Shown one piece after another: positions 1-58,204 of a stretch of DNA of 58,204 nt. The DNA comes from Nitrospira sp. (lineage in GTDB: Bacteria; Nitrospirota; Thermodesulfovibrionia; Thermodesulfovibrionales; SM23-35), in the NCBI GenBank assembly GCA_016873615.1, contig VGWX01000005.1:1-58204 (forward strand), read 5' to 3'. The position numbers and the translations under genes are program-made. Positions within the stretch are counted from its first letter, which is position 1. Each line of letters starts with the position of its first letter. A model generated the notes under the pieces. It was not told the origin of the DNA. It ran no database searches and saw only the letters and a list, made by a program, of their open reading frames with translations.

Positions 1-113
1 ATTGTTTTCCGGTCAAAGCCCAGAGATCGTTTGATCTGCCTTATATTCCGCCCCTGGTGCCACTGATAAAGTACTTCCACTAATTCCTCCACTGTAATTT
101 CCTTTCTTGCCAT
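1..113 (-). CDS. istA: IS21-family transposase IstA, N-terminal fragment (runs off the window)
   Basis: The minus strand reads MARKEITVEELVEVLYQWHQ and continues to the window edge. This matches the opening helix-turn-helix segment of IS21-family IstA transposases, which recognise the element ends. The ATG at 111-113 is preceded by GGAGG at a good distance. Only about 37 codons are present because the gene continues beyond position 1. The multiple terminal repeats of the same element lie directly upstream (166-260), which supports the family call. Whether the copy is intact cannot be judged from this window. Confidence 0.8.
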   Translation of the reverse strand, partial: MARKEITVEELVEVLYQWHQGRNIRQIKRSLGFDRKT

Positions 114-165
114 AAGACCTCCGATTCGTAAAGTCAGACATCTTACAGCAGTTTGTCTCAGAAAA

Positions 166-260
166 GTGGGGAATTATTCTGGACCCAGGTGGGGAATTAA
201 TTTGGTCCTAAATGGGGAATTCTTTTGACCCTAAGTGGGGAATTTCGCTGGCCCTCGACA
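166..260. repeat. IS21-type element end with four 23-bp-spaced terminal repeats
   Basis: Four copies of a unit built on TGGGGAATT begin at 166, 189, 212 and 235, a regular 23-base period, each followed by a G/T-rich part ending in GACC, GTCC or GGCC. The array closes with GGCCCTCGACA at 250-260, so the element end read inward begins TGTCGAGGGCC. IS21-family elements carry such multiple transposase-binding repeats at their ends. This marks 260 as the likely element boundary. Confidence 0.75.
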
Positions 261-374
261 CCATTTAGAAGATTAAAGCATTAGCAGGATATTTTGTCAA
301 GAAAATTCTTTTATAATAGAGTGTTACATTAAATACTTAACCTTATTCTTAAAATGAGGTGATTCTAAAAAGGC

Positions 375-412
375 AGGGTTAAGGGATTCGAGGGGTCAAG
401 GGGTCAGGACAG
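375..412. repeat. Degenerate octamer tandem repeat (AGGGGTCA type)
   Basis: Successive 8-mers AGGGTTAA, GGGATTCG, AGGGGTCA, AGGGGTCA and a partial GGACAG lie in the 261-457 gap between the IS21 end and the tonB-like gene. The rest of the gap is AT-rich and holds no ORF. The same octamer type recurs at 15538-15637. Confidence 0.6.
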
Positions 413-457
413 ATAAAAACTAAAATTTTGTTATCTGTGGCAATTTTCGCTATTGTT

Positions 458-1276
458 TTACCGAATATAGTAACCATAAAGAGTATAAACAAAGTGTCCG
501 ACAATAGTGTAGACTTCCATCCCCCATTCTTCAGGCAATGGCCAGTATGGGTCCCCGTCTTTTAGTGCTCTTATTGCAGCATCGTCAAGATTTTTATGAC
601 CTGATGTCCTAACAAGCTCAACAGCACCAAGCTTGCCATTTTTCTTTATGGTGAATTTTATGACCAGGTCTCCGTAGATTCCACCAGCAGCTGCGTCCGG
701 TGGGTACATCCAGATGTTTTCGATGCGTTCTTTCAGCCTTTTGTTATATATCAAGAACTTATACTCTGATGTATCGAGAGTAAATGTTTTATCTTTCTTT
801 TCTTCTTTTTCGATATCTCTTTTAGCAAGTTCATTAATAATGCTTTTATCAAATAACTTTTCTCTGAGAGACGGGCCTGCAGTATCCGGATGTGGTATGC
901 TTCCTCTGCCGGTCACGCTGTCCTTTCCCCCGCCAGGAAAGCCTCCCTGAGCGCCGCTGCTCAGCGGCGGCGAAGGCAGATTATTTTTGTTATCACCCTG
1001 TAACACCCCCGGTTTACTATGAGAAGCCTCCTTATCGGTCCGGGGCATCATTTTGTCTCTCATTGCAGGTGAAGGTCTTTGCACTTTTGGAACTGCACGG
1101 GATGCCGGCGGTTTGATTACAGGACTTTGCGAGAGGAGATCTTTTGGAGAAGCAAGACTTGTGAAAAATTCACGTCCTTTTTTCATATCTTTTTCAGCAG
1201 GCAAGGCGAACAATATCACAGAAAGAATGATGGCATGCACTGCAAAGGAATAGACAAAAAATCTCTTTAGATTCAA
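458..1276 (-). CDS. TonB-like energy transducer
   Basis: This 272-residue protein has TonB architecture: a short cytoplasmic start, one membrane anchor (about residues 8-26), a long Pro/Ser/Lys-rich periplasmic linker (about 45-130) and a C-terminal TonB fold (about 175-255) with the typical GAVELVRTSGHKNLDDAAI segment. TonB proteins pass proton-motive force from ExbB/ExbD to outer-membrane receptors. No exbBD or receptor gene is in the window, so its partner is unknown. The start is TTG at 1274-1276, overlapping the TGA of the upstream small ORF, with AGGAAG just upstream; this suggests translational coupling. Confidence 0.8.
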   Translation of the reverse strand: MNLKRFFVYSFAVHAIILSVILFALPAEKDMKKGREFFTSLASPKDLLSQSPVIKPPASRAVPKVQRPSPAMRDKMMPRTDKEASHSKPGVLQGDNKNNLPSPPLSSGAQGGFPGGGKDSVTGRGSIPHPDTAGPSLREKLFDKSIINELAKRDIEKEEKKDKTFTLDTSEYKFLIYNKRLKERIENIWMYPPDAAAGGIYGDLVIKFTIKKNGKLGAVELVRTSGHKNLDDAAIRALKDGDPYWPLPEEWGMEVYTIVGHFVYTLYGYYIR

Positions 1277-1455
1277 TCTAAAAACTTCCTGAAGAGTTTT
1301 ATGTAGCTCTTGAGGCTTTCTTTTCTGCTGTCTTTCCTGAGCCAGAGCCTTAAGGAAACCCCCTGTATCTCAGGCCTTCTGTGCAAGGCAACAAGCCTCT
1401 CGGCAGATTCGTCGTTTTTTAAAAAATAATTTCTCAATGCATCCATAAGCATCAA
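1273..1455 (-). CDS. Small hypothetical protein coupled to the TonB-like gene
   Basis: A 60-codon ORF whose TGA overlaps the TTG start of the TonB-like gene. It starts at TTG (or the adjacent ATG) with GGGAG a few bases upstream. The product is basic and probably helical (ESAERLVALHRRPEIQGVSL in the middle). No family is recognised. The overlap and the ribosome site argue for a real gene, but the short length leaves doubt. Confidence 0.45.
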   Translation of the reverse strand: MMLMDALRNYFLKNDESAERLVALHRRPEIQGVSLRLWLRKDSRKESLKSYIKLFRKFLD

Positions 1456-1530
1456 TCTTTTCTCCCTTTGGTGAGATGATCCTTAACGCTTAAACTCATT
1501 GTGTATGGACAGTATCCATTTAAATAAAGC

Positions 1531-1590
1531 AGGGAATCGAAGAATCGGTAAAAGGGAAAATCTTCCCTAAACCAATTCTCCCATTCCCCC
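1531..1590. repeat. Imperfect inverted repeat between operons
   Basis: GGGAATCGAAGAATCGGT near 1532 pairs imperfectly with ACCAATTCTCCCATTCCC near 1571-1588, with AAGGGAAAATCTTCCCT at the centre. It lies just downstream of the JAMM gene stop on the minus strand and could fold as a transcript-end hairpin. The GAATC units resemble the octamer tracts found elsewhere in the window. Confidence 0.5.
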
Positions 1591-1606
1591 AAATATCAAC
1601 TTACAT

Positions 1607-2113
1607 TCAAAATCCCGGCGGGAGCGGACAGTGTATCTTTGCACGTTTTACAGAAGAATCACCGTTTACGAAATGCGCAGATATCTTAAAGAAGAATTCA
1701 CTAACAGAACCTGATAGAGTGCCATCTCTTTTTTCGCCCCAGGGCATGGTCTTTTCATTATTATTGATGGCAATGATCAAATATATATACCCTGGCGTCA
1801 TCCCTTTTATATCTTCCTCACTCGGCAAAGGCAAACCCTTTGTAGGGCCGAACTGTGTATGAGAATGGAAATCGCCTATTTTCTGTAATTTATTGAACCT
1901 CGCGAGAATTGATTCTATCTTCTTGTGATTCTTACGTTTATATTCAACCCCTTTATGCCTTCTGTCTGCTGTCTGGACGCTGAAAGCATGTTCAACAATA
2001 AACCGATCCTCAAGTTTATACCCGAGGAGAAAGCCAAAGCATTCCTTCTTATATACCTCTGCCGAGCTGAGAAGAAGATCAATAAAGGCATTCTCCGAGA
2101 GGTATACACGCAT
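1607..2113 (-). CDS. JAMM/MPN-family (Mov34) metalloprotease-like protein
   Basis: This 168-residue protein carries a JAMM zinc-protease signature: Glu24 in KECFGFLLG, His83-Ser-His85 in GDFHSHTQ, and Ser98..Asp101 in PSEED. JAMM proteins cleave isopeptide bonds or C-terminal tails of ubiquitin-like proteins; bacterial members often process sulfur-carrier proteins or pilin-like substrates. Here the gap between HSH and Ser is 12 residues, longer than the usual 7. No ThiS/MoaD-like or E1-like gene is adjacent. It starts 12 bases after the UspA stop, at the 3' end of the 5807-1607 operon. Confidence 0.8.
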   Translation of the reverse strand: MRVYLSENAFIDLLLSSAEVYKKECFGFLLGYKLEDRFIVEHAFSVQTADRRHKGVEYKRKNHKKIESILARFNKLQKIGDFHSHTQFGPTKGLPLPSEEDIKGMTPGYIYLIIAINNNEKTMPWGEKRDGTLSGSVSEFFFKISAHFVNGDSSVKRAKIHCPLPPGF

Positions 2114-2125
2114 AGCTTGTTATTC

Positions 2126-2572
2126 CTAATACATCGGAAGCCTTACCGTAAGTACCGGGCATGGCGCGAATCTTACAACCTGTGATGCAGTGCTTCCGAA
2201 AAGTAATCTGTCTATGCCCTTTCGACCGTGGGTAGCAATGATTACAAGGTCTATCTTGTTCTTATTAGCAAACTTTACTATTTCTTCATGAGGCACGCCT
2301 GTTGTAACGATGCGCTCGATGCCTTTAATTCCACTCAGTTCCTCCAGGCCAAACCTCTCGAGTTCCTTTTTAGCGCCCGTTTCAATATCCTTGTACATTT
2401 CATCCATTGATACATGCGGGACATACCAACCTGATGCCTTTGCTATGTCGTAAATAACATGCAGAATGTAAAGCTTTGATCCGTAACGTTTTGTCATGTC
2501 AATAGCATACTTCAGCGCTTCTGATGACCCCTCTGAAAAATCTGTCGGAAAAAGAATACTTTTGATTTCCAT
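2126..2572 (-). CDS. Universal stress protein, UspA family
   Basis: A 148-residue single-domain UspA protein starting MEIKSILFPTDFSEGS. The ATP-binding signature is visible near the C-terminus as ATHGRKGIDRLLFGST. An upstream in-frame ATG at 2644 would give a longer protein, but it lies inside the preceding gene; the ATG at 2570-2572 has GGGAGG in front and overlaps the preceding stop as TAATG, so it is chosen. Usp proteins are cytoplasmic stress or energy-state sensors; the specific role is unknown. Confidence 0.88.
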   Translation of the reverse strand: MEIKSILFPTDFSEGSSEALKYAIDMTKRYGSKLYILHVIYDIAKASGWYVPHVSMDEMYKDIETGAKKELERFGLEELSGIKGIERIVTTGVPHEEIVKFANKNKIDLVIIATHGRKGIDRLLFGSTASQVVRFAPCPVLTVRLPMY

Positions 2573-3576
2573 TATCCAACCTCCCTTAGGTATTTTGCTG
2601 CATTTTCCGGTGATGTGGGAAGGATATAAAATCCTGAACCCCATTCAAACCCACTTGTCCTTATAAGACGCGGCATTATCTCGAGATGCCAGTGAAAATC
2701 CTCACCGAGCGTATGCCAGTGATCTCTCCTTGGTATCATATTAGGGGCAGTATGAATGTAATAATTAAAAGGTGGATCACGAAAAATAATCCGTAGCTTT
2801 TTCAGTACAGACATCAGGATCAGCCCCATATCTTCAATCTCTTCATATGTAATTTCATTAAAGGCACAACAATGCCTTTTTGGAATAATCCATGATTCAA
2901 AAGGAAATTGCGCTGCATAAGGGCAAAAGGCAACAAAGTTTTTTGTTTCAAGGATCACCCTTTCCCCTGCCCTTAATTCTTCACTAATTATATCACAGAA
3001 TATACACCTTTCTTTATAGGTAAAATACTGTTTTGCATTATCGAGTTCGTCTTTTACTGTTTTCGGGATCATCGGTGTCGCCATGAGAAATGACAGGGGA
3101 TGAGAAAAAATCTCTCCGGCGTCTACCCCGGAATCTTTGTATATCAGAATATATCTGAATCTTGAATCCTTTTCAAGGTCGGCGATACGTTCCCTGTAGA
3201 GCGTTATAACCCTTATCATCTGCTCAATTCCAAGGTCTTCAGGCCTGACAGTATGCTCAGGTGATTCAATAAGGATTTCATTCGCGCCAATGCTGTTCAT
3301 TTTATCGTAGATCCCAACACCTTTCCGGCCCAAATCACCCTCAATCTGAAATACAGGATTAAGACTTGGCAGTGCCCGCACCCACCATTTGGATGAACGC
3401 GGCATTCTGACAGATGTTATCTCAGGAGGGGTCTCATATTCCCGGCCCGGGCAGAGGATGCAATTCCTCTCCTCCTGAGTCTTATATGAGAGCAGGTTAT
3501 ACTCAGAAGGGGCCTTTGATTCTGACATAACCGCAACCCATCTGCCGAGCAGGATGTCTTTTCTGAGTTCATGCAT
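2572..3576 (-). CDS. GalT-like HIT-superfamily protein lacking the catalytic histidine
   Basis: The 334-residue protein aligns by eye to galactose-1-phosphate uridylyltransferase along its whole length: RKDILLGRWV start, zinc-type cysteines Cys39/Cys42, a second CIFC pair at 191-194, and the C-terminal HIT half with HWHLEIMPR. The first HIT half, where GalT has HPHxQ and the second His is uridylylated, reads His159-Pro-Leu161-Ser-Phe163. The flanks fit (DAGEIFS before, LMATPMIP after), so both nucleophile and glutamine are gone. GalT activity is therefore unlikely. It overlaps coaX by 8 bases, with no galactose genes nearby. It may belong to a degenerate GalT subfamily of unknown role. Confidence 0.75.
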   Translation of the reverse strand: MHELRKDILLGRWVAVMSESKAPSEYNLLSYKTQEERNCILCPGREYETPPEITSVRMPRSSKWWVRALPSLNPVFQIEGDLGRKGVGIYDKMNSIGANEILIESPEHTVRPEDLGIEQMIRVITLYRERIADLEKDSRFRYILIYKDSGVDAGEIFSHPLSFLMATPMIPKTVKDELDNAKQYFTYKERCIFCDIISEELRAGERVILETKNFVAFCPYAAQFPFESWIIPKRHCCAFNEITYEEIEDMGLILMSVLKKLRIIFRDPPFNYYIHTAPNMIPRRDHWHTLGEDFHWHLEIMPRLIRTSGFEWGSGFYILPTSPENAAKYLREVG

Positions 3577-4333
3577 TTGAATTTCTCTTGTATAATATTC
3601 TTAGCCCTTCAAGTGTAAGATCAGGTGAAAAATCATGCTTTCTTTTCAGAAATTTTGAGATCAAACCCCCATATCCGCCGGTTATAACAACTTTCAGTTT
3701 AATATCAGCTTCTTTTTCGATCTCGTTGAGAATCCGTTCTATAGCGCCTGCTGTACCATAAAATAATCCCGACCGAATGCATCTGACGGTATTGTTGCCC
3801 AGGGCCGATATTGGCGGTTTCAAGTGAACCTCAGAAAGTTTTGATGTTCCCTGAGCAAGTGATTCATTCATCAAACAAATTCCCGGCATTATAGCGCCAC
3901 CGATATAAGTCGCTTTTTTATCAATAATGCTTATAGTTGTAGCTGTACCGAAATCCACAGCTGCAACAGGGCATTTATAATATTCATATGCTGCTGCTGC
4001 ATTTGCAATTCTGTCTGACCCCAGTTTCTCAGGATTTGGAATATTGAATGTCAGCCCTGTCCTGATCTTGCAACTCACAATGAAAGGTTCTTTACCTGTA
4101 AATCCTTTCAGGGCTTTCTGCAAGACCTTTGTATGTCCCGGTACGACAGAGGATATTATAATTCCTTCAGAGTTTTTTTCCATATAATTTTCTTTTATGA
4201 ATCCATTAACCAGCGCTGAATATTTTGCAGGGGACAGAAGGGGATGGGTATCCATTTTTTGCACAAGAAGGCCTGATTTAGTAAAAAAACCTATATTTAT
4301 TGTGGAGTTTCCGATGTCTATGGCTATAAGCAT
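3569..4333 (-). CDS. coaX: Type III pantothenate kinase
   Basis: A 254-residue CoaX, which phosphorylates pantothenate in the first step of coenzyme A synthesis. The ASKHA-fold motifs are present: DIGNSTINIGFF at the N-terminus, EKLGSDRIANAAAAY in the middle and VDFGTATTISII. The length is typical. Its ATG follows the birA TAG with no gap (TAGATG), and birA-coaX pairing is common in bacteria. This kinase type is not feedback-inhibited by CoA, from family knowledge. Confidence 0.93.
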   Translation of the reverse strand: MLIAIDIGNSTINIGFFTKSGLLVQKMDTHPLLSPAKYSALVNGFIKENYMEKNSEGIIISSVVPGHTKVLQKALKGFTGKEPFIVSCKIRTGLTFNIPNPEKLGSDRIANAAAAYEYYKCPVAAVDFGTATTISIIDKKATYIGGAIMPGICLMNESLAQGTSKLSEVHLKPPISALGNNTVRCIRSGLFYGTAGAIERILNEIEKEADIKLKVVITGGYGGLISKFLKRKHDFSPDLTLEGLRILYKRNSNA

Positions 4334-5110
4334 CTATCTCAATACTGTTAAGTCCCCTGAATGTATCCTTTTCATCTCACCTGAAGGCAGCATCAGGATA
4401 AGCATTCCCTCATCGTCTATAGCCTCAGCAAAACCTTTATAAGTTTCCTGACCGATAACCACTATCACTTCTTTACCGATTGTTGATGTGAGGCGTTGCC
4501 ATTCAGCAAGGAGAACTTCCCTCTTCATAGCTTTTAGGATCATATACCAATTGTTTATTTCATTCAGAATCTCAGCAACGATTTCTTCCCTTGAAAACAA
4601 TTTACCGGTCTCTTTTTTTACTGATGTTGCTATTTTTCTCACATCCTCCGGGAATGTATCGATATCTGTATTTACATTTATGCCGATTCCAATGACTGAA
4701 AAAAGAATTCCCTTCTGATCTGTTTTCAGTTCTGTTAGAATGCCGCCGATCTTCCTTTCATGGAATATCAAATCGTTCGGCCACTTTATTGAGATGTTCA
4801 GCCCTGTAGTCTTTCTCAGGGCATTTGCAGACGCCACTGCAGCCATTATCGTTATAAGCGTTGCATCCCTGGTCTCGATTTGAGGCTGCAGGATAATGCT
4901 CATATAAATATTTTCACCCGGGGGAGATACCCATACCCTGCCAAGCCTGCCCCTGCCTTTTTCCTGGGTATCAGCAAGAATAACAGTGCCTTCCGCAACC
5001 TGTTCAGCTAAATTCGAAGCAACAGTATTTGTAGATGCCACTTTTTCGTAAAAGAAGATTTCTCTTCCTATGCTGCCTTTGATTTTTGATTTTATATCAT
5101 CAGTTTTCAC
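4334..5110 (-). CDS. birA: Biotin--[acetyl-CoA-carboxylase] ligase
   Basis: A 258-residue biotin protein ligase with the ligase signature GRGRLGRVWVSPPGENIYMS and a KWPNDL segment. It makes biotinyl-AMP and transfers biotin to a carrier lysine. There is no N-terminal winged helix, so this is a class I enzyme with no repressor role. The start is GTG at 5108-5110, overlapping the upstream TGA as GTGA, so translation is likely coupled to the MBL gene. The C-terminal small domain (IGKEVIVVIGQETYKGFAEA) is complete. Confidence 0.92.
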   Translation of the reverse strand: MKTDDIKSKIKGSIGREIFFYEKVASTNTVASNLAEQVAEGTVILADTQEKGRGRLGRVWVSPPGENIYMSIILQPQIETRDATLITIMAAVASANALRKTTGLNISIKWPNDLIFHERKIGGILTELKTDQKGILFSVIGIGINVNTDIDTFPEDVRKIATSVKKETGKLFSREEIVAEILNEINNWYMILKAMKREVLLAEWQRLTSTIGKEVIVVIGQETYKGFAEAIDDEGMLILMLPSGEMKRIHSGDLTVLR

Positions 5111-5807
5111 TGCTTTCCTTCTGCCAGTATAACCACCTCTATCTTTCCCTTTAACCCTTCTGCAAACTTCTTTGCATCATCCTTTGACCCGACAATAGAA
5201 CCATAGTGCATAGGCATTGCAATCTTCGGCTTAATATCGAGCGCAGCCTTAACAGCTTCTTCTGCTGTCATAACATAGGTGCCTGATACAGGGAGAAGCG
5301 CTATATCTGCCTTGAAATTCTTCATTTCTGGTATATGATCAGTATCCCCTGCAATATAAATCCTCTGACCTCGAACAGTGAAGATATATCCAACCCAATT
5401 ATTACCCTTTGGGTGGAACTGCTTGTTTGTATTGTAGGAAGGCACAGCCTCGATCTCAATGCCTTCGACAGTAATCTTGTCCCCGGGTTTTACAGTCTTT
5501 AACTTTCCAGTTAATTTTTTTGCACAATCCTGAGTTGCAACAATAACTGTATCAGTCCCCTGGAGGATCTTTATGTCTTCAGGCGAGCAATGGTCAAAAT
5601 GCTCGTGAGTGATCAGGATAATATCCGCTGTGTCTTTATTTTTGATCTTGAACGGGTCAGTATAAATGACCTTTTCCCCCACTATCTTAAAAGTATCATG
5701 CCCAAGCCAGTGTATATCCTTTACCATTATCTTGGCCTCCTTTCCTTCTGCAAATGCAGAAACCGGTAAAAATAACAGCATAATTGATAAAAAATAATAC
5801 GTACCAA
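5107..5807 (-). CDS. MBL-fold metal-dependent hydrolase (UPF0173-like), probably secreted; start region looks frameshifted
   Basis: The readable ORF covers 5107-5781 (224 residues). It has a metallo-beta-lactamase core with His59-x-His61-x-Asp63-His64 (THEHFDH), a GDTDH segment and a distal MPMHYGS histidine, as in UPF0173 hydrolases. Its ATG (5781) has no ribosome site and yields only half a signal peptide (LLFLPVSAFA). Upstream, AGGAGG precedes TTG at 5805-5807, one base out of frame across a run of six T (minus strand, 5789-5794). One extra T would give a full signal peptide starting MVRIIFLSIMLL. I therefore extend the gene to 5807 and flag a one-base deletion or sequencing error. Confidence 0.75.
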
Positions 5808-5963
5808 GATTTTCTACCTCCTGTCTTTTAAAGGAAGTATATCACATTATTGCCGACATATTACGTCAATCTATTCCTTTATGAATTGAATCTTGAATGG
5901 ATAGGTATAGGGTTAACTGTTACTTTATATCAGACTTCTAATATATAATTATAGATATTAGCC

Positions 5964-6650
5964 ATGAAAAAGGTCATTATCGCGGAAGATATTCAGGCTA
6001 TCCTTGAAAAAGAAGACAGTTTTCTGAACAGGTCTGATGTGAGGATATACACCGCAACCACCAATGAGCAGGCGCTTAGCCTGCACAGGACTGAAAGAGC
6101 GAATCTCATTATAGCGCAGCTGGACACACCGGTAATGAGCGGCGAAATTCTCACTTCCCTTATACGTGAAGATCATGAATTGCGCAAGGCCTCACTTATT
6201 ATTATATGCTCCAACACTGAGCCTGATCTTAAACGATGTTTACAGTGCAGGGCGAATGCTTTTGTCACAAGTCCAATAAACAAAGCGATCCTTTTGCAGG
6301 AGGCACATCAGCTCCTCCATATTGGTCATAGAAAGTCATGCAGGGTTCCCGTGAGCATCAAGATTGAAGGAAGGTCCTCAGAAATGCCTTTTACAGGATA
6401 TGCAGAAAATATAAGTGTATCAGGCATGCTGTTACATTCGGACACCCTTCTGGATGAAGGAGATGCTGTAACATGTGCTTTCTACCTTCCCGATTCCACA
6501 CATATAACCACGAATGCTGAGGTTATCAGAATTCTTGAAAGAGAAACTGAACATGATGCAAACGGTTATGGTATTAAATTCATCGATCTCAGCACTGACT
6601 TTAGTTCAGCCTTAGAGGGATTTGTTAAAAAAGAACAACGGTACAAATAG
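5964..6650 (+). CDS. Degenerate receiver domain fused to PilZ domain
   Basis: This 228-residue protein has an N-terminal CheY-like fold (about 1-118) and a C-terminal PilZ domain (about 120-225). The receiver keeps the acidic pair (AEDI) but the phospho-acceptor position is Gln52 (IIAQLDTPVMSG) and the conserved Lys is replaced (TSPIN), so ordinary phosphorylation is unlikely. The PilZ part has RKSCR (RxxxR) and NISVSG, the two cyclic-di-GMP contact motifs. It probably senses c-di-GMP rather than phosphate. It is monocistronic, upstream of parA, with a TATAAT box at 5944-5949. Confidence 0.8.
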   Translation: MKKVIIAEDIQAILEKEDSFLNRSDVRIYTATTNEQALSLHRTERANLIIAQLDTPVMSGEILTSLIREDHELRKASLIIICSNTEPDLKRCLQCRANAFVTSPINKAILLQEAHQLLHIGHRKSCRVPVSIKIEGRSSEMPFTGYAENISVSGMLLHSDTLLDEGDAVTCAFYLPDSTHITTNAEVIRILERETEHDANGYGIKFIDLSTDFSSALEGFVKKEQRYK

Positions 6651-6740
6651 TCGATCCGGTCAGCTGAATTGAGGATTGTTTGAGCTAAACCCAAAAGTGG
6701 ATTATTGGTATAATAATGGACTCACACCTACAAGAATACT

Positions 6741-7520
6741 ATGGGCAAGGTTATAACAATAGTTAATCAAAAAGGCGGGGTAGGGAAGACAACTACTGCT
6801 GTTAATCTTGCCGCTTCTCTTGCACTTGCTGAAAAAGATATCCTGGTAATCGATAATGATCCACAGGGGAATTCTACGTCCGGACTCGGCATATCAAGGG
6901 ACAGCCTGGGGAAAAGTCTCTATGACGTTTATGCAGGAAGATGTGATATCAAAGATGCCCTTAAAATGACGGCTATGGAACACCTCGAGATATTACCTTC
7001 AACCATAGATCTCCTGGGTGTTGAGGTTGAACTGGTGGCGAAAGAAGGCCGGGAACATATACTGTCGACCGCTGTAAATTCAATCAGGGACAGATTCAGA
7101 TATATCCTTATCGACTGCCCCCCTTCTCTGGGATTGCTTACACTCAATGCCCTTGTTGCTGCCGACTCTGTGATAGTCCCTGTGCAGTGTGAATACTACG
7201 CCCTTGAAGGTCTCGGACTGTTAACAAGGACATTGCGCCGCATAAGGGGTTCCTTTAATCCCGGCCTTGATATTGAAGGTATAATTCTCACTATGTTTGA
7301 CCCAAGAAATAATCTGGCTCAGGAGGTTGCAAATGAAGTCAGAAAACATTTCGGGGATAAGGTGTACGATACTGTAATTCCGAGAAATGTTACACTTGGA
7401 GAAGCGCCGAGTTATGGAAAGCCTGCTATATTGTATGATATCCGCTCAAAAGGAGCGCAGAGTTATTTATCCCTTGCAAAGGAGATATTGAATGAAAACG
7501 GCATTGGGCAAAGGACTTGA
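6741..7520 (+). CDS. parA: Chromosome-partitioning ATPase ParA/Soj
   Basis: A 259-residue ParA with deviant Walker A KGGVGKTT near the N-terminus and the switch segment ILIDCPPSLGLLTLNAL. It binds DNA non-specifically with ATP and moves ParB-bound origin regions. There is no N-terminal HTH, as expected for chromosomal Soj-type proteins. parB starts inside its 3' end, the standard par operon order. A TATAAT sits about 25 bases before the ATG. No consensus parS palindrome was seen nearby. Confidence 0.95.
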   Translation: MGKVITIVNQKGGVGKTTTAVNLAASLALAEKDILVIDNDPQGNSTSGLGISRDSLGKSLYDVYAGRCDIKDALKMTAMEHLEILPSTIDLLGVEVELVAKEGREHILSTAVNSIRDRFRYILIDCPPSLGLLTLNALVAADSVIVPVQCEYYALEGLGLLTRTLRRIRGSFNPGLDIEGIILTMFDPRNNLAQEVANEVRKHFGDKVYDTVIPRNVTLGEAPSYGKPAILYDIRSKGAQSYLSLAKEILNENGIGQRT

Positions 7521-8310
7521 GGCCTTAATACCCGAAAAGGGAGATGAAATTATCTACCTCGATACTGAGCGCATCTTTCCGGGAGAGCAGCAGCCGAGAA
7601 AGATATTCAGGGATGATTCTCTCAAGGAACTTGCAGCATCGATAAAGGAAAAAGGAGTGCTGCAGCCTGTAATCGTATCCCGTGTCGGAGACGGATCATT
7701 CAGGCTTGTTACCGGTGAACGGAGGTGGAGGGCTTCTGCACTCGCAGGTTTGAAAAAAATACCAGCGCTTGTAAAGAATGTTGCTTCCAGGGATTCGCTC
7801 GAAATTGCCCTTATAGAAAATATCCAGCGGGAGGATCTTAATCCCATAGAGGCTGCCGAGGCTTTCAACAGGCTGATTACAGAGTTTAACCTCACACAGG
7901 AAGATCTTTCCGATAGGGTCGGCAAGGAAAGGGCAACTATTGCGAATTACCTCAGGCTGTTAAAACTGCCTGAAGAGGTCAAATCCTTTCTCTATAACGG
8001 CTCTTTAAGCATCGGTCATGCAAAGGCTATACTTGCAATAGAAGGAAAAGGCAACCAGATAGAAGCGGCAAGAAAGATCATCAAAAAAGGTCTCAGCGTC
8101 AGGGAGGCTGAATTATTATCAAAAAAGGCATCCTTATCTCCGAAGGCAAAGACAGACAGAGATCCTCAGATTTCTTCTCTGGAAGAAAAGTTGATCAGGG
8201 GTCTTGGCACAAAGGTAAGGATTATAAATAAAGGCAAAAAAGGCAAGATAGAAATAGAATATTATTCACTTGAAGAACTTGACAGGCTTTTGGATATTCT
8301 GCTCGGATAG
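7492..8310 (+). CDS. parB: Chromosome-partitioning protein ParB/Spo0J
   Basis: A 272-residue ParB. The N-terminus LGKGLEALIP is the ParA-interacting stretch; GERRWRAS and ENIQREDLNPIE form the CTPase/ParB-N core; the HTH for parS follows (about 140-200), then a C-terminal dimer region. It overlaps parA by 29 bases and starts at ATG 7492, which keeps the conserved N-terminus. It loads at parS and slides as a CTP clamp, from family knowledge. Confidence 0.95.
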   Translation: MKTALGKGLEALIPEKGDEIIYLDTERIFPGEQQPRKIFRDDSLKELAASIKEKGVLQPVIVSRVGDGSFRLVTGERRWRASALAGLKKIPALVKNVASRDSLEIALIENIQREDLNPIEAAEAFNRLITEFNLTQEDLSDRVGKERATIANYLRLLKLPEEVKSFLYNGSLSIGHAKAILAIEGKGNQIEAARKIIKKGLSVREAELLSKKASLSPKAKTDRDPQISSLEEKLIRGLGTKVRIINKGKKGKIEIEYYSLEELDRLLDILLG

Positions 8311-8462
8311 AAAGTTCAGACATTGTTCGGAAATTTTTTTAATTTGATAGATTATTGAGATTATCTTCAAGGTTATTTTTACTGAAAATATCTGTTAAAC
8401 AATCAGTTGAAGGTACACTAAGGTATCAATAAATAAATTTTCTCACAACATCTGAACTTTCT
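8309..8462. repeat. 18-bp inverted repeat flanking an AT-rich spacer
   Basis: AGAAAGTTCAGACATTGT at 8309-8326 and ACAACATCTGAACTTTCT at 8445-8462 are inverted copies differing at two bases. They begin at the parB stop and end 29 bases before the next start codon, enclosing an AT-rich spacer. This could be a long-range hairpin, a regulator site pair or a tiny mobile element. Confidence 0.55.
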
Positions 8463-8491
8463 TGATCATATTTGAATCAAAGGAGGATTAA

Positions 8492-9439
8492 ATGCAGGAA
8501 TCAACAGATATATACGATGTCATAATAATCGGTGGAGGGCCGGCCGGACTTACTGCAGGCCAGTATGCATCAAGGGCAAAATTAAAAACTGTCATACTTG
8601 ATAAATCAGCTACTGCCGGAGCACTTGCTTATTCAAGCAAGATAGAGAACTACCCAGGGCTTACACATCCTGTTCCGGGCAAAGAACTGCTCGATATTAT
8701 GAGAAACCAGGCGACAGAGTTTGGCGCTGAATATGTAAAAACTCAGGTTGTAGGCGTGAACCTGTCGGATGAAATAAAAGAAGCGATCACCATGGACAGG
8801 GCATACAGCGGAAAGACCATGATCATAGCAACAGGTTCTATGGGCAGGAAGCCGGGCATTAAGGGTGAAGGAGAGTATCTCGGCAGGGGGGTCAGCTATT
8901 GCGCTATATGTGACGCAGCTTTTTACAGAGGCCTGCCTGTTTGTGTAATCGGAAATTCAGAAGAGGCTGTAAAAGAGGCAGGCGTTCTGACGAGATTCGC
9001 AAGCACAGTTTATCTCATATCCCCTACCGCAAAGCTGCATGTAGAAGATCATCCTGCACTACAGGAGCCGAACCTTAAAGCGCTGTCAGGCTATATAGTC
9101 ACTTCTATTGAAGGGAGTGATCTGGTTGAAAAGATAAAGATGCTCGATCCGGATAAAAAGGAGATGGAATTGGCATTAGCAGGGGTTTTTGTATATCTCC
9201 ACGGGAACAAACCTGTAGTAGATTTTCTTTATGGCGCTATCCAAACAGGAGAAGATGGCGGCATCCCTGTAAATAATCTAATGGAAACATCCGTGCCAGG
9301 GGTTTTTGCTGCAGGTGATGTGACATGCACTGAGGTTCGGCAGGTTGTTGTAGCAGCATCAAACGGCTGCCTGGCAGCTCTCTCGGCTGAGAAATATATT
9401 TATAAAAGGAAAAGGCTGAAATCAGACTGGGCTAAATAA
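8492..9439 (+). CDS. Thioredoxin-reductase-like flavoprotein with unusual nucleotide site
   Basis: A 315-residue two-domain flavoprotein of the TrxB fold. It has the FAD motif GGGPAG (residues 14-19), the redox pair Cys137-Ala-Ile-Cys140, and the C-terminal FAD segment GVFAAGDV. The pyridine-nucleotide site is altered: where TrxB has GGGDSA it reads GNSEEA, and the HRRxxxR phosphate clamp is replaced by LISPTAK. NADPH use is therefore doubtful; NADH- or ferredoxin-dependent reductases of this fold lack these motifs. AAAGGAGG fixes the ATG. No thioredoxin gene is adjacent. Confidence 0.82.
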   Translation: MQESTDIYDVIIIGGGPAGLTAGQYASRAKLKTVILDKSATAGALAYSSKIENYPGLTHPVPGKELLDIMRNQATEFGAEYVKTQVVGVNLSDEIKEAITMDRAYSGKTMIIATGSMGRKPGIKGEGEYLGRGVSYCAICDAAFYRGLPVCVIGNSEEAVKEAGVLTRFASTVYLISPTAKLHVEDHPALQEPNLKALSGYIVTSIEGSDLVEKIKMLDPDKKEMELALAGVFVYLHGNKPVVDFLYGAIQTGEDGGIPVNNLMETSVPGVFAAGDVTCTEVRQVVVAASNGCLAALSAEKYIYKRKRLKSDWAK

Positions 9440-9474
9440 AATTTCCTGTTTCCTATTGATCGGATGTCTTCTGC

Positions 9475-9700
9475 GGGTTCAAGTTTGTAACTTGAACCTG
9501 AATATTTTGCACTTCATAAAACCACTGATTCAACAACAATATCGCTATCAGGATTGGCAGATGACCATACCCAGTCTTTTGTTTTTTTCACATATTGCCT
9601 GCGAACAGGGTTTTCAAGGTCAGTTCCTTTGAAATTCTTACTGATGGCATTGTGGTTACATTGTATCAAAATAAGAGATTCAAGTTACAAACTTGAACCC
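9475..9700 (-). mobile_element. Internally deleted RAYT (REP-associated transposase) element
   Basis: Two palindromes on GGTTCAAGTT..AACTTGAACC (9475-9499 and 9677-9700) flank a remnant whose minus strand matches the second element at 39850-40139: same start (MPSVRISKELT), same tail with QYVKKTKDW and a downstream SSANPDS. Full RAYTs are IS200-like Y1 transposases that recognise such palindromes. This copy keeps only the extreme ends, so it could only move in trans. Confidence 0.75.
9514..9650 (-). pseudogene. RAYT transposase remnant (copy 1), out-of-frame internal deletion
   Basis: ATG at 9648-9650 opens MPSVRISKELT; then most of the transposase, including the whole HUH/Tyr catalytic core, is missing and the frame shifts, giving an early stop. 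The C-terminal coding pattern resumes in another frame and ends with TGA at 9514-9516. Compared with copy 2 (39900-40100), this copy has also lost the segment coding YYLTFTVRNWHYIFDRH. Confidence 0.7.
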
Positions 9701-9793
9701 GCAGAAAAGGATCAAGTCGGGGAATGACTGAAAAACTCTTCCGAAGCATTCTTCACGACTTTATCAATATAAACGTTAAACATATATATTTGC

Positions 9794-9822
9794 TTGACGT
9801 ATATATAAGTATATAGTATATT
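9794..9822 (+). promoter_or_regulatory. Sigma-70-type promoter of higBA
   Basis: TTGACG (9794-9799), a 17-base spacer and TATATT (9817-9822) make a near-consensus promoter. The predicted start of transcription falls at about 9829, the GTG of higB itself, so the toxin message may be leaderless. The AT-rich repeats (TATATATAAGTATATAGTA) around it are a plausible HigA operator. Confidence 0.65.
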
Positions 9823-9828
9823 GAGATA

Positions 9829-10113
9829 GTGATTAAATCATTTAAGGATGAAGAAGCAGAAAAAATATATAACCAACAGAAGTCAAAAAAGTTGCCGGTA
9901 CAAATACAGTCAAGAGCATTAAAAAAACTGATTATCCTTGATAACGCAGTAACCGAGAACGATTTAAGGATACCACCATCCAATCACTTCGAGCATTTGA
10001 AAGGCAATAGGAAAGAAGAATGCTCTATAAGGATTAACGATCAATGGCGCATTTGTTTCAGGTTTGCAGAAGGGAATGCGTATGACGTTATGATAGAAGA
10101 CTATCATACGTAG
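9829..10113 (+). CDS. higB: HigB-type toxin (RelE/ParE superfamily)
   Basis: A 94-residue protein with the HigB pattern MIKSFKDEEAEKIY.., a central LRIPPSNHFEHLKG and C-terminal RINDQWRICFRF, as in ribosome-dependent mRNA-cleaving HigB toxins. The start is GTG, chosen because MIKSF is the conserved family start. There is no Shine-Dalgarno and the promoter -10 ends 6 bases before it. It precedes the antitoxin, the normal higBA order, and sits next to a RAYT remnant, which suggests an acquired module. Confidence 0.88.
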   Translation: MIKSFKDEEAEKIYNQQKSKKLPVQIQSRALKKLIILDNAVTENDLRIPPSNHFEHLKGNRKEECSIRINDQWRICFRFAEGNAYDVMIEDYHT

Positions 10114-10122
10114 GAGGGAATT

Positions 10123-10431
10123 ATGATGAGAAAAAGCGACAGGATACCGACGCCGACTGTTGGAGAAATACTGAGGGAAGAGTTTCTTGATCCATTGGGA
10201 ATCACAGCATATCGTCTTGCCAAAGACATCAAAGTTTCAACAACAACAGTTCTTGAAATCTTAAACAGTAAAAGGAAAATAACAGTAGAAACTGCTTTGC
10301 GGCTGGCAAAATATTTCGGGAATTCCGAGCGGTTCTGGCTTAATCTGCAGAATGATATCGATATAAGAAAACAGAGAGAAAATCTGGCAAAAAAGCTTGA
10401 AGATATCCAGCCTCTGAAGATTTCAGCATAG
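10123..10431 (+). CDS. higA: HigA-type antitoxin (XRE family HTH)
   Basis: A 102-residue antitoxin with the HigA signature: PTPTVGEILREEFLDPLGIT, an HTH (about 28-60, AKDIKVSTTTVLEILNSKRK) and the FGNSERFWLNLQ segment. It should bind and neutralise HigB and repress the shared promoter. GGAGGG precedes the ATG pair at 10123/10126. It begins 9 bases after higB. Confidence 0.92.
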   Translation: MMRKSDRIPTPTVGEILREEFLDPLGITAYRLAKDIKVSTTTVLEILNSKRKITVETALRLAKYFGNSERFWLNLQNDIDIRKQRENLAKKLEDIQPLKISA

Positions 10432-10539
10432 GAAAATACAGGGGGCGGCTACACGGTAAGGTCTTGTTTATTGCCCATAAGAACAATATCAACTATCGAA
10501 AATAGATTTTCTATTATCAAAATTCTCAAATAGACAAAG

Positions 10540-11274
10540 TTATTTCTTCTTGCCTGTAAGGGTGAGAAGCTCTGCAGCGTTCTTTGGCGCGTAGCCGGAG
10601 GCGTCGTTATTGAAATAGAAAAATACGTCTTTTTTATTTTTCAGACTGGCTTTAATAAACTTTGCATCTTCCTTCAGTGATTCGGTGCTGTAAGACGTTG
10701 CGTAGTTCCCTTCTTTTCCATGTCTTCTTATATAAATAAAATCAGCTGTCAGAGGCAGATTGTTAAGGTAATCAGGATGATCTGCCATGCACAATGCGGC
10801 ATTTTCTTTTTCGAGGAAGGCAAACATCTTTTTATTTATCCAGGTATTATTCCTGAATTCAAAGGCGTTTTTTGTGTTGTACGGTTTCAATGCCTCAAGA
10901 AATTCCCTGAAACGTTCCATATCAAAATTAAAATTAGGCGGGAACTGCCAGAGAATGACACCCAATTTTTCCTTTAATACCGATGCCCTTGAAAAGAAGG
11001 CTTCAAGCGGCTCTGTGCAGTCCTTAAGCTTTTTGACGTGTGTGACAAATCTGCTCCCTTTCAGGGAAAATACGAAATTATCAGGTGTTAGTAAATACCA
11101 TTTTGCAAAGGTCTCTCTTTCGGGTAGCCGGTAGAATGTTACATTCAGTTCAACAGACGAAAAGTATCTGCTGTAGTATTCAAGCCAGTGGTTTCTCGAG
11201 AGGTCTTCCGGATAAAAAGCTCCCTTCCAATGATCGTAGAGAAAACCGCTGCAGCCTATCCTTAAATCAGACAT
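10540..11274 (-). CDS. DUF72 family protein (YecE-like)
   Basis: A 244-residue TIM-barrel-type DUF72 protein with the family's start IGCSGFLYDHWKGAFYP, FSLKGSRFVTHVKKLKD, WQFPPNF and the YFNNDASGYAPKNA tail. The function is unknown; the fold suggests a nuclease or metal-dependent hydrolase, but this is not established. A TATAAT (11288-11283 on the minus strand) lies 8 bases before the ATG with no ribosome site, so the message may be leaderless. It is monocistronic. Confidence 0.88.
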   Translation of the reverse strand: MSDLRIGCSGFLYDHWKGAFYPEDLSRNHWLEYYSRYFSSVELNVTFYRLPERETFAKWYLLTPDNFVFSLKGSRFVTHVKKLKDCTEPLEAFFSRASVLKEKLGVILWQFPPNFNFDMERFREFLEALKPYNTKNAFEFRNNTWINKKMFAFLEKENAALCMADHPDYLNNLPLTADFIYIRRHGKEGNYATSYSTESLKEDAKFIKASLKNKKDVFFYFNNDASGYAPKNAAELLTLTGKKK

Positions 11275-11282
11275 TACAAAAT

Positions 11283-11288
11283 ATTATA
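11283..11288 (-). promoter_or_regulatory. -10 box (TATAAT) of the DUF72 gene
   Basis: A perfect TATAAT on the minus strand, 8 bases before the ATG at 11274. No good -35 is seen. The spacing predicts transcription starting about 2 bases before the start codon. Confidence 0.45.
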
Positions 11289-11360
11289 TCATAATAAGGA
11301 CTTATAGAGTATATTTATCCCATTTTTATTTTATTTCAACCCAAAAAAGCATTTGGATAA

Positions 11361-11550
11361 AACCACAGAGTTCACAGAGGCATTTTAAACTTTAAAAAGA
11401 CTTTTAATTTCAAGCAATTCTCTGTGTCCTCATGTTATTTTTTTAAAGCAATTAAGACTTAATCCTGCATAAAACAGTGCACAGAGTAAATTATAAAAAC
11501 TGATAGTTTCTCTTTTATTATCAACATGATTCTCCGAGTTCTCTGTGGTT
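11361..11550. repeat. MITE-like element with ACCACAGAG ends
   Basis: The 11275-11606 gap holds no ORF. AACCACAGAG at 11361-11370 and its inverse CTCTGTGGTT at 11541-11550 bound about 190 bases, with further CACAGAG-type units inside (TCTCTGTG near 11419). This looks like a small non-autonomous palindromic repeat; ACCACAGAG-type intergenic repeats are widespread in bacteria of this kind (recollection, not searched). Confidence 0.5.
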
Positions 11551-11606
11551 AATTGCATTATTCGGTTGTATGCCATGGAGAGGTCGGTAACGGTAGAATT
11601 TTAAGC

Positions 11607-13739
11607 TTACCTGATTACCTTAAGGACTCCTTCAAGCTGTGCGATCTTCTGGATCAGGCCTGACAGCTGGCTTCTGTCTTTTACCTCAAGAATGAATGTG
11701 ATGTGGGACTTTTTATCTTCTGTTGAATTTACTGTTGCATTGCTTATATTTATATTCACTGATGATATTTGAGCGCTGAGGCTTGCAAGTATCCCCGGTT
11801 TATCAACTGCTTCTATCAATAACCGCACCGGCGATGTCGCATCCCCCTCTGATTTCCATTCAACATCCACAAGCCTTGCATTATCAAGGGCGAGTCTGTC
11901 GAGGTTCGGACATGTCTTTCGATGTATGGTAACACCCCTTCCTTTTGTCACAAAACCTATCAATGTATCGCCGGGAATGGGGAAGCAGCATTTTGCGGTG
12001 TGATAGAGAACGTTATCTACTCCTTTTATAGTTATACCCTTATGGTCTTTTTGAGGTTTAATGACCTTGGGAACAGGGGCCTCTTCAACCGGTTTTTCAG
12101 GCAACAACTTATTAGCAATCTGATGGGCTGATACTTTCCCGCGACCAATAGAGGCATAAAGGTCTTCAAGGGACGGGATATTGAAGAATTTCAAAACCTG
12201 CTGCATTTCTTCTGATTTCAGGACAGATTGGCTCAGGTCATGCCTTCTCAATTCTCCTTCAAGGAGTTTCAGTCCGAGTTCTATGCTCTGTTTGTATTCT
12301 TCTGCCTTTATCCACTGCTTGATCCTGCTTTTTGCACGCTGAGTAACCACAAACTTGAGCCAATCCCTTCTCGGCCCCTGTGTCGGTGAGGTTATTATCT
12401 CGACTGTGTCCCCGTTTCTCAGAACAAATTTAAGCGGCACTATCCTGCCGTTTATCTTAGCGCCTACACACCTGTTACCTACCTGAGAATGGATGCTGTA
12501 TGCAAAATCAACCGGAGTTGACCCGACAGGCATCTCTTTTATCTCTCCTGTTGGGGTAAAGGCATAAATGACTTCAGGAACAACCTCTCCCTTAACAGCT
12601 TCAACAAAGTCCTTTGCATCACTCAGTTCTCTCTGAGCCTGTATCAGTTCTCTCAGCCACGAGATGTATCTGTCGCTCTTCTCATCGACTCTGCCTTTTT
12701 CCTTGTATCTCCAGTGGGATGCTATCCCATGCTCTGCAATCATACTCATTTCGGTTGTCCTGATCTGGAACTCAACCCTTTCGCCTTTAGGGCCGATAAT
12801 CGTTGTGTGCAGGGATTGATACATATTTGATTTTGGAACGCCAATATAATCTTTAAACCTTCCGGGCACAGGCGCCCAGAGGGAATGTATAAGGCCGAGA
12901 ATTGCATAACAGTTAGCCTTTGTGTCTGTAATTATTCTGAGACCAAGGACATCATGGACCTGCTCAAAGGGAATCTCCTGTTTCTGCATCTTCTGATAAA
13001 TACCATAGTAATGTTTTATCCTCCATGATACTTTACCGGGGATACCTTCTTCTTTGAGTTTGCTGTTTACGATAGCTGTGACCTCTTTCAGATATGCCTC
13101 CTGCTCCTCTTTTCTCTTTGCAACCTTTCTGACGAGTTCGTTATAGAGATCCGGCATGATGACCTTGAAGCTCATGTCTTCGAGTTCAGTCCGTAACCAT
13201 CCGATACCGAGCCTGTTTGCTATTGGCGCATAAATCTCGAGGGTTTCCGATGCAATACTCTGCTGTTTATTTTCAGGAAGGTTTTGCAGGGTATGCATAT
13301 TATGAAGCCTGTCTGCAAATTTAATGAGTATAACCCTGAGGTCCTCTGCCATTGCAAGGAGCATTTTCCTGAAGTTCTCTGCCTGTACCTCTTCCTTTGT
13401 CATGAATTCCATTTTTGAGAGCTTTGTCAGTCCTTCGACAAGGAAGGCGATCTCTTTGCCAAAATGGTCTTTTATATCCTTTACAGTTGTTTCCGTATCT
13501 TCAATTGTGTCGTGGAGGAGCCCTGCGGCAATAGTTGCAACATCCATCTTCATATCAGCCAGGATAGATGCAACCGACAAAGGATGTTCAATATAAGGCG
13601 CGCCTCCTATTCGTTTCTGAGCTCCATGGGCTTCATTTGAAAAGAGATGGGCTTTCTTCAGGAGTTCAATATCTGCATCCGGATTATAGGAAAGGACTTT
13701 CTTTATAAGAAGATCAATGTCTACAATTTCGTTTTCCAT
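11607..13739 (-). CDS. rsh: RelA/SpoT-family (p)ppGpp synthetase/hydrolase (long Rsh)
   Basis: A 710-residue Rsh of typical length. The hydrolase HD domain has His52 and His76-Asp77 (LLHDTIEDT). The synthetase has RFKDYIGVPKSNMYQSLHT and VEFQIRT. Then come TGS (AFTPTGEIKEMPVGSTPVDF), a Zn-finger/helical part (CCFPIPGD) and a C-terminal ACT domain. Both active sites look intact, so it can both make and degrade the alarmone. It is the last gene of the yajC-secD-secF-recJ-rsh run. Confidence 0.95.
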   Translation of the reverse strand: MENEIVDIDLLIKKVLSYNPDADIELLKKAHLFSNEAHGAQKRIGGAPYIEHPLSVASILADMKMDVATIAAGLLHDTIEDTETTVKDIKDHFGKEIAFLVEGLTKLSKMEFMTKEEVQAENFRKMLLAMAEDLRVILIKFADRLHNMHTLQNLPENKQQSIASETLEIYAPIANRLGIGWLRTELEDMSFKVIMPDLYNELVRKVAKRKEEQEAYLKEVTAIVNSKLKEEGIPGKVSWRIKHYYGIYQKMQKQEIPFEQVHDVLGLRIITDTKANCYAILGLIHSLWAPVPGRFKDYIGVPKSNMYQSLHTTIIGPKGERVEFQIRTTEMSMIAEHGIASHWRYKEKGRVDEKSDRYISWLRELIQAQRELSDAKDFVEAVKGEVVPEVIYAFTPTGEIKEMPVGSTPVDFAYSIHSQVGNRCVGAKINGRIVPLKFVLRNGDTVEIITSPTQGPRRDWLKFVVTQRAKSRIKQWIKAEEYKQSIELGLKLLEGELRRHDLSQSVLKSEEMQQVLKFFNIPSLEDLYASIGRGKVSAHQIANKLLPEKPVEEAPVPKVIKPQKDHKGITIKGVDNVLYHTAKCCFPIPGDTLIGFVTKGRGVTIHRKTCPNLDRLALDNARLVDVEWKSEGDATSPVRLLIEAVDKPGILASLSAQISSVNINISNATVNSTEDKKSHITFILEVKDRSQLSGLIQKIAQLEGVLKVIR

Positions 13740-13756
13740 AGTCTATTATACAATTT

Positions 13757-13786
13757 TACTGTCTACTGCCTACTGCCTACTGTATT
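13757..13786. repeat. Heptamer tandem repeat (TACTGCC type)
   Basis: Near-perfect 7-mers TACTGTC, TACTGCC, TACTGCC, TACTGTA lie between the recJ stop and the rsh start. This is the same 7-base periodicity as the tracts inside recJ and queC. Confidence 0.6.
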
Positions 13787-15528
13787 CACTGACTTGGTCT
13801 CAGCGCCTTTACGTTTAACTGGATGGATCTGATCCCTTCCCATTCATTCACTGTTGGGGTGAATACAGCATCAACCCTGTTTGTGACCGCGAGGTTTTCA
13901 AAAAAGGAAGCCATGTTAAATCCTATTGCATCAATAGACTGATTGTTTTGTTTAAGCTTCATCTTCAGATGGGTATCTTTGAGTATCCTCGGATAAACGA
14001 TCTCAAGCCCTTTTGATCCGAGCAGCGGCTCAGGATTACCGAACCCGAAGGGTTCAAGCATTGCAAAATCTTTTGTGAGGTTAAAGTTTATTTCAGAAAA
14101 GTCGATATCTGCGTCTATCTCGAGCGCAGGAACGAAGTCCTTCTCAGAAAGGGCTTGATCCGCAATGCTGTTTATACGATCCTCAAAGCAGGAGATGCCC
14201 TGGGAATCCAGTTCCAGTCCTGCAGCCTGTTTATGTCCGCCAAAGCCTTTGAGCAATTCCTTGCAATCCGAGAGAGCCCTGTAAAGATCAAAGGAGGGAA
14301 TGCTTCTTGCAGAACCCCGGGCAATATTACCCTCTATTGATAAAACAAATGCAGGTCGATAGAATTCCTCGGCAATCCTTGAGGCTACAATGCCAACGAC
14401 ACCTTTATGCCACCCTTCTGAGGCCAGCACGATTACAGACCGTATCCCCTGGCTCTTCAGTTTATATAGAGCCTCCTGATAAACCTTTTCCTCTATCTGC
14501 TGCCTCTCTGAGTTGAGTTTATTCAGGGATATCGCTATGTCATTTGCCTCATCTTCAAGATCTGTAAGCAGCAGCTTTATGACACTGGTAGCGTCAGAAA
14601 TTCTTCCTGCTGCATTGATTCTCGGGATTATACTGAAGAGCAGCAGGCCAGTTCTGAGGTCTTTCCCGATAATTCCTGCTGCTCTTTTCAGCGCCTCTAT
14701 TCCGGGCCTGCCCCCATTTTTTAACAGCTTCAGGCCTTCTCTTACAATGAGCCTGTTTTCTCCTGTCAGCGGCACAACATCAGCCATTGTGCCAAGCGCT
14801 GCGAGGTCTAACAAATCGTGAAACGTGAATTGTGAATCATGAACCATGGCTAATGCCTGAGCAACTTTAAAGGCAATGCCTGCGCCTGATAAGTTTGAGA
14901 GTTGAGAGTTGAGAGTTGAAAGTTTTGGGTTTATGATTGCGATAGCATCAGGACATACGAATTCCTGATCTATGCTCTTCTCTGAACTTTTAACTTTTAA
15001 CTTTGAACTATCAACTTTTACCGGTTCATGGTGGTCGGTTATTATTACATCAATGCCGGATTTCCTGCAGAGGGCTGCCGCCTCAAACGAGGTTATGCCG
15101 CAATCAACAGTTATTATCAGATTGGCGCCCACTTGTTCTGCATTCTTTACAGATGGCGGGTTGAAACCATAGCCATGCTCCATTCTGTTCGGAATAAAGT
15201 AACAGCAGTCTATTCCGAGCATCTTTAAGGCCTTGAGCATTATTGCGGTTGATGAAAGTCCGTCAGCATCATAATCGCCGTGAACAAGTACCCTCTCTCC
15301 CCGCTTTGATGCCGCGATTATTCTGTCAACGGCTGTTTTCATGCCTTGTATATCAAATGGGTCAGACAGTTGGGAGATATCAGGGTTAAGGAAGGAACTT
15401 ATTTCACAGGATGATTTAAGTCCTCTATTGATCAGTATTTGTGCCAGGACAGAGGAAACAGATGCGGATATTGATACATATTGGATATATTCCGGATTAG
15501 TCCTGTTAACGAGCCAGCGCTGATGCAT
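13786..15528 (-). CDS. recJ: Single-stranded-DNA-specific exonuclease RecJ
   Basis: A 580-residue RecJ with all core motifs: HGDYDADGLSST (DHH motif I), VDCGITSFEAA, TDHHEP, the DHHA1 segment GSARSIPSFDLYRAL and GGHKQAAG. It degrades 5' single-stranded DNA in recombination and mismatch repair. Three stretches are atypical: residues encoded at 14984-15018, 14892-14926 and 14818-14845 are translated heptamer repeats (SSKLKVKSSEK, PKLSTLNSQLSNL, HDSQFTFHD) in loops around the DHH/core region. The frame stays open and flanking motifs are intact, so the enzyme may still work. Confidence 0.93.
   Translation of the reverse strand: MHQRWLVNRTNPEYIQYVSISASVSSVLAQILINRGLKSSCEISSFLNPDISQLSDPFDIQGMKTAVDRIIAASKRGERVLVHGDYDADGLSSTAIMLKALKMLGIDCCYFIPNRMEHGYGFNPPSVKNAEQVGANLIITVDCGITSFEAAALCRKSGIDVIITDHHEPVKVDSSKLKVKSSEKSIDQEFVCPDAIAIINPKLSTLNSQLSNLSGAGIAFKVAQALAMVHDSQFTFHDLLDLAALGTMADVVPLTGENRLIVREGLKLLKNGGRPGIEALKRAAGIIGKDLRTGLLLFSIIPRINAAGRISDATSVIKLLLTDLEDEANDIAISLNKLNSERQQIEEKVYQEALYKLKSQGIRSVIVLASEGWHKGVVGIVASRIAEEFYRPAFVLSIEGNIARGSARSIPSFDLYRALSDCKELLKGFGGHKQAAGLELDSQGISCFEDRINSIADQALSEKDFVPALEIDADIDFSEINFNLTKDFAMLEPFGFGNPEPLLGSKGLEIVYPRILKDTHLKMKLKQNNQSIDAIGFNMASFFENLAVTNRVDAVFTPTVNEWEGIRSIQLNVKALRPSQ
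14818..15020. repeat. Three heptamer tracts inside recJ
   Basis: Plus-strand 7-mers: GTGAAAC-GTGAATT-GTGAATC-ATGAACC (14818-14845); AGTTTGA then GAGTTGA three times and AAGTTTT (14892-14926); GAACTTT-TAACTTT-TAACTTT-GAACTAT-CAACTTT (14984-15018). Each is in frame and codes part of RecJ. Confidence 0.75.
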
Positions 15529-15537
15529 AATGTACAG

Positions 15538-15637
15538 AAGGGTTCAAGGAATCAAGGGGACAAGGGTTCAAGTGTTCAAACAAGGCAAAAGGTTTTTTAA
15601 TGCTCGAACCCTCGAATCCTGGATCCCTTGAACCCTT
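15538..15637. repeat. Inverted octamer repeat pair between recJ and secF
   Basis: Left arm 8-mers AAGGGTTC, AAGGAATC, AAGGGGAC, AAGGGTTC, AAGTGTTC (15538-15577); right arm CTCGAACC, CTCGAATC, CTGGATCC, CTTGAACC (15603-15634) in the opposite orientation. The right arm reaches the secF stop codon. It can fold as a long hairpin within the sec-recJ transcript. Confidence 0.7.
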
Positions 15638-16547
15638 ATTTTTTGGCAAAGGGTCTTTTCCCGCCCCAAATAAGCACTATCGGGCTTGCAACAAAAATGG
15701 AAGAAAATGTTCCGATAACAACACCCATTATAATGGCGAGAGAAAAGTCGTGCAATACTTCACCGCCAAAGAAAAAAAGCGCTATTGATGTGAACAGAAC
15801 CGTTATCGAGGTGATTATCGTCCTTGATAATACCTCATTAATGCTGGTGTTCATGACTGCCTCGACACTTTCCCTTTGTTTCAGTTTCAGGTTTTCTCTT
15901 ATTCTGTCAAATATAACCACGGTATCGGTAAGTGAATAACCGGCAATCGTGAGAAGGGCTGTGATGAGGATGAGATTAATCTCCCGCCCCATGATAAAGA
16001 ATATGCCGAGGACAGCCAGAACATCATGAAATGTCGCAACAGTCGCACCAACACCAAACTTGAACTGAAACCTGAATGCAACATAAATGAGTATGCCGAC
16101 AACTGCAAATGCAACTGCCCGCGCTGCATCCGCCCGTAGTCTGCCGCCGACCTTTGGCCCGATTTCAGTTATTGAGTCAACAACATATTTATTAACAGTG
16201 ACTTTCTGGCTGAGTATGCTGGTTATTGTCTCTGAAACCTCGCCGAGTTTATAGTCGGTTTTCTTAACCCTTATCAGTATCTTGTTTTCTGACGGCAGAT
16301 CCTGGAGGTCAAAGTCCTTTAACCCACCGGCTTCAAGGGCGAGCCGGATGTCATGGAGCGCAACAGGTTTCTCAAACTTGAACTGAATGGCAGTTCCTCC
16401 TGCAAAATCAATCCCGAGGTTTGCATGGCCTGTAGCAATCTGTATTACCGCAATAATTCCGATAAGAGAGAGAATACCTGAAACAACAAACGCTATATAT
16501 CTCTTGCCGAGAAAGTTTATATTTGTTTTTTTAATAAGCTCGATCAT
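15636..16547 (-). CDS. secF: Protein translocase subunit SecF
   Basis: A 303-residue SecF with six predicted membrane segments. It has the start KTNINFLGKRYIAF, the periplasmic domain (about 30-125) and the conserved GYSLTDTVVIFDRIREN in the SecD/SecF core. With SecD it uses proton-motive force to pull preproteins out of the Sec channel. Its stop lies in an octamer repeat element. It starts 15 bases after secD. Confidence 0.95.
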   Translation of the reverse strand: MIELIKKTNINFLGKRYIAFVVSGILSLIGIIAVIQIATGHANLGIDFAGGTAIQFKFEKPVALHDIRLALEAGGLKDFDLQDLPSENKILIRVKKTDYKLGEVSETITSILSQKVTVNKYVVDSITEIGPKVGGRLRADAARAVAFAVVGILIYVAFRFQFKFGVGATVATFHDVLAVLGIFFIMGREINLILITALLTIAGYSLTDTVVIFDRIRENLKLKQRESVEAVMNTSINEVLSRTIITSITVLFTSIALFFFGGEVLHDFSLAIIMGVVIGTFSSIFVASPIVLIWGGKRPFAKK

Positions 16548-16562
16548 TTATAGTTCATTCTC

Positions 16563-18185
16563 CTATATGCTCAAGTTCTTTAATTCACGTTTTGTGTTGA
16601 TTATATCAAATATCGACTTTGTACCGATAAGGGCGGTAAACAGATTTATAGCAACACCGAGGCTCAATGTTACAGCAAATCCCTTAATCGGTCCTGTGCC
16701 GAACTGGAATAAAACTGTTGCTGTTATCAGCGTTGTAACGTGAGAGTCAAAGATTGTCCAGAAGGCCTTGTTGTACCCTGAATCAACTGCTGCCCGGGGT
16801 GTTTTGCCGGCCCTCAGTTCATCACGCATCCTCTCGAACATCAGGACGTTTGAGTCAACAGCCATACCAATTGCAAGGATAATCCCCGCTATGCCGGGCA
16901 GAGTTAGCGTTGCATTCAGGGCTGCCATTGCTCCGAGGAGCAATATTATGTTTAACAGCAGGGCAAAATCAGCTATTATGCCTGAAAATCTGTAGTAGAA
17001 AATCATGAAGATAACAACAGCTATAGTGCCTAAAATGCCGGCCATCTTGCCGGCCTCTATAGAGTCCCTTCCGAGAGAAGGACCTACTGTCACATTCTGG
17101 AGCATTTTCATGGGCGCAGGAAGCGCGCCGGCCTTTAATACGATACTGAGGTCTTTGGCCTCTTCCATTGTAAAGTTTCCGGTTATCTGTGCATTTCCCC
17201 CTGCTATCCTCTCCTGTATTACAGGAGCTGAATAAACAGTATTGTCGAGGATTATTGCAAGCCTTTTCTTGACGTTCGCTCCGGTTACCTCCTCAAAAAG
17301 TTTTGCGCCTGCTGTATTAAACGATAAGGAGACATATGGTTCACTGAACCTTGTGTCAAGACTTACCTTTGCATCGCTGAGAAGGTCTCCGGTAAGCGCA
17401 GCCTGTTTTTTAAGGAGGATCGGCAGTTTTCTCACAGCGCCTGTCTCGATGTTGACCTTTTTTTCGAAGAGTATCTCGGTGTCTTCAGGGATCTTTCCGG
17501 CGAACTGGCTTATAAGAAGCTCTTCTTCACCAGGCGCCACTGTTTGCGGAAGCTCGGCAGCCACTTTGACATCATCAGCAACAATTTTAAATTCCAGCTG
17601 AGCAGTCTTCCCTATGAGCTCAATAGCGCGTTTTGGGTCTTTGACACCGGGAAGCTGGACGACAATCTCATTTTCACCCTGCCTGTGAATCGTCGGCTCT
17701 GAAACCCCGAACTGGTCAATCCTGTTTCGGATAGTTTCAAGCGCCTGATCAGCAGATGTATCTTTTATCCTGCCGGCTTCTTTGTCAGCGATTTTGTATA
17801 CAAGCTTGGTTCCTGTTTCAACAGCAGCAAGTGTTGGATAGTTATCCTCAACAACCTTTCTTATATCGGTGTTTGATGGGGTTATCGTAATAGCAAGACC
17901 ACTGACAGTAACATTGGCTGTTAAGTTTTTCTTTGCAATAAGTTCCCTTAACCTTGATGCATATCTCTCGGTTGTTATCTCAACAGCCTTATCACCTTCA
18001 ACCTCAAATACAAGATGCAAGCCCCCCTGAAGGTCAAGCCCGAGAACAATACCCTTATTCGGCATATTCGTCTTCCACCATTCCGGCATGTATTTAAACA
18101 GAGGCGTATTGGGGAGGAAAAAGATGATTGCAAGAATTAAAGTCAGACTGATAAGGATTAATCTCCAGAGAACCTTTTTCTTCAT
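16563..18185 (-). CDS. secD: Protein translocase subunit SecD
   Basis: A 540-residue SecD with an N-terminal anchor, [14 protein letters not shown] at the start of the P1 region, a periplasmic head with TLSF-type repeats, and a C-terminal six-helix bundle with [20 protein letters not shown]. The length is typical of the unfused form. It lies between yajC and secF in the classic order. Confidence 0.95.
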
Positions 18186-18203
18186 TCAGCTCTTTCCTCC
18201 ATT

Positions 18204-18551
18204 CTAATCTTCATCCGAAGATGCCCGCAGCGCTGCCACATAAGGCTTTCCAATCTTTATCCTTACATTTTCACCGACCTTCAAGGTTATAGTATTACTG
18301 CCTACAGCTTCAATAACACCATAAATACCGCCTGATGTGATAATCTTATCTCCCTTTTTAAGGTTATCTATCATATTTTTATGGTCCTTGGCCTTTTTCT
18401 GCTGCGGCCTTATAAGCAGGAAATAGAAGATAACGAATATAAGGATAAGGGGAAGAAGACTCCCCAGTAAACTCCCTGCGCCTCCCTCACCTGCGCCACC
18501 CTGAGGAGCCGGCCCCATCGCATAAGCTATATCTATGAAATTTATAAGCAT
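18204..18551 (-). CDS. yajC: Preprotein translocase accessory protein YajC
   Basis: A 115-residue YajC with one N-terminal membrane helix (LLPLILIFVIFYFLLIRPQQ) followed by KKAKDHKNMIDNLKKGDKII, the family signature. A Gly/Pro-rich stretch precedes the helix. GGAGGTGA sits upstream of the ATG. It is the first gene of the yajC-secDF-recJ-rsh run; the divergent promoter region is shared with the Mur ligase. Confidence 0.94.
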   Translation of the reverse strand: MLINFIDIAYAMGPAPQGGAGEGGAGSLLGSLLPLILIFVIFYFLLIRPQQKKAKDHKNMIDNLKKGDKIITSGGIYGVIEAVGSNTITLKVGENVRIKIGKPYVAALRASSDED

Positions 18552-18662
18552 AGTTCACCTCCAAAAATTTAACTGATAATATACCCTTTTTGGAGTATTT
18601 TTATCAACCTGTCTCAAGGTCTTTGCTCTTTGCTTTTCATTTGTCTTAAAATAAAAATTCAT

Positions 18663-20006
18663 ATGTCCAGAATATTCTTTTCGGGTATCGGCGGCAGCGG
18701 TATGTCGGCAATAGCAGGGTTCATGGCAGACCGCGGGCATGTTATTGCAGGTTCAGACCGCTCATTCGATATGTCTCCTGATAATCCGATATGCAGGATC
18801 ATGAAGGCCAAAGGTATTACCATCGTCCCGCAGGACAGTTCAGGGATTGATGCATCATATGATTTTGCTGTTTTCAGTACTGCAGTAGAGGATGATCAGC
18901 CGGAGGCAATAAAGGCCGGACAACTTGGCATCCCTGTAAAAACACGTCCCGGGTATCTGTCTGAGATAGTACAGGAGTTCAGGACAGTCGCTGTTGCCGG
19001 AACGAGCGGAAAATCAACCATGGCAGGCATGCTCGCGTTTCTGATGGATAAATTTGGCCTAAAGCCCAATTTTATAGGCGGCGGCAGGGTGAAACAATTC
19101 AGAACCACAAGCAATCCCGGCAATTATCTTTCGGGCAGTTCGGACCTCCTGGTTATAGAAGCATGTGAATCCGATGGTTCGATTGTCTCTTACCACCCTT
19201 CTTATTCCATTATTGCCAATCTGAGTCTTGATCATAACCCAGTCGAAAAGACTGCCGGGATGTTCGAGACCCTTGCAAGCAATACAAGGGATTTGCTAGT
19301 TATTGGTGGGGACGATACCAATTTGCATAAATGCCGCTTTGACAAGCCGGTACGGTTTTCCATACATACATCATCTGAATACCAGGCTCAGGCTATAGAA
19401 TATCAGCCGTTTAGCACAAATTTTAAACTTCATGACATAAATTTCAGACTATCGCTTCCAGGGGAATACAATCTCTACAATGCATTATCGTGTATCGCCC
19501 TGCTTTCAGAAATGGGGATTCCTCTCAGGGATATTACAGATGTACTTCCTCAATTTTCAGGGATTGAACGGCGTTTTGATGTTTACCTTAACAGCGGGAA
19601 AAACCTTGTGATAGATGATTACGCCCATAACCCGCATAAGATAGAATCGCTGATGGAAACCGTAAAGAAAATCTGTCATAGTATCTGTTATATCTTCCAG
19701 CCGCATGGGTTTGGGCCTGCACGTTTGATGAAGCAGGGATACATTGAAGCATTCATCAGGAACCTCAGGGAGGAAGACCATCTCATCTTGTTGCCGATAT
19801 TCTATGCCGGTGGCACAACTCAAAAAGATATTTCGAGCGAAGACATAGCGAAAGAGATTCAGGCAGCAGGAAGATCAGCAGAGGTTTTGCACGAGCGGAC
19901 ATTAATCTTCAGCCGCCTGAAGGAATGGGATAACTATATAGTTTTCGGCGCACGGGATGAAACTCTATCAGACTTTACAAGAGAGATTGCGATGAGGCTG
20001 CAATGA
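18663..20006 (+). CDS. Mur ligase family protein (MurC/Mpl-like)
   Basis: A 447-residue Mur ligase from ATG 18663, which places the conserved FFSGIGGSGMSAIAG nucleotide-binding start at the N-terminus; an earlier ATG at 18630 would add eleven unlikely residues. It has the ATP loop GTSGKST (usually GTHGKTT), SLDHNP, GIERRFDV and DDYAHNPHKI, the C-terminal ligase signature. MurC/Mpl enzymes join amino acids or peptides to UDP-MurNAc. It is not in a dcw cluster and the helicase overlaps its end by 4 bases, so a peptidoglycan recycling or accessory role is possible. Confidence 0.78.
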   Translation: MSRIFFSGIGGSGMSAIAGFMADRGHVIAGSDRSFDMSPDNPICRIMKAKGITIVPQDSSGIDASYDFAVFSTAVEDDQPEAIKAGQLGIPVKTRPGYLSEIVQEFRTVAVAGTSGKSTMAGMLAFLMDKFGLKPNFIGGGRVKQFRTTSNPGNYLSGSSDLLVIEACESDGSIVSYHPSYSIIANLSLDHNPVEKTAGMFETLASNTRDLLVIGGDDTNLHKCRFDKPVRFSIHTSSEYQAQAIEYQPFSTNFKLHDINFRLSLPGEYNLYNALSCIALLSEMGIPLRDITDVLPQFSGIERRFDVYLNSGKNLVIDDYAHNPHKIESLMETVKKICHSICYIFQPHGFGPARLMKQGYIEAFIRNLREEDHLILLPIFYAGGTTQKDISSEDIAKEIQAAGRSAEVLHERTLIFSRLKEWDNYIVFGARDETLSDFTREIAMRLQ

Positions 20007-21982
20007 AAAAATACTTTCTCCGCAGAGAATCTTCAGGCCTTAAACTCAGTTACGAAAAGGAGCTCAATAAAGAGCAGTATGCGGTAGTTATGCACCGCGA
20101 TGGTCCCATGCTTGTTCTTGCAGGTGCAGGCACCGGGAAGACGAGGACGGTTACATATCGTGTCGCACGGCTGATAGAGACAGGGATCAGACCTGAAAAC
20201 ATCCTGCTCCTCACCTTTACCAATAAAGCAGCAAAGGAAATGATGAGGAGGGTGGATTTATTGATAGGGAGAAATATCCGGGGACTGATGGGAGGCACAT
20301 TCCATCATATAGGAAATATGATCTTGCGGCGGCACTGCCTGCTCCTCGGATACAAGCAAGGGTTTTCCATACTTGACCGGGAAGACTCAAAAGACCTGTT
20401 TGATATATGCCTTGGAGAGATAAAAAAGAGAGAGAGCGTCCTGCCGAAAGGATCTGTACTGTGCGATATGTATAGCCTGACAAAAAACAAGGAAAGCAGC
20501 GTCGAAGAGATCGTTCCTCTCTATTTCCCGCATTTCAACAATGTGATATATGAAATAGAACAGGTAACTACCCTCTATGATAAAAAGAAGCATGCTCTGA
20601 ATCTGATGGATTTCGATGACCTGCTTACAAACTGGAAAAGTTTACTCCTTGAGCATGAGAATATACGGGAGGACTATTCTGCAAAGTTCATGCAAGTCCT
20701 TGTTGATGAATATCAGGATACGAATAAACTGCAGGCAGAGATCGTTGACCTCTTATCAGATACGAACAGAAACTTGATGGTGGTCGGTGACGATGCCCAG
20801 TCAATCTATTCTTTCAGGGGAGCAGATTTCGAAAACATCCTGAAATTTCCGGAACGATACCCCAATGTGACCGTCTTCAATTTAACTACGAATTACAGAT
20901 CCACACCCGAAATCCTCCGTCTCGCAAACAAAAGCATAATTCATAATATCAGACAGTTCCATAAAGAGCTTAATTCTGTAAAAGACCCTGGTAATATGCC
21001 TAGTCTTGTACCGCTCAGAGATATATTCCAGCAGGCTGATTTTGTTGCACAGAAAATACTCGATATTAATGCCGATGGGATAACCTTAAATGACATAGCG
21101 GTGCTTTACCGTTCACATTACCAGTCAATGGAACTCCAGATGGAACTTCAGCGGAGGGGTATCCCTTTTGAGGTAAGATCCGGTCTGAAGTTTTTTGAAC
21201 AAGCGCATATCAAGGATATCCTATCATTCCTGAGGGTTGTGATAAACCCGTTCGATGAGCTGAGCTGGAAAAGGATAGTCAAATTGATACCGGGCATCGG
21301 CAATATAACTGCGGCAAAACTCTGGGACTCAATCAGCAGATCAGAGAGTCCACTTGATGCCATTGTTGGGATGGGAAGGCTTGTTCCCAAAAAGGCGCTG
21401 GACGGTTTTAGCCTCTTCCTTGCCCTTCTGAATATATTGAGAAACAGGGATTACAGCAATTCCCCTCTTCAGCCTTCTGCTGCTATAGACCACATACTCA
21501 GGCAAGGCTATGAAGATTATCTCTACAATCATTATCCCAATGCGGAAGAAAGGATACAGGACATAGAGCAGATGACGGGGTTTGCTCTGAAATATACCTC
21601 ACTTGAAACCTTTGTAAGTGAATTAAGCCTTCAGAGTGTATCAGGCGGAGAGGCCGGGGAAGGGGAGGATGAGAGGGAATGTGTTATACTTTCTACAGTG
21701 CATCAGGCAAAAGGGCTTGAGTGGAATACTGTTTTTATTATTGGGCTGAATGACGGCAGGTTTCCTTCAGTCAGGTCATTGAAGACAGAGTATGAGGAAG
21801 AGGAGAGAAGACTCTTCTATGTTGCTGTAACAAGGGCAAAGGATGATCTCTGTCTCTGTTATCCGTTTACATCAGAGGAATGGAGCGGTCTTGGTTTCTC
21901 AAGACCCTCACGGTTTATCAGGGAATTGCCTGAAGATGTTTACGAAGAGGTTGTTATTAAGGAGATAGATGGAATATATTGA
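20003..21982 (+). CDS. UvrD/PcrA/Rep-type SF1A DNA helicase
   Basis: A 659-residue 3'-5' helicase with every SF1 motif: AGAGTGKT (I), GGTFHHIGN (Ib region), VDEYQDTN (II), GDDAQSIYSFRGAD (III), TTNYRS (IV), STVHQAKGLEWNTVFI (V), EERRLFYVAVTRAKD (VI). It probably acts in repair or replication restart. It starts at ATGA overlapping the Mur ligase stop and its end overlaps the next gene by 14 bases. Slightly short for UvrD, with no C-terminal RNA-polymerase-binding tail seen. Confidence 0.92.
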   Translation: MKKYFLRRESSGLKLSYEKELNKEQYAVVMHRDGPMLVLAGAGTGKTRTVTYRVARLIETGIRPENILLLTFTNKAAKEMMRRVDLLIGRNIRGLMGGTFHHIGNMILRRHCLLLGYKQGFSILDREDSKDLFDICLGEIKKRESVLPKGSVLCDMYSLTKNKESSVEEIVPLYFPHFNNVIYEIEQVTTLYDKKKHALNLMDFDDLLTNWKSLLLEHENIREDYSAKFMQVLVDEYQDTNKLQAEIVDLLSDTNRNLMVVGDDAQSIYSFRGADFENILKFPERYPNVTVFNLTTNYRSTPEILRLANKSIIHNIRQFHKELNSVKDPGNMPSLVPLRDIFQQADFVAQKILDINADGITLNDIAVLYRSHYQSMELQMELQRRGIPFEVRSGLKFFEQAHIKDILSFLRVVINPFDELSWKRIVKLIPGIGNITAAKLWDSISRSESPLDAIVGMGRLVPKKALDGFSLFLALLNILRNRDYSNSPLQPSAAIDHILRQGYEDYLYNHYPNAEERIQDIEQMTGFALKYTSLETFVSELSLQSVSGGEAGEGEDERECVILSTVHQAKGLEWNTVFIIGLNDGRFPSVRSLKTEYEEEERRLFYVAVTRAKDDLCLCYPFTSEEWSGLGFSRPSRFIRELPEDVYEEVVIKEIDGIY

Positions 21983-22973
21983 GGCTATTAAAGACGGCTT
22001 CAGACTGATAAACAAAAACTGGCAGCTTGTGCTGATACAGGTCGGCATGGTTTTTATGAGCAGTATCGGATTCTTCATTATAGTCGGAATACCGCTTGCA
22101 GTAGCATTCATCATATTCGGCATTGACCTTACAGCGTTTACTGACACAAGAGATATCTTCAGGATGCTCAGAGGCCCGTCAGATATCATATCGAAATACC
22201 TGGGACTTATACTTATCATTATAGCGAGCTTTATACTGTATATTCTTGTGGTCGCAGTGCTCGGCATCTATCTCTTTGGAGGCTCGATAGGCATCATCGG
22301 GAGGTCTATAGAAGACAAAACCCTGAAGTTTAATGTCCGGGTGTTTCTGGACCAGGCAAAAAGGCTTTTCCTACGCCTTCTCGGATTTACATCTGTCATT
22401 GGACTTATCTTTCTTGTTGCTGCTTTTTTTTTCGGGCTTTTGGGCGGCGGTATAGCTGCGATCGTATCATTTGCACAGAGCAAGGATTCGACCCTTGCAC
22501 TTTTCTTCAGCACTTTCTTTGCCCTCATTTTATTAATAATTGCGCTCATGCTCATCTTTGGAATCCTCTCCTTAACACTTTACGGGTTTGGAAGTCTCTT
22601 CTTTAAAGGGACCGGCGCATTTAAATCTATAAATGAGGCAGCAAGGTTTCTCGTCAAATATCCGAATGGATTCTGGCTTTATGCTGTAATCTTCATAGTG
22701 TATTTACTCGCAAGTTTTCTCCTGATCCTTGTTGGTTATCCTTTTACATTGATGCCGGTTGTGGGAACGATTCTCTCTTTCCCGTATCAATTGATTTCCT
22801 ACGCCTTTCAGACATATCTCGGGCTGGTGATCATTGCCATTATTCTCAGTTACTACTACTCGAAAGAAATTTTTATTAAGCCTGTTGAGCCGATTGTTGA
22901 AAGCCCAATGCCCCAATCCCCTGAGGAAAAAATTGAAGATAAGGATTCGGCAGGCACAATTCAGGGGGAATAA
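21969..22973 (+). CDS. Polytopic membrane protein of unknown function
   Basis: A 334-residue protein with about six long hydrophobic segments (near 20-50, 75-110, 135-165, 175-210, 235-265, 270-300), a conserved-looking start EAIKDGFRLINKNWQLV and an acidic Pro-rich tail. The layout resembles families of integral membrane proteins related to glycerophosphodiesterase membrane domains, but I do not assign one. It overlaps the helicase end, so it is co-expressed with it. Confidence 0.75.
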   Translation: MEYIEAIKDGFRLINKNWQLVLIQVGMVFMSSIGFFIIVGIPLAVAFIIFGIDLTAFTDTRDIFRMLRGPSDIISKYLGLILIIIASFILYILVVAVLGIYLFGGSIGIIGRSIEDKTLKFNVRVFLDQAKRLFLRLLGFTSVIGLIFLVAAFFFGLLGGGIAAIVSFAQSKDSTLALFFSTFFALILLIIALMLIFGILSLTLYGFGSLFFKGTGAFKSINEAARFLVKYPNGFWLYAVIFIVYLLASFLLILVGYPFTLMPVVGTILSFPYQLISYAFQTYLGLVIIAIILSYYYSKEIFIKPVEPIVESPMPQSPEEKIEDKDSAGTIQGE

Positions 22974-23002
22974 GCAATGAAAATATCTCTGGATATCCTT
23001 GC

Positions 23003-23794
23003 TTAGAGAGCAGATTTATTCAGCAATCTCAACGCCCTCTCGTGAAGTGCCATATTTCCTGATACGAGAAGAGGTGTGGATTTTTTAAGGCCGGTCCCGA
23101 TTGCATCGATGGGGTTGCCTTTTATATCTGTAAAAACGCCTCCTGCCTCCTTCACCAATAACCAGCCACCGGCAAAGTCAAAGCTTCGCGAAGGTGATGG
23201 ATTTGCAAAGACACTGATAGCGCCGGATGCGAGATAGGCAAGGTCAAGGGCTGTAGAACCAAGACAACGGGTCTTTCTGGATTCTGAAATTAGCGGAGTG
23301 ATATGAAGGATGTCTTTATCAGGAGACTGTGCCTCATATGCGACAAGATAAAAGATATCGTCTTTCTGTGTAGTTATCATTTCACCATTCAGAAACGTCC
23401 CTTTGCCTTTTTCAGCCCAGAACTCATCACCGTTTATGAGGTTCACAACATAGGCGAGTTCAATATCACCTACTGTATTGCCGTCTGCAACCGCAATTGA
23501 CGTGCAATAAAAAGGAATCCCTGAGACTGCATTTCTGCTGCCGTCAACAGGATCAACCAATACTGTCTTGCCGCCGCCGCTGATATTTTTGATCCCGGCC
23601 TCTTCAGAAACAATGGTCAATGATTCTCCTGAATCCTGAAGCCAGGAGAGGATTATATCCTCTGCCGCTTTATCAATCTGATGTGTCTTATCGCCTGATG
23701 CGCCGATCCCGACGGGGATTTTAGACCATTTTTTTACAGAAGGTATTTGCTGCAAAAGTTCTCTGCCGATAGCCCTGAGAATTTCAATATTCAT
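23003..23794 (-). CDS. Inositol monophosphatase family phosphatase
   Basis: A 263-residue Mg-dependent sugar/inositol phosphatase. It has VSEEAG (metal-binding Glu), VDPVDGSRNAVSG (the DPIDGT motif with Ser for Thr) and the C-terminal SFDFAGGWLLVKEAGG. The combination resembles archaeal-type IMPase/FBPase proteins more than classic SuhB. The substrate is uncertain: inositol-1-phosphate, fructose-1,6-bisphosphate or PAP are all possible. It converges with the upstream membrane-protein gene. Confidence 0.88.
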   Translation of the reverse strand: MNIEILRAIGRELLQQIPSVKKWSKIPVGIGASGDKTHQIDKAAEDIILSWLQDSGESLTIVSEEAGIKNISGGGKTVLVDPVDGSRNAVSGIPFYCTSIAVADGNTVGDIELAYVVNLINGDEFWAEKGKGTFLNGEMITTQKDDIFYLVAYEAQSPDKDILHITPLISESRKTRCLGSTALDLAYLASGAISVFANPSPSRSFDFAGGWLLVKEAGGVFTDIKGNPIDAIGTGLKKSTPLLVSGNMALHERALRLLNKSAL

Positions 23795-23993
23795 ATAGAG
23801 GATATTTTACGGAATGAAGGCATGACTGGCAATAGAGAACACAAATGTTATTTTGAGCACAGCAATCTATAAGTGTGCTGCAATATATAAAAAACATATA
23901 TCAAACTTTCAGGAAGGACAAGTAAGCCACAGAAGGAAACATTCAAATTTCATACAAGATCATATACTAATTATTAAATAGGTTTTAGGTTTA

Positions 23994-24293
23994 TTATTTA
24001 TCAGTAGCTTTTTGAATGGATTCTCCGGCACTTTCGATATCCTGTCCTACTCCATGAATTGTGTGGCAGCCTGTTAATACTGTTACTAATACGGTCATTA
24101 GCAAGACGACATTGTTAATATTTTTGTCATTGCGGCTTGTCCGCAATCCTTCTGGGTTTTGCAGAAAGATTCTCGCCTCGGCGAGTCGCCTGAGGTGACC
24201 CGACAAGCGGGAATGACATCCATGTAGCCTTACTTTTGCACTTATTAGTAAATAGATAATGATTAAGACTGCTAAAATTAATTTTTTCATCAT
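23994..24293 (-). pseudogene. Entericidin-like lipoprotein gene interrupted by a palindromic element
   Basis: AAAGGAG precedes ATGATG at 24293. The 99-codon frame reads MMKKLILAVLIIIYLL, then a stretch of polar residues coded by a 94-base inverted-repeat element (24125-24218), then LLMTVLVTVLTGCHTIHG and GVGQDIESAGESIQKATDK. The second part is a textbook entericidin: lipobox LTGC followed by HTIHGVGQDI. The insertion keeps the frame open but splits the signal region, so export and lipidation are doubtful. It could survive only by an internal start at the Met 11 residues before the lipobox Cys, which lacks a ribosome site. Confidence 0.65.
24125..24218. repeat. 94-bp palindromic element inserted in the entericidin-like gene
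   Basis: Terminal inverted repeats TGTCATTGCGGCTTGTC (24125-24141) and GACAAGCGGGAATGACA (24202-24218) match at 15 of 17 positions. The interior holds smaller palindromes (CTCGCCTCGGCGAG; GTCGC-CTGAG-GTGAC). No coding content of its own. It resembles the common GTCATTGCG-type bacterial interspersed repeats. Confidence 0.7.
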
Positions 24294-24384
24294 ATCGCAA
24301 CTCCTTTACGCTCATTGATTATTAATTGAAATTGTTTTTAGCAAATTTATTTAAAAAGCTTTCAGGAAAAAAAATGATTACATA

Positions 24385-24412
24385 AGAAAACCCCTCGAAA
24401 TCAAGAGGGGCT
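24385..24412 (-). terminator. Rho-independent terminator of the HU gene
   Basis: On the minus strand, CCCCTC and GAGGGG (24391-24410) form a stem with loop TTGATTTC, followed by TTTTC. It lies 22 bases downstream of the HU stop codon. Confidence 0.8.
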
Positions 24413-24432
24413 TTCTGGTTTATGTTTACGTC

Positions 24433-24708
24433 CTACTTATTTACTGCGTCCTTGAAAGCCTTGCCTGCTGAAAACTTCGGAAGTTTTTTTGCGGCAATCT
24501 TGATAGTTGCTCCGGTCTGAGGGTTCCTCCCGGTCCTGGCTTTCCTCTTTGAAAGTGAGAATGTGCCGAAACCTACGAGAGCAACCTTGTCTCCCTTTTT
24601 GACCGCTTTGGTGATTGCCGCAATAGCTCCGTCAAGCGCCTTGCCAGCACAGGCCTTGGTACAACCCGATGCTTCTGCCATCTTTTCGATCAGATCTGCC
24701 TTTGTCAT
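24433..24708 (-). CDS. HU/IHF-family histone-like DNA-binding protein
   Basis: A 91-residue HU protein: [15 protein letters not shown] start, [20 protein letters not shown] and the DNA-arm signature [12 protein letters not shown]. It is a dimeric DNA-bending nucleoid protein. A clear terminator follows the gene. A GGGGAGCGAC stretch sits just before the ATG. Confidence 0.96.
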
Positions 24709-24919
24709 GTCGCTCCCCCTATAAAGATATGTTTGATGAAGATGATTTTACGAAAATAAAATGATCCTGTCAATGTAATTTCTGGGCAGTCTTTAGATTA
24801 AAAGTGGGCGAATCTTTATTCTCTTGCTCATAAGACCATAAGTAAGGACATATTCTTTGGCCTTGCTTATATGAACTACTTATTTAAAAAGCATGCTCGA
24901 AATCTATTATAGCGCCACT

Positions 24920-25486
24920 TCAATAATCAATTCCCTTTTGTGGTTTGATGCCCTGCTGGTAGGCGTGTTTTATCTCTTTCATTTCTGTCACGGTATGGGC
25001 TCTTTTGATTATTTCAGCATGAGCATTCCTTCCGGTGAGAATCAGGTGCATCAGCAGGGGTTTGATATCTATTAATTCTATGACCTGCGGGAGATCAATG
25101 AGTTTTAGTTCAACAGCATTATGTATTTCATCCAGTATCATGACATCAAATTTCCCTGAAAGCATCTTTTCTTTTGCGAGCTTTATTGCATCCTGTGCGT
25201 TGCTTCGATGTTTTTCAAATGAATATTTATCACCTTTTATCCCGCAGAAACCCTTCCCTGTTATATGTAATTCGAGATTCGGGTACAGTCTCTTCGTTCC
25301 GTCAATTTCTCCGGAATGCATATCCCCTTTCAGAAACTCTATTATGCAAACTTTCATATCGTATCCGATAGCCCTAAGCGCAATACCCAAAGCAGCAGTG
25401 GTTTTACCCTTTCCAGGGCCTGTCATTACAACAACAAGTCCGGGCTTTTCTTTTGTTTCAATGAATCTGCGTTTGGATCTTTCCAA
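24920..25486 (-). CDS. cobO: Cob(I)yrinic acid a,c-diamide adenosyltransferase
   Basis: A 188-residue BtuR/CobO-type protein with P-loop GPGKGKTTAALG, the FLKGDMHSGE segment, VMILDEIHNAV (Walker B) and LILTGRNA. It transfers adenosyl from ATP to Co(I) corrinoids in B12 synthesis or salvage. No other cobalamin gene is in the window and the 120-base leader shows no cobalamin riboswitch. Confidence 0.92.
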   Translation of the reverse strand: MERSKRRFIETKEKPGLVVVMTGPGKGKTTAALGIALRAIGYDMKVCIIEFLKGDMHSGEIDGTKRLYPNLELHITGKGFCGIKGDKYSFEKHRSNAQDAIKLAKEKMLSGKFDVMILDEIHNAVELKLIDLPQVIELIDIKPLLMHLILTGRNAHAEIIKRAHTVTEMKEIKHAYQQGIKPQKGIDY

Positions 25487-25606
25487 AAAAATTACCTCTT
25501 AAAGTTTGCCATTTATTACTTTTGTTATATAATATCTATTAAGCATTATATCAAAGTTCATTTTAAAATCCTGTTTTAGCACATAGATTAAAGCAATTTT
25601 GTTTTT

Positions 25607-25864
25607 ATGGATACAAGACTGATAAAAGACATTGCACGGAAATATACGCCTGAACAGATCGAAGGCTGTATCACCCAGGAGATAGAGACTGGTCGGAATA
25701 TATGCCTTGCGGATGCAAACAGCGAGAAGATTGTCAATGAACTCTCAAAGGCAGAAGTAATCAGGGAATTGGCTGATGAAGGGATGACCCTTGCCGATGC
25801 TTTGAGAGAACTTGCAAGGCGGATGAGACTTGTTCAGTCAGGCTTTCAGGAAGACAAACAATAA
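25607..25864 (+). CDS. Small conserved-looking protein of unknown function
   Basis: An 85-residue, mostly helical, charged protein: MDTRLIKDIARKYTPEQIEG, then CITQEIETGRNIC and a C-terminal TLADALRELARRMRLVQ. I do not recognise a named family. It lies 14 bases upstream of the superoxide dismutase gene, so the two are probably co-transcribed. Confidence 0.6.
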   Translation: MDTRLIKDIARKYTPEQIEGCITQEIETGRNICLADANSEKIVNELSKAEVIRELADEGMTLADALRELARRMRLVQSGFQEDKQ

Positions 25865-25878
25865 AAAAGGAGGCAGTT

Positions 25879-26457
25879 ATGGCTTACACACCAAAAGATT
25901 ATGCAAAACTGATAGGCATGGAGGGATTCAGCGAGACATTGTTAAAGAACCATTTCACTCTCTATCAGGGGTATGTTACAAATACGAATAAAGTGCTTGA
26001 TACCCTGGCCCAGATGCTGAAAGACGACAAGGCCGGCACCCCGGAATTCGCTGAATTGAAAAGGCGTGTTGGGTGGGAATTTAATGGCATGAGGCTTCAT
26101 GAGTATTATTTTGAGAATCTCGGAGGTAAGGCGCCTCTTGACCAAAACAGCCCCCTGGTCAAAAAACTTGCCGAAGAATTCGGCAGTTATGATGCATGGG
26201 AAAAGGACTTTAAGGCAACCGGCGCCATGAGGGGAATCGGCTGGGTTGTTCTTTATCAGGATAGTACCAACAGGAAATTAATGAACTTCTGGATAAACGA
26301 ACATGATGTCGCCCACCCTGCAGGCTGCAATCCTCTCTTAATCATGGACGTTTTTGAGCATGCCTTTATGCTGGATTACGGACTGAAAAAAGCAGATTAT
26401 ATAGGCGCATTCTTTAAGAATATCGACTGGTCAGCAGTCGGGGCGAGGATGAAATAA
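25879..26457 (+). CDS. sodB: Superoxide dismutase, Fe/Mn family
   Basis: A 192-residue SOD with all four metal ligands: His25 (KNHFTLY), His74 (MRLHEYYFENLGG), Asp157 and His161 (IMDVFEHAF). It converts superoxide to peroxide and oxygen in the cytoplasm. GGAGG precedes the ATG. Iron versus manganese cannot be settled by eye. The neighbouring YyaL-type thioredoxin-fold gene starts 10 bases later. Confidence 0.94.
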   Translation: MAYTPKDYAKLIGMEGFSETLLKNHFTLYQGYVTNTNKVLDTLAQMLKDDKAGTPEFAELKRRVGWEFNGMRLHEYYFENLGGKAPLDQNSPLVKKLAEEFGSYDAWEKDFKATGAMRGIGWVVLYQDSTNRKLMNFWINEHDVAHPAGCNPLLIMDVFEHAFMLDYGLKKADYIGAFFKNIDWSAVGARMK

Positions 26458-26467
26458 ATGATATTGC

Positions 26468-28423
26468 ATGAATAGACTCTCCAGGGAAAAATCGCCTTAC
26501 CTCAGACATGCTGCACATCAGAAAATTGACTGGCATCCATGGTCTGATGAGGCTTTTGAAAAAGCCCGCAAAGAAGATAAACCCGTATTCCTCAGTTCAG
26601 GGGCTATCTGGTGCCACTGGTGTCATGTTATGGCAAAGGAATGTTTTGAAAATGAAGGAGTCGCAAAGCTTCTGAATGAGCATTTTGTCAGCATAAAACT
26701 TGACAGAGACGAGAGGCCTGACATCGACAGGAGATATCAGCATGCTGTTTCTGCCATGGGGTTTGGTGGCGGATGGCCTCTTAGTGTGTTTTTGACTCCG
26801 GATAAAAAACCATTTTTTGGCGGAACATATTTCCCTCCTGAAGAGAGTTTAGAGAGGCCGGGTTTCAAGAAGGTATTGAAGGCTGTTGCCGATTTCTATC
26901 TGTCAAAGAGAGAGACGGTTTCTGAATACAGCCGGAAGATAATGGATTCCCTCAGGACAAAACCTGTGACTGAAGAAGGTGAAATAAAAAAATCTTTTAG
27001 CGATGAGGCAGTAATGAAGATCCTGACTCAATTTGATACGAGCAATGGCGGGTTTGGAACTTCTCCCAAGTTCCCGGCGCCCGGGGCTACTGAACTCCTG
27101 ATCAATAAATATCACTTCACACAGATGGAATCTTTAGGTTATGCGGTCAGGAAAACACTCGAATCCATGGCAAAAGGCGGATTCCATGACCAGATCGGAG
27201 GGGGATTCCACCGGTACTCAGTCGATGAGGCATGGACTATCCCTCATTTCGAAAAGATGGCTGATGACAATGCCTGGCATCTGAGGAACTATATCGATGC
27301 ATACGCTGTCCTTGGAGATGGGTATTTCAGGGAGGTGGCAGAAGACACAATTCATTTTTTAAGCAATGTATTGTCTGACCCGGAAGGCGGTTTTTATGCA
27401 AGTCAGGATGCAGATGTCACTCCTGATGATGAAGGCGGATATTTCACCTGGACAGACGAGGATTTTAAAAAAGCGCTGAGCATTGAAGAATATAGGGCGT
27501 TATCTCTTCATCTCCTGCACAAAAAAAGTTCCATGCACCATGATTTATCGAAAAAGGTATTGTTTATTGCAAATGATCCGGAGAAGATTTCTAAAAAGCT
27601 TGGAATGGATCTGCAGAAGGCAACTGAAATAATAGATATTGGAAAGAAAAAATTGCTGCATGAGCGGAATAAAAGAGAAGCGCCGACTGTTGATAAAACA
27701 ATGTATACATCTTTAAATGGGATGCTGATTTCAGCATATCTGAAGGCTTTCAGGGTTATGAAAGATCCTTTTCTGAAGGAATTTTCATTGAAGAGCCTCA
27801 AAAGGATAATGAACAGCCATTTTGTGAAAAATGAACTTTTTCACACACAGGGGATAAAAGCCCTGCTTGATGACTATATTTATTTAGTCGAAGCCTTGAT
27901 CGCTTCATACGAAGTCACCGGTGAGTCGTCTTATCTTAATGACGCGGAAGACCTCATGAAATTATGCCTTGGGAAATTCTGGGATCAGGAGGCAGGAGGT
28001 TTTTTTGATACAGATGAAGAAGTCCTTGGTATAAGACTCAAAGGGATTGAAGACATCCCTCACCCCTCAGCAAACTCTCTGGGCATTATGCTTTTGCTGA
28101 AACTCTATTACATAACTCAAAATAAAAAATATCAGGACTATGCAGAAAAAGCTTTAATGTTTTTCTCTATGCTCACGAAGGATATGATTATCCATTCCGG
28201 ATACTATTTTTGCGCTCTTGATGCATACTTTCAGATGCTTAAACTTACCTTGCAGACAGCGCCCGAAAGTCAGCTTGCTGAAACAGCCTTATCATCCTTC
28301 AGGCCATACATGAGCATAGTTTATGGAGATGACAAGGCTTGTGTCATTCCCTGCCTGCAGGATGTATGTTATGATCCTGTTTTCAGTTCTGATGCTATGA
28401 AAGATTTTCTATTGCGTCATTAA
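26468..28423 (+). CDS. Thioredoxin-domain protein, YyaL/SPATA20 family (DUF255)
   Basis: A 651-residue protein starting NRLSREKSPYLRHAAHQKIDW, then an N-terminal thioredoxin-like domain with Cys-His-Trp-Cys (AIWCHWCHVM), and a long (alpha/alpha)6-barrel part (about 180-640) with GGFHDQIGGGFHRYSVDEAW and PHFEKMADDN. The family is widespread; its reaction is unproven, with a redox or sugar-epimerase-like role suggested by the fold. It converges with the next gene, overlapping by 4 bases. Confidence 0.9.
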   Translation: MNRLSREKSPYLRHAAHQKIDWHPWSDEAFEKARKEDKPVFLSSGAIWCHWCHVMAKECFENEGVAKLLNEHFVSIKLDRDERPDIDRRYQHAVSAMGFGGGWPLSVFLTPDKKPFFGGTYFPPEESLERPGFKKVLKAVADFYLSKRETVSEYSRKIMDSLRTKPVTEEGEIKKSFSDEAVMKILTQFDTSNGGFGTSPKFPAPGATELLINKYHFTQMESLGYAVRKTLESMAKGGFHDQIGGGFHRYSVDEAWTIPHFEKMADDNAWHLRNYIDAYAVLGDGYFREVAEDTIHFLSNVLSDPEGGFYASQDADVTPDDEGGYFTWTDEDFKKALSIEEYRALSLHLLHKKSSMHHDLSKKVLFIANDPEKISKKLGMDLQKATEIIDIGKKKLLHERNKREAPTVDKTMYTSLNGMLISAYLKAFRVMKDPFLKEFSLKSLKRIMNSHFVKNELFHTQGIKALLDDYIYLVEALIASYEVTGESSYLNDAEDLMKLCLGKFWDQEAGGFFDTDEEVLGIRLKGIEDIPHPSANSLGIMLLLKLYYITQNKKYQDYAEKALMFFSMLTKDMIIHSGYYFCALDAYFQMLKLTLQTAPESQLAETALSSFRPYMSIVYGDDKACVIPCLQDVCYDPVFSSDAMKDFLLRH

Positions 28424-28836
28424 TATCTTTTCTCGTATTTGTCCCCTTCACAGACTTCCCTTACCTGATCCTTTACGAGTTTCCCGTCTTCCCATACCCT
28501 TTCCTGAACTTTATGGCACTTTGTCTGTGCATTGTAATCAACCGGGTCTGCACGGTAGAGAGCTCGGCCATCCTCGGTCATATATGCTACAGGCTTACCC
28601 GAGGCTGCAGCCTCTTGCGATGCCCTCATCGAGACATCCGTTATGGTTGCTCCGGCTGCTCCGCCGAGTGCAGCGCCGATAACGCCACCCCTCCATGGAT
28701 TCTTGTGATCAATGAGCGCTCCTGCAATACCACCAACAACTGCGCCTGCCCCGGCTCCCTGGGCATGATATTGAGTGCAGCCTGCAAACAGAGAAAATAG
28801 CGATACAATTAACAATAGTGATACGATTTTCTTCAT
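28420..28836 (-). CDS. Glycine-zipper lipoprotein
   Basis: A 138-residue lipoprotein: signal MKKIVSLLLIVSLFSLFAGC with Cys20 as lipidation site, then a glycine-zipper hairpin (about 28-66, GAGAGAVVGGIAGALI and GGVIGAALGGAAGATI), then a C-terminal YMTEDGRALYRADPVDYN part. Similar proteins resemble OmpA-like or SlyB-type envelope proteins. Its function is unknown. GGAGG-type sequence precedes the ATG. Confidence 0.85.
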   Translation of the reverse strand: MKKIVSLLLIVSLFSLFAGCTQYHAQGAGAGAVVGGIAGALIDHKNPWRGGVIGAALGGAAGATITDVSMRASQEAAASGKPVAYMTEDGRALYRADPVDYNAQTKCHKVQERVWEDGKLVKDQVREVCEGDKYEKRY

Positions 28837-28983
28837 AGGTCTCCTCCTTATAGTTCTATTAATCAGTTGTTTATAATCAGCAATATATACCGTTAATTAT
28901 ATTCATGCATTTTTTGAAAAAAATAGCAACAGGATTTTTAAAAAGCCGCAGGGGTTTGTATGTTATGGTAACATTAATCATAT

Positions 28984-29250
28984 ATGGACATGCCCTTTCA
29001 GAAGTCAAAAAAAGGTGTAACCTTGAAAATAAAGGTTGAGCCCAGGTCTTCAAGGAAAGGCATATCAGGCGTAGTGGGTAATGCAATCAAGATAAAAGTT
29101 AATGCCCCTCCTGTAGGAGGCGCTGCAAATGAAGAACTTATCGAGGTTCTCTCAGAAGAATTCGGGATTAAAAAAACTTCAATAAAAATTCTCAGAGGAA
29201 TATCTTCAAGAAACAAGGTTGTGGAAATAGAAGGAGTCACCTCAATTTAA
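28984..29250 (+). CDS. DUF167/YggU family protein
   Basis: An 88-residue DUF167 protein with the signature VKVEPRSSRKGI..KIKVNAPPVGGAANEELIE-type core and a KILRGISSRNKVVEI end. The family fold is known; the function is not. It is located 33 bases upstream of serS. Confidence 0.9.
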   Translation: MDMPFQKSKKGVTLKIKVEPRSSRKGISGVVGNAIKIKVNAPPVGGAANEELIEVLSEEFGIKKTSIKILRGISSRNKVVEIEGVTSI

Positions 29251-30549
<1,299 letters not shown>

Positions 30550-30556
30550 AAGTCCT

Positions 30557-31612
30557 ATGACCATACGCAAGCAGACAGAAGAGATTGAGAAGAAGGTCCT
30601 TCATCCGAAGGCATGTTTGAGTTCGGAGAGCAGGGGAAGGCTGAGGCCTGAAAGGGAAGGCGAGATCCGCACCTGTTTTCAGAGAGACAGGGACAGGATC
30701 ATCCATTCAAAATCATTCAGGAGACTGAAGCATAAGACACAGGTTTTTCTTGCGCCCCGTGGAGATCACTACAGGACACGTCTTACTCATGTGCTTGAAG
30801 TCTCTCAAATCGCAAGGACAATAGCAAGGGCATTGAGATTGAATGAGGATTTAACAGAAGCCATTGCCCTTGGGCATGATCTCGGACATACTCCATTCGG
30901 TCATGCAGGTGAAGATATTTTAAGGGAGATACATCCCGGTGGGTTCGACCACTATAAACAGAGCATCAGGGTTGTCGATTTCCTTGAAAAGGATGGCAAG
31001 GGATTGAATCTTACCTATGAAGTCAGGAATGGCATTTTGAAACACTCTAAGGGGAAGGGACTCATAATACCTGAATCAAAGGCAGAGCGGGCAGAAACCC
31101 TTGAGGGGCAGGTTGTGCGTGTGTCTGACATCATTGCATATGTAAACCATGATCTTGATGATGCACTGAGGGCCGGTGTTATCAAAGGGACAGATATACC
31201 GAAAAGGATCATTAGAGTCCTCGGAAAGACGCATGCGAAAAGGATAAATACAATGGTAAAAGACTTTATATTCCAGTCTCTCGATTCAGATCTTGAAGAA
31301 CCTGCCATGAGCGATGAAGTATCGGCTGTTACATACCTGCTCAGAGATTTTCTCTATGAACGTGTTTATGAAAGTGAAAAGATAATAGAGGAATTCAGGA
31401 AGGCAAAAAAGATTCTGAGAGAATTATATAATTACTACCTTGAACATATGCAGGAAGCCTTTATTGATATGCCAAAAGAAGAAAGAAAAAACCAGGGCAC
31501 AGAGGCATACAGACATAGGATGGTATGTGATTTTATTGCAGGCATGACAGACAGGTTTGCACTGATGACATATGAGAAACTATTCCTGCCTCAGCAATGG
31601 ACAGTTCTTTGA
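30557..31612 (+). CDS. dgt: dGTP triphosphohydrolase-like HD protein
   Basis: A 351-residue HD-domain protein of the dGTPase type: [22 protein letters not shown] start, [16 protein letters not shown], and [16 protein letters not shown] with the metal-binding His-Asp. It removes triphosphate from dNTPs, here likely of the shorter dgt-like type rather than the long E. coli form. It is co-transcribed with serS. Confidence 0.9.
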
Positions 31613-31631
31613 TTGAAAGATGTCAGGTAGA

Positions 31632-31681
31632 AATTTTTGCTTATTTTTCATAAATTAAGCAAAATAAGCAATTAAAAATTA
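31632..31681. promoter_or_regulatory. Inverted repeat upstream of the XRE regulator
   Basis: TTGCTTATTTT (31637-31647) and AAAATAAGCAA (31661-31671) are perfect inverted copies with AT-rich flanks. They lie between the dgt stop and the XRE start, 45 bases upstream of the latter. It could be the regulator's own operator or a terminator for dgt. Confidence 0.5.
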
Positions 31682-31701
31682 AAAAAATTTATCAAATGTA
31701 T

Positions 31702-31707
31702 TATAAT
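31702..31707 (+). promoter_or_regulatory. -10 box (TATAAT) of the XRE regulator gene
   Basis: A perfect TATAAT ends 8 bases before the ATG at 31716, with no ribosome site between. The predicted transcript would start about 2 bases before the start codon. Confidence 0.5.
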
Positions 31708-31715
31708 AGAGCCCG

Positions 31716-32324
31716 ATGACATTTGGCGAGAAACTCAGAAAGCTTATGAAAACGAGGGGCATAAAGGCTATAACGCTGGCTCAAAGGATGGGTGTCAGCT
31801 GCGCCTATATAAGTCAGCTGATTACAGGAATAAGAAGGCCTGGCAGGGAAACGCTCTTGAAACTCTCGAAATCATTAGAAGTTCCTCTGGACACTTTGTT
31901 AATGCTCGATTCAGATACCTCTGAAAAAATACTTATTTCGAGAAAAGTTCCGGTATTGGATGAAACGAAAATTGATGCATGGGTTGAAAGTATTGATTTG
32001 GATTACCCTTCACTTGTTGCAAATTCATTTGAGTATGCTACCACTGATGACCCCAATGCATTCTATATAACACCAAAGGGCTTGTTGTCATGCTGCGGCC
32101 TGGAGACGTGTGATCTGTTATTAATAGAACCGAATAAGGAAATGCGCAATGGAGATACGGCCCTGGTCCATTTGCCTGAAGGATTCTCCATCAGAAAAAT
32201 CGTAATGAAAGACAATATGATGATCCTTATGGATGAAAAACAGGAACCAATAATTTCTGCTAAAGACAATGTTAACGAAGGCTTGAAGTTTTTCAGAATT
32301 AGTGTGTGCATCAAAAAACTCTAA
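31716..32324 (+). CDS. XRE-family regulator with a degenerate S24/LexA-like C-terminal domain
   Basis: A 202-residue protein with an N-terminal Xre HTH (about 3-62; QRMGVSCAYISQLITGIRRP) and a C-terminal region with the order of a peptidase S24 domain: DPNAFYITPKG, CDLLLIEP, RNGDTALVHL, IRKIV. The KGDSM segment with the catalytic Ser reads KGLLS and the following GD reads CD, so self-cleavage is doubtful. It may be a ligand- or partner-controlled repressor. A nearby inverted repeat could be its operator. Confidence 0.75.
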   Translation: MTFGEKLRKLMKTRGIKAITLAQRMGVSCAYISQLITGIRRPGRETLLKLSKSLEVPLDTLLMLDSDTSEKILISRKVPVLDETKIDAWVESIDLDYPSLVANSFEYATTDDPNAFYITPKGLLSCCGLETCDLLLIEPNKEMRNGDTALVHLPEGFSIRKIVMKDNMMILMDEKQEPIISAKDNVNEGLKFFRISVCIKKL

Positions 32325-32502
32325 CTGTCCCTTAAAATTTCTTCCCAAAGGCAATAACTTTTTCAAATCTACGCATAAAAAATATTTTATTGATTATTAT
32401 ATTAAGCAAATGCTAACATGATAACGTCTTATTCCGATAAGCTGTTAAAAAAATGGAAATGAATTTATTACCCCTAAAAACTGATATAAAGCTCCCCCCT
32501 TT

Positions 32503-32541
32503 AATAGTGGCAGAAGCATAACTTCTGTCACTATTCTTTTT
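32503..32541 (+). terminator. Rho-independent terminator downstream of the XRE regulator
   Basis: AATAGTGGCAGAAG (32503-32516) pairs with CTTCTGTCACTATT (32522-32535) with one G-T pair and a 5-base loop, followed by CTTTTT. It lies about 180 bases after the XRE stop. Confidence 0.82.
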
Positions 32542-32582
32542 AAGATTTAAGAAAGCTGTTATTTGAACTTAGGTCATTTCCC

Positions 32583-32771
32583 TCAACCCAAAAAATGTAA
32601 TTGACGGTAGGCATATGTGCAGCAAAAGCACTGTGTTCTCCCCGGCGAATCCGCTGAGGCGGACAGCACCTTTGTGAGCGCTTCAATGATCCGGATAACG
32701 TGCACGTTTTCATTCTTAGCGTTTAGATACCATACAAACTCAAATTCTGCGTTCAAGAGGTTTTGATGCAT
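32583..32771 (-). other. Unassigned small ORF with a TGAG hairpin in it (gap 32325-32883)
   Basis: Beyond the terminator, the 32325-32883 gap has one 62-codon minus-strand ORF (start MHQNLLNAEFEFVWYLNAKN). It contains the perfect hairpin TCCGC-TGAG-GCGGA at 32650-32663. The part before the hairpin looks protein-like, the part after does not. It may be a relic gene broken by a small palindrome. No family is recognised. Confidence 0.25.
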
Positions 32772-32883
32772 ATGTGCCTGCCGTCTTTTTTCCCAAATGC
32801 ATTTTTCAGGTCAACAGAGAATTCGTTTGCTATAATAACCATGTATGGTCAATGAAAAAGTTCTGCTTTGATGGGTAAATAAT

Positions 32884-33867
32884 ATGCCTGCAAATCTTCC
32901 GCCTGAATATTTTGAGGCTGAAAAAAGGTTCAAACATGCCTCTGCATCTTCAGAAAAAATCACAGCGCTTGAAGACCTCATATCAACTATCCCAAAACAC
33001 AAAGGAACAGACAAGCTTAGAGCAGATCTGCGGAGAAAGCTCTCCCAGCTTCGAAAAGATGTCATAAGTAAAAAGAAAGGCGGAAGGGGTGACCTCTATG
33101 TAGTACAGAAAGAAGGCGCCAGCCAGATAGCCATTGTCGGGTTTCCAAACTCCGGGAAATCCTCTATCCTTGCATGTCTTACAAATGCTAATCCTGTAAT
33201 TGCAGAGTATCCCCTGTCAACACTTACTCCTTTGCCCGGCATGATGCCATTTGAAGATATTCAGATCCAGCTTGTTGATCTGCCTCCAATTGGAAATGAG
33301 TCAACTGATGGATGGGTTTCCGGCATATTACGCTATACTGATGCCCTGCTGCTGATTTTAGATATGACCGATGATCCTGAAATACAGGCTGAACTCCTCA
33401 TCGAACAGCTTCAACAATGGAATATCCATCTGCTATCCGGCAAGAAGCCTGATGTCGAAGCAAGCACCGGCGTTTCAAAAAGAGGTCTTATAGTGGCTAA
33501 TAAAAACGATCTGGCTGTTACAGAAGGGAGTTTTATCAGATTGAAAGAGAAATATGGGAATACCTATCAATGTATTGCAATATCTGCCCTGAAAAAAGAA
33601 AATCTTGAAGAACTTAAGAGGGCAATATTTGAAATAGCAGGGATCATCAGGGTTTACTCAAAGCCTCCGGGTAAAGAGCCTGATCTTTCGACTCCGTTTA
33701 CAATACCATCAGGTTCAACAGTACTCGACCTTGCCGAGTTTATCCATAAGGATTTTCTTTTTAATCTGAAGTTTGCAAGGGTATGGGGATCTGCGAAGTT
33801 CGAAGGTCAGAGGGTGGAGAAAACTCATGTCCTAAAAGATCTGGATATCGTTGAATTTCATATTTAA
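32884..33867 (+). CDS. DRG/OBG-type GTP-binding protein with TGS domain
   Basis: A 327-residue GTPase. A helical N-terminal part (about 1-70) is followed by G1 GFPNSGKSS, G3 DLPPIG (DxxG replaced by DLPP-I-G, as in DRG-like proteins), G4 NKND and a C-terminal TGS domain (about 255-325, PSGSTVLDLAEFIHKDF). The order matches archaeal and eukaryotic DRG proteins, which act with ribosomes. Bacterial homologues exist but are little studied. It converges with gyrA with an 18-base gap. Confidence 0.85.
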   Translation: MPANLPPEYFEAEKRFKHASASSEKITALEDLISTIPKHKGTDKLRADLRRKLSQLRKDVISKKKGGRGDLYVVQKEGASQIAIVGFPNSGKSSILACLTNANPVIAEYPLSTLTPLPGMMPFEDIQIQLVDLPPIGNESTDGWVSGILRYTDALLLILDMTDDPEIQAELLIEQLQQWNIHLLSGKKPDVEASTGVSKRGLIVANKNDLAVTEGSFIRLKEKYGNTYQCIAISALKKENLEELKRAIFEIAGIIRVYSKPPGKEPDLSTPFTIPSGSTVLDLAEFIHKDFLFNLKFARVWGSAKFEGQRVEKTHVLKDLDIVEFHI

Positions 33868-33885
33868 CAGCAACTAAAAAATAAA

Positions 33886-36294
33886 CTAATCCTTCTCTAC
33901 AATCTTTCCTATGCTCATGATCTTATCATCGCCCTCGACATCCATGAGCTTCACACCCTGTGTATTTCTTCCATGCAGGGAGATATTGCCTGCAAGGGTC
34001 CGTATCAGTTTCCCGGAACTGGTAATCATAACGACCTCATCTTCATCCCTTACCTGCATAAGCCCGACAGCCTTGCCGCCCCTCTCGATAATCTTTATCG
34101 AAATTACGCCTTTGCCTCCACGACCCTGAACCGGGTAGTCCTCTATCTTTGAACGTTTCCCGAGACCCCGTTCTGTGACTGTAAGAAGCGCTGTCTTCTC
34201 TGCGGCTACCTCAGCGGAGACAACCTCATCACCTTTTATGAGCTTGATGCCTCTAACCCCTTTTGCAGTGCGTCCTGTATGACGTACATCCTCCTCATTG
34301 AATCTTATGGAAAGACCTTTCCTCGTTCCTATGATAAGATCGCTTTTGCCGTCTGTCTTCTTTACGGCAATGAGTTCGTCGCCTTCTTCAAGCGTGATTG
34401 CAATAATCCCCTTGCCGCGTGGATTGCTGTATTCCTCAAGGGCGGTCTTTTTTACTGTGCCGTTCTTTGTGAACATAACGAGAAAGCCTTCCTTGAAATC
34501 ACGCACAGGGAGCGCTGTCGTGATCCTTTCACCCTCTGACAGGGCGAGCAGATTCACAAGGGCCTTGCCTTTTGCAGCCCGTCCTGCTTCAGGCAACTGA
34601 TATGTCTTCAACCAATAAAGCCGGCCAAGGTTGGAGAAGAAGAGCATATAATCATGAGTCGCACCTATGAAGAGCTCGTTCACAAAATCCTCTTCCTTTG
34701 TCTCCATCCCCATAGAACCTTTTCCGCCCCGGCGCTGACTCCTGTACGCACTCAGGGGATTTCTCTTTATATACCCCTGATAGGAAAGAGTGATAACCAT
34801 CTCTTCATCGGTTATGAGGTCCTCAATGGTGATCTCTCTGGTCTCTGCGGTAATCTCGGTTTTTCTTTCATCTGCGTACCTGCTCCTGATATCTAGGAGT
34901 TCATCCTTAATAATCTGAGAAACGAGCGCATCGTTTTCGAGTATTGCCTTAAGCCTCTCTATCTCCTTAATTGTCTCTGTATATTCCCTTACGATCTTTT
35001 CCCTTTCGAGTCCTGTCAGCCTCTGGAGTTTCATATCCAGAATAGCCTGTGCCTGTATCTCTGACAAAGGATAATCCGTCATTAAACCGGTTCTTGCCTC
35101 TTCAGGATTCTTTGATCTTCTGATGAGTGCGATTATCTCGTCGAGATGATCGAGGGCTATCTTCAGACCCTCCAGGATATGTGCCCGCTCTTCAGCTTTT
35201 CTCAGTTCAAAGCGTGTCCTCCTGAGCACCACATCCTTTCTGTGCTGCAGGAAGTGCTTGAGGAGATCCTTCAGTTTTAATACCCTGGGCTGGTTATTTA
35301 CGAGGGCGAGCATAATGATCCCGAAGGTCGTCTCCATCTGGGTATGCTTATAGAGGTTATTCAGGATAACCTGTGCAATCTCGCCCCTCTTTAGTTCAAG
35401 GACAACCCTGATACCATCTCTGTCTGACTCATCTCTCAGCTCAGATATCCCTTCGATGGTCTTCTCTCTTACAAGCTCTGCAATATTCTTGATTAACCGT
35501 GCCTTATTCACTTGATAAGGGAGTTCGGTGACGATGATATTTTCACCGCCTCTGTACTCGCGTTCGATCCTTGCCTTGGCCCTGACCTTAATCAGACCCC
35601 TTCCTTCGTTATAGGCCTGAATGATACCGTCAACACCATGGATGATGCCGCCTGTTGGAAAATCAGGGCCATGAATCAGACCCATCAGATCTTTAAGCGT
35701 TGCCTCAGGTTTATCGATTAATTGCACAAGACCGTCTATAATCTCTCCGAGGTTGTGGGGAGGGACATTGGTGGCCATACCAACAGCAATTCCAGATGAG
35801 CCGTTTATGATCAGGTTGGGAACCCTCGAAGGAAGGACCAGAGGTTCTTCTGTTGTTTCATCGAAATTTGCGATAAAATTAACGGTGTCTTTATCTATGT
35901 CTGCGAGCAATTCCTCTGCAATTGCAGCAAGTCTTGCTTCTGTATACCTGTATGCAGCAGCCGGATCTCCGTCAACAGAGCCGAAATTGCCCTGCCCGTC
36001 GACAAGGGGATACCGCATATTAAAGTCCTGGGCGAGCCTGACCATTGCATCATACACTGCTGTGTCGCCGTGGGGATGATATTTTTTCAGAACCTCGCCA
36101 ACCACACCAGCAGATTTAGAATACTTCCTTCCAGGGAGAAGACCCTCCCTGAACATCGCATAGAGGATCCTCCTCTGCACTGGCTTTAATCCATCTCTTA
36201 CCTCTGGAAGCGCCCTGCCAATGATTACGCTCATTGCGTAATCAAGGTAAGAACCCTTCATTTCTTCTTCAATACTTATCGGTACCTTTGCCAT
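33886..36294 (-). CDS. gyrA: DNA gyrase subunit A
   Basis: An 802-residue GyrA. The catalytic tyrosine is Tyr117 ([11 protein letters not shown]). The quinolone region reads [11 protein letters not shown], with Thr78 at the E. coli Ser83 position and Asp82 at Asp87. The gyrase-specific GyrA box QRRGGKG is present in the C-terminal beta-pinwheel, so this is gyrase rather than ParC. AAGGAG precedes the ATG. gyrB is not in the window. Confidence 0.96.
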
Positions 36295-36363
36295 CGAGTC
36301 TCCTTAAGCTGTGGTAAAACAACCAGTTATTTTACCATATTGCTTTTATCCGGCGGTTAAAAA

Positions 36364-36369
36364 TATAAT
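36364..36369 (+). promoter_or_regulatory. -10 box (TATAAT) of comM
   Basis: A perfect TATAAT ends 8 bases before the comM ATG at 36378, with no ribosome site, the same geometry as the XRE and DUF72 genes. The -35 region is weak. Confidence 0.45.
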
Positions 36370-36377
36370 TTAAGCAT

Positions 36378-37913
36378 ATGCTATCAAAAGTTCTTAGCGC
36401 CAGTATCATAGGTATTGACGCTTTTGCTGTCGAGGTCGAGGTTGATATCACATCAAAAGGTCTTCCTCATTTCTCGATGGTGGGGCTTCCTGATGCTGCT
36501 GTTAAGGAATCAAGGGACAGGGTCAGGGCTGCTCTTAAGAACATCGGGTTCCACTTCCCGCTGAAGCAGATTACTGTCAACCTAGCGCCTGCTGATCTGA
36601 AGAAAGAGGGTTCGTCTTTTGATCTTCCTATTGCGATCGGTATTGTAGCAGCCGAAGGCGTGCTTGAGCTGGCTTCTGTAAATGGATATCTATTTTCAGG
36701 AGAGCTTTCACTCGATGGAGCAATTAAGCCTGTAAGGGGCGCTTTATCAATGGCCATGCGTGCAAGAGAGACTGGTTTAAAAGGGGTTATCCTTCCCGAG
36801 GAAAACTCTCCGGAGGCAGCGGTTGTTAAGGACATACCGGTGTTTGGGTTCAGAAGCCTTCCTGAGGTCATCGAGTTTCTGAAGGATGGAAATCTCAAGA
36901 TGCCTTTTGAGATAGACGTTCATAAGGCTATACAGGAAAACTCTGCCTATGAAGATGATTTTATAGAGGTGAAAGGGCAGGAACACGCCAAGCGGTCGTT
37001 TGAGGTTGCTGCTGCCGGAGGCCATAATATGCTGATGATCGGCCCTCCTGGTTCAGGCAAGACAATGCTTGCAAAAAGACTTCCTTCGATATTGCCGGGC
37101 ATGACGTTTGATGAGGCCTTAGAGACAACAAAAATACACAGTGTCGCAGGGCTTCTCAAAGAAGGACAATCGCTCCTTGCAATAAGACCATTCCGGTCAC
37201 CCCATCATACGATATCAGATGTGGCATTAATTGGCGGCGGACAGATTCCGAGACCGGGCGAAGTCAGCATAGCGCATCACGGGGTTCTTTTTCTTGACGA
37301 ATTGCCAGAATTCAAGAGAAACGTACTCGAGGTTTTACGCCAGCCACTTGAAAACGGGGAGGTGACCGTATCAAGAGCTGTAGCATCAATAACATATCCG
37401 GCATCATTTATGCTTGTTGCAGCCATGAACCCATGTCCATGCGGGTATTTTGGAGATAACCGTCATCAGTGCACATGTACACCGGGTCAGATACACCGTT
37501 ACAGGCACAAGGTTTCAGGGCCTTTGCTCGACAGAATTGACATCCATATCGAAGTCCCTGCGGTGCCGTATAAAGAACTATCCAATGAATATACGGGTGA
37601 GAAATCCGAAGGGATAAGGCAACGGGTCGTTGCTGCGCGGGATATTCAACTCGAACGGTTCAGGAATGATAAAAAGATCTATTCAAACGGACAGATGAAG
37701 ACAAGACATATTAAGAAATACTGCAAACTCAGGCCGGATGCACAAACCCTTCTTGATACCGCGATGCAGAAGCTGGGTCTTTCAGCAAGGGCGTACACAA
37801 GGATTTTAAAATTATCAAGAACTATTGCAGACCTCGATGCATCAGAAGATATCCATTCCCACCACGTATCAGAAGCTATACAGTACAGGACTCTGGACAG
37901 AGGGATGTATTGA
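36378..37913 (+). CDS. comM: ComM/YifB family Mg-chelatase-like ATPase
   Basis: A 511-residue YifB/ComM protein. The N-terminal Lon-like domain has FSMVGLPDAAVKESRDRVRAAL; the AAA+ core has GPPGSGKTMLAKRL and HHTISDVALIGGG; Walker B is VLFLDELPEF; a C-terminal helical domain follows. ComM is a branch-migration helicase that helps integrate DNA in natural transformation. It is divergent from gyrA and monocistronic. Confidence 0.94.
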   Translation: MLSKVLSASIIGIDAFAVEVEVDITSKGLPHFSMVGLPDAAVKESRDRVRAALKNIGFHFPLKQITVNLAPADLKKEGSSFDLPIAIGIVAAEGVLELASVNGYLFSGELSLDGAIKPVRGALSMAMRARETGLKGVILPEENSPEAAVVKDIPVFGFRSLPEVIEFLKDGNLKMPFEIDVHKAIQENSAYEDDFIEVKGQEHAKRSFEVAAAGGHNMLMIGPPGSGKTMLAKRLPSILPGMTFDEALETTKIHSVAGLLKEGQSLLAIRPFRSPHHTISDVALIGGGQIPRPGEVSIAHHGVLFLDELPEFKRNVLEVLRQPLENGEVTVSRAVASITYPASFMLVAAMNPCPCGYFGDNRHQCTCTPGQIHRYRHKVSGPLLDRIDIHIEVPAVPYKELSNEYTGEKSEGIRQRVVAARDIQLERFRNDKKIYSNGQMKTRHIKKYCKLRPDAQTLLDTAMQKLGLSARAYTRILKLSRTIADLDASEDIHSHHVSEAIQYRTLDRGMY

Positions 37914-37917
37914 TCAT

Positions 37918-39180
37918 TCAAATAGATACTGTTTCGTTTATCAACCATTTCCATAATGGCATATAGTTAATCGTCCGGTTATTGAAGTCTTCCTTGGCCT
38001 CGTAATCCCACGTAATAACCATGTGGTGTTGGCATCTAATCTCACCTGCGGCTTTAAGGAGTGCGTTCATCTCTCTTTTTTTCGTCATATAGTGATCGAT
38101 GTCGTAACATACCTGAATCAATTGGCTGATTGTCAACCCTTCCTTGACTGCAAAATCCACTTCCTTGCTGTCTTTAGTTTTATAACAATAAAATTCTTTC
38201 CCTCGCCGGAGAAGTTCCACTGCTACAAGATTTTCAATCAGTCTTCCTGTGTCAGGAGTTGTCTTGAATTTTACAGCAGTGATAACACCTGTGTCATAAG
38301 CATATACCTTCCTCGCGCTTCTTAGTTGCTCCTTGACCTTGTGAGAAAATCTCCCGATACTAAATGTAAGGAACGCCTCATTAAGATATTTAGCATAATT
38401 TTCGACAGTATGCACACTCCTGAATTCAAGGACTTTTTTCAGCCTCGTATATGAGAACTCATTTGAATGGTTTGTAATCAGATATAGTCCGAGATCATAA
38501 AGTTTTTTCGCATAGCGCACGTTGTATCTCTTCACTATATCTTTGAAAAGAATACTTTCAAACAGCGTTTTGATATAGCTCGTATGTTCTATGTTCTTGA
38601 CGAGAACTTCAGGGTATCCCCCTTTATTCAGGTATTCATTCAAGAGGTTGAGGATCATGCCCTGACGCTCTTTCATAGCAATGGTATCATCTAATACAAA
38701 ATTCCTTGTTCTCAAGAATTCAATAAAAGAAAAAGGGAATATCTGTAACTGTATGTAACGGCCTGTCAAGTGGGTGGCAAGTTCACCGCTTAACAAGCGT
38801 GAGTTAGAGCCGGTGATAATAAGATTGAACCCTTTGCGGTGCAGCCTGTTTAAGAAAAGCTCCCATTTATTGAGGTTTTGTATCTCGTCAAAAAGAATGC
38901 ATTTTGTTTCTCCATAGACCTGTCTGATGGCCTTCAGAAGGTCGTCATAATCTGATATGCCGATGAGCCTTTCATCATCAAAGTTCAAATATGCAAAATC
39001 TTCCCCCTCAAGCATCTGCATTGCAAAAACTGACTTTCCTGCCCTGCGAGGCCCTACAATAACCTTTATAAGATTGTTTCCCATGCTCTGGCGGGCTTTC
39101 CGGAGACCTTCTCTTTGAACATATTGAGCCTTAAGGAATTCGTCCCGCTCTGCCTTGTGCCCCAATACAATATTTTTCAT
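37918..39180 (-). CDS. AAA ATPase with DUF4143 domain
   Basis: A 420-residue protein: N-terminal ATPase with Walker A GPRRAGKSVFAMQ, Walker B CILFDEIQNL and LIITGSNSRLL, then a C-terminal DUF4143 domain with a nuclease-like GKEFYCYKTKDSKEVDFAV end. The family is common in mobile or accessory regions; its role is unknown. I chose the ATG at 39180 (MKNIVLGHKAERDEF). A longer form from TTG 39222 is possible because a TATAAT lies 8 bases upstream of it. It marks the start of the 38-40.6 kb accessory patch. Confidence 0.85.
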   Translation of the reverse strand: MKNIVLGHKAERDEFLKAQYVQREGLRKARQSMGNNLIKVIVGPRRAGKSVFAMQMLEGEDFAYLNFDDERLIGISDYDDLLKAIRQVYGETKCILFDEIQNLNKWELFLNRLHRKGFNLIITGSNSRLLSGELATHLTGRYIQLQIFPFSFIEFLRTRNFVLDDTIAMKERQGMILNLLNEYLNKGGYPEVLVKNIEHTSYIKTLFESILFKDIVKRYNVRYAKKLYDLGLYLITNHSNEFSYTRLKKVLEFRSVHTVENYAKYLNEAFLTFSIGRFSHKVKEQLRSARKVYAYDTGVITAVKFKTTPDTGRLIENLVAVELLRRGKEFYCYKTKDSKEVDFAVKEGLTISQLIQVCYDIDHYMTKKREMNALLKAAGEIRCQHHMVITWDYEAKEDFNNRTINYMPLWKWLINETVSI

Positions 39181-39196
39181 ATTTATAATTTCAACT

Positions 39197-39260
39197 GCAC
39201 AAACAATTAATATTTTGTGCAATACAGTTAATTATATGCATATTTTGAGGGATTTTACAA
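39197..39260 (-). promoter_or_regulatory. Promoter and possible operator of the DUF4143 ATPase gene
   Basis: On the minus strand, TTGTAA (39260-39255), an 18-base spacer and TATAAT (39236-39231) form a promoter. Just downstream, GCACAAA (39197-39203) and TTTTGTGC (39213-39220) make an inverted repeat positioned like an operator. Confidence 0.5.
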
Positions 39261-39358
39261 GGGACTCATTTGTGACAGCAGGATAGTTGACTGCTTTGAG
39301 TTTCAAAGGCTGAGCTTTACAGATAGTATAAAAAATCTAATCAGAGAGGAGCATAAAG

Positions 39359-39602
39359 ATGACGATTTACGATTTGCTTTGGAAAAGGCCGAATAGTAAG
39401 AGTGAAAAGGTACGTTGGGAAAAAGTCGGCGTACTCATCGACAAGGACGGCAAGAAGTCTATAAAACTGGATCTCATGCCTGTATCGTCAGACTCGTCTG
39501 ATTCGCTGAGGCGAAAAGGACTGGGACGGATGGTTAGTGGTATCTGAGAGAAAGGCCAGAGAGGACTCTGCAAAAGAGCCGCCGTTCAATAATGAACTGT
39601 AA
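39359..39602 (+). pseudogene. Small conserved-looking gene frameshifted by a short palindrome insertion
   Basis: AGAGGAG precedes ATG 39359. The frame reads MTIYDLLWKRPNSKSEKVRW, then VGVLIDKDGKKSIKLDLMPV. Around 39484-39517 lie two back-to-back hairpins (CAGACTCGTCTG and TTCGC-TGAG-GCGAA). After these, coding sense resumes in another frame as DWDGWLVVSERKAREDSAKE and runs to TAA at 39600-39602. In the original frame it stops at 39547. This looks like an about 80-residue gene broken by a small palindromic insertion. Confidence 0.6.
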
Positions 39603-39849
39603 CCATTTTAAGAATCATAAGGCGGGTCTGTCATTGAGCTTGCAATAAGAAGCAAGCCTGTGCCAGGCTCGCCGCTTCATCACCTTTACATTGAAGTTAA
39701 CGCTCTGCGAAGATTCTGCCCTCTTCTCGATACTTCCTGAAGCAAAGATTGTTGTACAATCCGGAAATTACGAGCAATATTTTGGGAAGTATTTAATTCT
39801 TATGTCTTAACGTTGGACTGAGCCGGTCTTCGATCATCTCTCTCATAGC
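39603..39849. other. Intergenic stretch, no gene recognised
   Basis: No ORF with a usable start is seen. A plus-strand run without a start codon reads EAKIVVQSGNYEQYFGKYLI near 39745-39805 and looks like a coding relic of unknown origin. Confidence 0.3.
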
Positions 39850-40139
39850 GGGTTCAAGTTTGTAACTTGAACCCTATATTTTGATACAATGTAGCCATCA
39901 TGCCATCGGTAAGGATTTCAAAGGAACTGACATCCGGCTTCTATTATCTTACATTTACTGTAAGAAACTGGCATTACATCTTTGACAGACATAACCATGC
40001 AAATCCAGTTCGTCGGCAATATGTGAAAAGACCCGAAGACTGGCTGTGGTCATCTGCTAATCCGGATAGCGGCATTATTATTGAACCAATGGTTTTATAA
40101 AATGTGAAATACTTGGGTTCAAGTTGCAAACTTGAACCC
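39850..40139 (+). mobile_element. Internally deleted RAYT (REP-associated transposase) element, copy 2
   Basis: Palindromes GGGTTCAAGTT..AACTTGAACCC at 39850-39874 and 40115-40139 flank the shortened transposase. The ends and gene edges match the copy at 9475-9700, showing one element family in two stages of decay. Confidence 0.78.
39900..40100 (+). pseudogene. RAYT transposase remnant (copy 2), in-frame internal deletion
   Basis: A 66-codon ORF joins a RAYT N-terminus (MPSVRISKELTSGFYYLTFT, then VRNWHYIFDRHN) directly to the C-terminal NPVRRQYVKRPEDWLWSSA. Full-length relatives are about three times longer and carry the HUH pair and the catalytic Tyr in the missing part. It cannot be active as a transposase, though the frame is open. 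Confidence 0.75.
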
Positions 40140-40615
40140 GCAAAGGAGGCCTGCATATAGGACGACCCTCGCGTTTAGACAGAGGCAGCTCCACGACGAA
40201 GATAAGTCATGCGGTAGCCAACCCGCGTATATCAGAGTGATCTACCGTCGTTTATCACTGCTGTTCTGCTCAAAGTTCACATCTTTAAAGGAGGTTAAAT
40301 AAGAGTCTCATAAAAAAAGCATTCACTTGACAGGTTTAATACATATCAGTAGGTGATGTCCGCACTCGACAGAATTGTCCCTTGTGAGAAATTGAAGAAT
40401 CCAACAGTTGCAGTTTAGTTCAATCCTTCCCAAGTTCCGAGGTCTTTATAACGGCTATCTCACCTTCATCTATTCTTTCGAATTCTCTTGTTCCTTAATA
40501 TTATTTTGATTCTAATCTCCGGTTCCATATGATATAGTTCTATTATGAATCTGAAAAATCCCACCTGGTATAGTAATTGTTCGGTGGGGAATCATGATCG
40601 GGAAAGCGAGGCAAA
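40140..40615. other. Intergenic stretch with gene relics only
   Basis: No supported gene. TTTAAAGGAGGTTAAATAA near 40283-40302 is a strong ribosome site with no ORF behind it. A short minus-strand run ends EFERIDEGEIAVIKTSELG before a stop near 40410-40416 and may be a gene tail. Both suggest decay after rearrangement. Confidence 0.35.
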
Positions 40616-41092
40616 ATGACTAAGAAGAAGCTGGCATTGATGATGGAATGGATTCGGCCTGCCGGCATAGGACTTGCCTATTTTTTCGCTTACTATTTCG
40701 GCAATGATGCGATATCACGATTTCATATTCTTGGGCCATTCGTAGTGATGCTCATGTCAGGCACTGTGGCCTTTGAATCTCTGATACTGGGAGAAGTGGC
40801 CTCAGAGAAAATCGGCTATGAACCCAATCGTGCTTATCAAATTCAATCGGGTCTGGCCAATGCAGCCACAGCTATCACGGCTTTGCTTGTTTATGTGCTG
40901 GATTGGGGGCGATATGCGGATGCCACCATTGTTACAGCGATGTTGATGTTCTTTACTTTCTCGGCTGCCAATCATGTCGCCACAGCAATAATGGAACGGA
41001 ACATGAAACCTGTCAATTTGCTGCGTCCGGCCATGGCGTTGTTATTGATTGGCTTCCTGTTCCCCCCCATGATCAAGGCGCTGTCTCAGTAA
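40616..41092 (+). CDS. Small polytopic membrane protein, unknown function
   Basis: A 158-residue protein with four predicted membrane helices (about 14-30, 38-60, 82-103, 106-120, with another near 135-152). It is Met/Ala-rich with a conserved-looking FESLILGEVASEKIGYEPN loop. It may belong to a DUF6790-like family, but I cannot confirm this. It follows the accessory patch and may be part of it. Confidence 0.7.
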   Translation: MTKKKLALMMEWIRPAGIGLAYFFAYYFGNDAISRFHILGPFVVMLMSGTVAFESLILGEVASEKIGYEPNRAYQIQSGLANAATAITALLVYVLDWGRYADATIVTAMLMFFTFSAANHVATAIMERNMKPVNLLRPAMALLLIGFLFPPMIKALSQ

Positions 41093-41215
41093 AGCTTTGT
41101 ACAGCATGTATGAGAACAGAAAACGAATCAATAAATCCACCGGACGCTTATTTATCGCGCGGGTGATTATTTCGTATCTTTGGTAAAATATTTAAAAAAG
41201 AAAGAGGTGCTGTTT

Positions 41216-42460
41216 ATGATTAGATCTATGGTGCTTGTGCTGTTAGCCTTAATGTTACTATCCAACCCTGCATATGCGGGCTGGCTTGATGATGTCACAG
41301 ACAGTGTCCGCAAAGCAAAAGAAATTACTGATACCACCAGAGAGGTGGTCAAGCAGCCGGAGACAAAAGAAGATCCGGGGAAAACCAATGCCGATCGAAA
41401 TATCCCTGAAGCTGTGCCCTCAAAAACATCTCAAAAATCCGGTTCAGGGGAAGGCGGTCAGGACATCGTAGCTTCTGAAGAGATCTACGGCAAATACGAT
41501 TTCATTCCCGGTGATAAGGTCATTTTCTACGATGACTTCAGTGACACCGATGTCGGGGAATTCCCGCGCAAATGGTCGCTGAAAGGTCCCGGAGCAGGAG
41601 GGAATACTGTAGAAGTGGTTGACTATAAAGGCAAAAGATATCTGCGGTCTGTTCCCCCGGCATCGAAAGAAGAGGGATTGGCAGCGACTTCACTCTTCAT
41701 ACGATTCACTGCAAATAACGACATGCCTGAAAAATTCACCGTTGAATTTGATGCTGTACTTGCCCAGACAAACGGGCATCCTAATGAGTATTCCCTTCTT
41801 ATGTTTGATGAGAACGGATGGCCGGCTCACATGCCGGGTTCAATCTATATTTCAGGGGAACAAGGGAAATCACACAATACCGCAACCTCGGTGGACAAGA
41901 ATGACGGGAGAACCCATCACATTGCAGTCAGTGTCAACGGGACATTCGTCAAGGCGTATATTGACAATCAACGCGTCGTGAATGATCCTGACGCGGTGAC
42001 ACGGCCTATCAAGTTCATCGGCATGCATTTGTTTGCAAACCACGGCTATTCAGAGACGGTTATGTTCACAAATTTCAGGTTGGCAGAAGGCGGGAAAGAT
42101 ATCAGGTCAGCGCTAAATACTGAAGGTAAAATTGTTACCCATGGCATCCTTTTCGATACGGGTTCAGATAAGATAAGGCCAGAGTCACTTCCTACTCTCA
42201 AGAAAATACTTGCGATATTAGAAGAGAATCCTGATCTGAAATTCTCTATTGAAGGCCACACCGACAATCAGGGCAGGAGAGAAATCAACCAGCCCTTGTC
42301 CGAAAAGAGGGCAAATGCAGTGAAATCATGGCTGACAGGCAAGGGGATTTCTGAAGCCAGACTAAAAACCAAGGGCTGGGGAGATACAAAACCTATCGAT
42401 ACCAACGATATGCCTGAAGGCAGGGCAAACAACAGAAGGGTAGAGTTCGTAAAGTATTAA
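41216..42460 (+). CDS. OmpA-family outer-membrane/peptidoglycan-associated protein
   Basis: A 414-residue protein from ATG 41216; GAGGTG just before it and a clean signal peptide (MIRSMVLVLLALMLLSNPAYAG) decide this start over an earlier ATG at 41180. A linker (20-85) is followed by a lectin-like beta domain (about 95-300, VIFYDDFSDTDVGEFPRKW) and a C-terminal OmpA domain (about 310-414) with EGHTDNQG, NQPLSEKRANAV and RANNRRVEF, the peptidoglycan-binding residues. It probably anchors an exported binding domain to the wall. Confidence 0.88.
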   Translation: MIRSMVLVLLALMLLSNPAYAGWLDDVTDSVRKAKEITDTTREVVKQPETKEDPGKTNADRNIPEAVPSKTSQKSGSGEGGQDIVASEEIYGKYDFIPGDKVIFYDDFSDTDVGEFPRKWSLKGPGAGGNTVEVVDYKGKRYLRSVPPASKEEGLAATSLFIRFTANNDMPEKFTVEFDAVLAQTNGHPNEYSLLMFDENGWPAHMPGSIYISGEQGKSHNTATSVDKNDGRTHHIAVSVNGTFVKAYIDNQRVVNDPDAVTRPIKFIGMHLFANHGYSETVMFTNFRLAEGGKDIRSALNTEGKIVTHGILFDTGSDKIRPESLPTLKKILAILEENPDLKFSIEGHTDNQGRREINQPLSEKRANAVKSWLTGKGISEARLKTKGWGDTKPIDTNDMPEGRANNRRVEFVKY

Positions 42461-42483
42461 TGGACTCATAAAAGGGGCTTTCC

Positions 42484-43878
42484 ATGGAAGTGATTATATA
42501 TATCATCGCAGGCATCATAATCGGTGGAGTTGGAGCATGGGTTGTTGCTTCTTCTCATCGGCAGAAAAAAAATGCAGAACAGATTGCTGCTATTCAGGCT
42601 TCTCATGCAAATCAAATCACTGAGCTTGAAAAGCGGGCGAGCGGCGCCGAGGCAATTATTGTTGAACTAAGGCAGCAGGTTCAGCAGGGGGATACAGAGA
42701 TAACGCGAATAAGAGGAGAGCTTAATACTGAAAGCGAATTAAGGGCACGGCTTGATGAGTCACAGAGACATCTTAAGGAAGAGATCGCACGGTTTCAGGA
42801 GATGGAGAGCAAACTCAGTGAGACATTTAAAGCTTTATCTCTGGATGCGCTCAGTCAAAATACTGACGAATTTAAAAAGTATGCAGATGATTTCATAAAA
42901 CTGGCTGAAGAAAAGCTGAAAACCCAAACAGTTGAAGGGAAGAAAGAACTTGAAGGGAAAAAAGAACTCATAGACCAGAATATTGAGACAATCAGCAAGA
43001 CGCTTTCTGAAGTTCAGAGAAGGATTGAGGAGGTCGGCAAGACAAGCGGTGAAAAGTTTTCTGAGGTAAACACGCTGATTAAAAAACACGAAGAGGTTAC
43101 CTCCAAACTGAAAGATACGACTGAACATCTGAGCCATGCCCTCGCAAGTTCCAAGAAAAGAGGTGAATGGGGAGAACGGATGGCAGAAGATATTATCCAT
43201 CTCATTGGTATGGTAGAAGGTATTAATTACATAAAACAGAAGACCCTGGATAGTTCAGCGGGAAGGCCGGATTATACGTTTCTCCTTCCAAACAAATTGA
43301 AAATCAATATGGATGTGAAGTTCCCGATTGATAATTACATGCATTATCTCAAGGCTGAATCCGAGCATGACAGAAAAAGATATAGAGATGAGCTTTTAAA
43401 AAATACAAAAGTTATGATTAAACAGCTAACAACACGTGATTACATTAATCCTGCAGAAAATACGGTTGATTATGTGATTATGTTCATTCCGAATGAGCAG
43501 GTATACAGTTTCATCAATGAAACAGACATAAGAATTATGGATGAGGCTTTAAGGCAAAAGGTTATTTTATGTTCGCCTTTTACACTTTACGCAGTGCTTG
43601 CTGTAATAAGACAGGCGGTTGAAAACTTTAATCTTGAGCGGACTGCCTCAGAGATACTTAAACTGCTCAGTGAATTTTCAAAACAATGGGATGCCTATAA
43701 AGAAAAATTCAGGCTCATGGGCGAAAGACTGGATGCCGCCAAAAAGGAATATGATGCGCTCATCACGACACGTAGTAGTATGCTTGAGAGGCCATTAAAG
43801 AAGATAGAAGAAATGAGGAAGCAGAAAGCAATCGACTTAGATGAAAAGATTAAGCTTGATGAAATAGTTCTGCTTTGA
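42484..43878 (+). CDS. rmuC: DNA recombination protein RmuC
   Basis: A 464-residue RmuC: N-terminal membrane helix (IIYIIAGIIIGGVGAWVVAS), a long coiled coil (about 30-210) and the nuclease-fold core with GEWGERMAEDII, DVKFPIDNY and FIPNEQVY. RmuC limits recombination at inverted repeats and defends against some mobile DNA, from family knowledge. It follows the OmpA gene by 23 bases. Confidence 0.92.
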   Translation: MEVIIYIIAGIIIGGVGAWVVASSHRQKKNAEQIAAIQASHANQITELEKRASGAEAIIVELRQQVQQGDTEITRIRGELNTESELRARLDESQRHLKEEIARFQEMESKLSETFKALSLDALSQNTDEFKKYADDFIKLAEEKLKTQTVEGKKELEGKKELIDQNIETISKTLSEVQRRIEEVGKTSGEKFSEVNTLIKKHEEVTSKLKDTTEHLSHALASSKKRGEWGERMAEDIIHLIGMVEGINYIKQKTLDSSAGRPDYTFLLPNKLKINMDVKFPIDNYMHYLKAESEHDRKRYRDELLKNTKVMIKQLTTRDYINPAENTVDYVIMFIPNEQVYSFINETDIRIMDEALRQKVILCSPFTLYAVLAVIRQAVENFNLERTASEILKLLSEFSKQWDAYKEKFRLMGERLDAAKKEYDALITTRSSMLERPLKKIEEMRKQKAIDLDEKIKLDEIVLL

Positions 43879-43956
43879 TAACGTTATGGAGAATAACCAT
43901 ATTCGAACATATAGGATCAACATAAAAATTAAATTGCAAAAAAGGAGGGAGAGATC

Positions 43957-44238
43957 ATGTCAGAGAAATTAGGTCACGAGGAGTTTGTAAAAAAGGCTAT
44001 AGTAACCTTAAGAAAAGAAGGATACAAAGGGATTCACACAGTATTTTCAGGGTTTAACACCGCTTTCAAGAAATACTTCAATGGAGAAAACCCTGTTGAG
44101 GTTACCAATAAGCTTGCACAGGAAGGGAAGATTGTAATCAGACCTGTCAAAGGTGGAGTGATGCTGTATCTGCCCGAGGATGCGCCTGCTTCAAGGGATG
44201 CGGCAGATGAGGCATTGAAGAAAATGGGCCTTGGATGA
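43957..44238 (+). CDS. Small winged-helix-like protein of unknown function
   Basis: A 93-residue protein: EEFVKKAIVTLRKEGYKGIH, TAFKKYFNGENPVEVTNKLA, then GKIVIRPVKGGVMLYLPEDA. The helix-helix-beta pattern suggests a winged-helix DNA-binding fold. The ribosome site AAAGGAGGG is strong. No named family is recognised. Confidence 0.7.
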   Translation: MSEKLGHEEFVKKAIVTLRKEGYKGIHTVFSGFNTAFKKYFNGENPVEVTNKLAQEGKIVIRPVKGGVMLYLPEDAPASRDAADEALKKMGLG

Positions 44239-44332
44239 GATTAAGTTCTGCCGGAAGGGAAAAAGACATAAAAAAGGCTTATTGATGATACAATCCTGAT
44301 TTCAGTAATAGAACAATTGAATATTAAAGGTC

Positions 44333-44866
44333 CTATAAGGTTGGTTTCATTCCTATGGAATCCAGCCATTCAGTAATCTCTTTTTTCATTGCCTTTGCAT
44401 TGAACCCATGCCATTTTTTCCTTACTTTTGGATGACCGGTCAGAATATCCTTGAATCTCCTGAAAGCGCCTTTGCCATTAAGGGCTTCGGAAAGCTCTTC
44501 TTTGAGAAGAGGGTCTTCCACCATTTCTATGAATGCAGCTATGGATTTAAAAGCCACTTCAGAATTCCTTTCAGGTATGCGGATGAACCGGCCTTGTTCG
44601 TCGAGGAGGATCTCCAGCGCCAGTTCTACTTCATCTTCCATCCAATCCGGGATATCAGGTTCCTGGTCGAATTCTATATACTCTATGTCATCATCTATCT
44701 CTTCAGAATCACTATCATATAATTTCGATTTGACCTCCCTCAGAATCTCATCTGAAAATGTCATGACTTCACCTGTCTCCACATCAAGAAAGTAGTCGAA
44801 GTTATCTCTTACAACGTCTTCCATAGCCTTCTGAATCTCGTCAAAATTTACTTGCAGTTTTTTCAC
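44333..44866 (-). CDS. UPF0158 family protein
   Basis: A 177-residue acidic protein with the UPF0158 pattern: DFLDVETGEV-type start region (FDYFLDVETGEVMTFS), FIRIPERNSEVAFKSIAAFI and FRRFKDILTGHPKVRKKW. The function is unknown. It is the last gene of the kdsC operon and overlaps the DUF1284 stop by 4 bases. Confidence 0.88.
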   Translation of the reverse strand: MKKLQVNFDEIQKAMEDVVRDNFDYFLDVETGEVMTFSDEILREVKSKLYDSDSEEIDDDIEYIEFDQEPDIPDWMEDEVELALEILLDEQGRFIRIPERNSEVAFKSIAAFIEMVEDPLLKEELSEALNGKGAFRRFKDILTGHPKVRKKWHGFNAKAMKKEITEWLDSIGMKPTL

Positions 44867-45294
44867 TTGGGAAGGCCTTTTATAAATCTAAGAAACTTTT
44901 CCTCTTTTTGGCAAGCCTGCCTCCAGGCGCATTGCAGGCAATATGCATGGAACCACGCATTGAATATGTCCGGTATTTTTCCATTTATATTAGACCACTT
45001 CACCCTGTCACCGGACTTTAACTCCAGCAATGTGAATGCTTTTCTGTCCATCTCTTTTATCTCAGATTCAGCCTCATTATCATAAAAACAGATTTTACCT
45101 TTCAGATAAGGACACATTGCGCAGACATCATCCGGTCCCGGGTAAGCCTCTATATCCTCTCCATCCTCAGCTCTTTTAATGATTTTCCAAAGATTTTTTA
45201 TAAATTCAGGATTATAACCTTCACCCTTAAAAAAATGGAGACAAATAAGATGATGACCTCTGAGCTTTATCGGCAGTTTTGGCAGAGACTTCAT
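44863..45294 (-). CDS. DUF1284 protein (cysteine-rich)
   Basis: A 143-residue DUF1284 protein with LRGHHLICLHFFKGEGYN, DDVCAMCPYLKGKICF and CLQCAWRQAC. The cysteine spacing suggests an iron-sulfur cluster or zinc site. The function is unknown. It begins 5 bases after queC. Confidence 0.88.
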   Translation of the reverse strand: MKSLPKLPIKLRGHHLICLHFFKGEGYNPEFIKNLWKIIKRAEDGEDIEAYPGPDDVCAMCPYLKGKICFYDNEAESEIKEMDRKAFTLLELKSGDRVKWSNINGKIPDIFNAWFHAYCLQCAWRQACQKEEKFLRFIKGLPK

Positions 45295-45299
45295 AATAT

Positions 45300-46130
45300 T
45301 TAAGATTTGATCAACGGGTCTCTTATGCCTGCTTCTTTGAATCCCCTTGCCCTGAAAACACAGCTGTCACATCTTCCGCAAGGAACGAGTTTTAAGTTTT
45401 TGGTTTTAAGTTTTAGGTTTTTCACTTTTAACTTTTCACTTTTAACTTTTGCAGGTTGCGGGTCATAGCAGCTCCATGTAAGTGAGAAATCAAGCCCCAG
45501 TTCAATCCCTTTTCTGATGATCTCTGACTTCTTCATGGCAATGAGAGGAGCTTTCACTTTAAATCTTAATTTGCCTTCAACAGATACTTTTGTCGCAAGG
45601 TTTGCCATCTCCTCAAAGGCCTTCAGATATTCCGGCCTGCAGTCAGGATAACCGCTATAATCTATGGCATTGGCTCCGATGAAAATATTTTCCGCCAAAA
45701 GAACTTCTGACCATGCCAGAGCAAAAGACAGAAATATCGTGTTTCGGGCCGGGACGTAGGTGATTGGAATAGTTAAAAGTTGAGAGTTAAGAGTTGAGAG
45801 TGAATCTTTAATTTTCATTTTATTATGAATCCTGAATTCTGATTTCTGACTTTTGTTCTTTTTCGGCACTTCTATCTCTGATGTTAAGGCAGACCCGCCG
45901 ATCTCACGGAGGTCAAAATTTATGATAAGATGTTTTTTGACACCAAAGGCTGATGCAACCATTTTTGCAGACTCAAGTTCTCTCTTGTGGCGCTGGTTAT
46001 AATCAAAGCTCAGGGCGTGTACGTTGTAGCCTTCAGATTTTGCAATTGCAAGTGCAGCAGAAGAATCAATCCCGCCGCTCAGGAGAACTACGGCCTTTTG
46101 AATATTTTGTGCATAAATATCTTCTTTCAT
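45300..46130 (-). CDS. queC: 7-cyano-7-deazaguanine synthase QueC with repeat-coded insertions
   Basis: A 276-residue QueC, about 45 residues longer than usual. The PP-loop SGGIDSSAAL, the TYVPARNTIFLSFAL segment and the C-terminal zinc motif TWSCYDP..PCGRCDSC are intact. It makes preQ0 for queuosine. The extra length comes from two repeat-coded blocks: around KSQKSEFRIHNKMKIKDSL and TLNSQLL (45770-45855), and KVKSEKLKVKNLKLKTKNLK between the first and second zinc cysteines (45387-45450). No other que gene is in the window. Confidence 0.93.
   Translation of the reverse strand: MKEDIYAQNIQKAVVLLSGGIDSSAALAIAKSEGYNVHALSFDYNQRHKRELESAKMVASAFGVKKHLIINFDLREIGGSALTSEIEVPKKNKSQKSEFRIHNKMKIKDSLSTLNSQLLTIPITYVPARNTIFLSFALAWSEVLLAENIFIGANAIDYSGYPDCRPEYLKAFEEMANLATKVSVEGKLRFKVKAPLIAMKKSEIIRKGIELGLDFSLTWSCYDPQPAKVKSEKLKVKNLKLKTKNLKLVPCGRCDSCVFRARGFKEAGIRDPLIKS
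45387..45855. repeat. Heptamer tracts inside queC
   Basis: Plus-strand 7-mers: CACTTTT/AACTTTT alternating plus TTTAAGT-type units (45387-45450); GTTAAAA, GTTGAGA, GTTAAGA, GTTGAGA (45772-45799); ATGAATC, CTGAATT, CTGATTT, CTGACTT (45825-45852). All translate in frame. Confidence 0.72.
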
Positions 46131-47179
46131 CAGTAAATATCGTCAGATGTGCCCTCCTGAGCGTCTGCACCTTTGCTGAGAACAATGAATGTATAGTCAT
46201 TATGTTTATAAATATAAGGTTTCCCCCAGGGATCCAATCTTTTAGAAAACAGATCAAGTGACTCAGGATACGAGTCATGCTCGAATTTGTATGACTCTAT
46301 TTTAAACCTCAGATCATCAATGGCCTCTGAAGCACGGAACCTCTTGAATGTATCAGCAGAGCTGGAAAATACTGAAAACAGGGAGAGTAGAAATGCAGAT
46401 AAAATAGCCAATATGGGTAGAAAACGATATGAAAATACAGCTCTCCTCGACTCCACAGGAGGAGCTTCAGCAATAACAGGCAAAACCTCTTTAGTCTGAA
46501 TAATCCCTTTTTCAATAAGAGAAACAAGGGTTTTTGATATAGAGAAATCATCTTTCCCGGTAAAATCTATTATCGTGCTGACATCGTTTTCTCCATCAAC
46601 AAGTGAAAGAATTTCTCTTTCCTCTTCAGTCAGTTCCCTTATATCTGCAGCCTTCTTTGTAAATACAGTATCAAGCGTTATCTTGCCCTCAATAAGAGTC
46701 CATTCATCGACTATCCTCAACCCCTCCATGAGGATGTGCTGAGTGTCAATTAACAGGGGGATATCCTTATCGACCGGAACTTCCTGTGGTGTGAACTCAT
46801 ATGATCCTTCTTTCCAGCCGAATATCTGAACGACTGTCTCCTTTATCTGTCCTGTGATTATTTCTACAATCTGTTCTTTCTGTACGATTCCCTTTTTAAC
46901 AAGGAGATTCCCGATCCTTGCATTAGAGCTGCGTTGTTCATCAAGCACAACTTGCAGGTCTTCTTCCCCTAAAATGCCCTTTTTTACGAGTATTTTACCA
47001 AGCCGGTTTGCCTCTATCCTTCTCTTTGATTCTGCGCCTGCGATATTCCCGTTAATGAAGAGCAGTCTTATCTTATCCATCTGGCCTTCAAGTGTGAGCA
47101 CACCTGTCTTACGCTGGAAAAAAATCAGCTGGAGTATGTCAGCGAGACCAAAATCTTTCAGAGATCCTTCTAAAGCCAA
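46130..47179 (-). CDS. DUF4388 / MshEN-like / GspG-like fusion membrane protein
   Basis: A 349-residue protein in three parts. Residues 1-60 are DUF4388 (MALEGSLKDFGLADILQLI). About 60-115 resembles the MshEN c-di-GMP domain (RLGKILVKKGILGEEDLQVV then RIGNLLVKKGI). A membrane helix follows (about 248-272). The outside tail resembles the C-terminus of GspG pseudopilins: ESYKFEHDSYPESLD, DPWGKPYIYK and SKGADAQEGTSDDIY. Usual pseudopilin order is reversed, with cytoplasmic sensing first. It overlaps both the TPR gene and queC, so it is operonic. Confidence 0.72.
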   Translation of the reverse strand: MALEGSLKDFGLADILQLIFFQRKTGVLTLEGQMDKIRLLFINGNIAGAESKRRIEANRLGKILVKKGILGEEDLQVVLDEQRSSNARIGNLLVKKGIVQKEQIVEIITGQIKETVVQIFGWKEGSYEFTPQEVPVDKDIPLLIDTQHILMEGLRIVDEWTLIEGKITLDTVFTKKAADIRELTEEEREILSLVDGENDVSTIIDFTGKDDFSISKTLVSLIEKGIIQTKEVLPVIAEAPPVESRRAVFSYRFLPILAILSAFLLSLFSVFSSSADTFKRFRASEAIDDLRFKIESYKFEHDSYPESLDLFSKRLDPWGKPYIYKHNDYTFIVLSKGADAQEGTSDDIY

Positions 47180-48837
47180 CCTTTTGCAAGCCTCCGTCTT
47201 GTTATTATGTTAGATATAAAATATACCGCTATCATCAAAAATAGCGAACTTAAGTTTAACCAGAGATGTGAAAATCCGGACATCTCTATTGCGAATATCG
47301 AATTCGTTAAAGGAATAAAAAGGAAAAATAAAAATGCCCAGAGAAAGAGGAAACCGTATAAAACACTTCCTGCGTATATTTGGCCTAAGCCAGGTATTAT
47401 GAAAGAGATGATTTTTATCATATCTCTTCTCTTTTTCTGGTATTCATAAACAGTCAGAATTCTTGCAACCCTCTCCTTCGCGTCCAGTTCATCAAGCTTT
47501 ACTATAGATCTGTAACATTGCAGGCACATATGCCCCCAAAGAATGTGTTTTTCACATTTGCTGCAAAGGATCTTTCCGCACCTTTTACACCTGTAAGCTG
47601 TTTGTTTAAAGCGCTTGTCCATGATGTAAAAAAAGATTGCCATAATTAATGCAAGCACAGGCATGAAGATAATCGGCACTGTTGATAACCCCAAAGCCGT
47701 AGAGCGAAATGTCATTCCTCTGGAATATTTCCAGAGAGCAGATACGGGCAACCCCTCATCAACAACAAACCTGTTCGGGTTCCTCCCTGCTATGGTTCTA
47801 AACCTTGATACAGCGTCGTTATCCAATCTTTGTGCTGAGAGAAAATATTCCTCGCCTTTGTCAAAGTCGAGTGTTTCTCTGTATACCTGGCTGAGATTGT
47901 AAAGCACAGAAGGAAGCGCTTTCAGTTCAGCAGCTTTTCTGTATAGTTCCTTTGCTTTTTCCAGGTCGTTGACGCCAACATAGCAATTTGCAAGATTATT
48001 ATATGTCCGGGAGTCAGGTTTCAGAGCAAGGATTTTATTGTAGATATATATTGCTTCGGTATAACCGCCTTCACGCTTTAGCGCCAGAGCATATGAGAAG
48101 AGTTCGACAGGATTATCCTTATTTTTTAAGACTGAGAGTGCGTATGTGTTACCCTTTGATTCATTGACCTGCACAACAGCCTTTAATGTTCCGGAGGAAG
48201 GCGCGTTGAAAACTATTGAAAATGCAGAGAAGACAAGAGGCAGAGAAAGAAGAAAGAGGAGGTAAAGGCATACAATGATCTTGTCCCATTTTTTCATGTA
48301 GAAGCTGATGATAATGAGTAATCCTCCTAATAAATAAAGAGGTCCGAACAAAGAGAACAGAAGAACAAGCAGGGTAAATGCCTTGCCGCCGGCCTCTTGT
48401 ATATCATGGGAGAACAAGGGAATATCTTTCGGAAGCCTTATCATGACAATGATGAGCATGGCAGAGACAAAAGAGAGTATAATGCTCATGAACAAAGAGG
48501 AGGCCATCATGAATGACCACCAGAAATTCCTTTTATAAGCAGCTATCCCCTGTAATATGTAATCAAAGGCCTCAAATACTCCTTCAGGCTTGATATTAAA
48601 GCTGGCCTTTGATAATTCAAAGTAAACAGCAGGCAGGTCGGGAGAATACCTTAAAGCATCTCTCAGAAGACTCTTAGCCCGGGCATTGTCAGCTTTTGAT
48701 TGCTGTATGAAAAGGTATGAATAAGGTTCTGAGTTTCTTATTCCCCTGTTCAATTGTTCTTCATATACATCTGCACCAAAGGACAGAGAAGGAATGAGGA
48801 ACAGATGTAAAAAGAGGAGAAAGGCGAATTTTTTCAT
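47170..48837 (-). CDS. TPR membrane protein with zinc ribbon
   Basis: A 555-residue protein: signal peptide (1-22), TPR units near 35-90 and again about 230-345 (YTEAIYIYNKILALKPDSRT, YNNLANCYVGVNDLEKAKEL), several membrane helices (about 105-200), a four-cysteine-pair zinc ribbon CKRCGKILCSKCEKHI, then two more helices in a TM2-like GLGQIYAGSVLYGF. No named family. Its ATG overlaps the plsY stop (ATGA) and its end overlaps the DUF4388 gene by 10 bases. Confidence 0.75.
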   Translation of the reverse strand: MKKFAFLLFLHLFLIPSLSFGADVYEEQLNRGIRNSEPYSYLFIQQSKADNARAKSLLRDALRYSPDLPAVYFELSKASFNIKPEGVFEAFDYILQGIAAYKRNFWWSFMMASSLFMSIILSFVSAMLIIVMIRLPKDIPLFSHDIQEAGGKAFTLLVLLFSLFGPLYLLGGLLIIISFYMKKWDKIIVCLYLLFLLSLPLVFSAFSIVFNAPSSGTLKAVVQVNESKGNTYALSVLKNKDNPVELFSYALALKREGGYTEAIYIYNKILALKPDSRTYNNLANCYVGVNDLEKAKELYRKAAELKALPSVLYNLSQVYRETLDFDKGEEYFLSAQRLDNDAVSRFRTIAGRNPNRFVVDEGLPVSALWKYSRGMTFRSTALGLSTVPIIFMPVLALIMAIFFYIMDKRFKQTAYRCKRCGKILCSKCEKHILWGHMCLQCYRSIVKLDELDAKERVARILTVYEYQKKRRDMIKIISFIIPGLGQIYAGSVLYGFLFLWAFLFFLFIPLTNSIFAIEMSGFSHLWLNLSSLFLMIAVYFISNIITRRRLAKGWL

Positions 48838-49427
48838 GCCCGCTCTCCTATCTTTCTTTCAGTGCCTTTCATAAGCTTCTGAATATTATCTCTGTGTCGT
48901 ATTAATATAAGCATAGTGATTATAATTGCTATGGGTAATTTCCCTTTGCTATCAGGGTCAAAGAGCAGGATATTTACCGGGAAAAGTCCGAATGCCACAA
49001 TTGCTCCAAGAGATGAGTATTTTGTAAAAAAAGCTACTAACAACCAAAGCAAAAGTGTTATCACAGCTGCCTGTGGTGTATAGATCAAAAGGACTCCAAA
49101 ACTTGTCGCAACGCCCTTGCCTCCCTTGCACCCTAAAAAAATTGAGAAATTATGTCCCAGGATCGCAGAGATGCCAATAAGCCCTTCATATAAAGGTCCC
49201 ACTCCCAAATACCTTCCTATTGCAACTGCAACGGCGCCTTTTAAAATGTCCCCGAGAAGGGTTAAAGCAGCCGGCCATCTGCCGAGCGACCGTAATACAT
49301 TTGTTGCACCGATATTCCTGCTGCCAACCTTCTTAAGGTCGACCCCTTTTGCCTTTGCTATTATTATACCAAAGGGGATGGATCCAAGAATAAACGCGAT
49401 AATCAAAAGCAGGCTTATTTTAATCAT
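48834..49427 (-). CDS. plsY: Glycerol-3-phosphate acyltransferase PlsY
   Basis: A 197-residue acyl-phosphate-dependent acyltransferase with five membrane helices and the motifs GSIPFG, GSRNIGATNVLRSLG and GGKGVAT. It makes lysophosphatidate for phospholipids. I start at ATG 49427 (MIKISLLLII); an ATG at 49505 lies inside pgsA. It begins 9 bases after the pgsA stop. Confidence 0.95.
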   Translation of the reverse strand: MIKISLLLIIAFILGSIPFGIIIAKAKGVDLKKVGSRNIGATNVLRSLGRWPAALTLLGDILKGAVAVAIGRYLGVGPLYEGLIGISAILGHNFSIFLGCKGGKGVATSFGVLLIYTPQAAVITLLLWLLVAFFTKYSSLGAIVAFGLFPVNILLFDPDSKGKLPIAIIITMLILIRHRDNIQKLMKGTERKIGERA

Positions 49428-49435
49428 ATGCTCTT

Positions 49436-49969
49436 TTAAATCTTTTTCCCAAAAGATATTGTGTATTGTATGCCTGATATAATAGACAAAAAGAGCGCTG
49501 CCCAAATCAGGACTAAACCGATATCATAAAGATCAATATCAAATATGCTTCTCCCGAGTATGAGGCAAAGGATTGCTATGATCTGTGTAGTTGTCTTTAT
49601 CTTTCCTCCGACTTCAGCCGGTATCACTATGTCCTTTGAAAGGGCAACTACCCTCAGACCAGTCACAAGGAATTCTCTTGCTATAATAGTGATCGCTATC
49701 CATGCAGCCAGCCGTTCCATATCAACAAGCACAACCAGAGCGGATATTACCAGGAATTTATCAGCAATCGGGTCGAGTATAATGCCGAACTTTGTGATAT
49801 CCCCGGAACGCCTTGCAAGATAACCATCGAGGAAGTCAGTCAAGGAAGCAATGCCGAAGATAAAAGCGCCGAAAAGTGGATGCAGGTAAACCGTAGACAC
49901 AAAAACCGGAATGAGGATTATCCTGCTTAGCGTGAGAGCTGTTGGAAGATTAAGTTTTAGAGTAGCCAT
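49436..49969 (-). CDS. pgsA: CDP-diacylglycerol--glycerol-3-phosphate 3-phosphatidyltransferase
   Basis: A 177-residue CDP-alcohol phosphatidyltransferase. The full family motif DG-x2-AR-x8-G-x3-D-x3-D reads DGYLAR..G..LDPIAD at about 49-72. It makes phosphatidylglycerol-phosphate. kdsC overlaps its start by 20 bases and plsY follows, so phospholipid synthesis genes are grouped. Confidence 0.95.
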   Translation of the reverse strand: MATLKLNLPTALTLSRIILIPVFVSTVYLHPLFGAFIFGIASLTDFLDGYLARRSGDITKFGIILDPIADKFLVISALVVLVDMERLAAWIAITIIAREFLVTGLRVVALSKDIVIPAEVGGKIKTTTQIIAILCLILGRSIFDIDLYDIGLVLIWAALFLSIISGIQYTISFGKKI

Positions 49970-50492
49970 CTAAAATGTCTTTCCATAGCCCCTTTGTTTT
50001 CAGGAGAAAGTCGCAGATTTCTCTCACTGCGCCCCTGCCTCCCCTCTTGTTCGTAACCATTTTTGCATAAGCCTTAACCTCATCATCTGCATCAGAAACA
50101 GCCACTGGTAGTCCGCACATCCTGAGAACAGGGATATCAACGATATCATCACCAACATAAGCTATCTCATCGCTGTTCAGGGAATATTTCACAGAAAGAT
50201 CCCTGTAAGCAACCCTCTTGTCATAACACGCCTGGAATATATCTTTGATGCCTAGTTCGAGAGCCCTTCTCTCAACGACCTTCGATTGTCTGCCTGTTAT
50301 AAGGGCTACCCGAATCCCTGCATTTATAAGCATTTTTATCCCGTGTCCGTCCCGAACATGAAAGGATTTTAATTCATTATCCTTGTTGTCAAATATGATG
50401 GACCCATCTGTAAGGACACCGTCTACATCAAGGACGAGCAGTTTAATCTTTTGAGCGATTCTGCGTAGTTCCGTATCAGAGATATTTTTCAT
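49950..50492 (-). CDS. kdsC: KdsC-type HAD phosphatase (Kdo 8-phosphate phosphatase)
   Basis: A 180-residue HAD-IIIA enzyme with LDVDGVLTDGSIIFD (nucleophile Asp), FHVRDGHGIKMLINAG and YVGDDIVDIPVL. It fits KdsC, which releases phosphate from Kdo-8-P for lipopolysaccharide. Other Kdo genes are not in the window. First gene of the run down to 44333. Confidence 0.92.
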   Translation of the reverse strand: MKNISDTELRRIAQKIKLLVLDVDGVLTDGSIIFDNKDNELKSFHVRDGHGIKMLINAGIRVALITGRQSKVVERRALELGIKDIFQACYDKRVAYRDLSVKYSLNSDEIAYVGDDIVDIPVLRMCGLPVAVSDADDEVKAYAKMVTNKRGGRGAVREICDFLLKTKGLWKDILDGYSKT

Positions 50493-50711
50493 TATTATGT
50501 CGCAGCTTTAATAATATAAAGGTGTAAGAAAGAAAATTATTACATGAAAAGTATATCAAAGAAAATGAGAAATGTCATTGAGAAACATTGATAACTACTT
50601 GCAGGTATGTAGTCGCAACCGGCTATTATAACTCGATATTTCCTTCTTCCCTGGAAATGGAAGCAGCTGTAAAAAGATGAATAGGCCTATTTGGTAGCAG
50701 GTGGTCTCATA

Positions 50712-51110
50712 CTAATTATAGATTCTCTGGTGAATATGCTTTGTTCCGCCACAGAGCAGTTCAAATATATCTTCATATTTGGAATCGATTTTTTGAAAAA
50801 TCTCTCTGCCGATAAAATTATGCTTTGATGCAAGTTCCAGGCATATTTGTGTCTTTGAGGCTGCCTGCGCTGCATCTGATAACTTATTTACAAAAATCGA
50901 ATCCTCTTCTTTTGCGCGCCAGGCTTCTGCAAGATTGGTGCATACGAGCCTGGAATAACTCCTGACCTGATCAATTAAGTGATATTTTTCTCTCGGGAAA
51001 CATTTTGACACCTCAAAAACTTCTTCAGATATCTCAACTGCAGTTTCGAACACAAAATGATAAACCTCATAATCCAGTCCACCATTTGTTCCCTTTTTCT
51101 CGTACTTCAT
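50712..51110 (-). CDS. Four-helix-bundle protein (23S rRNA intervening-sequence type)
   Basis: A 132-residue helical protein with the family pattern VYHFVFETAVEISEEVFEVS, FPREKYHLIDQVRSYSR and LAEAWRAKEEDSIFVNKLSD. The family was first seen in 23S rRNA intervening sequences but is mostly found elsewhere, as here; its function is unknown. A strong ribosome site GGAGG precedes it. It lies 13 bases after the receiver gene, an unusual partner. Confidence 0.88.
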   Translation of the reverse strand: MKYEKKGTNGGLDYEVYHFVFETAVEISEEVFEVSKCFPREKYHLIDQVRSYSRLVCTNLAEAWRAKEEDSIFVNKLSDAAQAASKTQICLELASKHNFIGREIFQKIDSKYEDIFELLCGGTKHIHQRIYN

Positions 51111-51123
51111 CTTTTCAACCTCC

Positions 51124-51510
51124 TTATATTGAAATGTTATTTATTACGCCAAAGCTTCTTAATGCATCTCTGATAATATTCGTGGAAACAGGCTTCTCAA
51201 AATAATATGCTGCGCCAAGGGTATATGCCTTTTTCATAATATCCTGGTTCCCATAAGCTGTTATAAGAATAACCTGGGTGTCCGGATGACGTTCTTTAAC
51301 ATAGCGAATAATGTCCAGACCTTCTTCTCCTGCAATGCCTGAAAGCCTGAGATCTGCGATAACAGCATCGTAGGGGTGTTTATTCAAGAGCGCTTGAACT
51401 TCTTCGAAAGTTTCAGCAGTATCAACTTCAACTCCTGGTGATTGAAGCAGTTTCTTGAAAGCAATCAGAATAGTTGTCTCATCATCTACTATAAGCAAAT
51501 GTTTAGGCAT
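51124..51510 (-). CDS. Single-domain response regulator (CheY-like)
   Basis: A 128-residue receiver with VDDET, phospho-acceptor Asp53 (VIADLRLSG), the Thr in LITAYG and the conserved Lys in FEKPVS. It has no output domain. It may be phosphorylated by the kinase at 53050 or be part of a phosphorelay. The four-helix-bundle gene follows at once. Confidence 0.9.
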   Translation of the reverse strand: MPKHLLIVDDETTILIAFKKLLQSPGVEVDTAETFEEVQALLNKHPYDAVIADLRLSGIAGEEGLDIIRYVKERHPDTQVILITAYGNQDIMKKAYTLGAAYYFEKPVSTNIIRDALRSFGVINNISI

Positions 51511-51626
51511 GTTTAATCCTTAAAAAGCAAGATTGATGCCATACCACGGAAACTGTTGTAACTATAAGGTGAATAAAGATATTTTATATACTGCCGGCTG
51601 GTAATATATTCTCAGATGCGTAAACC

Positions 51627-51648
51627 CGAGTCTCATTGATGAGACTCG
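51627..51648. repeat. Perfect 10-bp inverted repeat CGAGTCTCAT
   Basis: CGAGTCTCAT and ATGAGACTCG flank a 2-base centre. It sits between the NtrC-type gene stop and the receiver start on the minus strand, with no T-run, so it is more like an operator or a processing hairpin than a classic terminator. Confidence 0.6.
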
Positions 51649-51727
51649 CAGATGCTTTATGAGGGTGACTTTAGGGCTGGTCAGGCAGGAAATCTCTGCA
51701 CATACAAGGTGTTGTTTGATGAATATA

Positions 51728-53053
51728 TTATTTTGGGGCTTGCTGAAATTTTTTCAGTTTTCTGTACAAAGTGGCTCTTGAGATGCCCAATGATTCTGCA
51801 GCCTTACGGGTATCTCCGCTGAAATGTCTGACAGCTTCTCTAATATGTGCTTCTTCGATATTTTCCAGATTGTTCATATCCTTATCATGACTCATGAAAA
51901 CGGGCTGCGATTCAAGGCTTGAGAAATGCTCAAGGGTTAATGACTGTCCGTATGCAAGCAAAAGACCTCTTTCCAATACATTTCTTAATTCGCGGATATT
52001 TCCCGGCCAGGGATAAGTTTTCAGCAATTGCATTGCTTCTGAAGATATCTTGACATCGGGCGCCCCAAGATTTCTGAGAAGATGCGATACAAGTCCGGGC
52101 ATGTCTTCCTGTCTTTCCCTCAGAGAAGGAATAACAATAGGGAGCACGTTAATGCGGAAATAGAGGTCTTTCCGGAATCTGCCAAGATGTGTTTCTTCCA
52201 GAAGATCTCTGTTTGTCGCACATATAAGTCTGAATTCACTTCTTCTGACCTTTACCTCACCAACCCGCCGGTAATGCTTTTCCTCAATTACCTTAAGAAA
52301 CTGGGCCTGTACCCCGATATCCATATCACTGATTTCATCCAGGAAGAGAGTCCCGCCGTCTGCAACCTCGATAAGTCCCTGTTTATCCTGCACTGCTGTT
52401 GTAAAGGAGCCCCTTGCATGACCAAAAAGTTCACTGGCGAGAAGATCTCCCCTGAGATTTGAACAGTTGACCTCAACGAAAGGCGCTGAACTGCATAAGC
52501 TGTTGTCATGCAGCCATCTGGCAAGAATGCCTTTGCCGGCGCCGGTTTCTCCAAGCAGTATTATAGGAGAATCATTTTTTGCTGCAAGAGCGGCAAGATT
52601 CATAACTTTTTTCATGGCAGGGCTTTCGCCAAAATAGATCTGGTCCTTTTTCTCAAGCCGCTGGCTGGTCAGATTCTTTCGTCTGAGGGTTCCAAGCTCA
52701 AGGCTTTTTCTCAGGAAAATATCAAGGTCCTGCATATTTACGGGTTTGGTGAGGAAATTATCTGCTCCACGGCGCATGGCATCTACAGCTATAGGGATGT
52801 CACCGAAACCAGTGATGACAATGATAGGGATGTCAGGGTAGTTCTCTCTGAACTCTATTATCCATTCCAGGCCGCTTCCATCAGGCAGGTTGAGATCAAG
52901 CAGTACAGCATCAAAACGCTGGGATAAGAGCGCCTTGTGCGCATCAGAGAGACATGAGGCTTCCTGAACAATATAACCTGACCTTGAAAGATACTTCGTG
53001 AATCCGAATCTGGTTGCCTCTTCATCTTCAATTAAGAGTATTTTGGGTTTCAT
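51728..53053 (-). CDS. NtrC-family sigma-54 response regulator with altered GAFTGA loop
   Basis: A 441-residue regulator: receiver (Asp53 in LLDLNLPDG), AAA+ domain with Walker A GETGAGKG and GGTLFLDEISD, and a C-terminal Fis-type HTH (GDTRKAAESLGISRATLYRK). The sigma-54 contact loop is GSFTTA (215-220) instead of GAFTGA. The kinase gene overlaps its start by 4 bases, so they form a two-component pair. Confidence 0.92.
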   Translation of the reverse strand: MKPKILLIEDEEATRFGFTKYLSRSGYIVQEASCLSDAHKALLSQRFDAVLLDLNLPDGSGLEWIIEFRENYPDIPIIVITGFGDIPIAVDAMRRGADNFLTKPVNMQDLDIFLRKSLELGTLRRKNLTSQRLEKKDQIYFGESPAMKKVMNLAALAAKNDSPIILLGETGAGKGILARWLHDNSLCSSAPFVEVNCSNLRGDLLASELFGHARGSFTTAVQDKQGLIEVADGGTLFLDEISDMDIGVQAQFLKVIEEKHYRRVGEVKVRRSEFRLICATNRDLLEETHLGRFRKDLYFRINVLPIVIPSLRERQEDMPGLVSHLLRNLGAPDVKISSEAMQLLKTYPWPGNIRELRNVLERGLLLAYGQSLTLEHFSSLESQPVFMSHDKDMNNLENIEEAHIREAVRHFSGDTRKAAESLGISRATLYRKLKKFQQAPK

Positions 53054-54729
53054 AGTTCAACTTCCTGAAGAACAGGAAGACTGATTTCTACTGTGCATCC
53101 AGGCGAAGGATCATTGTTCTTTATTCCTATATTACCACCGTGGGCCAAAATAGTGTTTTTGGCCAGGCTTAAGCCTAAGCCATTCCCTCTTTTTCTGGTG
53201 GTAAAAAACGGTTCGAAGACTTTTTGAAAGTTTTCTGTAGGCAATCCGGTGCCCTGATCAACTATACGTATCCGGACAGTTATCCCCTTGGGGTTTGAAA
53301 CAATAATCTGTATTTCACTCCCTTCAGGGCTATGCTGTGCTGCATTCTCCAACAAATTCAGTAAGACCTGCTGAAGTCGTGAACTGTCTGCCATAACAGT
53401 AAGATTGCTGTTATGATCTGGCAGAACAAGTCGAACCTTATGCGTTTTTGATAAGGGCATCTGTTTCCATAAATCCAGGGTAGCAGTGCATATTGATGGA
53501 ATAAACTCCTGATGCAGACTTGATGGCTGAACCGGTTTCCCCAGATCTAATAAATCCCCCATTAAACGGGACAGGCGGTCGACCTGGGTTCGAATGTGAT
53601 CAAGGAAAGGCTTATATTCAGGGTTATCTCCAATATCCTGGAAGAGGGCTTCAGTGATTGCCAGTATTGCATTCAGCGGGTTCCTTACCTCGTGAGCAAC
53701 CCCTGCAGCCATCTGACCCAGAATCTTCATTCTGTCCAGCTGCCTCAATTGTGTCTCCATAACATTACGTTCAAACTCATATGCTATATATCTTGCGAAG
53801 ATTTCAATAAGGCGGATTTCATCTTCAGTAAATGTCCGCTCTTCATAATCCATAGCACAGAGAAAGCCAACCACTTTACCTCTTATATTCCTTATGGGGA
53901 CCCCGATATGAGTTCTGAATTTATTTTCTGAGAGAAGCTTGCTGCCCGGAAAGATAAGATCAAGAAGGCCTTTTATCTGGTGCGTCTCTTTTTTTTCACA
54001 GACGATTGCGCAGGGAGTATGCTCTAAGGAACTTATTTCGTTATGGATAAATTTTCCGTCGGTTATTCTCGAAATTATTTTGATCTGATCTTCTTCAATA
54101 TGCTGAACAGCAACATATGAGATTTTGAGGAGACTGGAAAGGTTGTAAACCACCTGATCATAAACTGCCTCATGAGAACCGCGAAGGGTGGTTGCGATAT
54201 TATAGACTGACTGCAGCGCCTCAAGACTTTGTACTAATCTCTCTTCTGAGATTTTACGTTTTGTAATATCTTCAATAACGCCGTCTATCCATTTGATCTT
54301 GCCCTTTTCATTGTATTGAGCTTTTGCTGTTATCGACCCCCATATAGGGATGCCGTCTTTTCTCCTCAGTTTGATCTCCTCATTTTTGACAAACCCCTGT
54401 TTCTGGATTTTTTCAACGAACTGTTGTCTTTCTATTGGATTCTGGTAGAGATCAGCGGAGGAGATCGTCATGAATTCTTCGGCTGAATCATAGCCGAACA
54501 TCTTGAGCATTGCAGGATTTACCTGAAGGAAACGTCCATGAGTTCCCGCAGTATTTCTGTATATTCCGATGTTGATATTTTCAACGAGTGTCCGGTATTT
54601 TTCTTCTGACTCGATTAAATCATTCTCAGTCCGGTTGCGATCAGCTACAACCGAGTTGACTTCTGCTTCCCATGAGTTTATCTTGAGAGCCTGCCTGTCT
54701 TTTGGATTTATATTTTTTTTTGTTCTCAT
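53050..54729 (-). CDS. PAS-GAF sensor histidine kinase
   Basis: A 559-residue cytoplasmic kinase without membrane segments. A coiled start leads into a PAS domain (about 40-155), then a GAF domain (about 170-325), HisKA with the phosphorylated His in GVAHEVRNPLNAI, and HATPase_c with N-box LLNLLENAAQHS, DQGTGLP and GNGLGLSLA. It should phosphorylate the NtrC-type regulator encoded next. Confidence 0.93.
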   Translation of the reverse strand: MRTKKNINPKDRQALKINSWEAEVNSVVADRNRTENDLIESEEKYRTLVENINIGIYRNTAGTHGRFLQVNPAMLKMFGYDSAEEFMTISSADLYQNPIERQQFVEKIQKQGFVKNEEIKLRRKDGIPIWGSITAKAQYNEKGKIKWIDGVIEDITKRKISEERLVQSLEALQSVYNIATTLRGSHEAVYDQVVYNLSSLLKISYVAVQHIEEDQIKIISRITDGKFIHNEISSLEHTPCAIVCEKKETHQIKGLLDLIFPGSKLLSENKFRTHIGVPIRNIRGKVVGFLCAMDYEERTFTEDEIRLIEIFARYIAYEFERNVMETQLRQLDRMKILGQMAAGVAHEVRNPLNAILAITEALFQDIGDNPEYKPFLDHIRTQVDRLSRLMGDLLDLGKPVQPSSLHQEFIPSICTATLDLWKQMPLSKTHKVRLVLPDHNSNLTVMADSSRLQQVLLNLLENAAQHSPEGSEIQIIVSNPKGITVRIRIVDQGTGLPTENFQKVFEPFFTTRKRGNGLGLSLAKNTILAHGGNIGIKNNDPSPGCTVEISLPVLQEVEL

Positions 54730-54891
54730 CAGGTAAAATTTCTGCTATTCTGTACTCACATATATTTAGCCTATGATTAAATTTTATCAGAATACATACA
54801 GCATCTCAATAAATAAATGACCGGAAATAAATGACCGGATTAAACAATTAAAAGAAGTAGAATAAATATAAACATAAAACCGGAGGAAGAT

Positions 54892-57324
54892 ATGGGAAAG
54901 ATAATTAAAATCAAGAAATATTCTGTTCCTATGGAAAAACTTCGCTGGATCTGTTCAGATGATGTGTTTCAGTTTGAATGCACATCGGATATAGAGCCTC
55001 TTAAGGAATTTATCGGGCAGGACAGGGCTATTGACTCAATAAATTTTGGTCTTGCTGTTGAAAGATCAGGATATAACCTTTTTTTGACCGGACTTACAGG
55101 AACCGGCAAGGCAACAACCATTAAGGCCCGGCTGCAAAAATTTCTTGATGAAAGGGAAGCAAAGGGGATTAAGCCCAATATCTATGATTGGTGTTACGTG
55201 TATAACTTTTCTGCTCCGGACCAGCCCCGGATACTTAAATTGCCGCAGGGGCTGGGAAAATCCTTTGGCAATCATATGGAAGAACTTCTGAAAACTCTGA
55301 AAGAAGAGATACTGAAGACCTTCGGTACCGAGGAATATAACAAGAAAAAACAAGATGTTATAGAAGGAAATCAGAGAAGATACCAGGAAGCTATGGATGA
55401 ACTTGAAAGAGAAGCTGCGGAAAAAAATCTCATGGTTCAGCTTTCCCATTTAGGCGCTGCTGTGGTCCCGCTGTTTGAGGGGAAACCGATGTCAAGGGAG
55501 GAATTCCTGAAACTTCCTGAAGCTGAAAGGGAGGAGATTGAGGAAAAACGTCTGGAGATGATGAAAAAAGTTGATGAGACCTATACGCGGCTCAGGGATC
55601 TGGAAAAAGTTATTAGTGAAAAAATGAAGGAGAATGATATAAAGGCTGGTGAATTTGCGATAGCGCGTCCCTTTGAGGATATGTTCAGAAAGTATGCAGA
55701 ATATCCTGAAATTACAAATTATCTCAAAGAAGTGAGAGAATATACCCTGTCAAAATTGGATTTATTTTTGCAGACACCGGCCCCTCCCCAGTCTCCTGGT
55801 ATAGTTCCGGTTCAGCAGGCAGATCCTTTTATGGCGTATAAGGTCAATGTTTTTGTGGATAACAGCTCCATAAGCGGGCCTCCTATTGTCATTGAACCCA
55901 ACCCGAACTGGTTTAACATGTTCGGAAAGATCGAGAGAAAGGCCTTAATGGGGACTTATCTAAGCGATCACACCATGATCAAGGCGGGAGCGGTTCAATC
56001 AGCTAACGGCGGTTACTTAATCGTCAGCATCCGTGATGTGTTGCTCAATCAGGGTGTATGGGAGGGATTGAAAAGGGTTATCAAAACAAAAGAGGTTCGG
56101 GTTGAAGATCCCTGGGAACAGTTAGGGTACTTTACTCCGCAGGCTATGAGGCCGCAGCCAATACCTGTAGATTTCAAGATAATTGTTATGGGAGATGATT
56201 CCCTCTACCAGATGCTGAACCTTTATGATGAAGATTTCTGGGAGATGTTCAAAGTAAAAGCAGATTTCGACTCTCTCATGAAACGTACTGATGCAAATTT
56301 GATGGCCTATGCCTGTTATATACGAAGTTGCTGTGACACTGAACTGCTCCTGCCTTTTAATCGCACAGGGGTCATAAAGGTTATTGAACATTCAGTCAGA
56401 TCAGCAGGAGATCAGGAAAAGCTTTCTGCGAGGTTTGGTCCTTTAAGAGATTTGCTGATTGAATCTGATTACTGGGCAAGGGAATCTAAAAGTCAGGAGA
56501 TAACCGGAGAACACGTCGAAAAAGCAGTAAAAGAGAAAATTCACCGGCTGGACTTGATAGCTGAACGCATGCGCCAGATGATCGGAGAAGGGACCATCAT
56601 GGTTGATGTTGAAGGAGCAGTTACAGGCCAGGTGAACGGACTGGCAGTATACGATCTCGGCATCTTCAGTTTCGGACAGCCTAACCGCATAACCGCGAAG
56701 ACCTTTTTGGGAAAACGCGGTGTGATCAATATAGAAAGAGAATCACAGCTCAGTGGCCGTATTCATGACAAAGGAGTCCTTATCTTATCAGGCTATTTAG
56801 GATGGAAGTATGCACAGGATAAGCCCTTATCACTTTCTGCGAGCATATGTTTTGAACAGTCATATTCAGGCGTTGAAGGAGACAGCGCCTCTTCAACAGA
56901 GCTTTATGCAATCCTGTCCAGTCTCGCAAACTTGCCTATAAAACAAAACATCGCAGTTACAGGTTCTGTAAATCAAAAAGGAGAAGTCCAGCCAATTGGA
57001 GGAGTTAACCAGAAGATAGAAGGTTTCTTTGATGTCTGCAAGGCAAAGAGTTTGACAGGTGATCAGGGGGTTATGATTCCCCATTTGAATATCAGGAACC
57101 TGATGCTGCGTGAGGACGTGGTGAAAGCAGTACAGGAAGATCAATTCCATATCTATTCAGTTAAAACCATCGATGAAGGGATTGAAGTCCTGACCGGCAT
57201 GCCTGCCGGAATGAGAAAGGCAGACGGCAGTTATCCGAAGGACACGGTGAATTTCCTTATTCACAAGCGTCTGAGGGAGTATGCGAAGAAATTAAAGGGC
57301 TATACTGCCTCTGAGGAGAAATAG
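54892..57324 (+). CDS. Lon-like ATP-dependent protease (AAA_32/S16 family)
   Basis: An 810-residue protein with N-terminal Walker A GLTGTGKA (67-74), an inserted coiled-coil part (about 130-290), the AAA_32 signature ANGGYLIVSIRDVLLN and a C-terminal S16 protease domain. Ser665 (EGDSAS) and Lys708 (NQKIEGF) form the catalytic dyad, 43 residues apart as in Lon. This family is distinct from classic LonA. GGAGGAAG precedes the ATG. It is divergent from the kinase. Confidence 0.93.
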   Translation: MGKIIKIKKYSVPMEKLRWICSDDVFQFECTSDIEPLKEFIGQDRAIDSINFGLAVERSGYNLFLTGLTGTGKATTIKARLQKFLDEREAKGIKPNIYDWCYVYNFSAPDQPRILKLPQGLGKSFGNHMEELLKTLKEEILKTFGTEEYNKKKQDVIEGNQRRYQEAMDELEREAAEKNLMVQLSHLGAAVVPLFEGKPMSREEFLKLPEAEREEIEEKRLEMMKKVDETYTRLRDLEKVISEKMKENDIKAGEFAIARPFEDMFRKYAEYPEITNYLKEVREYTLSKLDLFLQTPAPPQSPGIVPVQQADPFMAYKVNVFVDNSSISGPPIVIEPNPNWFNMFGKIERKALMGTYLSDHTMIKAGAVQSANGGYLIVSIRDVLLNQGVWEGLKRVIKTKEVRVEDPWEQLGYFTPQAMRPQPIPVDFKIIVMGDDSLYQMLNLYDEDFWEMFKVKADFDSLMKRTDANLMAYACYIRSCCDTELLLPFNRTGVIKVIEHSVRSAGDQEKLSARFGPLRDLLIESDYWARESKSQEITGEHVEKAVKEKIHRLDLIAERMRQMIGEGTIMVDVEGAVTGQVNGLAVYDLGIFSFGQPNRITAKTFLGKRGVINIERESQLSGRIHDKGVLILSGYLGWKYAQDKPLSLSASICFEQSYSGVEGDSASSTELYAILSSLANLPIKQNIAVTGSVNQKGEVQPIGGVNQKIEGFFDVCKAKSLTGDQGVMIPHLNIRNLMLREDVVKAVQEDQFHIYSVKTIDEGIEVLTGMPAGMRKADGSYPKDTVNFLIHKRLREYAKKLKGYTASEEK

Positions 57325-57447
57325 TTTAGGGTAATTATTGAAGCTTTTATCGAATTTGCAAAAGAATATAAACCCCTAACCTTCAGCTTTGAAGGGGGAG
57401 AAAATGTAAAGGAAGTAAAGGATTGGGAGGAGATTAAAAAAAGCTAA
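57325..57447 (+). other. Short coding relic in frame with the Lon-like stop
   Basis: Directly after the TAG of the Lon-like gene and in the same frame, 40 sense codons run to TAA at 57445 (FRVIIEAFIEFAKEYKPLTF, then EGGENVKEVKDWEEIKKS). There is no start codon. It looks protein-like, so it may be a gene fragment. 57448-57572 is AT-rich with nothing recognised. Confidence 0.35.
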
Positions 57448-57572
57448 AATAGCAAATGTTTGACTTCATTTCTAAAATAGAATATTATAATTTTTTATAT
57501 TCAATGGACAATTCCTTAAAATCTCTATATTTTTCACGTAATGAAATAGAAGATAACCTATATTGAATAAAA

Positions 57573-58204
57573 TTGAATAATCTACAAAAAATTGCTCATT
57601 TATTTCAAAACACTGACTTGGACAGCCAACTTGAACAAAACAGGAAAGTCAGAAAGAAATATTTAGTAAACGTTCTTAACTACGTTAATTTTCAAGACAG
57701 CACCATCCTTATAAATCTCAAACATCTAAAATTCGGCAATATTATATCCCTTCCCGCTAAGCCGCAGCCGTGCCTTGGAGACACTTTAGACTGTCTCTGG
57801 GTTCAAAAAACAGATCTTTCCCAGAAACTGAGCTCCTATAAATTTCTCAACTTTATCGTCGCCGATGGCCATAAACTGATTCTTGTTAAAACTGACGTGA
57901 ATAGGATAAGTGAGGAAGGAATAACTTTTATTCTTCCAGAAACGTGCTATGAAGTGGGTACTCGTAAAGTAAGAAGACATTTATGCGAAGGCATACAGGT
58001 TAAATTGATTCAAAACAGTGTAGTATTTTATGGATCTCTCTTGGATTTCAGTGCCGCCTCTTTCAGTATAGAAGTTTTGGCTGCACCGCCTCAAACATTT
58101 CAATGGATTAATCCCGAATTCACCGTACATGTTATTTTTAAAAATGAACAAGACATTCTTTATTCAGGGGAATGCAAGATAGTCAGGCAAACCCTCAATC
58201 AAAA
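57573..58204 (+). CDS. PilZ-like protein, partial (runs off the window)
   Basis: An uninterrupted 210-codon frame begins after TGA 57564 and runs past the window end. There is no ATG in it; TTG 57573 is the first usable start (NLQKIAHLFQNTDLDSQLEQ). A first domain (to about 120) is followed by RKVRRHLCEGIQVKLI and FYGSLLDFSAASFSIEV, which resembles the RxxxR plus DxSxxG order of PilZ domains, though the last Gly is Ser here. It may sense c-di-GMP. Confidence 0.6.
   Translation, partial: MNNLQKIAHLFQNTDLDSQLEQNRKVRKKYLVNVLNYVNFQDSTILINLKHLKFGNIISLPAKPQPCLGDTLDCLWVQKTDLSQKLSSYKFLNFIVADGHKLILVKTDVNRISEEGITFILPETCYEVGTRKVRRHLCEGIQVKLIQNSVVFYGSLLDFSAASFSIEVLAAPPQTFQWINPEFTVHVIFKNEQDILYSGECKIVRQTLNQ

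Follow-up and report, generated by a model that had tools for sequence, protein, structure and literature searches.

The best described relatives of the protein treated here are the GalT-type enzymes, which share a fold of two HIT halves, as seen in GalT of E. coli (1hxp, 1gup) and human (5in3) and in the Arabidopsis ADP-glucose phosphorylase At5g18200 (1z84, 2h39). In GalT, the first half carries an HPHxQ motif, in which the second histidine (E. coli His166) is the nucleophile that carries the nucleotidyl group in the ping-pong reaction, and the glutamine (E. coli Gln168, human Gln188) holds its phosphate. The substrate phosphate is touched by Arg28, Arg31, Gly159 and Ser161 of the E. coli enzyme, and the UMP by Gln188 of the human enzyme (PMC5081055). 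Zinc is held by C52, C55, H115 and H164 in E. coli GalT, and a further iron or zinc by E182, H281 and H298 (E202, H301 and H321 in human GalT; PMC5081055 gives other numbers for the E. coli pair). Two chains of this fold lack the nucleophilic histidine and still fold: 2h39 (HSGSQ), which was solved with bound ADP-glucose, and 6k9z (HPFSQ), the entry of which is titled a mutant. Both are laboratory variants, and their paired entries carry the histidine. Our searches of the open-access literature turned up neither natural GalT-type proteins without the catalytic histidine nor GalT pseudoenzymes.

Here, we describe a natural clade of GalT-like proteins that has lost this histidine together with further site residues, starting from a gene at positions 2572–3576 (minus strand) of a 58,204-nt stretch of Nitrospira sp. 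DNA (assembly GCA_016873615.1, contig VGWX01000005.1; hereafter the window). The open reading frame is genuine and full length, and its 334-aa product aligns with GalT-type enzymes from end to end, as the original prediction had proposed. At5g18200 is the best relative of solved structure (E 1e-55; 217 bits as profile), followed by bacterial and human GalT. Both of the predicted cysteine pairs are present: C39-x2-C42 (3451–3462, minus strand), which together with H108 and H159 matches the E. coli zinc ligands C52, C55, H115 and H164, and C191-x2-C194 (2995–3006, minus strand), the second-half pair that goes with H235 and H295 and lies on the CxxC of 1z84 and the CIFC of HinT. All of these residues are unchanged in 80 of 80 subfamily sequences, and equivalents of the E. 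coli ligands E182, H281 and H298 are present as well.

The first-site motif itself reads H159-P160-L161-S162-F163 (3088–3102, minus strand; codons CAT CCC CTG TCA TTT): the zinc ligand H159 (CAT, 3100–3102) is kept, the nucleophile is replaced by L161 (CTG, 3094–3096) and the glutamine by F163 (TTT, 3088–3090). In the alignment with At5g18200 (1z84), which spans residues 3–333, HPLSF sits on HSHSQ free of gaps; this rules out a shifted alignment, and no alternative histidine falls on the nucleophile column. The codons were read directly and His161 is missing from 34 distinct sequences, so the loss is real, as had been argued, and not a sequencing slip. An AlphaFold2 model built with 92 sequences, an approach that had been suggested earlier, gives a confident GalT-type fold (mean pLDDT 93, pTM 0.91; about 60 at residues 281–290). 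Foldseek ranks 1z84 first for this model (TM 0.84/0.90), followed by E. coli GalT, 6k5z and human GalT.

Judged from its sequence, the protein is by its defining features neither a GalT nor an ADP-glucose phosphorylase. Although the fold (TM of about 0.8 to the E. coli and human GalT structures) and the metal ligands agree, the nucleophile, the glutamine, the curated score and the pathway context do not. Two Pfam domains are matched by its second half, the C-terminal GalT domain (PF02744) with 45.3 bits over a cut-off of 29.2 and the HIT domain (PF01230) with 23.3 bits over one of 21.5; a match to the N-terminal GalT model was not reported. For the curated GalT family TIGR00209, the protein scores 91.7 bits, which is under the cut-off of 102.1, and the phosphate contacts of GalT are missing. 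At5g18200 is closest in both sequence and fold, with both CxxC pairs and the equivalents of H108, H159, H235 and H295 in common; however, its HSHSQ, its AGAS loop and the HWF of its second half correspond to HPLSF, AGEI and HWH in the window protein, and it lacks the WHTLGED insertion that the latter carries.

The pathway context was established in the window's own genome (2.9 Mb, 99.98% complete). Galactokinase (PF10509) was not found there, whereas in a control the search recovered it from 10 of 14 known genomes; the earlier remark had been that the operon holds no galactose genes. The genome encodes two further GalT-like proteins with intact motifs that pass the TIGR00209 cut-off: L002 (44% identity over the full length, HSHTQ, 108.4 bits) and L003 (36% identity, HPHSQ, 120.4 bits). 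The gene for L002 immediately precedes a glycogen synthase gene (glgA). This paralogue shares the metal ligands and the HWHxE of the second half with the window protein, but differs in having a complete first site (ERGKRP, PNKFP, AGAS, HSHTQ), no insertion, and glycogen synthase rather than coaX and usp as its neighbour. Intact GalT-like genes stand immediately before a glycogen synthase gene at L114:6733-9182, in the window's genome, and at L112:8001-10545, on a Zixibacteriota contig, and this adjacency would suit an ADP-glucose phosphorylase-like role for such annotated galT genes.

Relatives were collected at three scales. Among 20 genomes of the same family, 17 orthologues were found, the window's own counted, at about 65–100% identity. 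A scan of named genomes returned 80 loci, nearly all from Nitrospirota and many labelled Thermodesulfovibrionales. Across 200 genomes of the class, subfamily members score at least 395 bits and the glgA-linked type at most 372, a clear gap, and the subfamily is present in about 94 of the 200.

When the first halves of these proteins are compared, the first site proves to have been taken apart stepwise: first the phosphate contacts, then the glutamine, then the histidine. The glgA-linked paralogues read ERGKRP, PNKFP, AGAS and H[ST]H[TS]Q; the deepest subfamily members (the L093–L108 group) RPKKP, PSKFP, AGSA and HxHSQ; and the main HPHSQ members SKAP, PSFKP, AGAV and HPHSQ. Further members carry HPHS[ELFSK], and the window's clade HP[VILTA]S. 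In the window protein itself, the columns of E. coli Arg28, Arg31 and Ser161 hold a gap or Ser, Ala and Ile. In most HPHSQ members, the equivalents of these residues and the Asn of PN(K/R)(F/Y)P have already disappeared or become variable, which indicates that most of the contacts needed for transfer were lost before the nucleophile. H159, N/D148 and G154 are mostly retained. An initial count pointed to a distinctly higher rate of change in the first half than in the second, but this became weak once variable linkers were excluded, as first-half variation in the lost clade exceeds that of the second half only modestly (0.83 versus 0.70 bits, p = 0.21).

The second half carries the mark of the subfamily. 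A 7-aa insertion just ahead of the second HIT motif is found in the 80 sequences and is missing from the glgA-linked paralogues. Insertion and motif together span residues 279–299 (NMIPRRDHWHTLGEDFHWHLE; 2680–2742, minus strand) and follow the pattern NxxPRxxxWHTLGEDFHWHxE, in which all but one of the 80 sequences have R283, and all 80 have W287, H288, T289, D293, H295, W296, H297 and E299. Residues 286–300 form the lowest-entropy 15-residue stretch of the protein. A comparison with HinT-type proteins identifies a HIT domain in this half: its profile picks out the HinT of the same organism (37 bits), and CxxC, PKxH and H-x-H lie where HIT proteins have them. It reads H295-W-H297-L-E299, so that the middle histidine of the HIT triad is present, but unlike in HinT a Glu takes the third place of the triad, the column of the HIT Asn carries H275, and the insertion stands in place of the phosphate loop. 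H297 is the positional counterpart of the HIT nucleophile and also of a GalT metal ligand. In GalT of E. coli and human, the residues equivalent to H275, H297, E299 and E177 are ligands of a structural iron or zinc (PMC5081055), and conservation of these four therefore need not imply catalysis. They are just as invariant in the glgA-linked paralogues, whose first site is kept. H297 may serve catalysis, metal binding or both. The insertion is the least confident block of the AlphaFold2 model (block mean pLDDT 60), which would suit a loop that becomes ordered on a ligand, a metal or a partner subunit.

We judge the protein to be a conserved non-transferase GalT paralogue, a natural branch of the GalT fold, and tentatively favour the reading that its selected function is centred on the second half. 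It is predicted to be folded and probably metal-bearing. Having lost both the histidine to which the nucleotidyl group would be attached and the glutamine that would hold the phosphate of that group, it should be incapable of the ping-pong reaction of GalT. With the first half stripped step by step and the second half near-invariant (H295-W-H297-L-E299, E177, H275 and R283/W287/H288/T289/D293), the working site would now be a putative nucleotide- or metal-centred one, within the second half or close to it. It might bind, and may hydrolyse, a small nucleotide-like ligand, with H297 in the place of the HIT nucleophile and the insertion substituting for the phosphate-binding loop. A more specific version has the active site itself relocated from the first half to the second, with H297 of HWHLE and a phosphate pocket of R283, W287, H288 and D293 taking up nucleotide chemistry, and the old nucleophile thereby freed and lost; stated so strictly, we consider it unlikely.

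The original prediction had left room for binding of nucleotides or nucleotide-sugars without UMP transfer, or for a new activity. A non-transferring or new role is indeed the best reading of the sequences; binding of a UDP-sugar at the first site has become less likely, because the contacts listed above (the equivalents of R28, R31 and S161, and the Asn of PN(K/R)(F/Y)P) are gone or variable. Still, the first pocket could hold a nucleotide or nucleotide-sugar in a binding-only pseudoenzyme, acting as a sensor or regulator for the products of coaX and usp. The fold is intact, the nucleophile-less variant 2h39 (HSGSQ for HSHSQ) binds ADP-glucose, the mostly retained H159, N/D148 and G154 would fit, and CoaX and Usp both come from nucleotide-binding families. 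However, the residues that would hold the phosphate are the ones that are absent or variable, and positions 161 (V/I/L/T/A) and 163 (Y/H/F/Q/L/N/S) vary freely, unlike a binding site under selection, which makes this alternative doubtful.

The gene neighbourhood is very stable. Upstream lies coaX, encoding a type III pantothenate kinase (3569–4333, minus strand; PF03309, 185 bits), the final 8 bp of which run into the start of the GalT-like gene (ATGCATGA), preceded by birA, encoding biotin-protein ligase (4334–5110, minus strand; TIGR00121, 199 bits). Downstream lies usp, encoding a universal stress protein (2126–2572, minus strand; PF00582, 111 bits), the start of which overlaps the GalT-like stop as TAATG, behind a plausible ribosome-binding sequence. 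Next usually comes a gene for a JAB/MPN-domain protein (1607–2113, minus strand; PF14464, 32.5 bits), and JAB and TonB-like genes follow in most subfamily loci. The metal motif of the window's JAB/MPN protein, HSHTQFGPTKGLPLPSEED, has 12 residues from HxH to Ser, versus the usual 7. Among 76 named subfamily loci, counts taken from the neighbourhood table place coaX upstream in 72 and usp downstream in 69, and the exceptions are mostly contig ends or belong to the deepest clade. In the deepest members L093, L095, L096 and L104, usp does not lie beside the gene; in this deepest clade, coaX and the GalT-like gene are separated by a response-regulator receiver gene (L095:4236-4670, L104:7615-8001), and usp is not in its usual place. 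A check proposed earlier was whether HPLSF-type proteins form a clade that stays beside coaX and birA: the lost sequences do fall in one clade, with one His-bearing genus nested inside, and the gene does adjoin coaX and birA. The order birA-coaX-galT-like-usp is, however, kept irrespective of the motif, HPHSQ members included, and we reject operon linkage as a mark of nucleophile loss.

This stable order, with its overlapping genes and its conservation independent of the motif, would also fit a structural role. Fold and surfaces would then be all that the protein needs in order to serve the universal stress protein or the JAB protein as a subunit or partner; the low-confidence insertion in the monomer model could then be an interface loop. 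The invariant residues, however, are of the polar kind expected in catalysis (H, D, E, R, W) rather than of surface patches, and usp is absent beside the gene in the deepest members named above. We therefore regard a scaffold as quite improbable. If instead the second half holds the selected function, as we favour, the GalT-like protein would be made together with the universal stress protein, given the overlapping genes, and would act in the same process.

How the nucleophile was lost can be followed in the motif column. His161 is present in 46 of the 80 distinct subfamily sequences and replaced in 34 (V in 15, I in 9, L in 8, T and A in one each). Of the 46 sequences with His161, 25 have Q at position 163 and the others L, E, F, S, K or another residue; in the 34 lost sequences, this position is mostly Y (12), H (9), F (5), Q (4) or L (2), and N and S also occur. 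In a sister lost clade, the motif is often HP[VI]SH, with a histidine two residues beyond the nucleophile position, at that of the glutamine (L045, L051, L053, L060, L063, L064, L069, L074 and L080); the window protein has Phe there. In trees built without columns 161 and 163, all 34 lost sequences fall within one Nitrospirota clade of 36 members (SH-aLRT 99), with bootstrap/SH-aLRT support of 100/98 in a reduced, careful tree. Intact HPHxQ in close homologues of the same genus would have spoken against the prediction, and none was seen: within the clade, His at 161 occurs only in another genus, g7 (L009 and L010), which reads HPHSL. A single loss without return, with the lost sequences as a clade that excludes g7, is rejected (AU p = 0.003). 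Either His161 was regained in g7 or it was lost many times elsewhere, and regain is the simplest history, requiring two changes. The g7 codon is CAC, versus CAT in most intact relatives, which fits regain weakly. Elsewhere, an Omnitrophota contig (L111:8001-10024) carries tandem GalT-like genes, the first with HCRSQ (nucleophile His replaced by Arg) and the second with intact HSHSQ, apparently a separate, independent loss.

These histidines raise the question of residual chemistry at the first site, run without the usual covalent intermediate, either by direct attack on the substrate or through another nucleophile, such as the His163 of part of the sister clade. That His163 occurs in nine lost sequences, and that one genus has regained or kept His161, speaks for it, and in the HPHSL genus the first pocket may not be dead. 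In the window protein, however, position 163 is Phe and the motif offers no nucleophile besides the zinc ligand H159 and S162; within the clade, positions 161 and 163 are highly variable, and the phosphate contacts are lost. For the window protein, we see only a slim chance of such chemistry.

The gene is under purifying selection and not decaying. Pairwise omega is 0.04–0.15 in the lost clade versus 0.03–0.16 among intact members, and the frames of lost relatives are full length and free of stops. Decay or sequencing error, which the loss of catalytic residues taken alone would fit, can practically be discounted in the face of these frames and omega values, the invariant metal ligands and the loss in 34 distinct sequences.

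What this locus offers is a whole clade with its intermediates alive in relatives: proteins with a complete site, without phosphate contacts, without the glutamine, without the histidine, and with the histidine again in one genus. Such a series is suited to testing how one enzyme becomes something else. It is also a warning that some Nitrospirota genes annotated as galT are not galactose enzymes.
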